Shown piece by piece: positions 1 to 43,178 of a stretch of DNA of 43,178 nt. Both the position numbers and the translations under genes were made by a program. How positions within the stretch are numbered: the stretch's first letter is position 1; every line of letters starts with the position of its first letter. The notes beneath the pieces are model-generated. The model worked only from the letters and a program-made list of their open reading frames with translations, did not search any database and was not told where the DNA came from. Origin of the DNA: a virus; the IMG/VR virus record IMGVR_UViG_3300046777_001596, positions 1-43,178 of that record. One strand, written 5' to 3'.

Positions 1-64
1 AGCCAAATATTAGTAAAGAAAGGAGTTATTTTCATTTAGATATTTCATAATAAAATTTAAAAAG

Positions 65-127
65 TTATGCAACCAGAACTTGTAAATCTAACATATATAT
101 TACCACCACTACAGCAAAATGTGCCAT
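65..127 (-). pseudogene. Tiny ORF, apparent remnant of a glycine-rich fibre C-terminus
   Basis: A good Shine-Dalgarno (AAAAGGAG) precedes an ATG at 127 that opens a 20-codon frame (MAHFAVVVV...). In another frame the same DNA reads GGNIYVRFTSSGCI. This resembles the closing motif of the glycine-rich paralogues upstream (GG..IH.FTSSGTYTA). I infer a frameshifted and shortened copy of a paralogue's 3' end that kept the ribosome-binding site of a former gene. A real 20-aa peptide cannot be excluded. Nothing else convincing is visible in 1-224 apart from the hairpin at 166-206. Confidence 0.4.
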
Positions 128-165
128 ATTAAGTTAACTCCTTTTATCCAGTAAAACAAAATGTT

Positions 166-206
166 ACAGTGGTTGTAAAAAGTATAGACAATATAACCAC
201 CACTGT
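166..206 (-). terminator. Possible terminator after the first fibre gene
   Basis: An 8-bp perfect stem (ACAGTGGT/ACCACTGT) with a 25-nt loop lies just downstream of the stop at 225. On the minus strand it is followed by the T-rich AACATTTTGTTTT. The long loop makes it weaker than a classic terminator. Confidence 0.4.
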
Positions 207-224
207 TAGTTATATGTCTAAATT

Positions 225-1082
225 TTAAGCAGTATAAGTTCCCGAACTATCAAATCTGTGAATAGTGTATCCTCCAACTGAGGTTATGTTACCTCCTGTT
301 CCTTTTTGGGTCCCTAGATATCTTATAATTACTACACCAGAACCTCCAGCTAAAAAGGTGTTAGCTTGCTCCATGCCACCACCCCCACCACCAGTATTAA
401 TAGTGCCAGGTGTTGCATTGACCAGAATAGATCCTCCTACTGATCTGCCACCAGGACCTCCACCTCCAGAACCACCATTACCTGGATAAGCACCACTATT
501 CCACAAAACACCACCACCACCACCACCAGAAAAATAAGTCAATGTTCCAGTAATATTAGATTGTTTACCAACACCACCGTGTCCATATCCATTACCTCCT
601 GCTGCAGTACCTGAAGCTCCAGCACCTCCGCCACCTCCACCGTAGTAACCAGCGCTATATGTTCCAGTGCCACCTGGGTTACCTTGACCTGGTGTTCCAG
701 ATCCTACCGTACCAGATCCTCCAGATTCCGTGACTCCTTGACCACCTCCACTGCCTCCAGATTTTCCAGTTTGATTGTATGAGCCACCGCCACCACCACC
801 AATAGCTATAAAACTAGCACTTAAGCAGCTATTAGATCCATTTACGCCATACCCAGAAGACTGACATAATCCACCAGCGCCAACTACTACAGAATAATTT
901 ATACCTCTAGTTAATATTGTATTACCTTCAAGAAACCCTCCAGCACCTCCACCACCCATTCCACCACCTCCACCTCCACCTCCAATGATTAGATAATCAA
1001 TACAGTATAGAGGATTTAATGGCGCTCTTACCATAGCAAAGTTTTTAGAAGAAGCTCCACTAAATGTAGAAAGGAAAGGCAT
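225..1082 (-). CDS. Glycine-rich tail fibre/adhesin paralogue 1
   Basis: This 285-aa protein is probably a distal tail-fibre or virion adhesin. A short N-terminus leads into YCIDYLIIGG and then a long glycine-rich, low-complexity body with runs of 7-8 Gly. It closes with the conserved block GVVIIRYLG, a short GTGG segment and IHRFDSSGTYTA. Three more genes (1570, 2831, 3991) share this plan. Unlike two of them, it lacks the LPVGT.DQRP..PANGM module near the N-terminus. Its ATG lies 2 bp after the stop of the 158-aa gene, so the two are probably cotranslated. The family resembles glycine-rich fibre tips of T4-like phages; receptor binding is inferred. Confidence 0.75.
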   Translation of the reverse strand: MPFLSTFSGASSKNFAMVRAPLNPLYCIDYLIIGGGGGGGGMGGGGAGGFLEGNTILTRGINYSVVVGAGGLCQSSGYGVNGSNSCLSASFIAIGGGGGGSYNQTGKSGGSGGGQGVTESGGSGTVGSGTPGQGNPGGTGTYSAGYYGGGGGGAGASGTAAGGNGYGHGGVGKQSNITGTLTYFSGGGGGGVLWNSGAYPGNGGSGGGGPGGRSVGGSILVNATPGTINTGGGGGGMEQANTFLAGGSGVVIIRYLGTQKGTGGNITSVGGYTIHRFDSSGTYTA

Positions 1083-1084
1083 AA

Positions 1085-1561
1085 TTATTTAAACTGTGTT
1101 TGACCGCCAAATATCGTATAAACATTGGAGTCTGTTTTTACGACTGTTAAAGAATATATATCAACAGAATTTGCATTACCAACTGTAGGAATGGTGTTAT
1201 TTTGCCACTTAACTACTCTAGGAACTCCATCGATCTGCACATTATTAACAAAATATGCAGTAGTACCCTGCGTTAACATAATTGTTTGAGAAGCAACATC
1301 ACCATTAGCCATCATTGTATTTAATGTGGTTGTTGAGTTTCCTCTTAAGTTAACTGTCACGTTTCCAGTGGTATTAGATGTAAAGTAATTTATACCACGA
1401 TCAAGCATATCAATATTTACATTACCAGTTGCAGCGGTTCCATTTAACGTTGCCTGTTCAATAATTCTATTAGTAAATGTTGGCTTATCAAACAAACCTC
1501 TTGTTATAGTTATAGAAGAGGCCGTATCTGGTGAAATTCCATTGACGTAAACTGTTCCCAT
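1085..1561 (-). CDS. Small fibre-associated structural protein
   Basis: A 158-aa protein without transmembrane segments, rich in Thr, Asn and Val, with a beta-strand-like pattern. Its C-terminal half (MLTQGTTAYFVNNVQIDG, VKWQNN, SVDIYSLTVVKT, YTIFGGQTQF) resembles a conserved block in fibre-like virion proteins of marine T4-like phages. It lies between two glycine-rich paralogues in one minus-strand series, with 2-bp spacing to the next gene. A role in the fibre or adhesin assembly is likely from context; no catalytic motif is visible. Confidence 0.65.
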   Translation of the reverse strand: MGTVYVNGISPDTASSITITRGLFDKPTFTNRIIEQATLNGTAATGNVNIDMLDRGINYFTSNTTGNVTVNLRGNSTTTLNTMMANGDVASQTIMLTQGTTAYFVNNVQIDGVPRVVKWQNNTIPTVGNANSVDIYSLTVVKTDSNVYTIFGGQTQFK

Positions 1562-1569
1562 TTTTATTC

Positions 1570-2637
1570 CTAAGCTGTATAAGTTCCAGAACTATTAAAG
1601 GTATGAATAGTAAACCCACCAGAAGAAGTAACTGTGCCACCAGATCCTCTTTGTGGACCAAGATATCTTAAAATTACAATTCCGGAACCGCCAGATTTGC
1701 CTTGACATGCGGCTGGAGTTGCTGAAAACCCTCCGCCTCCCCCACCTCCTGTATTAGTGCACCCAGCTGTACTACTCTGAGTGTAAGGAGCAGCAGCAAG
1801 TCCTGCACCATCCCCGCCCCCACCTTTTTGTGAGGTTGTCGCTGTACCGCCTCCAAGACCAGCTGAGAATGTAGTACCGCCATCGACACCTCCTCCTCCG
1901 CCCCCAGCATAGTAAGTCAACGTTCCAGATATACAACTACATTGTGCCAATCCTCCAGCACCAGCTGCTGAACCTGCAGCATTAGGTCCAGAACCACCGG
2001 CACCTCCACCTCCCCCAGAAAATGTATTTGTATTTAACTGACCTGCGCCTCCTGAATTACCTTGGGATGGACTAGTTGATGGTGTGTTACCAGCTCCTCC
2101 TGCCCCTCCACTTCCCGTACCTCCTCCACCAGAGCCTCCAGATAGTCCTGAATTATTTGGACTGAAACCTGCACCACCTCCACCTCCTGTGCTAGTAATA
2201 CTAGCAAATGAAGAATCAGAACCACTTGTACCTCTAGTACTATTACTGGCTAATCCAGCGCCTCCACCAGCTCCTACAGTTATTGAATAAGAAACGCTAG
2301 ATAATATATTAGATAAATTACCAGTTCTATATCCTCCTGCACCTCCACCAGCACCATAACCACCTCCTCCTCCGCCTCCAGCTACAACTAGATACTCAAC
2401 AGTATAAGGAGCTGGACCACTACATAAACAATACCACGTGTTTCCTATGTTATATTCTATGTAATTTTCTATAGTATTATATCTTAATGTACCATTACCA
2501 TAATTGGTGGGTCTTTGAGCAGTAGTACCTGAAGGTAATGTAATTCCTATACTTGAATTTAAACACAAATTACTACTTATAGTGACAGTATCTCCAGATC
2601 TTGCCATTAAATTGTTAACGCATAAAGTAGAACTCAT
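1570..2637 (-). CDS. Glycine-rich tail fibre/adhesin paralogue 2
   Basis: The start is taken as the ATG at 2637, which overlaps the upstream stop as ATGA; the in-frame TTG at 2649 is less likely. The 355-aa protein has an N-terminal region with LPSGTTAQRPTNYGNGTLRYNT, a divergent form of the attachment-like module in paralogues 3 and 4. YTVEYLVVAGG then leads into a long Gly-rich body, and it ends with SGIVILRYLG and IHTFNSSGTYTA. It is probably a virion adhesin. The shared ends and variable middle suggest that recombination exchanges the body between paralogues. Confidence 0.75.
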   Translation of the reverse strand: MSSTLCVNNLMARSGDTVTISSNLCLNSSIGITLPSGTTAQRPTNYGNGTLRYNTIENYIEYNIGNTWYCLCSGPAPYTVEYLVVAGGGGGGGYGAGGGAGGYRTGNLSNILSSVSYSITVGAGGGAGLASNSTRGTSGSDSSFASITSTGGGGGAGFSPNNSGLSGGSGGGGTGSGGAGGAGNTPSTSPSQGNSGGAGQLNTNTFSGGGGGAGGSGPNAAGSAAGAGGLAQCSCISGTLTYYAGGGGGGVDGGTTFSAGLGGGTATTSQKGGGGDGAGLAAAPYTQSSTAGCTNTGGGGGGGFSATPAACQGKSGGSGIVILRYLGPQRGSGGTVTSSGGFTIHTFNSSGTYTA

Positions 2638-2831
2638 ATGATAACCCAATTCCCTAGAACAGTAACATTGCCAGTGATAGATAATGGACCAGCACTATGT
2701 GCATTCTTGTTTGCAGCCACTGTGTAATCAAAATCTATAGTGTTAGCATTTTCGTAAAATGCAATATTAACCTTTTCAGCAGTCACTGAAGAGTTTGCAA
2801 GAACCTTGGATGATATTTTAGTGAGTGCCAT
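2634..2831 (-). CDS. Small fibre-cluster protein
   Basis: A 65-aa protein beginning MALTKISSKVLANSSVTAEKV. Its ATG overlaps the preceding stop by one base (TAATG), and its stop overlaps the next start as ATGA, so it is tightly coupled to the paralogues on both sides. The phrase SSVTAEKVN resembles the VELANGAVTTEKLN segment near the N-terminus of paralogue 3. It may therefore be a free-standing version of the N-terminal fibre segment. No enzymatic motif is seen. Confidence 0.6.
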   Translation of the reverse strand: MALTKISSKVLANSSVTAEKVNIAFYENANTIDFDYTVAANKNAHSAGPLSITGNVTVLGNWVII

Positions 2832-3988
2832 TATGAGCAATATGTGCTAGAAGTTGTGAAAGTATGAATAGTGAAACCACCTGAAGATGTCACATTTCCA
2901 CCTGTTCCTCTTTGTGATCCAAGATATCTTAATATAACAATTCCCGATCCTCCTGCTCCACCTGGACCAGCTGCAGATCCTGTCCAGCCACCGCCTCCAC
3001 CACCGCCTCCAGTATTTGGAGTTCCAGAAGTTGCTGTTGCATTGTTATTAGTTCCAGGACCACCTCCTCCTGCTCCACCTGGACCAGCAGATCCAGTACT
3101 ATGTGCTCCTCCACCTCCACCGCCAGCATAAGCAACATTAGATCCACTAATTGTTGAATAACTTCCTACACCACCCGTACCTCCAACTGATGAAGATCCA
3201 TTACCTCCAGTTGCGCCAGCTCCACCACCTCCACTTCCACCATGTGCTCCAGACTGAGGGCCACCTGCACCACCTGGATTACCTTGACTTGGTGAAGTTG
3301 CCGGAACGTTTCCATCTGCTCCTGGTGTAGAATGTCTTGAACCACCACCTGAACCACCAGCCATTCCTATTCCAGAACTATCACTACCTCCACCCCCACC
3401 ACCTGCACTTGTAATAGTTGAAAATACAGAAATAGATCCATTTGATCCATCGCTTCCAGTACTTGTTGAGCCAGAACCACCTGCTCCTACTGTAATTGGA
3501 TATGATCCTCCGACACCAATAGTTAAATTACCAGTTCTATAACCACCAGCGCCACCGCCACCAGCTCCAAGCGTACCACCACCTCCTCCTGCGGCTACTA
3601 CCAAATACTCTATAGAATATGGAGCTACAGAAGTGCTATTAAAACAATACCAACCTCCACTATAATAATATTCTAACCAATTATTAGAAGTATTGAGTCT
3701 GACCATACCGTTAGCTGGAGCAACTGGTCTCTGATCATATGTACCAACCGGTAACTGCAAATAACCATTAGCTAAGTTTAACTTTTCAGTTGTTACTGCT
3801 CCATTTGCTAATTCTACACTCTCTATGGTAAGATTAGCTATTAAGTTTCCAGTTATAGAACCAGCTGCAATACAACTAAAATTAGGACTAGAACGAACCC
3901 ATCCCTTACCATTGTAACGATAGAAGTTACCATCGTTTGTAGTAAACGTCTGATTAAGCGCAGGACTAGTAGGAAAGGATATTGGCAT
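2831..3988 (-). CDS. Glycine-rich tail fibre/adhesin paralogue 3
   Basis: At 385 aa this is the longest of the four paralogues. In order it shows MPISFPTSPALNQTFTTNDG, a segment also found in altered form at the start of the 525-aa gene; YRYNGKGWVRS; a TTEKLNLANG stretch; LPVGTYDQRP with PANGMVRLNTSNNWLEYY; PYSIEYLVVAAGG; the Gly-rich body; SGIVILRYLG; and a Ser/Thr-rich tail. The YNGKGW segment resembles the YNG..W motifs of phage fibres. It is likely a receptor-binding virion component. Confidence 0.75.
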   Translation of the reverse strand: MPISFPTSPALNQTFTTNDGNFYRYNGKGWVRSSPNFSCIAAGSITGNLIANLTIESVELANGAVTTEKLNLANGYLQLPVGTYDQRPVAPANGMVRLNTSNNWLEYYYSGGWYCFNSTSVAPYSIEYLVVAAGGGGGTLGAGGGGAGGYRTGNLTIGVGGSYPITVGAGGSGSTSTGSDGSNGSISVFSTITSAGGGGGGSDSSGIGMAGGSGGGSRHSTPGADGNVPATSPSQGNPGGAGGPQSGAHGGSGGGGAGATGGNGSSSVGGTGGVGSYSTISGSNVAYAGGGGGGAHSTGSAGPGGAGGGGPGTNNNATATSGTPNTGGGGGGGGWTGSAAGPGGAGGSGIVILRYLGSQRGTGGNVTSSGGFTIHTFTTSSTYCS

Positions 3989-3990
3989 AA

Positions 3991-4932
3991 TTATGCAGTA
4001 TAAGTTCCAGAACTTGTAAACGTATGAATAGTATATCCACCTATTGTTATAACATTACCACCACCTGATCCTCTTTGTGGTCCAGCATATCTTATAAATA
4101 CAATTCCGTCTGCACCATTTCCACCATTTTGTTGTGCCCCATTGTAAGCTCCACCACCACCGCCTGATCCTGTGCACGCTGTAGCTGGAGAACCTGCTGC
4201 AGATCCTCCAGGCCCTCCTCCACCATTTCCTCCTGCGCCTCCTGGAGTATTGTAACCACCACCTCCACCGCCACCTGCTCTAAAGACTAACGATCCTGTT
4301 ATACAAGATGCTTTACCATCACCACCTGCTCCACCATTAGATCCTCCTGCAGAGCCAGCTACACATGCCCCACCTCCACCGCCACCAGCAGGGCCTCCAG
4401 CTCCCCCCGCAGTTCCTTGTCCTGATGTACCAGCTGGTGTTGCTGGATTGGCGTAAGAAGATCCACCACCTGACCCTCCTGTACTTCCAGCTCCACTAAA
4501 TCTACTTCCTCCTCCACCTCCACCAATTGAAATGTAACTTGCTGATAGGCAGGAATTACTTCCACTTGGACCATTTGCTGAATCGTTTGTACTTCCAGCA
4601 CCTCCACCACCAACTGCAATTGTATAAGATGTTGAAGGGGTAACAGAAAGAGAGCCTTCTAGATATCCACCAGCACCTCCACCGCCACCATGACCTTTTC
4701 CTCCACCTCCACCACCAGCAATTATTAAATAATCAATAGAATACAAAGAAGTATTTGTGCTATTAACACAAAACCAATATCCTCCAGAATAATATTCTAA
4801 CCAATTATTAGAAGTATTAAGTCTTATCATTCCATTAGCTGGCGTGCCAGGTCTCTGATCAAAAGTACCAACAGGCAATATCAGCGCAGCATTGCCTAAT
4901 GAAATGTTATCTGATGTTATTCTTGTTGTCAT
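3991..4932 (-). CDS. Glycine-rich tail fibre/adhesin paralogue 4
   Basis: A 313-aa protein with an N-terminal LPVGTFDQRP module and RLNTSNNWLEYYSGG, nearly the same as in paralogue 3. YSIDYLIIAGG, the Gly-rich body, GIVFIRYAG and IHTFTSSGTYTA follow. Its start overlaps the stop of the 525-aa fibre gene as ATGA. The close match to paralogue 3 in the N-terminal module, against a different body, points to recent duplication or gene conversion. A fibre or adhesin role is inferred from composition and position. Confidence 0.75.
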   Translation of the reverse strand: MTTRITSDNISLGNAALILPVGTFDQRPGTPANGMIRLNTSNNWLEYYSGGYWFCVNSTNTSLYSIDYLIIAGGGGGGKGHGGGGGAGGYLEGSLSVTPSTSYTIAVGGGGAGSTNDSANGPSGSNSCLSASYISIGGGGGGSRFSGAGSTGGSGGGSSYANPATPAGTSGQGTAGGAGGPAGGGGGGACVAGSAGGSNGGAGGDGKASCITGSLVFRAGGGGGGGYNTPGGAGGNGGGGPGGSAAGSPATACTGSGGGGGAYNGAQQNGGNGADGIVFIRYAGPQRGSGGGNVITIGGYTIHTFTSSGTYTA

Positions 4933-6506
4933 GTTAACGGAAGTTCTCTAATTTGTATTACTACGTTTGCAGCTGGTGCAGTAGAAAAAATTACTGCATT
5001 GCTTGTCACATAGTAATCATCTTCTGGCATTTGACATATACCGTTTTCAAATACTAGGATTGAAGTATTTGTATGACCAAACGATTGCAAGCCATAAACC
5101 TTACCTACACCGTTTGCTGTATACTTGTTGTATTTATATTCTTTAGTGACAGGCAGGTAATTAATTGAATATGTGGTAACTTCAATATTATTGCTGCCAG
5201 TTGGAGGTGCCTCTGTAAATACAATCGAATTACCAGTAATGCTATAAGTTAGCTTACTTTGATAGACACCATCAACAAATACAGTTGTATAATAAAGATT
5301 TGCAGGAGTGGCTGATAAGTTATAAGTTAGAGTACTATCATTGCCAGAAAACTGATCAATCGATAATACTGGTTCAATATAGTTCGGAACATTAATTGCT
5401 ACCCAACTATTTGAATAGTAAATGTAAACATCACCATTATCAGTCTCTAACCATAATGCACCTTCTGTTGGAGATGTTGGAGCAGTGTTACTTGCTGTAA
5501 CTGATGCTGTTCCACCACCTCCCGTAACGCTTGATGTGATTCTACCATTCGAATCTATAATGATTCCAGTGCCCCCTGTGAGTGCACTGATTGCTCTTGT
5601 ATTGGTGAAGTAAAGATTCGTTAGTTCAGAAACATTGGCAGTGGTAAGATCAGCTACATTGGCTTTAGTTAGTAATCTTGTATTAACATATGCATTCGTT
5701 GAATAACCGAGTGTAATAACATTATCATAAACACGAGCATTAGTGTAATAAAGATTGGTAAGTTCACTAACATTAGCTGTCGTAAGATCGCTTGTGTTTG
5801 CCTTAGTAAGCAGTCTTGTGTTTACATAGGCATTAGGAGTATAGCCAAGAGTTGCAACATTTGCCGCTACCCTAGCGTTCGTATAATAAAGATTTGAACC
5901 CTCTACAAGATTCGAAGTTGTATGATTGGTTAGTAGCGAAACTGTACCACTTACGTTACCTGTGAGATGGTTTAATTGGAGATTAGCGTATCTAAACCAC
6001 GCATTTCCTGTATCTACAGTAAACGCTAGACTATGATATAGGTTATCATAAAGTTTCCATACCTTATCGTCAGAGTCTCTAAAAAATCCAGTATGCGCTC
6101 TCCTTTCACCATTATAGTAATCACCAGTAAATCCAATGTCTACAAGATCAGTTGTGTAATTATTAGACGCCAAATAAATCATTGGATCATCAATGATTAG
6201 ATTATTTGCGCTTATAAAAAGTGAATTACCAAGAGCGGTTAAATTGCCTTTAATAATTAAATTAGCTAGTGTAACATCAGCATTAGCTAAAGAAGATATA
6301 ACTCTCGAATTTGTGAAATATAAATTTCCTCTTTCGGGTATATTTGCAGTAGTAAGAGCAACAGTTCCAGTTTGACCATTAACACTAACAACATTTCCAC
6401 TTCCAGACCAAGCTACAATCCTCCAACTAATACCATTCCAAACCCATATCCTTCCCTGAAACGAGAATCTATCATTTAATGATGGATTTGATGGGAAATT
6501 GATCAT
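4929..6506 (-). CDS. Repeat-containing tail fibre/structural protein
   Basis: A 525-aa protein starting MINFPSNPSLNDRFSFQGR and WVWNGISW, like paralogue 3. It has internal repeats of about 40 residues built around SELTNLYYTNARV and the TLGY..NAYVNTRLLTKAN unit, at roughly residues 210-310. The middle carries DDPMIYLASNN and VDIGFTGDY, blocks common in fibre-like virion proteins of T4-like marine phages. The C-terminal third is beta-rich and lacks the Gly tail. It heads the fibre gene series, so it may be the shaft to which the glycine-rich proteins attach. Confidence 0.75.
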   Translation of the reverse strand: MINFPSNPSLNDRFSFQGRIWVWNGISWRIVAWSGSGNVVSVNGQTGTVALTTANIPERGNLYFTNSRVISSLANADVTLANLIIKGNLTALGNSLFISANNLIIDDPMIYLASNNYTTDLVDIGFTGDYYNGERRAHTGFFRDSDDKVWKLYDNLYHSLAFTVDTGNAWFRYANLQLNHLTGNVSGTVSLLTNHTTSNLVEGSNLYYTNARVAANVATLGYTPNAYVNTRLLTKANTSDLTTANVSELTNLYYTNARVYDNVITLGYSTNAYVNTRLLTKANVADLTTANVSELTNLYFTNTRAISALTGGTGIIIDSNGRITSSVTGGGGTASVTASNTAPTSPTEGALWLETDNGDVYIYYSNSWVAINVPNYIEPVLSIDQFSGNDSTLTYNLSATPANLYYTTVFVDGVYQSKLTYSITGNSIVFTEAPPTGSNNIEVTTYSINYLPVTKEYKYNKYTANGVGKVYGLQSFGHTNTSILVFENGICQMPEDDYYVTSNAVIFSTAPAANVVIQIRELPLT

Positions 6507-7810
6507 TAATAGATCTCACGCCACTGCAAGCCCACTCCCACATTTGTAGATTGAGATCCTAAATTTTTTGTTTCTACTAAAAAGATCTCTGAATCTGTTG
6601 AATCATAATTTTGAACAATATAATTTTTCTTTGCGCTAGATGGAATATTAGAACCAGGTGCACCCCCAGCCTTTTGACTGCCTTGTGTTGATGCTCCTAC
6701 AAATCCATTATCCATTTCTTCACCGTCAGTGAAAGATGTAATATCTGAATTAAATTGGATGCCAGAATTTGCATTAACATTGGTCCAGGCTAATGTATTT
6801 GCTGTGATGTAAGCATTGCTGGGCAACTTCACTAATCTCCATCTTATATTTTCACCATCACTAAACATACTAAGATTGCCCATCCTAACAATCATTCTAT
6901 TACTATAACCTTTGAAAGTGTTTGTTAATCTTATAGCTATGATTGGTTTAGTTGCTCCAGAAGTTACTGTAACTAAAGATGGAGTACTTGTTGCCCAATC
7001 TTGTCCAGATTCTACATAACCACCCTCTGACATAACTGTTGAACATATCTGATCGAAAAACCCTCCATTGGTTGTTCCTGTATTTCTTATTTCACACCTT
7101 ATAGGTAAATTAGGCGTGCTCATGTATACTTCAGCAAGTACATTACTATTTAAAAATTGGTGAGCATGAACAAGTTCACCATCATGAACAAACCCACATC
7201 TCACTCTTCCAACACCTAACCATTGGAAATCTATTGAAAGAAGCTGAGTTTTAGTTACATCAACATAAAATTGACTATTCCCTGTTCCATCACATCTATC
7301 AATATTCCATTCACTCTGAGGAACTCTTCGTTCAGTAGCTGCTCCAGTAACATAGTTCCTTATTACTAAATTTAAAGTTCCATCTCCAGTTTGTTCTAAA
7401 AATATTCCATTGTTATCATCAAAATAACCAGTCCTTTTAGTAACATTTGCCATAGGTTGATAAAAATTAAAGCTACTTAAAATAGATTGAGCTTTACCTG
7501 GCATATAATGATGATAAAACTTACTTTGATGAACTACAAAGGAATTTGAACTATTATTAGAATGTAATCTTGCGCATGCCTGATTGGCCTTAAACACTAC
7601 ATTACCACCATTGGGATAATATTCTATAAAATTAGGGTCAATCCCATATAAATGTTTGTAATCACCTAAAGTGAACGGAGTAGTAACCTGCATTCTTCCA
7701 AATGCATCTAGATTGGTATTTGTAGATGTTACTCTAATTGGATTGCCAACATCATTCTTGACTTCAACTTCATTGGTAACAGAGGTGTTAGCACTAAACA
7801 AATACGTCAT
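6506..7810 (-). CDS. Virion structural protein
   Basis: The ATG at 7810 overlaps the upstream stop (ATGA) and has a GGAG sequence upstream, so it is preferred over the in-frame ATG at 7822. The 434-aa product has no signal peptide or transmembrane segment. The features DAFGRMQVTTPFTLGDYKHLYG near the N-terminus, then NVTKRTGYFD, VDFQWLGVGRVR-like and LVHAHQF segments, resemble a large conserved structural protein of T4-like cyanophages and pelagiphages. The exact virion position is not known. It is followed directly by the fibre genes. Confidence 0.7.
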   Translation of the reverse strand: MTYLFSANTSVTNEVEVKNDVGNPIRVTSTNTNLDAFGRMQVTTPFTLGDYKHLYGIDPNFIEYYPNGGNVVFKANQACARLHSNNSSNSFVVHQSKFYHHYMPGKAQSILSSFNFYQPMANVTKRTGYFDDNNGIFLEQTGDGTLNLVIRNYVTGAATERRVPQSEWNIDRCDGTGNSQFYVDVTKTQLLSIDFQWLGVGRVRCGFVHDGELVHAHQFLNSNVLAEVYMSTPNLPIRCEIRNTGTTNGGFFDQICSTVMSEGGYVESGQDWATSTPSLVTVTSGATKPIIAIRLTNTFKGYSNRMIVRMGNLSMFSDGENIRWRLVKLPSNAYITANTLAWTNVNANSGIQFNSDITSFTDGEEMDNGFVGASTQGSQKAGGAPGSNIPSSAKKNYIVQNYDSTDSEIFLVETKNLGSQSTNVGVGLQWREIY

Positions 7811-8886
7811 ACGATTCTCCATCCATTTCTATACACCATTTGAACGCCACCGTTATTTTGAGCAAGTACAAATCCTCCCACGTCATTATCTACTGTACCA
7901 GATACAGTAATAGGATTAAGTGCACAATTTCCAGATTCGTCTTTAATAACTACTATTCTTCCTGGTGTATCAAATAGTGGAAGTGTAATTGTTACTGGGG
8001 CATTAACATTTACACCAATATATTCATCAGTATAAAGTACGGTGTATACGTTTGAAGTTACTTCTGTAGTTGCAATAGTCCTGCCACCAGCCCCATCTGC
8101 AGTATCTACCCACTGACCAACATTATTTTCTTCTAACCAAATGTATAAGTTACCTTCAAGCGTGTTATACCAAAGGTCACCATCTATTGGATCTACAGGA
8201 GCAGTATCTGAAGTAATAACACCATTAATTCTAGAAAAATCAAATTTGTTCTTAGTAGAGTTATATCTTAAATACTTGTTATTACCAATCGTATCTCTAT
8301 CTACATCATCAAGAAATCTTAATTTAGTTTCACCACCACCTGGTCCAGCTAAAGATACTTTAGATAGCCATTGCTCTAAGAACTTTACTTTCTTAGCTAG
8401 CTTGGCAACATCATTTGGATCAATCTCTTCGACTTCTGGCTGCTGGAAACTATCTTTACTCTCACCAATAAACTTTGCAGTAGCAAGAGCCATCGATTCA
8501 GGCTGAGGTTCTTCAATAACCTCTTCTTCTTTTTGTTCTTCCGCAACAGGTTCAATTACAGGTTCACTCTCATCCAACAAATGAGCGATGTCGTCTATAC
8601 TAGGTGGAAGAGGAAAATGAATTGGATCTGGAATAACGAGTTTAGGTAGTTCTTTAAACACAGTTACTATTGGATAGGCTGGCTCTGCACTAACGACCAA
8701 CTCAGTAGATGGTTTATCTTTTGATGCTTTAGCAAGATCAGTAAAGATATTAGAACGTACAGACTCTAATACCTCACGCTTAAGTGATGAAATTTTCTTT
8801 GCTTGCTTTAGAGTAGATTCGTCTACTTCTTGCCCTAGCGCTTTAGCTAGGTTCACAAGCATTTCTGTTTCTTTGATGCTTTTCAT
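7807..8886 (-). CDS. Virion structural protein with acidic linker and beta-rich C-terminus
   Basis: A 359-aa protein in three parts. Residues 1-60 are helical and charged. Residues 80-140 form a Pro/Glu-rich linker (EPVAEEQKEEEVIEEPQPES). The C-terminal half has LRFLDDVDRD, DGDLWYNT..GNLYIWLEE and ITLPLFDTPGRIVVIKDESG. The DLWYNT..GNLYIW motif is common in phage fibre and neck proteins, and the last block recurs in phage fibre C-termini. It is probably a structural connector. Its start overlaps a frame at 8883-8984 that has no ordinary start codon. Confidence 0.65.
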   Translation of the reverse strand: MKSIKETEMLVNLAKALGQEVDESTLKQAKKISSLKREVLESVRSNIFTDLAKASKDKPSTELVVSAEPAYPIVTVFKELPKLVIPDPIHFPLPPSIDDIAHLLDESEPVIEPVAEEQKEEEVIEEPQPESMALATAKFIGESKDSFQQPEVEEIDPNDVAKLAKKVKFLEQWLSKVSLAGPGGGETKLRFLDDVDRDTIGNNKYLRYNSTKNKFDFSRINGVITSDTAPVDPIDGDLWYNTLEGNLYIWLEENNVGQWVDTADGAGGRTIATTEVTSNVYTVLYTDEYIGVNVNAPVTITLPLFDTPGRIVVIKDESGNCALNPITVSGTVDNDVGGFVLAQNNGGVQMVYRNGWRIV

Positions 8887-8984
8887 CTAATTAAGTGTTG
8901 ATTTCCTGTTGCATTATCTCTAAAATTACCCCTGTCGTCGCTGCAAGGGATAACTCTAAGATCTCTTGAATCTTGGGTTATGTC
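8883..8984 (-). other. 33-codon open frame without a canonical start
   Basis: After an in-frame TAA at 8985-8987 a frame reads DITQDSRDLRVIPCSDDR and continues to a TGA that overlaps the ATG of the next gene as ATGA. The text looks coding-like, with mixed polar and hydrophobic residues, but no ATG, GTG or TTG is present. It could use an ATA/ATC start, be reached by a frameshift from the end of the 397-aa gene, or be chance sequence in a leader. Confidence 0.3.
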
Positions 8985-10149
8985 TTAGCTCATGAACAAT
9001 AGTTTGAGGTACGTACTTGCCCATAATCTGTCCTGTACGCTTATCAGCTACGACTACTCCTTCATCTGTACTTTGTTGTTGATCGATATCTGTAACGAAG
9101 TTAGATGCTTTGTTAAAAGGTAGAGTAGACATAAGGCCTTGCGTAATTCCATGCATATGGTCATGGAATCTAAAAAGAGTATTGAATTGCTGCCTATTTC
9201 TTCTTACATCTTTACCCATCTCTGCAAACTTATCGATCTTAGATTGCTTTGATTTCTCAGTCTTAACTTTCTCAGCCTCTTTCATCCCTTTGTTAGCAAG
9301 ATGTTGTATATAGTCATCGATATTTGGCTTGCGAATTTCACCTGGTTTTAATCCATCAGATAGTGAATTCATATAGGTTAGCAAATGATCTTTGTGTTCG
9401 CTTGGGACTTCAAAGTGTTGTGGGTAACTCTTAAGTAACTGCTCTGCGTTAGCTAGGTGTTTTTCAACTGCTTGCTGTTGCTTTGGATCATAATGTTGAG
9501 GGTTGACCTTAAATGAAGTGTCTGCAACAAAGACTTCTTTCTTGTGTCTAATTGTCTTAGGTGAGATTCCAGAACGTGCAATACCGTGTTCATCGTATTC
9601 AGTATGCAATGCTATTCCCATTGCTTTAGGAGGACCAGCATGCATGATTCCAATTCTATTTGGAACATTGTGTGTGGTCGTTCCATTGCTTTGTGGTTCC
9701 ATATTCGTTGGACGATTTGGATTGTGAGTATAAATCAAATCGCCTTGTACAGCTTTATTATCTTGAACCAAGCCTTGTGCATGCTTGAGAACATGTTTTA
9801 GTGTATCAGCTAGCCCTGGTGTCTTTCCGTGATTGCGATCGATGTCTTCATCTGTAAAATTGATCTTTGGATCTTTATTAAAAGCAGACTTTGTCGATAC
9901 TGAAACTTCACCATTTCTGTTAGCAATAATCACACTAACACCACCATCGACCTTTCTTGATACCATAATATCTTTTGAATCGCCAGTCTGATATAGCTTA
10001 TGCATCTTCTTGCCAAGAGACAAAGCAAGCTGAGCACCAGCTTTATTGTAAAGGATGTGCTTTTGATGAGGATGATCTAAGTGCATCAATTGAGCATTAA
10101 GACCTTGAAGGTCAAGTGCTTCTGTGATGAATCCATTAAACGAAATCAT
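8956..10149 (-). CDS. DUF6267-like protein with a KxDG motif
   Basis: A 397-aa protein starting MISFNGFITEALDL. The segment IMVSRKVDGGVSVII (about residues 60-75), followed by AFNKDPKINF and then AVQGDLIYT, matches the layout of the phage family I know as DUF6267 (KWDGAP, FNKNPK, VQGDLM). K-x-DG is also motif I of the covalent nucleotidyltransferases, the DNA/RNA ligases, so a ligase-like fold is possible but not shown. The family often sits with structural genes of marine T4-like phages, as here. The start overlaps the 356-aa gene by 4 bases. Confidence 0.6.
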   Translation of the reverse strand: MISFNGFITEALDLQGLNAQLMHLDHPHQKHILYNKAGAQLALSLGKKMHKLYQTGDSKDIMVSRKVDGGVSVIIANRNGEVSVSTKSAFNKDPKINFTDEDIDRNHGKTPGLADTLKHVLKHAQGLVQDNKAVQGDLIYTHNPNRPTNMEPQSNGTTTHNVPNRIGIMHAGPPKAMGIALHTEYDEHGIARSGISPKTIRHKKEVFVADTSFKVNPQHYDPKQQQAVEKHLANAEQLLKSYPQHFEVPSEHKDHLLTYMNSLSDGLKPGEIRKPNIDDYIQHLANKGMKEAEKVKTEKSKQSKIDKFAEMGKDVRRNRQQFNTLFRFHDHMHGITQGLMSTLPFNKASNFVTDIDQQQSTDEGVVVADKRTGQIMGKYVPQTIVHELRHNPRFKRS

Positions 10150-11216
10150 GGTCTTACCTTTATTTTTATGTCGTTAGGAAATTCACCAGCCTTAGAATTT
10201 CTAATTTCTACTAAGTAGTCTTGCTCATTATTTCCAAACATAATAGTAATCTGTTTAGATGATGGAGAAGGATATCTAATGTCATGGATTTTAATGTTTG
10301 AAATCAACTTAGTTAACTTATTTCTATCTAACCAAAATACCTTCCATCCATTTGCCTGCCGTCTCACGTAAAAGTAATTCATTCCCCAAGCACGTTCCAT
10401 GATCGCTTTTAACTTAGATTGATCTGGTTTTTTTACTGGAATCTTTTTTCTTGCTGGAGGAGTTTTTCCTTTGAACGTTCTGCTATCAAATCCAGCCTGA
10501 ACTAAATTAAGATCAACACCAAACGCTTCTAAGAATTCTGCACCTGGAGAATCTGGCTGCAATGTTCCTTTACTATCAAACAACGTAGCAGCACCAGAAT
10601 AACTACTAAACGTTGCACCATTAACATCCTTTAGAGAGATATACCATTTATTATTAGATTGATCAGTAAGGACAATATCACCAATAATTGCTCCTAACTT
10701 ATCAATAGGTACCCCTTCTTTTTTAGTCGATCCCTTCCTTTGCTCTACGTTTTTTATTTCTACAGACGCAAATTGTTTATTTGATTCATTCAACTGTTCA
10801 ATCAAATTTTTATACTTAGGATCTTTTTTATTCGTAGAGAATACCTTAGATAGATCGGCAATCGTTGCAGTCTCAAAGTTTTCACCCTTGTTAGCACCCC
10901 TTGCTATTACAATATCGAAGACCTGATTGTGAAGAGTGAAGTTGTAGCTTGGAAATTTGGAGCTGTTAGGTGATATTGTGTTAAATGTTATTTTTGATGC
11001 ACCAGGATAATCCTTTAGGATTTTCTGCATTGATGTTATTAGTTGTTCAGAAGTATCATTTTGTTTATTGATTAACTGCAGGCGATATTCACGCATAGAT
11101 TTAATGACCTTACCAGGCTTGCCAGCTGGAGCAAGTGGTGCAACCTGGTAGTTGTACTTAGAGAGTACAGTGTTTAACCAATTGCCAATGTCGGCAAATG
11201 ATGCGTTGTTAGTCAT
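10146..11216 (-). CDS. Conserved phage protein of unknown function
   Basis: I do not recognise this 356-aa protein. No signal peptide or transmembrane segment is visible. The middle holds FDIVIARGANKGENFE (about residues 105-120) and GDIVLTDQ..NKWYISLKDVNG (about residues 180-200). An acidic residue followed by a strand ending in S-L-K is loosely like the PD-(D/E)xK nuclease core. That is only a pattern. The gene is preceded by a GATAAATA late-type promoter and an AAGGA ribosome-binding site, and is probably expressed late with the structural genes. Confidence 0.5.
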   Translation of the reverse strand: MTNNASFADIGNWLNTVLSKYNYQVAPLAPAGKPGKVIKSMREYRLQLINKQNDTSEQLITSMQKILKDYPGASKITFNTISPNSSKFPSYNFTLHNQVFDIVIARGANKGENFETATIADLSKVFSTNKKDPKYKNLIEQLNESNKQFASVEIKNVEQRKGSTKKEGVPIDKLGAIIGDIVLTDQSNNKWYISLKDVNGATFSSYSGAATLFDSKGTLQPDSPGAEFLEAFGVDLNLVQAGFDSRTFKGKTPPARKKIPVKKPDQSKLKAIMERAWGMNYFYVRRQANGWKVFWLDRNKLTKLISNIKIHDIRYPSPSSKQITIMFGNNEQDYLVEIRNSKAGEFPNDIKIKVRP

Positions 11217-11240
11217 TAAAAATCCTTATTGTAATTATTA

Positions 11241-11248
11241 TATTTATC
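11241..11248 (-). promoter_or_regulatory. T4-type late promoter candidate
   Basis: GATAAATA on the minus strand differs from the T4 late consensus TATAAATA at one position. It sits about 25 nt before the ATG at 11216, right after the terminator of the preceding early gene, where a switch to late transcription would be expected. Confidence 0.5.
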
Positions 11249-11251
11249 AAA

Positions 11252-11277
11252 CAAAAAAGCCCTCACTCAGGAGGGCT
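11252..11277 (-). terminator. Rho-independent terminator
   Basis: On the minus strand a 7-bp stem AGCCCTC/GAGGGCT with a 6-nt loop runs into six Ts. It ends transcription of the 83-aa HTH gene. Confidence 0.85.
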
Positions 11278-11298
11278 CAAAACCTAGGTGGTTAGGTT

Positions 11299-11550
11299 TT
11301 AGCGGCTGAAGATTGAACTTCCCTGCATAGCGTATGCAGCAGCAACCATTCGACGTGAAGGAGTGCCAAGACGGTAAGCAGTCTTACCGTTTTTGGTCGT
11401 GTTGTTGTAAATCGCATACCCTTGCTCACGGAGCTCAGATACACGTGCACTAACAGAACCCTCAGTAGTGCGAAGCAGCGCAGCAATTTGCGCAGGGGTG
11501 AAACCACGGCCAGACTTAAGGACATTCAATACTTTAGTTTGTAAACTCAT
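11299..11550 (-). CDS. Small winged helix-turn-helix protein
   Basis: The start at 11550 (MSLQTKVLNVLK) is chosen because GGAG lies 6 bases upstream; an ATG 12 bases earlier has no such site. The 83-aa product has one clear helix-turn-helix (FTPAQIAALLRTTEGSVSARVSELREQG, about residues 17-44), then a beta-wing-like YAIYNNTTKNGKTAYRL. This MarR/ArsR-like layout fits sequence-specific DNA binding, perhaps regulation of phage early genes. Strong terminators flank it on both sides, so it forms its own unit. Confidence 0.7.
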   Translation of the reverse strand: MSLQTKVLNVLKSGRGFTPAQIAALLRTTEGSVSARVSELREQGYAIYNNTTKNGKTAYRLGTPSRRMVAAAYAMQGSSIFSR

Positions 11551-11572
11551 ATAATTCTCCATTATATCAACA

Positions 11573-11603
11573 AAAAATTATGCAAGGGGGCATCCCCTTG
11601 CAT
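11573..11603 (-). terminator. Rho-independent terminator
   Basis: A 10-bp stem ATGCAAGGGG/CCCCTTGCAT with a 4-nt loop is followed on the minus strand by AATTTTTTG. A second small hairpin (AGCCAA/TTGGCT, 11607-11621) lies between it and the stop of the 88-aa gene. Confidence 0.8.
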
Positions 11604-11629
11604 TTCAGCCAAAGGTTGGCTAAACTGGT

Positions 11630-11896
11630 TTAAACGCCAAGACCCATTCCAGCAAGGACAAAGTCACATGCCTTTTTGTATACTCCAGTCTTGGAATTTG
11701 TGTTATCAATTGCCTTGCAAATTTCATCTTTACGTGGCTTCTTACCACCACCAGCATTAACAATGTTCTTTGCAAATACCTTAAATTCATTCAATTCCAT
11801 CGACGCATAAGCGTTATTCAATTCAACAATTGATTGATCGCCAAGAGTGTCGTTCTTGAGGCGAGGTTTGGATGAAGATTGGGTAGAGAAAGTCAT
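11630..11896 (-). CDS. Small hypothetical protein
   Basis: The ATG at 11896 begins one base after the stop of the upstream gene (TAATATG), so the two are coupled. The long frame extending to 12049 overlaps that gene and is ignored. The 88-aa product, MTFSTQSSSKPRLKND..., is mostly helical and basic. It contains NAGGGKKPRKDEICKAID and ends VLAGMGLGV. Family and function are not recognised. Its position among small early genes suggests a host-takeover or regulatory role, but this is inference. Confidence 0.6.
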   Translation of the reverse strand: MTFSTQSSSKPRLKNDTLGDQSIVELNNAYASMELNEFKVFAKNIVNAGGGKKPRKDEICKAIDNTNSKTGVYKKACDFVLAGMGLGV

Positions 11897-11897
11897 A

Positions 11898-12233
11898 TTA
11901 GACAAGTCCTTGAAACATGTTAGAGAAGATTGCACGTTGACGAACGAATTCCTCTTTCGTAAGCTGGATTCCATCTGCTTTTGCAGCCTCAAATGCTTTG
12001 TCGTTGGAATCTTGAAGTACACGAACCTCTGCAGCAGCCTTAACAGCAACTGCTTTCTTCACTGCACGGGGCGAAGTACCAATCGACTTATTAGCTTGAC
12101 TCATCAACACACGAGCGTAATTCGTTGAAACATCGATCTTTGATTGAATCTCTGCAAGAAGCTGCTTTGTGGTAGCTTGACCATTGTGAGCTTTAAGAAT
12201 GCTTGTCACGACAGAAAGATTTGTTTGTTTCAT
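11898..12233 (-). CDS. Small early protein, HTH-like N-terminus
   Basis: A 111-aa protein, MKQTNLSVVTSILKAHNGQATTKQLLAEIQ... The first 50 residues look like a helix-turn-helix of the kind used to start small nucleic-acid-binding proteins (TTKQLLAEIQSKIDVSTNYARVLMSQ). A basic, Ala/Lys-rich linker and a helical C-terminus follow (LTKEEFVRQRAIFSNMF). It is transcribed from the strong promoter at 12259-12286 and starts with ATG after an AATTCTCC-complement (GGAGAATT) site. The exact role is unknown. Confidence 0.65.
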   Translation of the reverse strand: MKQTNLSVVTSILKAHNGQATTKQLLAEIQSKIDVSTNYARVLMSQANKSIGTSPRAVKKAVAVKAAAEVRVLQDSNDKAFEAAKADGIQLTKEEFVRQRAIFSNMFQGLV

Positions 12234-12258
12234 TGATTAATTCTCCAATTGAACCTTC

Positions 12259-12286
12259 ATTATACACGATACTGAGTATATGTCAA
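12259..12286 (-). promoter_or_regulatory. Sigma70-type early promoter
   Basis: TTGACA (12281-12286), a 16-bp spacer and TATAAT (12259-12264) on the minus strand, 26 bp before the start at 12233. Both boxes match consensus, so host RNA polymerase should use it early. Confidence 0.85.
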
Positions 12287-12314
12287 CAGCTAGTAACATA
12301 TTGATTTGAAAGAA

Positions 12315-12791
12315 CTATTCGTCTTCCTCTTCTTCCATCATACTCATGATATCATCACTGATGCCCATTGCATCGTCAATATCAGTTGGAATGTTCTCTA
12401 ACACCCAATCCAAGTCATTTTGCATCTCAAAATGCTCTTCATCGTCTTCTGATGTGTACTTACCACAAAAAAGCATTCCAGGCTCATAGTAATATGCTTC
12501 TACTTGAAAGCCAAGGTCAGTCATCTTCCTGTAGAATTCAATCGGAGGAGACCATGCAGTGTCAATAATAGCAGTAACAAAATTCTCACCTTGCTCAGAG
12601 ATTTGACCCCCTGCATCCCATTTAGTACCCCACTCAGCTACATTGTAAGCATACCAATTATCGCCTTTTTGATTAGGATTAGGTGCAAACTCTTCAAACA
12701 GCTTTTCACTCTCTACACCGTTGATTACACGCTCGATCATCTTAGGTGATTCGTGCTTGAAGGTTACTCGATTAAGACACCAATTTGGCAT
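12315..12791 (-). CDS. YubB/Api92-like ferredoxin-fold protein (DUF1281-like)
   Basis: The start at 12791 is chosen because GGAG lies 7 bases upstream. The 158-aa protein opens MPNWCLNRVTF and carries FEEFAPNP, WYAYNVAEWGTKWDAGG and FVTAIIDTAWSPP. This is the hallmark order of the DUF1281/YubB family found on plasmids and in phages (MPNWC.N, P.P, WGTKWD, TAWSPP). The C-terminus is an acidic tail (MMEEEEDE). The family's biochemical function is not known. It lies between early genes, just downstream of a terminator. Confidence 0.8.
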   Translation of the reverse strand: MPNWCLNRVTFKHESPKMIERVINGVESEKLFEEFAPNPNQKGDNWYAYNVAEWGTKWDAGGQISEQGENFVTAIIDTAWSPPIEFYRKMTDLGFQVEAYYYEPGMLFCGKYTSEDDEEHFEMQNDLDWVLENIPTDIDDAMGISDDIMSMMEEEEDE

Positions 12792-12802
12792 TTGTTTCTC
12801 CA

Positions 12803-12830
12803 AAAGAAAGGGGAGTATACCCCCTTTTTA
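12803..12830 (-). terminator. Rho-independent terminator
   Basis: Minus-strand hairpin AAAGGGG/CCCCTTT with a short GTATACT-type loop, followed by CTTTTG. It lies directly after the stop at 12832. Confidence 0.7.
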
Positions 12831-12831
12831 A

Positions 12832-13368
12832 TTAAGCTGCAATCTTACGAAGTTCAGTAATCTCGAGATCTTCGTCGTCAGAACCAACAACAACCTTCGG
12901 TTCTGCTTTTGCCTTTGCAACCTTAGCCTTAGCAGGCTTCGCAGGCTTCTCTGCAGGCGCAGATACTTCACCAGCATCACGCTTAGCGTTGTAGAAGTAG
13001 GTCGTAGCACCAGCTTTCGTCATTCCAAGCTCTTGCATGAACATCTGAATAACGCCCTCGCGAGGCATGGAACCACGATTCTTGTAGATCTCCAAAGCAC
13101 GTTCAGCTTTGGTAGGACCAGATTTAGAAGATTTTACAGCTTTAGTAGATGATTTAGAAGTAACGCTCACTTTTTTGACTCCTTTGTCAAGATGAAAATA
13201 ACCACGCGGGTCAACAAAACCGATTCGGTCATGCAGCTCCTTGCGTGAGATGCTTTCGCGAATCAAAACTTCCTCTGCGGAAGGAACTGGAAGGTTCTTT
13301 GCACGGAACTCGTCTTGAATGTCCTTGATTGTGAAAGAACCGTAAACTTTTGTGTGTTCGCTAATCAT
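12832..13368 (-). CDS. Early protein with a phage peptide-fold C-terminal domain
   Basis: The start at 13368 (MISEHTKVYG) is preferred. It has AGG 8 bases upstream, and the longer frame begins inside the promoter at 13394-13422. The 178-aa product has an N-terminal region with FTIKDIQDEFRAKNL, a Ser/Lys linker, and a domain at about residues 85-135 (ALEIYKNRGSMPREGVIQMF, then GMTKAGATTYFYNAKR). I know the latter as a recurrent module in phage proteins. An Ala/Lys/Pro-rich basic tail and an acidic end follow. Nucleic-acid binding is plausible but not shown. Confidence 0.6.
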   Translation of the reverse strand: MISEHTKVYGSFTIKDIQDEFRAKNLPVPSAEEVLIRESISRKELHDRIGFVDPRGYFHLDKGVKKVSVTSKSSTKAVKSSKSGPTKAERALEIYKNRGSMPREGVIQMFMQELGMTKAGATTYFYNAKRDAGEVSAPAEKPAKPAKAKVAKAKAEPKVVVGSDDEDLEITELRKIAA

Positions 13369-13393
13369 GTTGGTTTCCTCAGTTGATGTATCC

Positions 13394-13422
13394 ATTATCT
13401 CAGAAAACTCCAAAAAGGTCAA
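13394..13422 (-). promoter_or_regulatory. Sigma70-type early promoter
   Basis: TTGACC (13417-13422), a 17-bp spacer and GATAAT (13394-13399) on the minus strand, just before the start at 13368. It excludes the longer in-frame N-terminus as coding. Confidence 0.75.
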
Positions 13423-13442
13423 CGGGTAAATTCTCAGTTAAA

Positions 13443-13643
13443 TCAAGCATTTACAAAATTTCTTTTCCCTGCAGCAACTAACTGCAGCATTTCTGCTACT
13501 TCAATACCATAGAAATACGTCAGAGTCTTCCAAACTGATTCAGCAACAGTGTTGTAAGCTCTAAATCCACGATAGAGATTTTGGAATTTAGTCAAATCCT
13601 TACGCTCTTTAGCGTATTGTTCAGCAAGTTTCAAATATTTCAT
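13443..13643 (-). CDS. Small hypothetical early protein
   Basis: A 66-aa protein (MKYLKLAEQYAKERKDLTKF...), preceded by GGAAATACA as ribosome-binding site. It is largely helical, with aromatic and basic residues (YRGFRAYNTV, WKTLTYFYGIEVAEML). No signal peptide or known motif is seen. It follows the 78-aa gene by 11 bases, so the two are probably cotranscribed from the promoter at 13923-13950. Confidence 0.6.
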   Translation of the reverse strand: MKYLKLAEQYAKERKDLTKFQNLYRGFRAYNTVAESVWKTLTYFYGIEVAEMLQLVAAGKRNFVNA

Positions 13644-13654
13644 TGTATTTCCAA

Positions 13655-13891
13655 TTAAGCAGTTGCAGAATCGATTTCAACTTTCATGATCTTCATGTAG
13701 CTATCCGTTGCAGCCATGAATTGGTTGGAATGCAGCTTTCGGTCGTACCTTCCAATCACATTCTCAATAACCATGAACGGAACCATCGTATTTGACGCAT
13801 TTTTGACAATCTTGACGCTTTTTACTGTTCCTTCGAGGATTCCAGCTAGTGAAACCCAACTAATCTTCGTTCCTGGTTCAATCGTGTTCAT
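13655..13891 (-). CDS. Small hypothetical protein, beta-rich
   Basis: The start at 13891 has GGAAAA upstream; the frame continues to 14035 but that part overlaps the promoter. The 78-aa product (MNTIEPGTKISWVSLAGILEGTVKSVKIV...) looks like a small SH3- or KOW-like barrel: alternating strands with G-T-V-K repeats, then VIENVIGRYDRK. Such barrels often bind RNA or protein. The function is unknown. Confidence 0.6.
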   Translation of the reverse strand: MNTIEPGTKISWVSLAGILEGTVKSVKIVKNASNTMVPFMVIENVIGRYDRKLHSNQFMAATDSYMKIMKVEIDSATA

Positions 13892-13922
13892 TTGTTTTTC
13901 CGTTTGTTTGTTCAATATGTCC

Positions 13923-13950
13923 ATCTTACAGATAATTTGGATTTGGTCAA
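13923..13950 (-). promoter_or_regulatory. Sigma70-like early promoter
   Basis: TTGACC (13945-13950), a 16-bp spacer and TAAGAT (13923-13928) on the minus strand, about 30 bp before the start at 13891. Confidence 0.65.
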
Positions 13951-14003
13951 CAGCAAACGTAACATTTAGGTAACTGCTTGAAAGTAAAGGAAATAATGTC
14001 CTA

Positions 14004-14414
14004 CTAAACTGTATGGGTATTTTGTTCCCGTGCAATCAGGTTCAACACTGCAGTACTATGCTTGCAATAACGTCTAAACTGGAATCCAGTGCAGTCGCAG
14101 CTAGCCTTTCCGTTATCAACGGTTACGATGTATTCTGATTGTTTGGATTTTGACTTGACACTAAAAGTTCTTAGCGTAGTAGGCTGTTCATCGCTCTGAT
14201 AGCCAACAACTCGCTCAAGAGCAATGATTCTTGTCATGCCATCGTTAGTCTTAATCGTTACATGCTTGGAGGGATTCTCCAACCACTTAGGATTAGCGAC
14301 AACGACGCCATGGTGGGTTGTAAAATTGAAGTCTTCCTTGCGATAAATGTAATGCGAAGGAAACTTCGTCGTGATTTCTACTGATTGGCCGATTGTGTAC
14401 ATGAAGCAGATCAT
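14004..14414 (-). CDS. SWIM zinc-finger-like protein
   Basis: A 136-aa protein with N-terminal beta-rich segments (SVEITTKFPSHYIY, THHGVVVANPKW, VTIKTNDGMTRIIAL) and, near the C-terminus, ASCDCTGFQFRRYCKH. This fits the C-x-C-x(n)-C-x-H zinc pattern of SWIM domains, which bind DNA or protein partners. The second in-frame ATG (14402, MYTIGQ) may be the true start, because the promoter -10 box at 14410-14415 overlaps the first ATG. It is probably a small nucleic-acid-binding or regulatory early protein. Confidence 0.65.
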   Translation of the reverse strand: MICFMYTIGQSVEITTKFPSHYIYRKEDFNFTTHHGVVVANPKWLENPSKHVTIKTNDGMTRIIALERVVGYQSDEQPTTLRTFSVKSKSKQSEYIVTVDNGKASCDCTGFQFRRYCKHSTAVLNLIAREQNTHTV

Positions 14415-14438
14415 ATAGGATCCACTTCAAGAGGTCAA
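14410..14438 (-). promoter_or_regulatory. Sigma70-like early promoter overlapping a start codon
   Basis: TTGACC (14433-14438), a 17-bp spacer and TATGAT (14410-14415) on the minus strand. The -10 box overlaps the first possible ATG (14414). A start point about 7 bases on would lie at the second ATG (14402), so a leaderless message is possible. Confidence 0.6.
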
Positions 14439-14444
14439 CAGATG

Positions 14445-14624
14445 TTACTTTTTGAGATCTTTGATTTTCTTATCGAGTACTTTATTGAAGTCGTCTGCTG
14501 TGATGATTTCATCATCTATCACAAGGTCTATTGTTTCCTCAATTCCTCGTTTAATTCCAGCCTGATAGCATGCGTAACATGCAAGTAAGAGAAGTGCAAT
14601 TTCTATGATTTCATAAGTTGACAT
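14445..14624 (-). CDS. Small single-TM protein
   Basis: A 59-aa product: MSTYEIIEIALLLLACYACYQ, then IKRGIEETIDLVIDDEII and a lysine-rich end. One N-terminal hydrophobic helix with Cys residues is followed by a charged helical tail, as in a membrane-anchored small phage protein. Its ATG overlaps the last 14 bases of the HExxH gene, which suggests translational coupling. The function is unknown. Confidence 0.6.
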   Translation of the reverse strand: MSTYEIIEIALLLLACYACYQAGIKRGIEETIDLVIDDEIITADDFNKVLDKKIKDLKK

Positions 14625-15237
14625 GCGGAAGCCACTTTTTAGTTTGTTTGATTAGGTCATTTTTTACTTGAACCCAAGGCTGCCCTCTAAAGATACTTTT
14701 ATAATAATTATAAGAACTTAGTTTCCTAGTCTTATCAATATTCTCAAGAACGTAAAGAGGATTTTTCTTTGGATAGTAAAAAAGAGTTTCTAGTGCAATA
14801 TCGTGAGCATACGCATGAATTTCTTCAGGATCTGCTAGGTAGATTGCTTCACTTTGCTTGTACTTCTTTCTAAAGTCCTTTTTAGAAATCTTATACCGCT
14901 TATCATACTTATACTTTTGTTGACGCTGATGTATCGTCTCGTGCTTAATTGTTTGAGATACTAAGAAGGAAAACTCTGTTAGGTCACTAATTAGTAACTT
15001 TTTAATCTTAGTTGCGTGAACAACATTGACAGCTCTTTGATCATCAACTGGATCATACCAACCTGAGACTGATAAAAAGTATGGAAGGAAATAGACGTTC
15101 TTTTCACTGTGGAAAGTAAGGGTTGGAGTACCAAATTCTTGATTGAGCACTTCTATTAATTGTTTCCTTGAGACTGTTCCTTGATAGATAGGAAGGATTG
15201 CATTTTCAACTTGTTCGACAGTAGGTCCTAGTCTCAT
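14611..15237 (-). CDS. HExxH putative zinc-dependent protein
   Basis: A 208-aa protein with the zincin-type sequence HETIH at about residue 99 in a helical context (VSQTIKHETIHQRQQ). A downstream acidic helix (DPEEIHAYAHDIALET) could supply the third ligand. This points to a zinc metallopeptidase-like protein, though activity is not proven and no signal peptide is visible. The start has GGAG, and an AATAAATA late-type box lies 19 bases before the ATG. It sits just downstream of the helicase gene. Substrate unknown. Confidence 0.6.
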   Translation of the reverse strand: MRLGPTVEQVENAILPIYQGTVSRKQLIEVLNQEFGTPTLTFHSEKNVYFLPYFLSVSGWYDPVDDQRAVNVVHATKIKKLLISDLTEFSFLVSQTIKHETIHQRQQKYKYDKRYKISKKDFRKKYKQSEAIYLADPEEIHAYAHDIALETLFYYPKKNPLYVLENIDKTRKLSSYNYYKSIFRGQPWVQVKNDLIKQTKKWLPHVNL

Positions 15238-15255
15238 AAGGTACTCCTTTTACTT

Positions 15256-15263
15256 TATTTATT
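15256..15263 (-). promoter_or_regulatory. Late-promoter-like box
   Basis: AATAAATA on the minus strand, one mismatch from TATAAATA, straddles the stop of the helicase gene and lies shortly before the ATG at 15237. Confidence 0.35.
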
Positions 15264-16659
15264 AAACCTTAATCGATGAAAAGTCTACTCCCTTCTTGAT
15301 TGTCTGCATAAAGTTTATGTCTTCGAATGCATCTTCTTTATTCTTAAAATTAGAATCAGATATATCCTGCTGAGCTACAGCTTCTAAATCATATAGTCTC
15401 ATCTTTGCACGATCAATTCCAACCATAAACCTTTTAAAGTTATTCGGATCACTATAACGATTCTTTAGCTGCTTAACCATAATCTGATTCATCTTTTGTA
15501 GATCTTCAGTAGATATCAAGGCAAACATAAAGTCTGCTGTAGCAGGTAAACCAAACGATTCTGAAGTATCTGTCAATTCTACATCAGTGTTTGAATAACC
15601 AGAACGTGTCGTTTGAGTAGCTGATACAATAGGCACATTGAACTCCACAGCCATTCCTCTCAACTCTTCAGCAATCCCCTTAATTAGTGTATAAGAGTTA
15701 ACATTGGCACCAGGCTTATACCTAGCGCTTGCACAGATATTTAAGTAATCAACAAAAATGATATCAGGAACAAATGAGCGCTTTAACTTTAATTCATTCA
15801 GTAGAGCCTTAAAGTGGCCAACGTGTGCAGAAGATGTAGGATATTCCTTCACTATCAGTCTACCCATTGCCTTTGCTGATATCTTTTGAATCCTATCTTC
15901 AAAGATAGATTTAGGAAGATCTGGCAATTGATCTAACTCTATGTTCAGCAAGTTTGCATCGATACGTTCTGCAATCCTTTCTTCAGCCATCTCTAAAGTA
16001 ATATAAAGAACGTTCTTTCCTTGCGTCAACGCCCCAGCAGCAACATGACACATAAACAAAGACTTGCCAACACCTGTGCCAGCAAGAGCGATATTAAGAG
16101 TTTTATTAGGGAGTCCACCTTTGGTAATCTTGTTAAATAAGTCGATATCAAAAGGTATTCTCGATTCAACACGATGATAGAAATCGTAACGATCGCTAGA
16201 GTTATCAAAATAATCGTGACCGACAGAATTATCAAAGCATACACCTAGTGCCTCCTGTAATAGTGAAGGGATACCGTCCTTAGATAGTTTCTTTTCTCCT
16301 CCATCTAAGATCGATATCGAAGTCATAATTGCATTGTATACAGCTTTCTCTTTACAGAAGTTTTCTGTCTCAGTAAGTAGCCATTCGAGGTTTGATTTTT
16401 CTGGTTGTAGAGATTGAATTGTTTCTACAACATCCTTATAAGTTTGCTCTTTTAGTGATGAGTCATTCTGACATGCAATGACAAGTGCTTCTGATGTTGG
16501 ACAACTGTTGTACTTGTCAACAAATTGCTTAATGTGTTTGTATATCGTTAGGTCATTCGAGTCATTAAAGTATTCTTCTTTAAGAAAGGGGAACACACGA
16601 CGCATGTAATCTTCGTCGTGCATCAAGTTTTTAAGGATTGTTAGTTCTATTCGATTCAT
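15262..16659 (-). CDS. 41: Replicative DNA helicase (gp41/DnaB type)
   Basis: A 465-aa protein. The N-terminal primase-interaction region is followed by a RecA-like motor with Walker A GTGVGKS (about residue 194) in LNIALAGTGVGKSLFM. LYITLEMAEERIAERIDAN is the DnaB motif H1a-like segment. Walker B is PDIIFVDYLNI, and VSATQTTRSGYSN is a sensor-like loop. This is the hexameric helicase that unwinds DNA ahead of the phage polymerase. Length and motifs match T4 gp41. It overlaps the 97-aa gene and forms a series with uvsX. Confidence 0.95.
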   Translation of the reverse strand: MNRIELTILKNLMHDEDYMRRVFPFLKEEYFNDSNDLTIYKHIKQFVDKYNSCPTSEALVIACQNDSSLKEQTYKDVVETIQSLQPEKSNLEWLLTETENFCKEKAVYNAIMTSISILDGGEKKLSKDGIPSLLQEALGVCFDNSVGHDYFDNSSDRYDFYHRVESRIPFDIDLFNKITKGGLPNKTLNIALAGTGVGKSLFMCHVAAGALTQGKNVLYITLEMAEERIAERIDANLLNIELDQLPDLPKSIFEDRIQKISAKAMGRLIVKEYPTSSAHVGHFKALLNELKLKRSFVPDIIFVDYLNICASARYKPGANVNSYTLIKGIAEELRGMAVEFNVPIVSATQTTRSGYSNTDVELTDTSESFGLPATADFMFALISTEDLQKMNQIMVKQLKNRYSDPNNFKRFMVGIDRAKMRLYDLEAVAQQDISDSNFKNKEDAFEDINFMQTIKKGVDFSSIKV

Positions 16660-16924
16660 CTAGTTCGATTGCGTCTTTAAGGATTTTATTAAAAATTAGA
16701 CTGAATACTTCATGAAATGAGTCACTAGATGAGAAATCTTTAGGATGACTTTCATTTGCAGATATCGCATCAAAATCAACTGATACTTGATCATCTTCGC
16801 TCATAGTGACATCATTAATCTTAACCGTCACACCTTCATATTCACCATCATTAATTCTGAAACCCCAGTTCTTAACTTCTTCGCTAGGGTCACTTACCCA
16901 TGTGCTATACGTTGGCAAATTCAT
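16631..16924 (-). CDS. Small hypothetical protein between helicase and UvsX
   Basis: A 97-aa acidic protein (MNLPTYSTWVSDPSEEVKNW...) with VTVKINDVTMSEDDQVSVDFDAI and a helical C-terminus. It overlaps uvsX by 20 bases and the helicase by 29 bases. Proteins of this size and position are found between gp41 and UvsX in marine T4-like phages, but their role is not known to me. A small replication accessory function is inferred from the tight coupling only. Confidence 0.6.
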   Translation of the reverse strand: MNLPTYSTWVSDPSEEVKNWGFRINDGEYEGVTVKINDVTMSEDDQVSVDFDAISANESHPKDFSSSDSFHEVFSLIFNKILKDAIELDESNRTNNP

Positions 16925-17957
16925 CGTCTATATCCTCATCTGAAACTTCTTGTGTGATCAAAGAAGAGTTACTAACTTTATAACTATCTATGATGTATTG
17001 CTGAAACTCTTTACTTGTTAAGATTGGAACCCAAAACTCTTTAGTGTAAGTATCCTTTGCTCGATACTTTTGATCTTCACCTTTCCTTGAATACCAACCA
17101 TTGGAAGGCTTAACAACAAATCCACCATCGAGTGCAACTTCAAGTAATCCAGACCACTTACTGATTCCACCTTCAAATGATACTTCAACAGGAATCTTTG
17201 ACTTCTCTCTCACATAACGAGACTTTTCTACATTAATAATAAAATTGTATCCAGTCAAATCTGTACCATCTTTTTCTTGCTGGCGACCAATAATGTAAAT
17301 GTTATCAGCAGAATAATAAACACCTGTGCCACCTGAAACGATGTCTTTAGGATAAAGACCAATTTCTTTATACGTATGATTGACAACAATCATCGGTATA
17401 TCTTTTAGAGTCAAGTGTGGAGTAATCATTCTAAACAATGACTTAAGTTGCTTTGCACGAGACATATCAGCAACAGACTTACCATCCAATGCATCTTCCA
17501 CTTCTTTCTTCGAAGCTAGATTACCCACTGAATCCACAATAATGATAAGGTGATCACCACGTTCAATATTGCTAAGCTGAGCCATAGCATCGTGCTTAAG
17601 CTGCTCAATGTCAGTGATCGGCGTATGGACCACACGTTGAGTATCAATACCGAAACTATCAAAATAAGATTGAGGGCTACCAAACTCGCTATCATAAAAG
17701 AGAACGACTGAGTCATCATATTTGTCCATGTATGCCTTAGCAAGCAAGAGCGAGAAGGCAGTTTTAAAGTGTTTCGATGGGCCAGCAAATACTGTTAGCC
17801 CTGGTGTTAGACCACCATCTAAACGTCCAGACAGTGCAACATTAATCATTGGCACCGTTGTTTGAATCATATCCTTTGCATTAAAGAACTTACTCTTGCT
17901 CAACACTTCAGTATCTTTAATCGTGGAATTCTTACGTATTCTATCTAATAACGACAT
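16905..17957 (-). CDS. uvsX: UvsX RecA-like recombinase
   Basis: A 350-aa RecA/UvsX protein. Walker A is GPSKHFKT (about residue 59) in TVFAGPSKHFKTAFSLLLA, Walker B-like is HLIIIVDSVGN, and the loop-like region SGGTGVYYSADNIYIIGRQ follows. It forms filaments on single-stranded DNA for strand exchange and for replication restart in T4. The C-terminus is acidic (SDEDIDDEFANV), as in UvsX where it modulates binding. It shares an operon with the gp41 helicase. A TATAAT box upstream at 17982 suggests its own start point. Confidence 0.95.
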   Translation of the reverse strand: MSLLDRIRKNSTIKDTEVLSKSKFFNAKDMIQTTVPMINVALSGRLDGGLTPGLTVFAGPSKHFKTAFSLLLAKAYMDKYDDSVVLFYDSEFGSPQSYFDSFGIDTQRVVHTPITDIEQLKHDAMAQLSNIERGDHLIIIVDSVGNLASKKEVEDALDGKSVADMSRAKQLKSLFRMITPHLTLKDIPMIVVNHTYKEIGLYPKDIVSGGTGVYYSADNIYIIGRQQEKDGTDLTGYNFIINVEKSRYVREKSKIPVEVSFEGGISKWSGLLEVALDGGFVVKPSNGWYSRKGEDQKYRAKDTYTKEFWVPILTSKEFQQYIIDSYKVSNSSLITQEVSDEDIDDEFANV

Positions 17958-17981
17958 CTATATCTCCTAGTTTAGGATTTC

Positions 17982-18011
17982 ATTATACAGACAAAAGAGG
18001 TTACTAAGCAA
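17982..18011 (-). promoter_or_regulatory. Putative promoter upstream of uvsX
   Basis: Consensus TATAAT at 17982-17987 on the minus strand, with a weaker TTGCTT 18 bp upstream that overlaps the end of the polymerase gene. Confidence 0.5.
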
Positions 18012-20508
18012 ATAGATCTTCAAGAGATGCTTTCTCTTTGATTGACCAACCAACACATGATAGTAAGCTATTCAAAGGTTCCAAGAATGCTTTCTCAAAC
18101 ATCATGTCGTAATCGACATACTCGTCTAAGTGGAACTCTGGTGGAAGTTGGTCTAGGAAGGAAATCACATGAGTGCCAAGAGGATTAGGTTCTTTTACAT
18201 AGCAAAACTTAATCTTTTCGCCTTCCTGGATCCTTGCATATTTTTTAGTTATTTGTTTGTCGACAAGAAGATAATTATATAGGAGTGCGCCTCTTACATG
18301 AATAGGTGTTCCTTTACGAAATATCTTTGTTGTGTCAGCGTAATCAGTTAATCCGTTGACACCTCTTGGAAACGAAATATCAGCAACAGAAAAAGTTTTC
18401 CATTCTTGTTCTACCTGCTTAACAAACGCTCTTAATGCATCCTGGTCTTTTGTTAGAACGATATTGACAGCCTTCTTCAAGCGATCTCTAACAGATTGTG
18501 GAGTACTTGTTCTCACAATCTCCATACCCATCACCTTGAGTTTAGGCTCCTTGTATGCAACACCTTCTGAGTTATAAACGTTAACAGCATATCTTTTCTT
18601 TGCAATCCAAACGCCACGATCAGCAATAATCTCACGCTTGAATTTCAACTTTCTTTGGTGAACATTAATGTAATCTGATAACGATTCAGTAGCTTCGTTG
18701 ATTGCTGGTTGAATCAGTTCGTTGCAGTACTTATCTAAAGCTTCTACAACTTCCTCAGTAGATAGATTGTTATAATGTTTCTTTACGACATCATCAAGTG
18801 TGATGTATGTGGAGTCTGTATCAGAATAAAAAGAATAATCTCTATCGCCTGCACTTACTTGCATATTTAAAAACTTGTTTAACGATCTAGCAACAGTCCT
18901 GATTACAAGCTGACCAGTCATTGTGATCCCTTCAGCAATCCTATTATCATAGTATCTGAAGAACTTATTACCCATTGCACCATAAAGTGAATTCATTAAG
19001 ATCTTTGCAGCCATCTGTTTTGAATTCATTGTTGCAATCACAGACTTCCATTTAGGATCCTTTGTTTCCTGATAAGACTTTTCTGCATCAAGCATAATTC
19101 GCTTTGCTTTTTGTCTTGCATCAAAGTAATATTCAACAATCTCTGGAAAGAAACCTTTCTTGTCTTTCGTAAACGCTTGACCGTTTGCAGCCATTGACCA
19201 ATTGTTTTTCTGCAAGTGTGAAGTATCATATCGCTTATCCAACAACTCTTCGATACTTTGTTCTACATCTGGTAAAAACTTTTGACCATTGACTAAAGTA
19301 TCTGGTGACATGTTTAGTGTCATAATGATTGATGGATATAGAGATGTTGCATCAAAAGAAACAACCCAATCATATCTTCCAGGTGTTGGCTCCTTAACAT
19401 ATGCACCTAAGATCTGCCTATCGTGTTCAGGAGGTTCGACATGGTTAACCATAATATTCTTTTTCCAAAGTGCATTAAAAAGAATACAGTCCCATGTCTT
19501 AACTGGTGAAAAGATATCAGAGTAATTACACTTTGCATCATAAGCCATCGTTAGGATTAAGTTAATTAGCTTTCTGTTATCTTCAAGCTGATCAACAAGC
19601 TCTACGTCAACAATGTTATACTCTACAAACTTTTGCCAGTCATATGTGTAGAAATCTTTAAACGATTCGAATTGATGTTTAAGTTTTTCTTTGCCAAGTT
19701 CTGATTTCGCAACAGTATCCAACTTATAGTTCTCTTGTTGTGTATATCCAAACTTCTTATAAAGATCTAAGTAATCGAGTGTTGATGTGCCAACCCATTC
19801 GTAGATCATTTCAGTTCTACCAGCTGCAAACTCAACTTCCCTCGAATCAACAAATCCCCACGGTGATAACTCCTTCAATGAACTCTCGCCAAGAACTTTC
19901 ATAATTCTAGCAGATAGATATGCGATGTCAAAGAACTGACAATTCCAACCAGTAATCACATCTGGATAATCAGACCTAATTAGCTTGACAAACTTCTTTA
20001 GAAGATCATACTCATCTTGACACTGAAGATAAGTAATATTCTTCTTGTACGGTAAGAACGGATTACAACCAAGAGAAGTAATCTCTTTTGTATTATAGTC
20101 CTGAATAGTAATCAGTTGTACTTGCTCATTGGGATTCTTTGTGTCAGGAAATCCATATTCTGTAGTTGTCTCAATATCGATCGTGATAATTTTCATTTGA
20201 GTAATATCAAACTCAATATCACCTGGAAACATCTTAGTAATGCACGGATAGATGTAGTTTGTATTTCCAAAAATAGGAAAATTCTCGACTTTACTAAACT
20301 TTGAAATGAATTCTCTTGCGTCACTCATTGAGTCAAACTGCTTTTTCTCTAGGAATTCGCCGTTGATGTTCGTCAAATTTGTTGGAGTATGAGACCTAAC
20401 ATACAGGGTAGGCTTAAATGGAATCTTTTCTTGAATCCTTTTACCGTTTCTAATGCCACGCAAAAGGATATTATTGCCGCGTCTAGCGACGTTGGTATAG
20501 AACATCAT
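18004..20508 (-). CDS. 43: Family B DNA polymerase (gp43)
   Basis: An 834-aa replicative polymerase. The proofreading exonuclease has IDIETTTEYG, TGWNCQFFDIAY and YNIVDVELVDQ. The polymerase domain has SFDATSLYPSIIMTLNMSPDT (motif A), KILMNSLYGAMGN (motif B) and YSDTDSTYI (motif C). All expected catalytic acidic residues (D.E, D-SLYPS, DTDS) are present, and the length fits T4-like gp43, which runs to about 900 residues. Transcription starts at the promoter at 20541-20569. The start is at the first of two adjacent ATGs. Confidence 0.97.
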   Translation of the reverse strand: MMFYTNVARRGNNILLRGIRNGKRIQEKIPFKPTLYVRSHTPTNLTNINGEFLEKKQFDSMSDAREFISKFSKVENFPIFGNTNYIYPCITKMFPGDIEFDITQMKIITIDIETTTEYGFPDTKNPNEQVQLITIQDYNTKEITSLGCNPFLPYKKNITYLQCQDEYDLLKKFVKLIRSDYPDVITGWNCQFFDIAYLSARIMKVLGESSLKELSPWGFVDSREVEFAAGRTEMIYEWVGTSTLDYLDLYKKFGYTQQENYKLDTVAKSELGKEKLKHQFESFKDFYTYDWQKFVEYNIVDVELVDQLEDNRKLINLILTMAYDAKCNYSDIFSPVKTWDCILFNALWKKNIMVNHVEPPEHDRQILGAYVKEPTPGRYDWVVSFDATSLYPSIIMTLNMSPDTLVNGQKFLPDVEQSIEELLDKRYDTSHLQKNNWSMAANGQAFTKDKKGFFPEIVEYYFDARQKAKRIMLDAEKSYQETKDPKWKSVIATMNSKQMAAKILMNSLYGAMGNKFFRYYDNRIAEGITMTGQLVIRTVARSLNKFLNMQVSAGDRDYSFYSDTDSTYITLDDVVKKHYNNLSTEEVVEALDKYCNELIQPAINEATESLSDYINVHQRKLKFKREIIADRGVWIAKKRYAVNVYNSEGVAYKEPKLKVMGMEIVRTSTPQSVRDRLKKAVNIVLTKDQDALRAFVKQVEQEWKTFSVADISFPRGVNGLTDYADTTKIFRKGTPIHVRGALLYNYLLVDKQITKKYARIQEGEKIKFCYVKEPNPLGTHVISFLDQLPPEFHLDEYVDYDMMFEKAFLEPLNSLLSCVGWSIKEKASLEDLFA

Positions 20509-20540
20509 AGGCTTTACTAAATATAGGGGAAGTTTTACGT

Positions 20541-20569
20541 ATTATACACGCAGATTAATGTAACGTCAA
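20541..20569 (-). promoter_or_regulatory. Sigma70-type promoter for the polymerase gene
   Basis: TTGACG (20564-20569), a 17-bp spacer and TATAAT (20541-20546) on the minus strand, 33 bp before the polymerase start. It lies in the divergent gap opposite the exported-protein cassette. Confidence 0.8.
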
Positions 20570-20632
20570 TTGCATTACACCATGTTTTTTTTGTTTACAC
20601 ATTATGTATAACGCATATGGGAAAGGAAAAGC

Positions 20633-22144
20633 ATGCGTATCACAAATATTCTTGTGTTTTGTTTGTTTTTGTTGCCAGCTCTATCGATAGCACAAAATAC
20701 AAGTACTCAAAGTACATCTAACGGTACTACAACTAGCACAATCAATCCAATCAATCAAGGTGCCTATGACTCTAAGAGTTTGGTCGACACCAATTCTACT
20801 TCAAATAGTACAAGCTCGGTTACAACCAACAACATTTCTACTAGCACTAGTAATAATGTTAACACTAGCACTGTAAACAGTAATTCAACAAACGTCAACA
20901 ATAATGTAAACACAAGTACAAGTACTTCGACAAACGTTAATACAAATAACAACATTCAAAGTGGTACTGTAACTAATAATAATAACAATGTGATGAGTGG
21001 AACTGTTACTTACAACAATAATAATGTAAACACTGGTACTCAAACATTTAATAACAATAACGTAAGTACTGCTACAAATACTAACATCAATCAAAGTACA
21101 AGTTCAAGTACGACAAATAATATGAGTGTTAATACCAATAATAATATTAATAGTGGAACGATGACTTACAACAATAACAATGCATCTATTTCTTCATCGA
21201 ATAACACAAACACTAATGTAAACACAAATAACAATATTAATTCAGGCACTCAGACATTTAACAATAATAACGTGTCAACTAGTGCTTCTACATCACAGAA
21301 TGTTAATACTAATAATTCTACAAGCGTTAGCACTAATAACAATATTAATACTGGCACAATGACCTATAACAATAATAATGCTAGCACTTCTACCAATGTG
21401 AACACAAATAATAACATCAACACTGGTACTATGACATATAACAATAATAATGCAAGTACATCGACCAGCAATTCAACATCCAATAATACAAACGTTAATA
21501 CAAATAATAGTACCAGTGTAAACACAAACGTTAATCAAAACACCTCTGCTAGTGTTAACACAAACAATAATATTCAAACTGGTGATATGACCAATCGTAA
21601 TATTAATCAGACTACAGCAACAACTAATAATTTGAATGTGAATCAAAGTTCAAGTTATACCAATGCTTATAGTAATAGCGATCAAAAGGTAATATCTGAT
21701 AACACAAACAAAAATATTAATGAAACGACAATTACACAACGTGTAATACAACCACCTCCTACTGCTATTGCACCAGCAATGATGTCAGGTGGCGGGCAGG
21801 ATCTCTGTACTACAGGTTCATCTGGTGCAGTTCAAACACAAATGTTTGGTATGGCACTTGGTGGAACTAATAGAGATCTAAATTGTGAAAGGTTAAAGTT
21901 ATCTAAGACACTCTTTGATATGGGTATGAAAGTTGCTGCAGTTGCAACGATGTGTCAAGATCGTCGTGTATTTGAGGCAATGATGGCAGCTGGAACCCCA
22001 TGTCCTTATGAAGGTCAGATTGGTGATAAGGCTAAAGAACTTTGGGCAGCAAATCCAAACAAAGTTCCAAAGTATGATTATACAACAGCTGCAGAAGTAG
22101 ATAAGAAAGAAACGCCTAAATTTCATACGAGTAGTTTTAGATGA
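20633..22144 (+). CDS. Exported Asn/Thr/Ser repeat protein
   Basis: A 503-aa protein. Residues 1-20 form a clear signal peptide (MRITNILVFCLFLLPALSIA), so it is exported. About 300 residues of degenerate repeats follow, built on N, T and S around a NTNNNI-(N/Q)-(S/T)GT-MTYNNNNAST unit. A non-repetitive C-terminus has four Cys (LCTTGSSGAV, DLNCERLKLS, ATMCQDRRVFEAM, TPCPYEGQIGD) and looks like a small disulfide-stabilised domain. AAAGGA precedes the ATG. The repeats could form a long flexible or fibrous stalk. Function unknown; it opens the plus-strand envelope cassette. Confidence 0.8.
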   Translation: MRITNILVFCLFLLPALSIAQNTSTQSTSNGTTTSTINPINQGAYDSKSLVDTNSTSNSTSSVTTNNISTSTSNNVNTSTVNSNSTNVNNNVNTSTSTSTNVNTNNNIQSGTVTNNNNNVMSGTVTYNNNNVNTGTQTFNNNNVSTATNTNINQSTSSSTTNNMSVNTNNNINSGTMTYNNNNASISSSNNTNTNVNTNNNINSGTQTFNNNNVSTSASTSQNVNTNNSTSVSTNNNINTGTMTYNNNNASTSTNVNTNNNINTGTMTYNNNNASTSTSNSTSNNTNVNTNNSTSVNTNVNQNTSASVNTNNNIQTGDMTNRNINQTTATTNNLNVNQSSSYTNAYSNSDQKVISDNTNKNINETTITQRVIQPPPTAIAPAMMSGGGQDLCTTGSSGAVQTQMFGMALGGTNRDLNCERLKLSKTLFDMGMKVAAVATMCQDRRVFEAMMAAGTPCPYEGQIGDKAKELWAANPNKVPKYDYTTAAEVDKKETPKFHTSSFR

Positions 22145-22221
22145 AAGATAAACTTGTTGTTTGGTCTATATTATTCTGTTTAATGATAATTGCTATTTTA
22201 CCTGGATTTCAATATGGATAA
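22141..22221 (+). CDS. 26-aa membrane peptide
   Basis: ATG overlaps the preceding stop as ATGA and the frame encodes MKDKLVVWSILFCLMIIAIL followed by PGFQYG. It is a positively charged start plus one hydrophobic helix. Its stop overlaps the start of the 810-aa gene (ATGGATAA). The double overlap suggests a coupled small membrane protein rather than chance. The function is unknown. Confidence 0.5.
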   Translation: MKDKLVVWSILFCLMIIAILPGFQYG

Positions 22222-24646
22222 AAATTATAACTATAAATGGACTAAAGGTTTTGGAATTGCTATACTATTAACATTGATTTTAATTGTAGGAGCTGCTTAT
22301 GCTCAATCCTCTCCTAATACTCCAAGTGGTTATAGTATTGATGGGCAAACTGGGAATCTAATACCCAACGGTGCTCTAACATCTGGAACAGGATGGGCTA
22401 GTTCTTCTGGATCACCTGGATGGGTACCTAATGCTGCTCCTTTAGGATCTTTTGGTGCAAATGGTTATACTTTTAGTTATCAAATGGAGGAACTTGGTAA
22501 ATCTGGAATAAATTTAGGGGGATTTAATCTTGGTTACACAAACACAAGTGCTATATTTGTTACAGGTTTTAGTTATGGATTAACTTATCGTTTTCCTTGT
22601 GCAAACCAAATAGGTGGGAATTGTACTGATCCAAACGGACTACAAGATAATTTAAGAGTGGAAGTAGGATACTATCCAGCCTCTGGAGCTCCTGCATTTT
22701 ACACACACCAATTAGGATTAAAAAATATTAATGATGGAAATCCTGCATACAATCCTAATTGGCAAACATTAGCAGAAACAGTTACATTTGCTGGTGCTAA
22801 AACTCTTGCACAAGCTGGCGCTGTTAATATGGGAATAATTGGGCAAGATGCTGGATTTTGGGCTTGTCTTGGACAAGAATGTTATGGTCCTCAAGTAAAA
22901 AATGCATATGTAAAAGCAAATTATAGTGTAGATCCTTGTATTCTCAATCCTGCATTTAATCCTAGCTGTCCTGGATTTCAAAATATTTTACAGGGATCTA
23001 AAAGTCCTACTTTCTATTACAGTTACAATATAGCTCAATCATTGCCACATATTGGTGGAGGTGTTGTACTACACGGATATGATTATGGCTTCAATTGGTA
23101 TAACTATGGAGCATGTTATAATACTTTTATGTTCTGGTGTACAGATTGGAGAACGGATGGTGGAGGTAATATTAATTTTAGAATAAGTGATAAAAATAAT
23201 GTTACTATGCTTCAAAATCAATGGTATGTGAGTGGTAACAATAATGCTGGTAGTTTTAGTTCAAGGCACCTGTTCACTGAATCTAAGAATAGTTTAGACA
23301 TGGGCAATGTACAATGGTGGGCAAGTGATGTTTGGAATCATTTTGGTTGGGTAGGATGGACTAGACCTATATGGACTCCTGATCCTTGTTATACTAATGG
23401 ATTGTATAGTCCTAATTGTAGTAACTTTCAACAAACTCTAACTCAAGTTGTTGCTGATATCAAAGCACAGCAAGAAAAGATTGCAGCTCTTAATCCTTCA
23501 AGTACTTCAATAACACCAACTGGTTCAGTTACTGTGACATTAAATGATGTTAATTCTACTAATCCATCAGTTACAGTTACTACTGTTAATGAACCAATGC
23601 AACAAAATAATAGAACTGGTGTATCACAAGCTCAAACTTTAGTAGCTACAGAAATACCTGCTATAGTTACAAGAAATGCTAATCAAAATGCTAGGGTATT
23701 ATCTTTAGCACAACGTGCTATTGTTGAAGCTAATCAGACAGCTAGTTCATCCATGAAAGAAGCTGAAAGTATTTCATATAGTAGCGTTCAAACAAGTATA
23801 GCTTCAAGTATGGGTATGCAAGAAAATGAACAACAAACAACAGGTAATGTTCAAGTAAGTAGAGTAAGTCAAAATATTATTACAAGCACTATTACACAAC
23901 CTATAACACAAACATCACAGCAACCTATTATAATAGCAAATACAAAAGAATCATCACCTATACAAACAACAACAGCAACACCTATTACTATGGAGTCAGC
24001 AGCTCAAATATTGATGCCAAATGCTATGTTTAAATCTACTGAGCTTGCAGTTGTGATTCCAAGTTTACCACCAGTAAACACAATTAGAATTCAAGAAGAA
24101 AAACAAGAACAGTCTTATACATCTAGTAATCAGGAACAACCTCAAGTATTTGTACAACCAGTTGCACAACCAGATATACAACAGGCATATGTGCCACCTT
24201 CTATTACTACGTTGCCATTACAAGGACCAACAAATGTAATAGAAAGTTCAGTGCAAGTACTATCTCAACCAGTTGCACCAGTAGCAGTAACAGAAGCAGA
24301 ACAACCACAGCAACAAAGAAACTTTACTACAGATAAAACTAATCCAATTAATGATATTATTGATAGTAAACCAGTAGTTGCAGAACAAAGAACAGAAACA
24401 AATTTAGCAGCAGTAAATCGTAATGCACAAAATAATGAAGTAGCTGGAGGTGTTGATATTAATAATATTGCAGTAACACCAGTAGGATTCAGTGCTTACA
24501 ATGTAGCACTAAGAGACGTTGCTTTCTATGCACCTAAAGAAATTTATAGAAATCAACGAACCGTTGACAATGTTAGAGCATTAAGAAATTTGGCAAGTGA
24601 TAGGCTCCATCAAGAAATGGTGGATCAACAATACTTACCGAGGTAA
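22214..24646 (+). CDS. Large exported protein with Cys-rich paired motifs
   Basis: The start at 22214 (MDKNYNYKWTKG) gives an 810-aa product with a signal peptide ending AAYAQ (about residue 31). The first 400 residues form an extracytoplasmic, aromatic-rich region with two copies of DPC.xN....P.C..FQ (about residues 240 and 390). WW, GYTFSYQMEELG and GGVVLHGYDYGFNWYNY look like a beta-sandwich. The rest (about 400-780) is low-complexity, rich in Gln, Thr, Val and Pro. A virion-surface or envelope role is inferred. I do not recognise the family by name. Confidence 0.75.
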   Translation: MDKNYNYKWTKGFGIAILLTLILIVGAAYAQSSPNTPSGYSIDGQTGNLIPNGALTSGTGWASSSGSPGWVPNAAPLGSFGANGYTFSYQMEELGKSGINLGGFNLGYTNTSAIFVTGFSYGLTYRFPCANQIGGNCTDPNGLQDNLRVEVGYYPASGAPAFYTHQLGLKNINDGNPAYNPNWQTLAETVTFAGAKTLAQAGAVNMGIIGQDAGFWACLGQECYGPQVKNAYVKANYSVDPCILNPAFNPSCPGFQNILQGSKSPTFYYSYNIAQSLPHIGGGVVLHGYDYGFNWYNYGACYNTFMFWCTDWRTDGGGNINFRISDKNNVTMLQNQWYVSGNNNAGSFSSRHLFTESKNSLDMGNVQWWASDVWNHFGWVGWTRPIWTPDPCYTNGLYSPNCSNFQQTLTQVVADIKAQQEKIAALNPSSTSITPTGSVTVTLNDVNSTNPSVTVTTVNEPMQQNNRTGVSQAQTLVATEIPAIVTRNANQNARVLSLAQRAIVEANQTASSSMKEAESISYSSVQTSIASSMGMQENEQQTTGNVQVSRVSQNIITSTITQPITQTSQQPIIIANTKESSPIQTTTATPITMESAAQILMPNAMFKSTELAVVIPSLPPVNTIRIQEEKQEQSYTSSNQEQPQVFVQPVAQPDIQQAYVPPSITTLPLQGPTNVIESSVQVLSQPVAPVAVTEAEQPQQQRNFTTDKTNPINDIIDSKPVVAEQRTETNLAAVNRNAQNNEVAGGVDINNIAVTPVGFSAYNVALRDVAFYAPKEIYRNQRTVDNVRALRNLASDRLHQEMVDQQYLPR

Positions 24647-24648
24647 AC

Positions 24649-25302
24649 ATGTCAGAAGAAATTAAGGACGTTAATAAAAAGATCGATGAAGCAGAAGCAG
24701 CAGTAAAAAAGTATGCAAGTAAGGATACTGTTATTAGTATTGGTGGGTATGAATTTACACCAGCTAAGCTAATGGTTGCATTTACTCTTGTATCTTCTAT
24801 ATTAGGTGGTTTGTATGGTGCATTTGAGGTATATAAAGATTATGTTGGTATGAAGAAGAAGATTGCTGAGTATGTTGCACCAGATTTAACAGAATTTGAT
24901 AAACGCTTAGCCTTAATTGAAGAAAATGCAAGCAAGACTCAAAAGGCAGTTCAAGAAGGATCTGATAAGACTGCCGAATACACAAGAGACATTAAGAACG
25001 ATCTAAAGAACGATATTCGTCGTTTAGAAAAGACAGTAGAAGATGTTGAAAGAGGTAACAAAACTCAACAACGTGAAATAGACAAAACAGTTGCAGAAGT
25101 AAAAACAGATGTTCGTAATATTCAGAAACAAGCTGATGCATCTATTAATGCTGCTACTAAAGAAATGAATCGTATGGCTGCAGAAAATACAAAAGCAATT
25201 GCAGCAAATAACAAAGAAGTAGATGCTAAGTTAAAAGCATTAGATAAAAAGATCAATGATGATCTAAAGAAGGCGCTTGATAATCCTCTAGCTAATAGGT
25301 AA
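24649..25302 (+). CDS. Membrane-anchored coiled-coil protein
   Basis: A 217-aa protein with a soluble helical N-terminus, one transmembrane helix at about residues 42-62 (LMVAFTLVSSILGGLYGAF), and then 150 residues of heptad-like coiled coil (KTVEDVERGNKTQQREID, NIQKQADASINAATKEMN). The long coiled coil may span the periplasm or assemble into a bundle. GAGG lies 8 bases before the ATG, and the start is 2 bases after the previous stop, so it belongs to the same operon. Confidence 0.7.
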   Translation: MSEEIKDVNKKIDEAEAAVKKYASKDTVISIGGYEFTPAKLMVAFTLVSSILGGLYGAFEVYKDYVGMKKKIAEYVAPDLTEFDKRLALIEENASKTQKAVQEGSDKTAEYTRDIKNDLKNDIRRLEKTVEDVERGNKTQQREIDKTVAEVKTDVRNIQKQADASINAATKEMNRMAAENTKAIAANNKEVDAKLKALDKKINDDLKKALDNPLANR

Positions 25303-25307
25303 AATAA

Positions 25308-25481
25308 ATGGAAACTCTTGCAGATGCGTTAGGTAAGTTGTGGTTCTTAGGTGCAGGCGTTGTGGCAATTGCTGCTTATGCAGTCACCTTAAAGGTAAGA
25401 TTGGATTATTTGGAAAAGAACTATGACAAACAAATCACAGCTTTGTGGGATGCAGTAAATAAATTAAATAGAGACAAATAA
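25308..25481 (+). CDS. 57-aa single-TM protein
   Basis: METLADALGKLWFLGAGVVA begins a hydrophobic helix, then a charged amphipathic tail (LDYLEKNYDKQITALWDAVNKLNRDK). This layout is like small phage holin-associated or haemolysin-XhlA-type proteins. It starts 5 bases after the coiled-coil gene and its stop directly abuts the stop of the convergent cyclase gene, so no intergenic terminator separates them. Confidence 0.6.
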   Translation: METLADALGKLWFLGAGVVAIAAYAVTLKVRLDYLEKNYDKQITALWDAVNKLNRDK

Positions 25482-26720
25482 TTATAGTTTCATTCGATTG
25501 TCGTCTATAAATTTTATTTGATCCACAAGTGCATCTGCATCTGTTTTATAATTATTGAAGTCTGCTTTACTAAGAGTTTTATTTAAATCTTCTAACATCT
25601 TTTGCGCCTGTTGGTTGTGTTCGGCTCTAGCTGCATACAACCATCTAAAGGCATTCTTTTTATCATTTAATTTCAAATAGAATTCACCAAGTTTCATCAT
25701 TGCTGAAACATTACGTTTCATAGCAACTTCTTTCAAATCCTCCAGTATAGCAGTCATTTCACTTTGGCTGCTATTTGGATCATCAAATACCATCACCGCA
25801 TATCGTTGTTGTGCTCTTTCATCTATTTTGCCAGCAGTCTTAACAAACTGGAATGCAGAAGATCTATAACCCATTTTCTCCATTAGATCAGCAATAGCTA
25901 ACAACCTTTCACTATCAAGTTTATAACAAAATTCTTTAAAGATTGCATCTACATAGGGTTTAAATTCATTTGGGATTAAATCCTTCATACCCATACTAAC
26001 GAGTTCATCTACTGCTGCTTTATCTTGCTTAGTGATTCTCCACATTAATATTCTAACAGCAGGTCCAAACTTTTCATCTCGTTTAAAGTTTTGTGCATCA
26101 GTAAGAGTTCTATTTCTTGCAGCTGCATCATTAACTATGGCAGCAATAAGTTCTTTATGAGATTTAGTAGGAGCTGATTGAACTTGAGCCTTAGGTGCTT
26201 TTGCTAAGTGTGGATTTGGTTCAGCGCCTTCGATCACAACACTCCAAATTTCCATCGGAGCAACATTTTTAAACTCCTGCACACCTCTGCTAATAAATTT
26301 TAGATCTTTTAATTTTCCAACAACTAATCTATAAACTGCATCAGTCATTGTTACGCCGCCATAATCAGCAAGACTTTCTGTTCTAGCTGCTAAGTTTACT
26401 GCATCACCCATTAAATTGGTGCCATAAATCCAAACTTCTCCAACATGCATACCAATTCGCCAGCGCATTCCATTATTAAGTTTCTTGATCCTTGCTTGCA
26501 TTTCAATAGCAAATTTAACTGCATCCACTGCACTTGCAAATTCAATTAAGACACTATCCCCTCCAGTATTAAACAAACGTCCTTTACTAGAGTCAATTAA
26601 TGGATCAATAACAGCACGGCAGGCATCTAGCTTGCGTAAAGTTCCTTCTTCGTCCTTTTGCATTAAAGAACTATATCCTATTACATCAGAACAAATTATC
26701 GTTGCTAGTTTGGTTTCCAT
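25482..26720 (-). CDS. Class III adenylate/guanylate cyclase with Sel1-like C-terminus
   Basis: A 412-aa protein. Residues 1-165 form a class III cyclase domain. The metal-binding Asp residues are D12 (IICSDVIGYSSLM) and D55 (NTGGDSVLIEF); the purine-side D106 and catalytic N109/R113 lie in GDAVNLAARTE. The usual substrate lysine four residues before D55 is Asn, as in a bacterial subfamily with NTAGDSVL. A linker and Sel1/TPR-like helices (AMMKLGEFYLKLNDKKNAFRWL) follow. The product would be cAMP or cGMP in the cytoplasm. It is the only minus-strand gene inside the plus-strand cassette. Activity is probable but untested. Confidence 0.85.
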   Translation of the reverse strand: METKLATIICSDVIGYSSLMQKDEEGTLRKLDACRAVIDPLIDSSKGRLFNTGGDSVLIEFASAVDAVKFAIEMQARIKKLNNGMRWRIGMHVGEVWIYGTNLMGDAVNLAARTESLADYGGVTMTDAVYRLVVGKLKDLKFISRGVQEFKNVAPMEIWSVVIEGAEPNPHLAKAPKAQVQSAPTKSHKELIAAIVNDAAARNRTLTDAQNFKRDEKFGPAVRILMWRITKQDKAAVDELVSMGMKDLIPNEFKPYVDAIFKEFCYKLDSERLLAIADLMEKMGYRSSAFQFVKTAGKIDERAQQRYAVMVFDDPNSSQSEMTAILEDLKEVAMKRNVSAMMKLGEFYLKLNDKKNAFRWLYAARAEHNQQAQKMLEDLNKTLSKADFNNYKTDADALVDQIKFIDDNRMKL

Positions 26721-26723
26721 GCT

Positions 26724-26731
26724 TATAAATA
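26724..26731 (+). promoter_or_regulatory. T4-type late promoter (plus)
   Basis: Exact TATAAATA on the plus strand, 41 bp before the ATG at 26773. Confidence 0.7.
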
Positions 26732-26747
26732 TAAAGATTAATACAAC

Positions 26748-26755
26748 TATTTATG
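26748..26755 (-). promoter_or_regulatory. Late-promoter-like box for the cyclase gene
   Basis: CATAAATA on the minus strand, one mismatch from the late consensus, 27 bp before the cyclase ATG at 26720. It lies within 17 bp of the plus-strand late box, so the two may compete or act divergently. Confidence 0.45.
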
Positions 26756-26772
26756 TAAAAATAGGAGTCATC

Positions 26773-27291
26773 ATGGCAGAAGCTGAAGTAAAGCCTTTAA
26801 CAAGAAGTGAGAAAGAAGCCAAGATTAAAGACAAGGCAGGATTTGTTATTGTATTTTTAGCAGCATTACTTGCAATTAACACGATGATTGGTGGTAGCAA
26901 TAGCAGTAAAATTCAAAATAATACTATTCAAGCAAATAATATGTGGGCATGGTATCAAGCAAAGAATGTTCGTGGCGTATTGTATGAAATTAATGCTGCT
27001 GAAACAACAAATCCACAAAATAAAGAAAAGTTCCTTTTTGAAAAAGAAAGGATGGATAAAGATAAAAAAGAAATTATGGAGAAGGCTAAAGCGTTAGAAG
27101 CAGAGCGTGATGAAGCTAAGAAACGTTCGCCATGGTTTACCTGGGGTGGAAGTATACTTCAAATCGCTATTGTCTTACTAACAGCAAGTATTTTAGCTGC
27201 AAGTATGCCCATGTTTTATGTAAGTACAGTAGTTGGAGCTGTAGGAGCATTAATAGTTAGCCAGGCACTTTGGATGTGGTTGCCATGGTGA
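26773..27291 (+). CDS. DUF4337-like membrane protein
   Basis: The start at 26773 follows AGGAG. The 172-aa product has three hydrophobic helices (about 25-43, 125-145 and 150-170) with the sequence NTIQANNMWAWYQAKNVRG between them. This is the N.xW.WYQAK pattern of DUF4337 proteins of bacteria and phages. A charged coiled coil (KEKFLFEKERMDKDKKEIME) links the helices. The function is unknown. It belongs to the membrane cassette and its stop overlaps the lipoprotein start. Confidence 0.75.
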   Translation: MAEAEVKPLTRSEKEAKIKDKAGFVIVFLAALLAINTMIGGSNSSKIQNNTIQANNMWAWYQAKNVRGVLYEINAAETTNPQNKEKFLFEKERMDKDKKEIMEKAKALEAERDEAKKRSPWFTWGGSILQIAIVLLTASILAASMPMFYVSTVVGAVGALIVSQALWMWLPW

Positions 27292-27521
27292 GATATCTAG
27301 TATTGGGTTGCCTAATATTGGCAACCATTTTTGTATCTGGCTGTGAAGTAAGATACCGTTATGCATGTCAAAATCCAGATAATTGGGATAAAGACTATTG
27401 TAAAAAACCTTATTGTGAGGTTAGTCGAGATTGTCCCGAACACATTTTTAAGGAACAAGCTGGCTTAGCTAATTTTAGTAAACCCAGTCAATCCAGTGGA
27501 GATTGTAAATGCAACAAATGA
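27285..27521 (+). CDS. Small Cys-rich lipoprotein
   Basis: The start at 27285 overlaps the preceding stop. The 78-aa precursor has MVRYLVLGCLILATIFVSGC, a signal peptide with lipobox VSGC, then a short Cys-rich mature part (YACQNPDNWDKDYCKKPYC, RDCPEH). It would be lipidated and held in the envelope. Similar Cys-rich CQ.P..W motifs occur in small phage proteins of marine myoviruses. An outer-membrane spanin-like role is conceivable but the protein lacks the Pro-rich pattern of Rz1. Confidence 0.75.
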   Translation: MVRYLVLGCLILATIFVSGCEVRYRYACQNPDNWDKDYCKKPYCEVSRDCPEHIFKEQAGLANFSKPSQSSGDCKCNK

Positions 27522-28108
27522 AGAAAGCTCTAGAAAAGAAAGAAGATAAACCAGCAGAACCAGAAAAAGCAGCTAAAGATGGTGAAAGACACTCTAAACC
27601 TGGTGAAAGGTATACGGAAAATGAACTTATGGTCCGCCTTAAGTTCATCATCGGTTGCTGCCTTGCTTTTACACTTATCGGTATTGTTTTTACTGTGCTC
27701 TATAGCATTATGTTCGTTACTCAGCCTCTCAATGCTATCAGCCCTATTGATCAAAAGTTTTTTGAACTAATTATTCCAGTTGCGACTTTCCTTTGTGGAA
27801 CGTTATCTGGTATTATGTTAGCTGGAACTGGTAAAGAAGCTGCGATGGCTGGTGCTGCTGCTCAAGCAAATGCTATGAATGGGCAAAAGAATTATTCATC
27901 GCCAGGTTCTATAAGTGGTACTGGACGAATGGGTGCAACTTCATCAATAAATAGCTATTCTTCCGTATCACCAAAAATGCAAACACCTCCAGATGATAAC
28001 GATGGTGGTTTTATAGCAAAAGATACATCGCATATGGCAATGGATCCATCTCAACTAAACGAGCAATCAGATGCCCCAATGCGACCAACTGTTAGAAGAC
28101 CAGTTTAA
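27509..28108 (+). CDS. Two-TM holin-like or envelope protein
   Basis: A 199-aa protein. GGAG lies 7 bases before the ATG, and the start overlaps the lipoprotein gene. A charged N-terminus (KKEDKPAEPEKAAKDGERHS) is followed by two transmembrane helices at about residues 45-70 and 83-105 (FELIIPVATFLCGTLSGIML). A soluble Ser/Gly/Pro tail ends PMRPTVRRPV. The topology fits a holin or a virion/envelope protein, but no endolysin gene is visible in this window to support a lysis role. Confidence 0.6.
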   Translation: MQQMKKALEKKEDKPAEPEKAAKDGERHSKPGERYTENELMVRLKFIIGCCLAFTLIGIVFTVLYSIMFVTQPLNAISPIDQKFFELIIPVATFLCGTLSGIMLAGTGKEAAMAGAAAQANAMNGQKNYSSPGSISGTGRMGATSSINSYSSVSPKMQTPPDDNDGGFIAKDTSHMAMDPSQLNEQSDAPMRPTVRRPV

Positions 28109-28202
28109 CTTCTTTCTTGACATGTATGTGGCAAACTTTTTATGGTTTGCCTATGCACCTTTTATGCTACTAAGTAACGATAAATATTACAATAACCTTT
28201 AG
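28071..28202 (+). CDS. 43-aa hydrophobic small protein
   Basis: A frame overlapping the end of the previous gene encodes MPQCDQLLEDQFNFFLDMYV, then ANFLWFAYAPFMLLSNDKYY and NNL. It is rich in aromatic and hydrophobic residues and probably membrane-associated. The stop overlaps the SD (TTTAGGAAAAATC) of the next gene, a compact arrangement that supports it. A hairpin (GGCAAAC/GTTTGCC) lies inside the frame. Confidence 0.45.
   Translation: MPQCDQLLEDQFNFFLDMYVANFLWFAYAPFMLLSNDKYYNNL
28179..28186 (+). promoter_or_regulatory. T4-type late promoter candidate
   Basis: GATAAATA on the plus strand, 24 bp before the ATG at 28211. The surrounding bases (GATAAATATTACAATAA) resemble those at the late box before 11216, which supports a shared late motif in this phage. 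Confidence 0.55.
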
Positions 28203-28210
28203 GAAAAATC

Positions 28211-29353
28211 ATGTCGGGAATAGCTGCTGCTGCAATTTCAATTGTAAATGATCCTCTAAACGAAGCTGCAAGCGATCCAGCTGGCGCACTTATGAGAGGG
28301 TATCAAATTTATCGACAAGCTCAAGATCCAACTGGAGAAGCTAGAAAGTTTATTAAGTCTTCTATTGGTATAGGATCTACAACCTTAACTGAAGGAGCAT
28401 ATCCAAATGATAGTTGTGCTGGAATCATAGTTAATGCACAAAATACGGTCGTTAATACACTGACTAATATGATCAACGGAGTTACAACTAAGGCTCAAAC
28501 TGGTTTTTGTTCTTTCGCAAGTGGAATATCTGAATCATTAGGTAATAATAAATTTTGTACTACACCAGTAGCCGATATTGTTCTCAAAACTCCAATAGGC
28601 AACCAAGTTATTGGAATTGGAACGATGGCTTATGCTGGGTTCGATGCAGTAGTTAATGCCAAAGCTACAGAATGTAAATTTGACTTACCATCTGCAACTT
28701 TGCTAGCTGTGACAACTGCTCAGGCTGTAGGTGCTGGCCAAGCACAACAAATGGCTATTGGCTTAACTACTGGTTTGGTTGATAAACTCACTGATACATT
28801 TGCAGCAACTCAAGTAGCAGCTAAAATAGATCAAATTCAACAATCTACTGGAGATTCAGTATTTTCTAGTTCAGATCTAGCTAATCTTTCTAAAGTACAA
28901 AATCTTTTAGCTCCTGCACCAGAAGAAAATGGAGGAATTGCTCAGGCGTTACTACAAAATATCAATTTAACAGTTAATACAATTATTCAAAATTCTAGTT
29001 CAGATTCGACAGCTCTACTAACTGCGTTAAAAACTGATTTAGTCTCTCCAATAGTTACTGATGTACTTGCTGAGTTTAATTTAAATGGTGTTAATAATAT
29101 ATTACCATTAAGCTCTCAACAAACACTACAAAGTGATGTTTATGATACTTACTTTGGTGGATTAGATTATGGTAACTTTAGTAGCACAAGCGATTTAGGG
29201 TATAATCAAACAAGTAATCCATATTATGGAGATAACCCCAGATTTAAGGTGACAAATGATGAAATTGGAGAGACAGGTGATGAAAAAGAATCTCGTGAGT
29301 TAGCTATGGAAGAATTCATAAAATCTTTGACTAGACATAAGCCTTCCGCATAA
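28211..29353 (+). CDS. Unknown protein, possible virion component
   Basis: I do not recognise this 380-aa protein. It starts MSGIAAAAISIVNDPLNEAA, has no signal peptide, and contains long Ala/Thr/Ser/Asn-rich amphipathic segments (VGAGQAQQMAIGLTTGLVDKL) with scattered Cys (SCAGII, GFCSF, FCTTP, ECKF). The C-terminus is acidic. A late-type promoter precedes it, and the J-domain gene follows after 2 bp, so the J-domain protein may act on it during assembly. Confidence 0.55.
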   Translation: MSGIAAAAISIVNDPLNEAASDPAGALMRGYQIYRQAQDPTGEARKFIKSSIGIGSTTLTEGAYPNDSCAGIIVNAQNTVVNTLTNMINGVTTKAQTGFCSFASGISESLGNNKFCTTPVADIVLKTPIGNQVIGIGTMAYAGFDAVVNAKATECKFDLPSATLLAVTTAQAVGAGQAQQMAIGLTTGLVDKLTDTFAATQVAAKIDQIQQSTGDSVFSSSDLANLSKVQNLLAPAPEENGGIAQALLQNINLTVNTIIQNSSSDSTALLTALKTDLVSPIVTDVLAEFNLNGVNNILPLSSQQTLQSDVYDTYFGGLDYGNFSSTSDLGYNQTSNPYYGDNPRFKVTNDEIGETGDEKESRELAMEEFIKSLTRHKPSA

Positions 29354-29355
29354 AG

Positions 29356-29970
29356 ATGAATCCATATGAAGTGTTAGGTTTAAATAGTGATGCAACTCCT
29401 GAAGAAATAAAAAAGCGTTACAGACAATTAGCTCAAGATTTACATCCAGATCGTGGTGGTGATGGTGATAAGTTTGCGCAAGTCAATTTAGCCTATGATA
29501 TATTAAACGATCCAATTATGAAAAGGTCCTTTGATGCGTCAGGGACCTTTTTTTATGACCAAACAATTTATACAGAAGCAAAAGAACAACTTAGTCATGT
29601 ATTATGGAGGCAGGTTGATCAATGTGATCCAGATCATGGAGATCTAATTCTTTACATGAAGAATGATGCAAGAAATGTACTAAAAGCAGTACATGGTGAT
29701 GTAGAAAAAACTAAGGGAAACTTAATAAAGTTAAATAAGATTGTCTTTAAGATTAGACAAAAACAAGAACAACAAGAAAACGTTATTGCAAACTTTATAA
29801 AGCATAAAATTCATGCACTAGAAAATGACTTAAAGATGTTTGAAAGAAGAGTTAAAGTATGCAACGTTATGTTATTAGTTTTAGATAATTATCATTTTAG
29901 TGCTACAGAATGGATGGAGATGCTAGCAGCACCCCCATCTGAGCCTAACTCGCAAGTTTCAACTCCTTGA
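29356..29970 (+). CDS. J-domain (DnaJ-like) protein with coiled-coil tail
   Basis: A 204-aa protein. Residues 1-65 form a J-domain: YEVLGLNSDATPEEIKKRYR, the HPD motif (H30-P31-D32) in LHPDRGGDGDKF, and AYDILNDPIMKRSFDASG. The rest is a long coiled coil with heptads (NLIKLNKIVFKIRQKQEQQ) and no glycine/phenylalanine or zinc-finger region. It would stimulate host DnaK on a specific client; phage J-proteins often help virion assembly or replication. Its 3' end overlaps the convergent DUF458 gene by 26 bases. Confidence 0.85.
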   Translation: MNPYEVLGLNSDATPEEIKKRYRQLAQDLHPDRGGDGDKFAQVNLAYDILNDPIMKRSFDASGTFFYDQTIYTEAKEQLSHVLWRQVDQCDPDHGDLILYMKNDARNVLKAVHGDVEKTKGNLIKLNKIVFKIRQKQEQQENVIANFIKHKIHALENDLKMFERRVKVCNVMLLVLDNYHFSATEWMEMLAAPPSEPNSQVSTP

Positions 29971-30418
29971 GCCTATCAGCAGCATAAGAAGCAGCAAAAG
30001 CGTTTGGTTTAACAAGAGGGACAACATTACACGTTCCTTTGATATACCCTACAGCTTGAGACAAAACGACATTACTGATATGATCGTCGTCTGGATTAAT
30101 ATCCAAATGAACTTCAACATCCCTATCAACTAGCACTTCTTGCAATTTCAAATAGAGCTCCGAAATCTTATACACTTCATTCATTAGTCTGAAAGTAGGT
30201 TTTGAAGCTTTTTGATCATAATCACGTTCAGTAATTACTTCACCAAATATCTTACATCCATGCTTACCATCAATGTGTACGACTATAGCTAGAATGTAAT
30301 CAGCATACCAAACATTATTCCTACGATAACGCTCGGAATCACAACCAATATAAATTTTAGTTTCTGGTGATTGTTGCTCAATATATTCTTTTACTCTAGC
30401 TAAATCTAACTTTTTCAT
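29945..30418 (-). CDS. DUF458/YkuK-like RNase H-fold protein
   Basis: A 157-aa protein. IYIGCDSERYRRNNVWYADYILAIVV (about residues 22-47) fits the first strands of the RNase H-like fold of the YkuK/DUF458 family, with Asp in GCDSE as a possible metal ligand. VHLDINPDDDHISN and AVGYIKGTC could supply further acidic residues. Nuclease activity is conceivable but the family's role is unknown. It is the last minus-strand gene of the tRNA region and overlaps the end of the J-domain gene. Confidence 0.65.
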   Translation of the reverse strand: MKKLDLARVKEYIEQQSPETKIYIGCDSERYRRNNVWYADYILAIVVHIDGKHGCKIFGEVITERDYDQKASKPTFRLMNEVYKISELYLKLQEVLVDRDVEVHLDINPDDDHISNVVLSQAVGYIKGTCNVVPLVKPNAFAASYAADRLKELKLAS

Positions 30419-30431
30419 ATCAGTCTCTTTA

Positions 30432-30521
30432 TGGTGCCCGAGGCCGGGATCGAACCAGCACGCCCCTTTCGGAAGCGAGAGATTTTAAGTCTCTTGTGTC
30501 TACCTGTTTCACCACTCGGGC
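30432..30521 (-). tRNA. tRNA-Leu (TAA)
   Basis: Class II cloverleaf: acceptor GCCCGAG/CTCGGGC, anticodon loop CTTAAAA on stem AGAGA/TCTCT, long variable arm, T-loop TTCGATC, encoded CCA. Confidence 0.95.
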
Positions 30522-30526
30522 TATTT

Positions 30527-30832
30527 TTACTCTAATACATCTTTTATCCTATTATAGTCTACATCAATTGTAGTCCATTTCTTTAATTTATCAAACTTCT
30601 TGTGCTTAAGCATATTTACATGATTAATGTTAATGTAATCGTGTGCTTCTAGTATTTCTATTAATGCTAAGACATCTCCAAGTTCTTCTTGAAATCTATG
30701 CATATTTGTTTTATTTGGTATTTCTGGATGGACTGCATCATCACCAAAACGCCTAATCTTACTAATCATTTGTATAAGTTCTGCACATTCTTCTTGCAAA
30801 ACACTCATAATTTCATCAATTTGTTTATCCAT
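30527..30832 (-). CDS. MazG-like nucleotide pyrophosphohydrolase
   Basis: The start at 30832 (MDKQIDEIMSVL) has GGAA upstream; the longer frame runs into the tRNA-Met gene. The 101-aa product has QEECAELIQMISKIRRFG and RFQEELGDVLALIEIL, the E-E-x-x-E and E-E-x-G-D metal-binding pattern of the all-alpha MazG/HisE superfamily. It would hydrolyse (d)NTPs or a signalling nucleotide to the monophosphate. MazG genes recur in marine phages. It lies between two tRNA genes on the same strand. Confidence 0.75.
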   Translation of the reverse strand: MDKQIDEIMSVLQEECAELIQMISKIRRFGDDAVHPEIPNKTNMHRFQEELGDVLALIEILEAHDYININHVNMLKHKKFDKLKKWTTIDVDYNRIKDVLE

Positions 30833-30848
30833 AATATTCCTAATAGTT

Positions 30849-30925
30849 TGGTGCCGCCACTTGGAATTGAACCAAGGACCCACCGGTTATGAGCCGGGCG
30901 CTGCTGACCTCTGAGCTATAGCGGC
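30849..30925 (-). tRNA. tRNA-Met (CAT), first copy
   Basis: Acceptor GCCGCTA/TGGCGGC, anticodon loop CTCATAA, T-loop TTCAATT, encoded CCA. The stop codon of the 71-aa gene lies within its 5' ten bases. Initiator, elongator or tRNA-Ile2 status is not decided. Confidence 0.9.
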
Positions 30926-31131
30926 TTTGAGATTGTAAAATGGTCATCTTCTGTTGAGTGAACATTTAAAATAGTTTTAGTAACTTGAGACTCGAGCACG
31001 AACCAATCTTTCTTATCAGAAAAAGTAACAACACGATTGAGTTCTTTGATCTTGAAATGATCACCTACTTCATTAACAATAAGACGACCAGTATCTGTCT
31101 TTGGAATTAATCTAACAAATATATCATTCAT
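30916..31131 (-). CDS. Small beta-rich phage protein
   Basis: The start at 31131 (MNDIFVRLIPKTDTGRLIV) is after the terminator/promoter region. The 71-aa product has alternating strands (FKIKELNRVVTFSDKKDWFVLE) suggesting a small barrel, perhaps KOW- or SH3-like. It ends within the 5' end of tRNA-Met, sharing 10 bases. No strong SD is visible. The function is unknown. Confidence 0.55.
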   Translation of the reverse strand: MNDIFVRLIPKTDTGRLIVNEVGDHFKIKELNRVVTFSDKKDWFVLESQVTKTILNVHSTEDDHFTISKPL

Positions 31132-31134
31132 AAT

Positions 31135-31162
31135 TAAAAAAGGGATGTTTTTTGACATCCCT
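31135..31162 (-). terminator. Rho-independent terminator
   Basis: Minus-strand stem GGGATGT/ACATCCC followed by TTTTTT. It ends transcription from upstream, and a promoter -10 box (31163-31168) touches it. Confidence 0.8.
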
Positions 31163-31190
31163 ATTATACGTGAGTTTAGCTATAAATCAA
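31163..31190 (-). promoter_or_regulatory. Sigma70-like promoter abutting a terminator
   Basis: TTGATT (31185-31190), a 16-bp spacer and TATAAT (31163-31168) on the minus strand. The predicted start point falls inside the 5' arm of the terminator stem, so only upstream transcripts make the full hairpin. Confidence 0.65.
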
Positions 31191-31193
31191 CTG

Positions 31194-31406
31194 TTACTGC
31201 GGGTCTGCGTCAGGTAGTTCATCTTCATCTGGTTGATCATTATCGTTTGATACAGATGAAATGTTAATTGAAACATTTTCACAATATAATACAGAATCTA
31301 CAAGTTTTTGAACTGCCTCTAATACTTGAAGATGGTCATGATCATTACCATCGTCGTTTATTTCAACATTAATATCCAAATCGTGAGTGCGCATTTCTAG
31401 TTTCAT
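31194..31406 (-). CDS. Small acidic protein
   Basis: The start at 31406 has an excellent AAAGGAG upstream that overlaps the stop of the 33-aa frame. The 70-aa product (MKLEMRTHDLDINVEINDDG...) has an acidic C-terminus (DNDQPDEDELPDADPQ) and one amphipathic helix (LQVLEAVQKLVDSVLY). No family recognised. It follows pstS in the same direction and ends just before the promoter at 31163-31190. Confidence 0.55.
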   Translation of the reverse strand: MKLEMRTHDLDINVEINDDGNDHDHLQVLEAVQKLVDSVLYCENVSINISSVSNDNDQPDEDELPDADPQ

Positions 31407-31416
31407 AATAGCTCCT

Positions 31417-31518
31417 TTAAAATCTACGTTTTCTCCACTTATATATAGCTGGACCAACCATACATAAAGTAATTAGAACTACAACACCACTTACAATTAA
31501 AAGTTTTGTCTCAATCAC
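31417..31518 (-). CDS. 33-aa single-TM peptide coupled to pstS
   Basis: A GTG overlapping the pstS stop as GTGA opens MIETKLLIVSGVVVLITLCM and then VGPAIYKWRKRRF. It is one hydrophobic helix and a strongly basic C-terminus, a typical inner-membrane small protein. Its stop merges with the SD of the next gene (TTTTAAAGGAG). The double coupling supports it as real, but no family is recognised. Confidence 0.45.
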   Translation of the reverse strand: MIETKLLIVSGVVVLITLCMVGPAIYKWRKRRF

Positions 31519-32522
31519 TTAATTTGATTCCAAACCTTTTGTCTAATTTGATTTTGAAGGGTATCTGGTAAATGGACATAGTCAAGCTCTTCACTTAACT
31601 TTTTACCATTCTTAAATGCCCAATCGAAAAATTTTATTACTTCAGCACTTGCCTTTTTATCAACAGGTTCTTTATACATGATAATGAACGAAGCTGTAGT
31701 AACAGGCCAGGTATCCTTGCCGCCTTGATTTACGATGCTCAGTCCCATTCCTGGAACACTGAACCAATCAGCACCTGCCGCTGCTGCAGCAAATGTCGCA
31801 TCATCAGGGCTAACAAAGTTACCTGATTTATTTTGTAACTGCATAAAATTCATATTGTTCTTTTTGACATATGCATACTCAACATAACCAATACTACCCT
31901 TAATTCTATTCACATTAGCTGCAACACCCTCATTGCCCTTTCCACCTACTGAACTAGTAGCAGGCCATTTTACAGCTGCTCCTCGTCCAACTCGTTTCTC
32001 CCACTCTGGGCTAACACTAGTGAGATAATCAGTCCAATTAAAAGTAGTACCAGATCCATCAGCTCTATGAACGACTGTAATGTTGGTGTTAGGGAGGGAT
32101 TTCCCAGGATTAAGTTTAACAAGTTTATCATCGTTCCATTTGGTTATGTTGCCCATGAACACTTCTGCAAGAACAGGTCCTGTAATTCTAAGTTCACCGG
32201 GCTTGAATCCATCCAGGTTAATGACAGGTACAGTACCACCAATGATAGCAGGAAATTGTATTTGACCCAATTTTTCCAAATCTTCACCTTTAACTGGTGC
32301 ATCACTTGCTCCAAACGCTACAGTTTTGTTATTTATTTGTCTTATGCCACCAGAACTACCAATGCTCTGATAGTTTAACGTATTACCAGTAGCTTTGTTA
32401 TAAGCCTCAGCCCATTTTGCGTAGATTGGATAAGGAAACGTAGCTCCTGCTCCAGTGATTTCTGCAGCATTAACAGATAGTGAAAATAGGGAATAAAATA
32501 AGATCGCAAGTAATTTTTTCAT
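31515..32522 (-). CDS. pstS: PstS-like phosphate-binding protein
   Basis: A 335-aa protein. Residues 1-19 form a signal peptide (MKKLLAILFYSLFSLSVNA). The mature part shows ITGAGATFPYPIYAKWAEAY, IGSSGGIRQINNKTVAFGASDAP, the phosphate-loop-type HRADGSGTTFNW and GSIGYVEYAYV, all characteristic of PstS of high-affinity phosphate ABC transporters. It would be exported to the periplasm to bind phosphate for host PstCAB. pstS is a known auxiliary gene in marine T4-like phages. It has an AAAGGAGAA SD. Confidence 0.95.
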   Translation of the reverse strand: MKKLLAILFYSLFSLSVNAAEITGAGATFPYPIYAKWAEAYNKATGNTLNYQSIGSSGGIRQINNKTVAFGASDAPVKGEDLEKLGQIQFPAIIGGTVPVINLDGFKPGELRITGPVLAEVFMGNITKWNDDKLVKLNPGKSLPNTNITVVHRADGSGTTFNWTDYLTSVSPEWEKRVGRGAAVKWPATSSVGGKGNEGVAANVNRIKGSIGYVEYAYVKKNNMNFMQLQNKSGNFVSPDDATFAAAAAGADWFSVPGMGLSIVNQGGKDTWPVTTASFIIMYKEPVDKKASAEVIKFFDWAFKNGKKLSEELDYVHLPDTLQNQIRQKVWNQIK

Positions 32523-32623
32523 ACATTCTCCTTTAAAAGTACATCATTATATAATATTTAAGAAGAATACACTACGCTCCAATATTAAGTTTTGTAGAAC
32601 GAAGTTAAAGTGAAGTGTAAAGA

Positions 32624-32698
32624 TGGCACCACCGAGAGGAATCGAACCCCTATTCTAGGTTTAGAAGACCCATGTCCTATCCGTTGAACGACGGTGGT
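32624..32698 (-). tRNA. tRNA-Arg (TCT)
   Basis: Acceptor ACCACCG/CGGTGGT, anticodon loop CTTCTAA, T-loop TTCGATT, G discriminator, encoded CCA. Confidence 0.93.
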
Positions 32699-32701
32699 AC
32701 A

Positions 32702-33301
32702 TTATTCAATATTGATAGTTGCTGTGGAATCTCCTTGGCCAATAGTTCCAACAGGCATAATATTAAAAGCTAAAGAGTATCTTGTGTTAGATGAAGTATT
32801 TGGAGTTATTCTGTGATAAATTTCACTTGGAAAAAAGAACAAAGTGTTTTCTGTAGTATTTAAATGAAAGTGTTGGTAGTTAAATGAATTCCATTTATCA
32901 GGTATAACCATCATACCTTGCTTGTATAGATCTTCTAATTCAAGTCTTGCACCTTCAAATTTTTCCCAATATAAAATACCACTGTAAAGTGAGTTTCTAT
33001 GAATATGGACAGTGCTTTTTCCTTTAGGTTCTATCTTAGTTCCCCATGAACTTGAAATTTTGAAGTCAGTACTATTCATTTGCAAAACAGTGTCTTTAAA
33101 ATCATAAAATTTTTCCATAATTAAATTTTTAACAGATGGAAAAAGATCTAAAATTTTATATGAATCAGTAGAATAACAAGCTGTATCAAATTCATTAAAC
33201 TTTAACGATTTTATTTGATTAAGTTCAGATAAATTTTCTTGTAAATAATATATAATACAAACTTTAGGAAAAAGTGGTAGTATTATTCGATTGTTATCCA
33301 T
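32702..33301 (-). CDS. 2OG-Fe(II) oxygenase-like protein
   Basis: A 199-aa protein whose second half has STVHIHRNSLYSGILYWEKF, FFFPSEIYHRITPN and TRYSLAFNIMPVG. This is the order (H.H.NS..SG, FPS...H, R.S..FN) of a 2-oxoglutarate/Fe(II) dioxygenase family common in marine T4-like phages. Metal ligands would be the HxH and the later His, with Arg for the co-substrate. It would hydroxylate an unknown protein or nucleic-acid target. It ends 3 bp before tRNA-Arg. Confidence 0.75.
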   Translation of the reverse strand: MDNNRIILPLFPKVCIIYYLQENLSELNQIKSLKFNEFDTACYSTDSYKILDLFPSVKNLIMEKFYDFKDTVLQMNSTDFKISSSWGTKIEPKGKSTVHIHRNSLYSGILYWEKFEGARLELEDLYKQGMMVIPDKWNSFNYQHFHLNTTENTLFFFPSEIYHRITPNTSSNTRYSLAFNIMPVGTIGQGDSTATINIE

Positions 33302-33315
33302 AACGATTCTCTATG

Positions 33316-33391
33316 TGGTGCCGGGTGAGAGTCTCGAACTCCCGACCTACACGGTGTAAACGTGCCGCTCTACCAACTGAGCTAACCCGGC
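33316..33391 (-). tRNA. tRNA-Val (TAC)
   Basis: Acceptor GCCGGGT/ACCCGGC, anticodon loop TTTACAC, T-loop TTCGAGA, encoded CCA. Its 5' ten bases include the stop of the phosphoesterase gene. Confidence 0.94.
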
Positions 33392-33918
33392 AATTGTTTA
33401 AACACATCTTCCAATAGAATTGGAGTAAAGTCAATTCGTTCTACACTAACATTAAAGTACCAAGGATCTTGAACCTCCATCTCCCTACCTTCTTGATCAA
33501 GAAACCTTACTGTTCTGTAGTGTAGGTGACCATGAATGTTTGCTTTGAATCTACCTTTACTTCCTGGATGAACTGGAATATGGCTAAGGATCATATTATT
33601 CATTACATGGTATCCTCTGATGTCTCTAAAGTAAGGAGTGTACTCTTCTAGTTTAAAGATATCATGATTCCCTTTAATCAGAACCTTATCGCCGTTAAGA
33701 CGGCTAAGAGTTTGAAGAGCTTTTCTGTTTATTACAACGTCGCCAAGATGATATACTTTATCTCTAGGCCTTACTCTTTCATTCCAACGCTTAACCAGCT
33801 CCTCATCCATTTCTTCTGGAGAATCCCAAGGTCTAAGTTTTGTTCCGTCGTCTTTTGTAAACCGACACACACCCAAATGACCAAAATGGGTGTCACTAAT
33901 TAGGTATGTTGCTGGCAT
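33382..33918 (-). CDS. Metallophosphoesterase
   Basis: A 178-aa calcineurin-like phosphoesterase with SDTHFGH (motif I), YHLGDVV (motif II), KGNHD (motif III), SHIPVH (motif IV) and NIHGHLHY (motif V), so all metal-binding motifs are intact. It would use two metal ions to cleave a phosphodiester or phosphomonoester; the substrate is unknown. Small members of this family occur in many T4-like phages. It ends inside the 5' part of tRNA-Val. Confidence 0.9.
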   Translation of the reverse strand: MPATYLISDTHFGHLGVCRFTKDDGTKLRPWDSPEEMDEELVKRWNERVRPRDKVYHLGDVVINRKALQTLSRLNGDKVLIKGNHDIFKLEEYTPYFRDIRGYHVMNNMILSHIPVHPGSKGRFKANIHGHLHYRTVRFLDQEGREMEVQDPWYFNVSVERIDFTPILLEDVFKQLPG

Positions 33919-33934
33919 GTTTATTTCCTACAGT

Positions 33935-34008
33935 TGGAGCGGGTAGCGAGACTCGAACTCGCAAATAATCCTTGGCAAGGATTCAGGTTACCTTTACATC
34001 ATACCCGC
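33935..34008 (-). tRNA. tRNA-Gly (GCC)
   Basis: Acceptor GCGGGTA/TACCCGC, anticodon loop TTGCCAA on stem AATCC/GGATT, T-loop TTCGAGT, encoded CCA. Confidence 0.94.
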
Positions 34009-34016
34009 ATTATTTG

Positions 34017-34093
34017 TGGTGCCCCAGGGGAGAGTCGAACTCCCAAAATTATGATCCTAAGTCATACACGTATGCCAGTTCCGTCACCGGGGC
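34017..34093 (-). tRNA. tRNA-Leu (TAG)
   Basis: Acceptor GCCCCGG/CTGGGGC, anticodon loop CTTAGGA, T-loop TTCGACT, encoded CCA. At 77 nt the variable arm is short for a leucine tRNA. Confidence 0.85.
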
Positions 34094-34100
34094 TTAAATT

Positions 34101-34174
34101 TGGTCTCGGATGCAAGAATCGAACTTGCGCCTCATGCTCCCAAAGCACGAATGATACCATTTCACCAATCCGAG
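34101..34174 (-). tRNA. tRNA-Pro (TGG)
   Basis: Acceptor CTCGGAT/ATCCGAG, anticodon loop TTTGGGA, T-loop TTCGATT, encoded CCA. Confidence 0.93.
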
Positions 34175-34374
34175 ATAGCGTAGGCCACTAGTTCCCACTA
34201 GCCCCTACTTGAGTTGTTTACCCTGTCCATGCCCTTGATTGCGAAGGGGCAAGCTCCACCATAAGTTTACCCTGCCGGATTAATGGCCCGGAGGGAGGTT
34301 GTTATGAACACCTAAGACTACTCACGCAAGTCTCAAAACGCCTACTCAATAACCGGCGTAGGACCGGGGATTTG
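34175..34374 (-). ncRNA. Putative structured RNA between tRNA-Pro and a protein gene
   Basis: This 200-base stretch has no ORF but several compact helices: CCTAC/GTAGG (341-345 with 358-362 in 34xxx), AGACT/AGTCT (34315-34319 with 34329-34333), and CTAGT/ACTAG with a 4-base loop (34188-34192 with 34197-34201), extended by a G.U pair only on the minus strand. The decamer CAGGGTAAAC occurs twice, 49 bases apart (34216-34225 and 34265-34274, minus reading). It is not a tRNA, and it lacks the layout I know for tmRNA or RNase P RNA. It would be made and cut with the tRNA transcript. Confidence 0.45.
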
Positions 34375-35040
34375 TTACCACGTAATATCGCCGTGAAGAA
34401 ATAGTTGTATAATTTTAATAACAACATTAACTAGAGCAAATAATCCTAACACAATTCCTATGTAATTAAGTTTTGTTAAGAAGTCTATACTTTTAAATAT
34501 TTTTTCATCTGTTTTAATACGTTCAATAATACTTTCTTGATGAAGAGCAGGAACTATTTGTTTTCTTTTCTGTAAGTATGTAACTTTAATTTGATGATCT
34601 TGAAAATCTGATTCGATTAAAGTTCTACGATCATTTACTAATTTTTTATCTATTGGTTCCACTAATACAGGAACACCTTGAGGCAAATAATGCATAATAC
34701 TTGCATCTATTAAATAAGAAGGACTAGTTTCAGTTACAATAACAACATGCGTATCAATTTCTCCAGGATTAGTAATTTCATCAAATCCAACAAATCTTAA
34801 ACTAGATGGTTGATGACTATAGTAAGTAAATGTCGCAGAAACTTCTACTAATCTACTTTCAATCCCTTTATGTTTAAGTGCAGTTTTTACAATATCACTC
34901 ATGCTAATACAATTACCAACGCCCATAACTAAGACACCATGCCTTGATAGCTTTGTTAAGACGCTAGCAATTGTATTATAAGTTTTGTCAGAATCACTAA
35001 CTTCAGAACTGGTAAATGTTTTTATTTTTTGTAATTCCAT
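34375..35040 (-). CDS. Transglutaminase-like membrane protein
   Basis: The start at 35040 avoids overlap with the tRNA-Tyr gene. The 221-aa product has GVGNCISMSDIVKTALKHKG (C44), DTHVVIV (H98) and YLIDAS (D112). This is a Cys-His-Asp order with the local patterns (NC...A....GI.sR, H..v, DAS) of transglutaminase/protease-like folds. A C-terminal hydrophobic helix (about 193-215, IGIVLGLFALVNVVIKIIQLF) would anchor it in the membrane. The substrate may be peptide or amine linkages. The assignment is inference from motif order. Confidence 0.55.
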   Translation of the reverse strand: MELQKIKTFTSSEVSDSDKTYNTIASVLTKLSRHGVLVMGVGNCISMSDIVKTALKHKGIESRLVEVSATFTYYSHQPSSLRFVGFDEITNPGEIDTHVVIVTETSPSYLIDASIMHYLPQGVPVLVEPIDKKLVNDRRTLIESDFQDHQIKVTYLQKRKQIVPALHQESIIERIKTDEKIFKSIDFLTKLNYIGIVLGLFALVNVVIKIIQLFLHGDITW

Positions 35041-35057
35041 ATTATATCCTTGAATTA

Positions 35058-35150
35058 TGGTGGGTGTCCACGGATTCGAACCGCGAATGTTTACCACGAG
35101 GGACCGGATTTACAGTCCGGTGCAGCACACGCCATAGCTGCAAGACACCC
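35058..35150 (-). tRNA. tRNA-Tyr (GTA)
   Basis: Acceptor GGGTGTC/GACACCC, anticodon loop CTGTAAA on stem CCGGA/TCCGG, long variable arm, T-loop TTCGAAT, encoded CCA. Confidence 0.95.
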
Positions 35151-35157
35151 ATAACCT

Positions 35158-35235
35158 TGGAGTGAGGGATCGGATTTGAACCGATGGCTTTACAGTTTTG
35201 CAGACTGTTCCTTTGGACCTCTCAGGCACCCTCAC
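35158..35235 (-). tRNA. tRNA-Cys (GCA)
   Basis: Acceptor GTGAGGG/CCCTCAC, anticodon loop CTGCAAA on stem ACAGT/ACTGT, T-loop TTCAAAT, encoded CCA. Confidence 0.93.
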
Positions 35236-35236
35236 A

Positions 35237-36076
35237 TTAATTCGTATTATACACTCTAATGAATAATTCACGCCACATGTTACTAATCGTAACTGGACTA
35301 AATTTTTCTCTAATGTAATCTTGTCCTAACTTTACTTTCCACAATGCTTCATCTTGATTAGCAAGCGCCCATTTTATTCCTTCTGACACATCACCTTGCC
35401 AAATAAACTCCTTAAATTCATTCCATGCTTCAACATTAAAGTTGGGCGTAATAATAAACTTACCAGCTCTCAATGCTCTAATAATTCTATTTCCATTAGT
35501 CATTGGATTGCTGCTAGTAAGTAATACTAATCCATTCTCTTTTAACAACTGGAGTTCAGTTTTTTCACTATATTGAACAAGTTTAGAAGTTTCAATATTT
35601 TTAGAACATACAATAAGTTTATCTAATTTAAGATAAGGTCTTAAGCTAGAAGTGTTAGATGGATGACCGAACCATACTATGTTATCGTTAGGAATACTAG
35701 GCAACCATTCTTCATTAGTGTAACAATCTTCTATTATTTCACTCTTAAGTCTAAAGTCTTTGTATAGCTTTTCTTGAAGCTTCTTAGATGCTACAGAAAT
35801 AACAGTTGAATGCATTACTAAACTTCTTTGAATAAGACCGATTTCATGATCTCTGTCTAAATGGAAGTCTGTGATGTCATATATTGATTTAAACTTTAAT
35901 TCCTTTAGCTTTTCAAAATGATATTTTGATATTGCTCTAAACATTAAAGTTACATCTCCAGCTGTTCCTAACACATAATCGAGACCATGCAAACGCATTG
36001 GAGCGTCTACTCTATATCTAAATCCAGCATGACCTGAATAAAGGTCACCAATATATCCAATAGTAGGTAATTTCAT
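35237..36076 (-). CDS. Glycosyltransferase-like protein
   Basis: A 279-aa protein with a GT-B-like layout. It begins KLPTIGYIGDLYSGHAGFRYRV and has SIYDITDFH and VISVASKKLQEKL, the central IVWFGHPSNTSSLRPYL, and a donor-site-like C-terminal half (NPMTNGNRIIRALRAGKFIITP, EGIKWAL). The G-x-P-S-N and N.R.IRAL.AGK..I.P patterns fit glycosyltransferases acting on a nucleotide sugar. With the sugar genes at 39-43 kb it may build or modify a glycan. It ends 1 bp before tRNA-Cys. Confidence 0.6.
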   Translation of the reverse strand: MKLPTIGYIGDLYSGHAGFRYRVDAPMRLHGLDYVLGTAGDVTLMFRAISKYHFEKLKELKFKSIYDITDFHLDRDHEIGLIQRSLVMHSTVISVASKKLQEKLYKDFRLKSEIIEDCYTNEEWLPSIPNDNIVWFGHPSNTSSLRPYLKLDKLIVCSKNIETSKLVQYSEKTELQLLKENGLVLLTSSNPMTNGNRIIRALRAGKFIITPNFNVEAWNEFKEFIWQGDVSEGIKWALANQDEALWKVKLGQDYIREKFSPVTISNMWRELFIRVYNTN

Positions 36077-36083
36077 AATAGTT

Positions 36084-36175
36084 TGGAGGAAACGGTGAGA
36101 TTCGAACTCACGGACCCATCTCTGGACCTCTAGTTTTCAAGACTAGCGCAATCAACCGGGCTCTGCCACGCTTCC
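36084..36175 (-). tRNA. tRNA-Ser (TGA)
   Basis: Class II: acceptor starts GGAAGCG, anticodon loop CTTGAAA on stem CTAGT/ACTAG, extended variable arm, T-loop TTCGAAT, encoded CCA. Confidence 0.93.
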
Positions 36176-36186
36176 TATGTTTCTAG

Positions 36187-36279
36187 TGGTAGAAGGTGTG
36201 GGATTCGAACCCACGGTCCGCATTTCTACGAACAACACCTTAGCAGGGTGCCGACTTAAACCAACTCATCCAACCTTCC
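36187..36279 (-). tRNA. tRNA-Ser (GCT)
   Basis: Acceptor GGAAGGT/ACCTTCT, anticodon loop CTGCTAA, long variable arm, T-loop TTCGAAT, encoded CCA. Its 5' 14 bases overlap the end of the 83-aa gene. Confidence 0.93.
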
Positions 36280-36517
36280 CTAAATCTTTCATATGCAAAG
36301 AAAGTAAATTCCAATCAATATCAAAACTTATCTTCTCTCCTACTGCATTATAAACAGTATAACTATATTGACCAGCATAATGTTTATTACCGTTTGGTTC
36401 TTCTTTAATCAACATGCCAGTAGGTTTTTCTCTTGCCTCTACAACTTGTTCAACTACTTTCTTAGTACGTTTAGTTTTTTCAACTTTTGGTTCTACCTTA
36501 ACAACTTTCTTACCCAT
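36266..36517 (-). CDS. Small basic protein
   Basis: An 83-aa protein preceded by AAAGGAG. The first 30 residues are Lys/Val-rich (KKVVKVEPKVEKTKRTKKVV), then a small folded-looking part (HYAGQYSYTVYNAVGEKISF) and SLHMKDLGKVG. It ends inside tRNA-Ser, where the TGA is formed by the tRNA's own GGATGAG. Nucleic-acid binding through the basic tail is possible. No family is recognised. Confidence 0.6.
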   Translation of the reverse strand: MGKKVVKVEPKVEKTKRTKKVVEQVVEAREKPTGMLIKEEPNGNKHYAGQYSYTVYNAVGEKISFDIDWNLLSLHMKDLGKVG

Positions 36518-36546
36518 AACAACTCCTTTATAAAGTCTCCTTTATA

Positions 36547-36622
36547 TATGGTGCCTTCGGTCTGAATCGAACAGACAGTCACGGATTACAAAACCGTTGG
36601 TTTACCACTAACCGACGAAGGC
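36547..36622 (-). tRNA. tRNA-Thr (TGT)
   Basis: Acceptor GCCTTCG/CGAAGGC, anticodon loop TTTGTAA, T-loop TTCGATT, encoded CCA. Confidence 0.93.
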
Positions 36623-36629
36623 ATGATTT

Positions 36630-36705
36630 TGGGGTGGTTGATGAGATTCGAACTCACACTTTGCGGTCTCACAAACCGGGGCACTGCCATTGTGCTACAA
36701 CCACC
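36630..36705 (-). tRNA. tRNA-His (GTG)
   Basis: An extra 5' G at position -1 opposite C73 is the identity mark of tRNA-His. Anticodon loop TTGTGAG, T-loop TTCGAAT, encoded CCA. Confidence 0.94.
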
Positions 36706-36711
36706 ATTAAA

Positions 36712-36785
36712 TGGCCTCGGTGGACGGATTCGAACCGCCATAACTGGTTTTGGAGACCAACGTAATGCCATTATACTACACCGAG
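36712..36785 (-). tRNA. tRNA-Trp (CCA)
   Basis: Acceptor CTCGGTG/CACCGAG, anticodon loop CTCCAAA on stem TTGGT/ACCAG, T-loop TTCGAAT, encoded CCA. Confidence 0.95.
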
Positions 36786-36791
36786 ATAAAT

Positions 36792-36864
36792 TGGAGCGGG
36801 CGAAGGGATTCGAACCCTCTCCATCAGCTTGGAAGGCTGAGTCCTCTCCCAGGAGAACACCCGC
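36792..36864 (-). tRNA. tRNA-Gly (TCC)
   Basis: Acceptor GCGGGTG/CGCCCGC, anticodon loop CTTCCAA, T-loop TTCGAAT, encoded CCA. Confidence 0.94.
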
Positions 36865-36872
36865 ATGAAACT

Positions 36873-36947
36873 TGGTACACCGTATGGGAATCGAACCCAT
36901 CTTTCCACCTTGAAAGGGTGGCGACCTAACCGATAGTCGAACGGTGC
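36873..36947 (-). tRNA. tRNA-Glu (TTC)
   Basis: Acceptor GCACCGT/ACGGTGT, anticodon loop CTTTCAA on stem CCACC/GGTGG, T-loop TTCGATT, encoded CCA. Confidence 0.94.
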
Positions 36948-36953
36948 ATATAC

Positions 36954-37027
36954 TGGTACGGGCACGGAGAATCGAACTCCGATTTACTGGTTAAAAGCCA
37001 GTTACTTTACCACTAAGTTATACCCGC
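36954..37027 (-). tRNA. tRNA-Lys (TTT)
   Basis: Acceptor starts GCGGGTA, anticodon loop CTTTTAA on stem CTGG/CCAG, T-loop TTCGATT, encoded CCA. Its 5' ten bases carry the stop of the GGQ-protein gene. Confidence 0.94.
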
Positions 37028-37425
37028 AAATTTAAAACAGATGTATCGAATAAATTTGGATCATCTACTAATTGATTCTCTTTCACTTCTGTCCATTTAC
37101 CATCTATTTTAACTTCTAATCTAACTTTCTTCAAACTTTCAGTAAGCTGACGTTCCATCTCATAATGTTCGCCAGTACGCTTCATATATTCAACATGCAA
37201 CCATTTTTTAAACTTATCTGATTCCGCCATCTTACGAAATGCCTCTTGTCTATTATCAAGTTGGCTACGACTGGATTCACTATAACCGTGGGCTCCAGAT
37301 GCTTTGTGTATACAATGGACAGCGCTAGACGTCTTGTTGCGTTTCTGTCCACCAGCACCGGTGCCCTTGGTATAGGACCACTCACAGTCTTTCGCAGTAA
37401 TACTAAAAAATGGATCTTTACTCAT
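37018..37425 (-). CDS. RF-1/PrfH-like GGQ-domain protein
   Basis: A 135-aa protein carrying the peptidyl-tRNA hydrolysis motif GGQ at residues 25-27 in YTKGTGAGGQKRNKTSSAV, then HKASGAHGYSESSRSQLDNR. The GGQ.RNK..SAV...H..SG and SRSQ..N+..A patterns are those of the RF-1 catalytic domain, closest in layout to stand-alone PrfH/ArfB-type proteins rather than codon-reading RF1/RF2. It would release peptides from stalled or damaged ribosomes. It lies inside the tRNA cluster and ends in tRNA-Lys. Confidence 0.8.
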   Translation of the reverse strand: MSKDPFFSITAKDCEWSYTKGTGAGGQKRNKTSSAVHCIHKASGAHGYSESSRSQLDNRQEAFRKMAESDKFKKWLHVEYMKRTGEHYEMERQLTESLKKVRLEVKIDGKWTEVKENQLVDDPNLFDTSVLNLRV

Positions 37426-37444
37426 ATTATAACCTCATAATTTG

Positions 37445-37520
37445 TGGTGCCACCTCGTGGAATCGAACCCCGTTCCGACGCTCTTCAGGCGCCTGCTATG
37501 ACCACATCAGCTAAAGCGGC
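37445..37520 (-). tRNA. tRNA-Phe (GAA)
   Basis: Acceptor GCCGCTT/AGGTGGC, anticodon loop CTGAAGA on stem GGCGC/GCGTC, T-loop TTCGATT, encoded CCA. Confidence 0.93.
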
Positions 37521-37525
37521 ATTTA

Positions 37526-37598
37526 ACCATATTGAAACATACTCACGGCTCTAAACCGCTGAACAATACTGCCCTGATAGAATATGCTTCAATATGGT
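37526..37598 (-). repeat. tRNA-spacer hairpin element, copy 1
   Basis: 73 bases bounded by ACCATATTGAAGCATA and its complement TATGTTTCAATATGGT (minus reading), forming a 16-bp outer helix with one G.U pair. The interior holds a second small stem near CGGTTTAGAGCCG. The element ends 5 bp before the 5' end of tRNA-Phe and follows the tRNA-like segment at 37599-37717. Confidence 0.85.
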
Positions 37599-37717
37599 CA
37601 GTAGGGCAGGGGATGGATGCATCTTCCGTTTCAAACGATAGTCCGGACTATCTACGCGGTCGAAGTTGATCTTTAGTCTGCAACCTCACCAAGTCGGCTC
37701 ACAGTTACTTCCTACTC
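37599..37717 (-). other. Structured tRNA-like segment between hairpin copies 2 and 1
   Basis: 119 bases with no ORF. On the minus strand its ends pair as AGTAGG/CCTACT and are followed by G-ACCA, like a tRNA acceptor with discriminator and CCA. A D-arm-like AGCC...GGTT with a GG-containing loop follows the 5' strand. No T-arm is present. Inside are a perfect palindrome GATAGTCCGGACTATC and a hairpin CGTTTGAAACG. It may be a degenerate tRNA or a separate structured RNA. Confidence 0.5.
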
Positions 37718-37819
37718 ACCATATTGAAACACACTCATCAAACTCCCTAGGCGGTTACTCTAGGTCCTATCGCTTTTCGAACCGTAGACCAATACGGCAG
37801 GAATGTGCTTCAATATGGT
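37718..37819 (-). repeat. tRNA-spacer hairpin element, copy 2
   Basis: 102 bases bounded by ACCATATTGAAGCACA and TGTGTTTCAATATGGT (minus reading), a 16-bp helix with the same G.U pair as the other copies. The interior contains CCTAG/CTAGG and a GGTTCGAAAAG loop that looks like a T-arm. It is preceded by the segment at 37820-37939. Confidence 0.85.
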
Positions 37820-37939
37820 TGCCGGTTACAAAATCCGGCGTTACATTTTCGGAGTAACTGTTCTACCTATCCCGTCACCGACTTCGTTTAAGACTCGCCG
37901 CCTTTATACACGCTGATGGCCACGTGTTATGGTATTGCT
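37820..37939 (-). other. Structured tRNA-like segment between hairpin copies 3 and 2
   Basis: 120 bases with no ORF. On the minus strand GTCGGT can pair with ACCGGC near the 3' end, which is followed by AACCA, again acceptor-like. A D-loop-like GGGATAGGTAGAA and a GTTAC/GTAAC stem with a 9-nt loop (TCCGAAAAT) follow; the T-arm is absent and replaced by a GCCGG/CCGGC hairpin. Its AAGTCGGT could also pair with GCCGACTT in the next segment. Function unknown. Confidence 0.45.
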
Positions 37940-38018
37940 ACCATATTGAAACACACATTGTCCTCGCACCTTTCGGCATAGCGGATCCAGTTTGAGGATT
38001 ATGTGTGCTTCAATATGG
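37940..38018 (-). repeat. tRNA-spacer hairpin element, copy 3
   Basis: 79 bases that begin (minus reading) with the CCA of tRNA-Gln: CCATATTGAAGCACACAT pairs with ATGTGTGTTTCAATATGG, again with one G.U pair. After a 2-base internal loop the helix continues as TCCTC/GAGGA. The terminal part contains GCCGAAAGGTGC. Confidence 0.85.
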
Positions 38019-38089
38019 CAGGGGTACCTGGAATCGAACAAAGAGCAGTGGAATCAAAATCTACTGTGTTACCATTACACCATACCCCA
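38016..38089 (-). tRNA. tRNA-Gln (TTG)
   Basis: Acceptor TGGGGTA/TACCCCT with a T-T mismatch at the first pair, anticodon loop TTTTGAT, T-loop TTCGATT, G discriminator. Its CCA is also the 5' end of hairpin copy 3. Confidence 0.9.
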
Positions 38090-38095
38090 ACAGTT

Positions 38096-38171
38096 TGGCG
38101 CCGTAGACGGGGATCGAACCCGCCGCGACCTGATAGACAGTCAGGTATCACCACCAGGTGGACTCTACGGC
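38096..38171 (-). tRNA. tRNA-Asp (GTC)
   Basis: Acceptor GCCGTAG/CTACGGC, anticodon loop CTGTCTA on stem CCTGA/TCAGG, T-loop TTCGATC, G discriminator, encoded CCA. Confidence 0.94.
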
Positions 38172-38176
38172 ATATT

Positions 38177-38249
38177 TGGTAGCGAGACCCGGAATCGAAC
38201 CGGGAACTAGAGCTTATGAGACTCTCGAGGTACCTTTTCTCCATCTCGC
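38177..38249 (-). tRNA. tRNA-Met (CAT), second copy (possibly tRNA-Ile2)
   Basis: Acceptor GCGAGAT/GTCTCGC, anticodon loop CTCATAA on stem AGAGT/GCTCT, T-loop TTCGATT, encoded CCA. Not a clear initiator because the anticodon stem lacks three G-C pairs. It could be an Ile tRNA whose C is modified to lysidine. Confidence 0.88.
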
Positions 38250-38256
38250 AATTGTT

Positions 38257-38332
38257 TGGCTGTCCTGGAAGGGCTTGAACCTCCGACCAATTGATTAACA
38301 GTCAACTGCTCTACCTACTGAGCTACAGGACA
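38257..38332 (-). tRNA. tRNA-Asn (GTT)
   Basis: Acceptor TGTCCTG/CAGGACA, anticodon loop CTGTTAA, T-loop TTCAAGC, G discriminator, encoded CCA. Confidence 0.94.
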
Positions 38333-38340
38333 ATAAAGTT

Positions 38341-38420
38341 TGGTGGAGGATATCGGATTCGAACCGATCTGAATACCCGCATTGCAAGTGCGGTGACCAC
38401 CCCAAGCAGTCCCATCCCCC
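38341..38420 (-). tRNA. tRNA-Ala (TGC)
   Basis: Acceptor GGGGGAT/ATCCTCC, anticodon loop CTTGCAA on stem CCGCA/TGCGG, T-loop TTCGAAT, encoded CCA. The D region is longer than usual (total 80 nt). Confidence 0.9.
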
Positions 38421-38425
38421 AGATT

Positions 38426-38529
38426 ACCATATTGAAACACACTAATACCAAACTTTTTCGCCCCGGCTTATATGTCTATGCATCGTAGCGTTGGTCCTTG
38501 ACGGGTCTTCAAGTGTGCTTCAATATGGT
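38426..38529 (-). repeat. tRNA-spacer hairpin element, copy 4
   Basis: 104 bases filling the whole gap between tRNA-Ile and tRNA-Ala. On the minus strand ACCATATTGAAGCACACT pairs with AGTGTGTTTCAATATGGT (18 bp including one G.U), and its ACCA is the discriminator and CCA of tRNA-Ile. The interior has CTTGA/TCAAG with a 7-base loop. Confidence 0.85.
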
Positions 38530-38600
38530 ACCAGGTAATGGAATCAAACCACTGACCTCTCGATTATCAGTCGAGTGCTCTATCGCTGAGCTAACCTGGT
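38526..38600 (-). tRNA. tRNA-Ile (GAT)
   Basis: Acceptor ACCAGGT/ACCTGGT, anticodon loop CTGATAA on stem CTCGA/TCGAG, T-loop TTTGATT, encoded CCA, which is shared with hairpin copy 4. It is the first gene after the cluster promoter. Confidence 0.93.
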
Positions 38601-38671
38601 GCATCAAAAGTTACTAAACTGTTAAAGATCTGTTTGTTTTTCATCGTTGACATATCAACGACAGAAACCTC

Positions 38672-38699
38672 ATTATACAGAATTCAAATTATAAGTCAA
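38672..38699 (-). promoter_or_regulatory. Sigma70 promoter of the tRNA cluster
   Basis: TTGACT (38694-38699), a 16-bp spacer and TATAAT (38672-38677) on the minus strand, 72 bp before tRNA-Ile. A small hairpin TCGTTGA/TCAACGA lies in the leader (38644-38661). It probably drives the tRNA genes early. Confidence 0.85.
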
Positions 38700-38752
38700 C
38701 TGAGTTAGTATTGTTACGTTTTTTCTTCTAACCTGTTGTTTATAAAGCAAAA

Positions 38753-38784
38753 TAAAAAACCCCAGGTCTTGCGAGCTGGGGTTT
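38753..38784 (-). terminator. Rho-independent terminator
   Basis: Minus-strand stem AAACCCCAG/CTGGGGTTT (9 bp) followed by TTTATTTTG. It ends the 31-aa gene's transcript and isolates the tRNA promoter. Confidence 0.9.
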
Positions 38785-38804
38785 GAATATAGTTAGAAAT
38801 ATTC

Positions 38805-38900
38805 TTACCCCGTATGGCCTCTCTTTGGTGTATTCTCAAAGCGATAGCCTTGCCACGTGGCAATAATACTATCAACTAATGAGAAAAGACAACGGGACAT
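38805..38900 (-). CDS. 31-aa small protein
   Basis: A strong AAAGGAG and 5-base spacing precede ATG at 38900. The frame reads MSRCLFSLVDSIIATWQGYR, then FENTPKRGHTG. It ends 21 bp before a terminator, so the coding unit is well framed. No homologue recognised. The frame is short but the signals on both sides are convincing. Confidence 0.6.
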   Translation of the reverse strand: MSRCLFSLVDSIIATWQGYRFENTPKRGHTG

Positions 38901-38935
38901 TAAAAACTCCTTTAAGGGTATATAATATATAGGGT

Positions 38936-39763
38936 TTATCGCAGCGATCTAATGATATCTTTTACCATATGATAGATATTTTTGTTAGGTTTGTACCCTA
39001 ATGCTCTTAACTTGCTATTATCCATCGTCATCGACTTTACTTGGACAATCTTATGAAAGTCTGCTTGAGGCACTTCGTTAACAATAGACTTAGATCCAGT
39101 GAAACCCATTGCATACATGATAATAGTATAAAAATCTATCTCAGTCTGATTACTTACATTATAGATTTCGTTTACCCTTCCTTTCGTCATAATCAAAGCA
39201 ATTGCACCACATAAGTCATCGACATCAATATAGTCTCTAATAAACAATCCTTTGTCATAGAGATTGATTGGCCTATCATTGACGATCTCACTAAGAAGAT
39301 AGGTAAGAGCATTCTTTTTCTTAGATACCTTCTTATCTCCTACACCTAGTACATTTGCAAATCTTAAGATCCTATACTTAATATTAAACGTCTCGCAGTA
39401 TGAAATAATAAGCTGTTCTGCTGTACGCTTGGTAATTGAATAGAATCCTTTTGGATTGCATGGTGATGTTTCTTTTGCAGGTAACTCTGTATCACCATAG
39501 ACAAACCAAGAGCTTGCAAAGTTGAATACTATGTCTTTATTCTTACATTGCTGAAGCACTCGCATCAGAGTAGTTAAGTTAGTTTCTATATCAATATAAG
39601 GATTAACCTTCATTGAATAATTATCTACAGTAGAGATCAAATAAAGGATTTCTCCCTTATCAATCTTTACTTCCAAGTCATTACGATCGTTTACAATCGT
39701 TTCCTTACATAGTGTAACGAAACGGCTCCCAACGAAGCCGTGTCCTCCAAATACATTTACCAT
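38936..39763 (-). CDS. NAD-dependent sugar epimerase/dehydratase
   Basis: A 275-aa extended short-chain dehydrogenase/reductase. The N-terminal nucleotide-binding loop is FGGHGFVGS (G-x-x-G-x-x-G), then ISTVDNYS, FNFASSWFVYGD (Ser), and the catalytic YSITKRTAEQ (Y-x-x-x-K). FIRDYIDVDDLCGAI is the typical substrate-region motif. It would epimerise, dehydrate or reduce a nucleotide sugar in the cytoplasm. It overlaps the RfbH-like gene by 7 bases, which suggests a shared pathway for a deoxysugar. Confidence 0.85.
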   Translation of the reverse strand: MVNVFGGHGFVGSRFVTLCKETIVNDRNDLEVKIDKGEILYLISTVDNYSMKVNPYIDIETNLTTLMRVLQQCKNKDIVFNFASSWFVYGDTELPAKETSPCNPKGFYSITKRTAEQLIISYCETFNIKYRILRFANVLGVGDKKVSKKKNALTYLLSEIVNDRPINLYDKGLFIRDYIDVDDLCGAIALIMTKGRVNEIYNVSNQTEIDFYTIIMYAMGFTGSKSIVNEVPQADFHKIVQVKSMTMDNSKLRALGYKPNKNIYHMVKDIIRSLR

Positions 39764-41037
39764 GACCGTATCACTTGTTTAATATAATCCAGTACTTCTT
39801 CTGTATAGATTGGTGTGCAACCAATAAAGAATACATGTGAAAGAGCGTTATTTGCGTTTGGAAAGTCCTTATAGTTACCTAAATGCTTATAACCAGGATG
39901 TAGTAGGATGTTTCCAGCAAAGTAGCTACGAGTCTGAATCTTATTAGATTCAAAGTGTGCAACAAGAAGTTCTTTTAAGTCTTGACTCTCACAAATAATT
40001 GGCACACCAAACCATGATGGATCTGATTGTTCTAGTTTAGAAGCTACTCTTACACCATCAAGTTTATTTAATTCTTCACCAATCACTTGTGCATGGTAAC
40101 GACGCTTCTCATCAATAAAATTCATCCTTGTCAATTGAACTAGACCAATTGCACCTTGTAAGTCAAGTGGCTTAAGGTTATATCCAATATTGGTAAACAC
40201 ATACTTATGATCAATAACGCCATCATAATCTTCTAACCAATCAGAAAATCTTTTTCCACAAGTTCCACAAGCTAATCTGTTATTAGATCCAACGCAGTAG
40301 CAATCTCTACCCCACCAAGAAATAGAGCGAACTAAAGGAATCAGATCATCATGATTAGTACAGATCATTCCCCCTTCGCCAGTACAGATGTGGTGTGCAG
40401 GATAAAACGAACACGACCAAGCATCATATAATTTAGAAAGATGCTCGCCTTTCCACTTTGTTCCTAAACTATCACAATTGTCTCCAACAAGTTTAAGATT
40501 GTGCCTGTTACACAATTCTACTAATCTATCCATATCTGGAGGATTGCCAAGAACTGGCGAGACGACAATTGCTACTGTCTTAGGTGTAATTGCTTTTTCA
40601 ATTAAGTCAATATCGAAGTTTAATGTGTCCATTTCGATATCAACAAACACAGGTTTCATATTGTTCTGCACAATGGGCGCAATCGTTGTTGGAAAGCCAA
40701 CTGGCGAAACAATCAGTTCTGCACCATCTTGCCACTTATAGAACTTTTTAAGTGCAGTAAACATGACAAGATTTGCAGAAGAACCAGAGTTAACCATATG
40801 TGCATGTTTAACTTCAAACATTTTTGCAAACTTATCTTGGAACTCAGCTACCATTTCACCAGTGGTAATCCACTCACCAGTAACTAGTGCATTAATAGCA
40901 GCTTGGATTTCTTGATGATCCCATACTGGACCAGAATAGTAGACTGGTGTCTTACCCGGTGTGAATTCTTCATAACTATTGATATAACCAGGTTTGGCAC
41001 TCATGGCCAATGCATTGATCACATTTTGTAGCATCAT
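39757..41037 (-). CDS. rfbH: RfbH-like PLP/[2Fe-2S] 3-dehydratase
   Basis: A 426-aa DegT/DnrJ-fold PLP protein. The usual lysine is replaced by His in SFYPAHHICTGEGGMICTN. The Cys set WWGRDCYCVGS..LACGTCGKRF can bind a [2Fe-2S] cluster, and HKYVFTNIGYNLKPLDLQGA follows. These features are diagnostic of CDP-4-keto-6-deoxyglucose 3-dehydrase (E1, RfbH/AscC), which makes 3,6-dideoxyhexoses for LPS. It would work with a reductase; none is seen here. Its start overlaps the 44-aa gene (ATGATG). Confidence 0.85.
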   Translation of the reverse strand: MMLQNVINALAMSAKPGYINSYEEFTPGKTPVYYSGPVWDHQEIQAAINALVTGEWITTGEMVAEFQDKFAKMFEVKHAHMVNSGSSANLVMFTALKKFYKWQDGAELIVSPVGFPTTIAPIVQNNMKPVFVDIEMDTLNFDIDLIEKAITPKTVAIVVSPVLGNPPDMDRLVELCNRHNLKLVGDNCDSLGTKWKGEHLSKLYDAWSCSFYPAHHICTGEGGMICTNHDDLIPLVRSISWWGRDCYCVGSNNRLACGTCGKRFSDWLEDYDGVIDHKYVFTNIGYNLKPLDLQGAIGLVQLTRMNFIDEKRRYHAQVIGEELNKLDGVRVASKLEQSDPSWFGVPIICESQDLKELLVAHFESNKIQTRSYFAGNILLHPGYKHLGNYKDFPNANNALSHVFFIGCTPIYTEEVLDYIKQVIRSW

Positions 41038-41168
41038 TTTCCCTGCCCACGATATTGTTTAAAACTACGCTTTTGAGACTTGCTCATGCTACTAGTCTTT
41101 GGCCTAGCGCCACCTTGACTAGTTCGCTTTTCAATCACTTTCTTTCTTGTTTCATTTTCTTTTGCCAT
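41034..41168 (-). CDS. 44-aa basic protein
   Basis: MAKENETRKKVIEKRTSQGG continues to a tail rich in Lys, Arg, Ser and Gln. It is highly basic and probably disordered, consistent with nucleic-acid binding. The stop overlaps the RfbH start (ATGATG), so the genes are coupled. No family recognised. No clear SD is visible; the gap to the upstream LSm-like gene is 18 bases. Confidence 0.5.
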   Translation of the reverse strand: MAKENETRKKVIEKRTSQGGARPKTSSMSKSQKRSFKQYRGQGK

Positions 41169-41186
41169 AATATAATCTCACTTTTA

Positions 41187-41498
41187 TTATACAGGGTGAA
41201 ATGCGGTAGTTCCACTAGATGGGGACATAACGATTCCAGTTCCAAATACTGAATTATATTGATTATATAACTCTTTGACTGGCTCACTGCTCCAAATTAC
41301 AAACTGAGCACTAACTTTGATCTCATGATCCTTAGTATTCACTGCATAAGGAAACATCGCCATCGTTGGTTCGTTTTGATTGGAACGAGAAGGAACAAGC
41401 TGTAACAGACATGGATGCTTAATTACAAAAGAGGATCCTTCTTCAGAAACGTCTCCAATTAATTCCTCACCTGTTGCTAATTTTACTAATTTAATCAT
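41187..41498 (-). CDS. LSm-like small protein
   Basis: A 103-aa protein, MIKLVKLATGEELIGDVSEE... The first part has the strand-turn-strand look of an Sm/LSm barrel (LATGEELIGDVSEEGSSFVIKHPCLL), a fold often found in short marine phage proteins. The C-terminal half has a charged strand and a flexible Ser/Gly end. RNA binding is conceivable. Its start overlaps the end of the 57-aa gene by 8 bases. Confidence 0.6.
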   Translation of the reverse strand: MIKLVKLATGEELIGDVSEEGSSFVIKHPCLLQLVPSRSNQNEPTMAMFPYAVNTKDHEIKVSAQFVIWSSEPVKELYNQYNSVFGTGIVMSPSSGTTAFHPV

Positions 41499-41664
41499 GA
41501 ATTATCTTCTCCAAAAATTTTTCAACTTCGTCTTCATTATAACATATCTTAATAAAAGAATCAAGAGACGCTTTATTATATCCCGCAATAAGTGTTTGAC
41601 CAGCCAAGACGCTAACTTTAATAATCCACTCATCATAATATACTGAATCTAAGCTGGTAAACAT
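41491..41664 (-). CDS. 57-aa small protein
   Basis: MFTSLDSVYYDEWIIKVSVL starts a compact frame that continues with GQTLIAGYNKASLDSFIKIC and ends FLEKIIHD. It looks like a small alpha/beta fold. It starts 2 bases after the preceding stop and its end overlaps the LSm-like gene (ATGATTAA), so it is likely expressed in the same operon. Confidence 0.55.
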   Translation of the reverse strand: MFTSLDSVYYDEWIIKVSVLAGQTLIAGYNKASLDSFIKICYNEDEVEKFLEKIIHD

Positions 41665-41666
41665 AG

Positions 41667-41798
41667 TTATTTTTTCATTAATTCAATAGCCTCATCTGCA
41701 CGACCACTTCTCGTCAGATATGCTGCTGCTCTAGCTCTGCCATATACTTCACACCACAAAAACATTTCGTGTAAGATTTCCTTAATCTTTTCTTTCAT
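41667..41798 (-). CDS. 43-aa helical protein
   Basis: MKEKIKEILHEMFLWCEVYG and GRARAAAYLTRSGRADEAIE make two amphipathic helices. AAAGGA lies upstream of the ATG, which overlaps the previous stop as ATGA. It is probably a small regulator or adaptor. No family recognised. Confidence 0.55.
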   Translation of the reverse strand: MKEKIKEILHEMFLWCEVYGRARAAAYLTRSGRADEAIELMKK

Positions 41799-42001
41799 AG
41801 TAGTCCTTTGTATTTGAGTTGACGTTCACGATATTCAAAATCTGCTCTATCGACACTCTGTGAAAGGAATACTTCTGCTTCACTTTGATATGGACGATTA
41901 AACCATTGTGTGATTTTTTTCAATACCGACGTTTTGGTAGATGGTGTCGGTAGACCACCTAGGGCTACTTGTGATAGCCCCAAGGCGGTAGTTATTTGCA
42001 T
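41795..42001 (-). CDS. DUF3563-like small protein
   Basis: A 68-aa protein. After a Thr/Ser-rich N-terminus, the C-terminal half EVFLSQSVDRADFEYRERQL matches the pattern of DUF3563 (fLsqsvD.aDfE.R.R.L), a short bacterial family of unknown function. It directly follows the small heat-shock gene in the same operon. Confidence 0.65.
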   Translation of the reverse strand: MQITTALGLSQVALGGLPTPSTKTSVLKKITQWFNRPYQSEAEVFLSQSVDRADFEYRERQLKYKGLL

Positions 42002-42002
42002 A

Positions 42003-42497
42003 TTAGTCTTCTTTGTCTTCTGCTAAAAATTGTTTGGTTGTTTTCTTTGGTTGACTATCCTTTTCCACTACTTCAATCTTGCGAGGCTTTTTGTGATCAG
42101 GAATAATCTTCTCTAAAGCAATCTTCAACATACCATTTACCATCTCTGCATTTTCAATTTCGATATGTTCATCTAATGCAAAAGTGCGAGTAAAGGCGCG
42201 GTTTGCGATTCCTTTGAATAAGAAATTATCCTTATCATCAGATGTATTACCAGAGATGATAAGTTTATTACCATCAAGAGTAATTTCAACATCAGATTTA
42301 CCAAAACCAGCAACAGCCATTTCGATAACATACTTGTTATCTTCTACTTTGCGGATATTGTATGGAGGGTAGTTAGGAATATTTTTGGTCAAATCATCGT
42401 GTAGCTTAGCCATACGATTCCAATTATCATCGAAACCCACATAGAACTTATCTAAGTCCTTAAACATATCCAAAACGTTACGTGGTACTAATGTCAT
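42003..42497 (-). CDS. Hsp20 small heat-shock protein
   Basis: The start at 42497 has GGAG upstream and keeps the leader structures outside the gene. The 164-aa product carries an alpha-crystallin domain: YPPYNIRKVEDNKYVIEMAV, FGKSDVEITLDGNKLIISG, and the signature GIANRAFTRTFALDEHIEI with ENGML/NGMLKIALEK. It would hold unfolded proteins as an ATP-independent chaperone. IbpA-like proteins occur in many marine T4-like phages. An exact TATAAATA late promoter and a pseudoknot lie upstream. Confidence 0.93.
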   Translation of the reverse strand: MTLVPRNVLDMFKDLDKFYVGFDDNWNRMAKLHDDLTKNIPNYPPYNIRKVEDNKYVIEMAVAGFGKSDVEITLDGNKLIISGNTSDDKDNFLFKGIANRAFTRTFALDEHIEIENAEMVNGMLKIALEKIIPDHKKPRKIEVVEKDSQPKKTTKQFLAEDKED

Positions 42498-42508
42498 AGT
42501 AGTTCTCC

Positions 42509-42535
42509 TATTAAGCGAGTATTTAAAAATTGCCA
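42509..42535 (-). promoter_or_regulatory. Leader hairpin with T-rich tail before the small heat-shock gene
   Basis: On the minus strand GCCAA...TTGGC, formed by the segment around 42519-42552, is followed by AATT TTTAAATA. It could act as a weak terminator or a cis-regulator of the small heat-shock gene. Boundaries are approximate. Confidence 0.35.
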
Positions 42536-42552
42536 ACCCAAAAGGCATTGGC

Positions 42553-42592
42553 CCGAGGAATTCATTACCAGCCTTAACCTCGGACTGCTGGT
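42553..42592 (-). promoter_or_regulatory. H-type pseudoknot in the small heat-shock gene leader
   Basis: Two perfect 6-bp helices interleave: ACCAGC (42567-42572) with GCTGGT (42587-42592), and CCGAGG (42553-42558) with CCTCGG (42578-42583). Loops are 8, 5 and 3 bases. A stem ATCCC/GGGAT lies just 5' in the RNA (42596-42608). No matching riboswitch is known to me. A cis-regulatory role in translation or stability is inferred. Confidence 0.55.
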
Positions 42593-42612
42593 CCCATCCC
42601 GAAGGGATATTA

Positions 42613-43178
42613 TTATTTATATTCTATCAGCTCATTTACTACTTTGTCAACAGAAATTTTCCAACTTGCTGGTTCAAACTGCTTGACCACAGTAACATCT
42701 TCATAAAACCTTGATTTACCTACATGTCCTTCAATAAACCACGGAAAATATAATCTTCCATTACACAATACAAATGTCTTTTTACCCATTGCACCAGCTG
42801 CATGTGCAACACTTGTATCGCATGATATCACAACATCACAAGTTTCAATTGTAGCAAGTAAATCTTCATAATTATCTAGTTTTAAGTATTTAATATTAGG
42901 ATTTCTTCTTTCTCTGGCGATTTTATTAACTTGTCCTTTGACATAGCTAAATTCACCGTAATACAAATTTACAACTTCTGCTCTATTTCCTATCTTTTCT
43001 ACAATCTCATCTCTAGGAATAGAAATTACGCCCCGTAATTTACTAAGATTGTTGCCATGGTGGCAAAGTCCAATCCTAAATTTTTCTTTAGGTAGGTATG
43101 TAGATACAAGTTCTTGATTACAATACAGGTATCTTTCGTTACTAATGTTACTACCTACATTAAGTAACAAAGGAACAG
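42613..43178 (-). CDS. GT9-like glycosyltransferase (heptosyltransferase type), partial
   Basis: The frame stays open to the window edge (..VPLLLNVGSN), so the start is missing; the visible part is at least 188 residues. It ends with CDVVISCDTSVAHAAGAMGK, then FPWFIEG. The D.vIs.DTs.AH.AGA.GK motif is that of the glycosyltransferase family 9 donor site (ADP-heptose-type transferases). It would act on LPS or a phage glycan. The late promoter box TATAAATA overlaps its stop codon. Confidence 0.8.
   Translation of the reverse strand, partial: VPLLLNVGSNISNERYLYCNQELVSTYLPKEKFRIGLCHHGNNLSKLRGVISIPRDEIVEKIGNRAEVVNLYYGEFSYVKGQVNKIARERRNPNIKYLKLDNYEDLLATIETCDVVISCDTSVAHAAGAMGKKTFVLCNGRLYFPWFIEGHVGKSRFYEDVTVVKQFEPASWKISVDKVVNELIEYK
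42614..42621 (-). promoter_or_regulatory. T4-type late promoter (exact)
   Basis: TATAAATA on the minus strand, overlapping the stop of the GT9-like gene and lying 117 bp before the small heat-shock ATG, at the head of its structured leader. Confidence 0.65.

What the first reader, a model, noticed from the sequence alone, without database searches (positions are those of the whole stretch)
37526..38529. Four-copy family of long hairpins inserted at tRNA 3' ends
Copies lie at 37526-37598, 37718-37819, 37940-38018 and 38426-38529. Each has an outer helix of 16-18 bp built from ACCATATTGAAGCACAC and its near-complement, but the interiors differ in length and sequence. In every copy the one position where the arms are not complementary is A-C in plus-strand RNA but G.U in minus-strand RNA, the strand on which all the tRNAs lie. 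That is strong evidence of selection on the RNA helix. Copies 3 and 4 begin exactly at the CCA of tRNA-Gln and tRNA-Ile; copies 1 and 2 follow tRNA-like segments that also end in ACCA. Possible roles: processing signals, RNase decoys or a mobile RNA cassette.
Basis: partly seen in the sequence, partly recalled or inferred. Interest (0 to 1): 0.92.

Follow-up and report, generated by a model that had tools for sequence, protein, structure and literature searches.

The report
Exchangeable RNA hairpins capping phage tRNAs
Uncultured T4-like phages carry, between their tRNA genes, hundreds of copies of an RNA hairpin whose long stem takes in the tRNA's CCA tail and whose middle is a swappable, conserved mini-RNA; I found it in no database family or paper searched, and its job is unknown.

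Summary
The four hairpins are real (fold z -4.6 to -8.4) and lie on the tRNA strand. They belong to a large family: 369 copies in 184 IMG/VR loci, mostly T4-type phages with big tRNA arrays. An exact-arm pattern gives none in 84,980 prokaryote genomes, and BLAST finds no convincing match among 50,697 phage records. Half of the copies begin exactly at the N73-CCA of a called tRNA. Most others follow structured non-tRNA RNAs that also end in a stem plus NCCA. The clamp helix is selected as RNA: extensive double-sided covariation, and 355 G.U against 43 A.C cells on the tRNA strand. Interiors are not filler: about 154 families were seen (Chao1 about 430), several nearly invariant with internal covariation while arms and neighbours differ. 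Orthologous sites with at least 90% identical flanks carry different interiors; one site (L218) shows a clean gain of an extra hairpin. Best reading: modular RNA cassettes, each a conserved small RNA held in a standard clamp that closes on CCA, exchanged by recombination and probably released during tRNA processing. Transcription, cleavage and function are untested. No phage RNase III, tyrosine recombinase or Y1 transposase was found.

The parts
37526..37598 (-). Hairpin c1 (73 nt), clamp ACCATATTGAAGCATATT / AGTATGTTTCAATATGGT, interior CTATCAGGGCAGTATTGTTCAGCGGTTTAGAGCCGTG
   Evidence: Fold z -7.5; interior 97-100% identical in 14 other loci with different neighbours
37599..37717 (-). Segment A: non-tRNA RNA-like unit with terminal stem AGTAGG/CCTACT then G-ACCA
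   Evidence: Not called by ARAGORN or Rfam; 95-99% identical over 93-119 nt in 10 other loci; terminal stem differs but pairs in L054
37718..37819 (-). Hairpin c2 (102 nt)
   Evidence: Fold z -5.5; interior 98-100% identical in 6 other loci
37820..37939 (-). Segment B: conserved non-tRNA RNA-like unit ending GCCGG-loop-CCGGC-A-ACCA
   Evidence: 97-100% identical in most of the other loci that hold it, preceded and followed by different hairpins; no Rfam or phage-record match
37940..38019 (-). Hairpin c3 (80 nt), begins at G73-CCA of tRNA-Gln
   Evidence: Fold z -8.4; 4-nt overlap with tRNA-Gln; interior seen only here
38016..38089 (-). tRNA-Gln(ttg), whose CCA is the first strand of c3
   Evidence: ARAGORN, Rfam
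38426..38529 (-). Hairpin c4 (104 nt), between tRNA-Ile and tRNA-Ala
   Evidence: Fold z -4.6; interior 99-100% identical in 11 other loci, also at a non-tRNA site in L189; replaced by another interior at the same site in L074
38526..38600 (-). tRNA-Ile(gat), whose ACCA is the first strand of c4
   Evidence: ARAGORN, Rfam
37445..37520 (-). tRNA-Phe(gaa), next RNA downstream of c1 (5 nt between)
   Evidence: ARAGORN
38341..38420 (-). tRNA-Ala(tgc), next RNA downstream of c4 (5 nt between)
   Evidence: ARAGORN

Best explanation
The hairpins are members of a family of RNA cassettes that live in the tRNA arrays of T4-type phages. Each cassette has two parts. The first is a standard clamp helix of about 18 bp (NCCAUAUUGAAGCACAUU / AGUGUGYUUCAAUAUGGU). 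Its outermost pairs take in the discriminator and CCA of the preceding tRNA or tRNA-like RNA, and its 3' strand ends at or just before the next RNA. The second is an interior, a small structured RNA conserved within each of many families. Shown: the RNA strand, the helix, the CCA register, the conservation of interiors, the exchange of interiors at fixed sites and at least one gain. Inferred: the cassettes are co-transcribed with the tRNAs; the clamp stacks on the acceptor stem and hides CCA; tRNA processing at both ends releases the cassette as a stem-closed small RNA; and the interior then acts in trans on a host or phage factor. The clamp would be the adaptor that lets any interior sit in any spacer without harming tRNA maturation, and its shared sequence would be the homology through which cassettes are swapped between co-infecting phages.
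For: 369 copies in 184 loci; in the first set 269 against 1 in reversed sequence, 134 starting exactly at N73-CCA of a called tRNA and 37 ending 3 nt inside the next tRNA. G.U against A.C cells on the tRNA strand 355:43; interiors fold better on that strand, p 2e-6. Non-tRNA RNAs upstream of hairpins also end in a paired 3' strand before NCCA (0.70 against 0.41 shuffled, p 2.5e-13). F1 family, collected by its interior and not by its arms: 27 distinct sequences, 93.5% of cells paired, 13 pairs and 69 cells with double changes, 0/500 shuffles for cells paired and for cells doubly changed; interior almost invariant while outer arms change and still pair. Of 60 interior families found in two or more loci, 31 have different neighbours on both sides. 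Same site with both flanks at least 90% identical: 8 pairs carry different interiors, 22 the same. Gain of a hairpin in L218 against 9 relatives.
Against: No transcript or processed end has been seen; all of it is genome sequence. Near-identity of interiors could partly reflect recent spread rather than function. Interiors are so diverse that no single trans function is visible. Many families (112 of 154) were seen at one site only, so their conservation is untested. The strong bias for tRNA-Glu, Lys, Gln and Leu upstream is not explained.
Confidence: 0.55

Rival explanations
1. Processing insulator only: the hairpin is a double-stranded spacer that a host nuclease (for example RNase III) cuts to separate pre-tRNAs; the interior is mere loop.
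For: Exact placement between CCA and the next RNA; helix conserved and covarying; hairpins replace the ordinary 7-10 nt spacers (L113 vs L238 and L215 vs L143).
Against: Interiors are conserved with compensatory changes and are more conserved than the outer arms; most tRNAs in the same arrays have plain short spacers; no phage RNase III in 15 large contigs.
Confidence: 0.2
2. CCA lock: the clamp keeps the upstream tRNA immature (CCA base-paired, so it cannot be charged) until a regulated or damage-induced cut in the hairpin releases it.
For: N73-CCA lies inside the helix in half of all copies and UGG always faces CCA there; strong bias for tRNA-Glu, Lys, Gln and Leu upstream.
Against: Clamps also follow non-tRNA RNAs, and F1 copies exist whose clamp does not hold CCA but still pairs. 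Position 1 is not compensated: N73 G meets U, not C.
Confidence: 0.12
3. DNA-level mobile element: the arms are terminal inverted repeats (MITE-like) or an attC-like recombination site, and the RNA features are secondary.
For: Modular exchange, gain in L218, CCATA repeated at two insertion sites; the same element at several sites.
Against: Strand follows the tRNA 212:12, G.U against A.C 355:43, no inverted interiors, no tyrosine recombinase or Y1 transposase, no target duplication at ordinary tRNA spacers.
Confidence: 0.1
4. Intrinsic terminators or chance palindromes.
For: Long stems.
Against: Only 16 of 368 hairpins have 5 or more T in the next 8 nt, and further RNAs follow on the same strand; control count 1 against 269.
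Confidence: 0.02

Closest known systems
Integron gene cassettes with attC sites
   Same: A constant folded site with a variable middle; cassettes are exchanged as units in an array.
   Different: Here the cassette is the inside of the hairpin; selection is on RNA of the tRNA strand; the helix base is ACCAUA/UAUGGU rather than the attC R boxes; no integrase was found.
T4 stable RNAs C and D (species 1 and 2) of the tRNA cluster (own knowledge)
   Same: Small non-tRNA RNAs encoded among phage tRNAs, function unknown; segments A and B may be of this kind.
   Different: T4 is not known to have a family of clamp hairpins closing on CCA. A search of INPHARED, which holds many T4-type phages, with hairpin sequences gave no convincing hit.
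Phage tRNA arrays as counter-defence (T6 tRNA-Tyr against Septu, PMC13096335)
   Same: Same genomic niche in T4-type phages; rearranged by recombination.
   Different: There the effector is a tRNA; the hairpins are not tRNAs, though about 13% of interior families hold a T-loop-like motif.
rRNA/tRNA processing stalks cut by RNase III (own knowledge)
   Same: A long helix that brackets or follows a stable RNA.
   Different: The helix takes in CCA itself, has a conserved sequence and carries conserved interiors; cleavage untested.
GOLLD and ROOL ornate phage RNAs near tRNAs
   Same: Large structured RNAs found in phages near tRNA genes.
   Different: These hairpins are 45-220 nt, modular and in many copies; no Rfam match.

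Membership tests
Integron attC site | Tyrosine recombinase that acts on it | tested here: not met
   PF00589 absent from 15 contigs of 108-400 kb
Integron attC site | R boxes GTTRRRY/RYYYAAC at the base | tested here: not met
   Base is NCCATA/TATGGN
Integron attC site | Exchange of cassettes at conserved sites | tested here: met
   Different interiors at sites with at least 90% identical flanks
MITE / TIR transposon | Terminal inverted repeats | tested here: met
MITE / TIR transposon | Target-site duplication | tested here: inconclusive
   CCATA repeated at L218 and L189 but not at ordinary tRNA spacers
MITE / TIR transposon | Insertion in both orientations | tested here: not met
   Strand matches tRNA 212:12; no inverted interiors
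IS200/IS605 or REP elements moved by Y1 transposase | Y1 transposase in the same genome | tested here: not met
   PF01797 absent from 12 contigs; a transposase acting from elsewhere not excluded
Any Rfam 15 family other than tRNA | Score at or above gathering threshold | tested here: not met
   Window region at E<=5; 16 loci at gathering: tRNA and one group I intron in the 150 listed matches, 6 lower-scoring ones not shown
tRNA | Cloverleaf found by ARAGORN or Rfam | tested here: not met
   Hairpins and segments A, B not called; T-loop motif in about 20 of 154 interior families
Intrinsic terminator | U-tract after the stem | tested here: not met
   16 of 368
RNase III processing stalk | Cut by RNase III in vivo | not testable with these tools
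   Needs RNA; no phage-coded RNase III

The most novel reading that the evidence does not exclude
T4-type phages keep a shared, recombining library of several hundred RNA effectors. Each is mounted in the same CCA-closing clamp and plugged into tRNA arrays, as integrons do for genes, so that phages acquire RNA decoys or inhibitors against host tRNA-targeting and other defences by swapping loops.
Probability: 0.2. Interest if true: 0.95.

Novelty: categorically new. Interest (0 to 1): 0.86.

Why it matters
If right, there is a class of phage noncoding RNA that current annotation does not see: modular, exchangeable, with several hundred interior families, in a niche (phage tRNA arrays) already tied to counter-defence. 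It gives a ready list of conserved RNAs to express and test, and a new way to fuse foreign RNA to tRNA 3' ends. It also poses a sharp question: why does evolution bury the CCA of certain tRNAs (Glu, Lys, Gln, Leu) in a helix?

Tried and rejected
Intron or split tRNA: considered from T-arms in interiors and tRNA-like remnants; no consistent exon join was apparent and hairpins start after a complete tRNA in half of the cases (no systematic excision test was run). Hammerhead-like core (GATGAG, GAA) seen by eye in some interiors: no match to the consensus and no Rfam hit; dropped. Intrinsic terminator: rejected. Interior inversion between the inverted arms: looked for, none. CRISPR-repeat likeness of GTTTCAAT: considered a coincidence, no repeat-spacer order. 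A first genome pattern search had a spacing error and found nothing; repeated correctly. GTDB scan: zero, for the exact-arm pattern only. INPHARED: no convincing match with B, c4 or an F1-type hairpin; a bare 18-nt arm match lies near the detection limit there. Literature: seven searches in the open library found no description; preprints and most subscription papers were not covered.

Full report
WHAT WAS CHECKED. The four hairpins lie at 37526-37598, 37718-37819, 37940-38019 and 38426-38529. Read as RNA on the minus strand, which carries all 24 tRNAs, each folds into an 18-19 bp outer helix with energies far below shuffles (z -7.5, -5.5, -8.4, -4.6). On the plus strand the same DNA folds less well in every case. 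The arm sequence occurs eight times in the window against 0.71 expected. Copies 3 and 4 overlap the N73-CCA of tRNA-Gln and tRNA-Ile by exactly four bases. Copies 1 and 2 follow segments A and B (119 and 120 nt), which end in a stem plus ACCA but are not called tRNA. The G.U at pair 12 is common to all four copies and so is one inherited fact. Two copies have a further U.G at pair 17, and copy 3 has a G73.U.

THE FAMILY. In the fetched loci a rule-based scan found 269 hairpins in 133 loci against one in reversed sequence, and 369 in 184 loci after later fetches. Exactly 134 of the 269 start at offset -3 to a called tRNA end, that is at N73-CCA; only three others lie within 20 nt, each at a different offset. 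Thirty-seven end three bases inside the next tRNA. An exact-arm pattern is absent from 84,980 GTDB genomes, and no convincing match to B, c4 or an F1-type hairpin was found among 50,697 phage records. Twelve contigs of 160-400 kb that hold them all carry the T4-type Gp23 capsid protein. In these 12 contigs every further pattern hit lies within the tRNA arrays on the tRNA strand. The window's DNA polymerase is 47% identical to that of T4-like Synechococcus phages. None of the 15 largest contigs encodes RNase III or a tyrosine recombinase, and none of 12 a Y1 transposase.

SELECTION ON RNA. Among 220 distinct hairpins with known tRNA strand, arms show 355 G.U and 43 A.C cells on that strand. Nearly half of the A.C cells (21) sit at pair 9, mostly in the ACCATATAAAAAC subfamily. 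Interiors fold more stably on the tRNA strand (p 2e-6). To avoid the bias of finding hairpins by their pairing, I collected one family, F1, by its interior alone (40 loci). Its alignment (27 distinct rows) has 93.5% of cells paired, with double-sided changes at 13 of 28 pairs and in 69 cells. No shuffle of 500 reached the paired or doubly-changed-cell values, and slid controls are far lower. The outer arms differ strongly between copies (ACCATATTGAAAC, ACCATAGATAAAC, ACCATATATAAAC, GTTATATTGAAGC, GTATTGAAAC and others) and keep pairing, while the interior is nearly constant with compensatory changes in its own stem (C-G to U-A at columns 32-62). Its invariant AGUA and GAA look like a bulged-G (sarcin-ricin/loop E) motif; this is my inference from the sequence.

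WHAT PRECEDES AND FOLLOWS. Hairpins without a called tRNA upstream follow RNA-like units whose last six bases are paired (mean 0.70 against 0.41 in shuffles, p 2.5e-13), again followed by NCCA. Segment B is 97-100% identical in most of the loci that hold it, among them a 400-kb phage (L050) whose tRNA-Gln flank is only 73% identical. Hairpins follow tRNA-Glu, Lys, Gln and Leu far more often than expected and never Met, Ser, Asp, Pro, Ala, Trp or His. Shared ancestry inflates this, and I cannot explain it.

CASSETTES. 221 distinct interiors fall into 154 families; Chao1 suggests about 430. Of 60 families found in two or more loci, 31 have different neighbours on both sides. Eight pairs of sites with at least 90% identical flanks hold different interiors, with breakpoints inside the arms, for example L106 vs L147 and L068 vs L200; the window's own c4 site holds another interior in L074. 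L218 carries an extra hairpin between tRNA-Glu and the F1 hairpin, absent in nine relatives, with flanks 99-100% identical to L220 and CCATA repeated. L189 has a c4 hairpin at a site where four loci have none, again with ACCATA repeated; deletion by slippage is possible there. Interiors are never inverted. About 13% of interior families hold a T-loop-like motif: GGTTCGA in 17 families against 0.7 expected.

INTERPRETATION. Shown by the data: an RNA helix on the tRNA strand, closing on CCA; conserved interiors in many families; exchange and gain of cassettes. Inferred: co-transcription with the tRNAs, stacking of the clamp on the acceptor stem, release by tRNA processing, and action of the interior in trans. 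The clamp works as an adaptor and as shared homology for exchange; in T6, recombination in the tRNA region driven by SegB is known (PMC13096335). I put about 0.55 on cassettes of conserved small RNAs, 0.2 on a pure processing insulator, 0.12 on a CCA lock and 0.1 on a DNA-level mobile element.

NOVELTY. No Rfam 15 family matches apart from tRNA and one group I intron (six of the lower-scoring matches were not shown). Seven full-text searches found no description, though preprints and most subscription papers were not searchable. The combination of a constant clamp closing on CCA, a library of conserved exchangeable interiors, and restriction to uncultured T4-type phages fits no known kind I can name, hence 'categorically new'; the function is unproven.

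Noticed in passing
L039 6003-6186, L092 1415-1588, L042 and L087 segments between hairpins: By eye, several inter-hairpin segments look like tRNAs with D-arm and T-arm but no anticodon arm, ending near CAATGGRT before the clamp. Possibly a class of anticodon-less tRNA-like RNAs.
   Followed up: no
All loci: Hairpins directly follow tRNA-Glu, Lys, Gln and Leu in excess and never Met, Ser, Asp, Pro, Ala, Trp or His; they directly precede Asp, Ala, Tyr and Met more than expected.
   Followed up: partly
L003, L010, L028, L036, L087, L105, L109 and others: Arm subfamily ACCATATAAAAACACATT / AGTGTGTTTCTATATGGT keeps an A.C mismatch at pair 9 on the tRNA strand.
   Followed up: partly
window 37018-37425 (-): RF-1 domain (GGQ-type release factor/ArfB-like) protein encoded inside the tRNA array; also in 3 of 12 large contigs.
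   Followed up: partly
L092:1339, L095:514, L179:1517: Interior with two stem-loops showing the same 7-nt loop CGATTGT, suggestive of a protein-binding repeat.
   Followed up: no
L011 9120-9290, L026, L189, L252: A further conserved non-tRNA unit ending GGGGCTCTTGGGAAAGAGTAGCYGAT-ACCA directly upstream of segment B or a hairpin.
   Followed up: no
window 34375-35097 and 35237-36076 (-): Two ORFs between tRNA genes without Pfam match; other array ORFs are PstS-like, 2OG oxygenase, metallophosphatase-like and MazG.
   Followed up: no
L030 13185-13378 (-): Group I intron (Rfam) just upstream of tRNA-Gly in a hairpin-bearing array.
   Followed up: no
L216, L221, L222 (F1 copies): F1 interior in a different outer arm (TAGACTATTTTGATGAAT.. 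/ ..TTCTTCAAAATAGTTTA) that does not contain CCA, so the interior and inner clamp can exist apart from the CCA register.
   Followed up: partly
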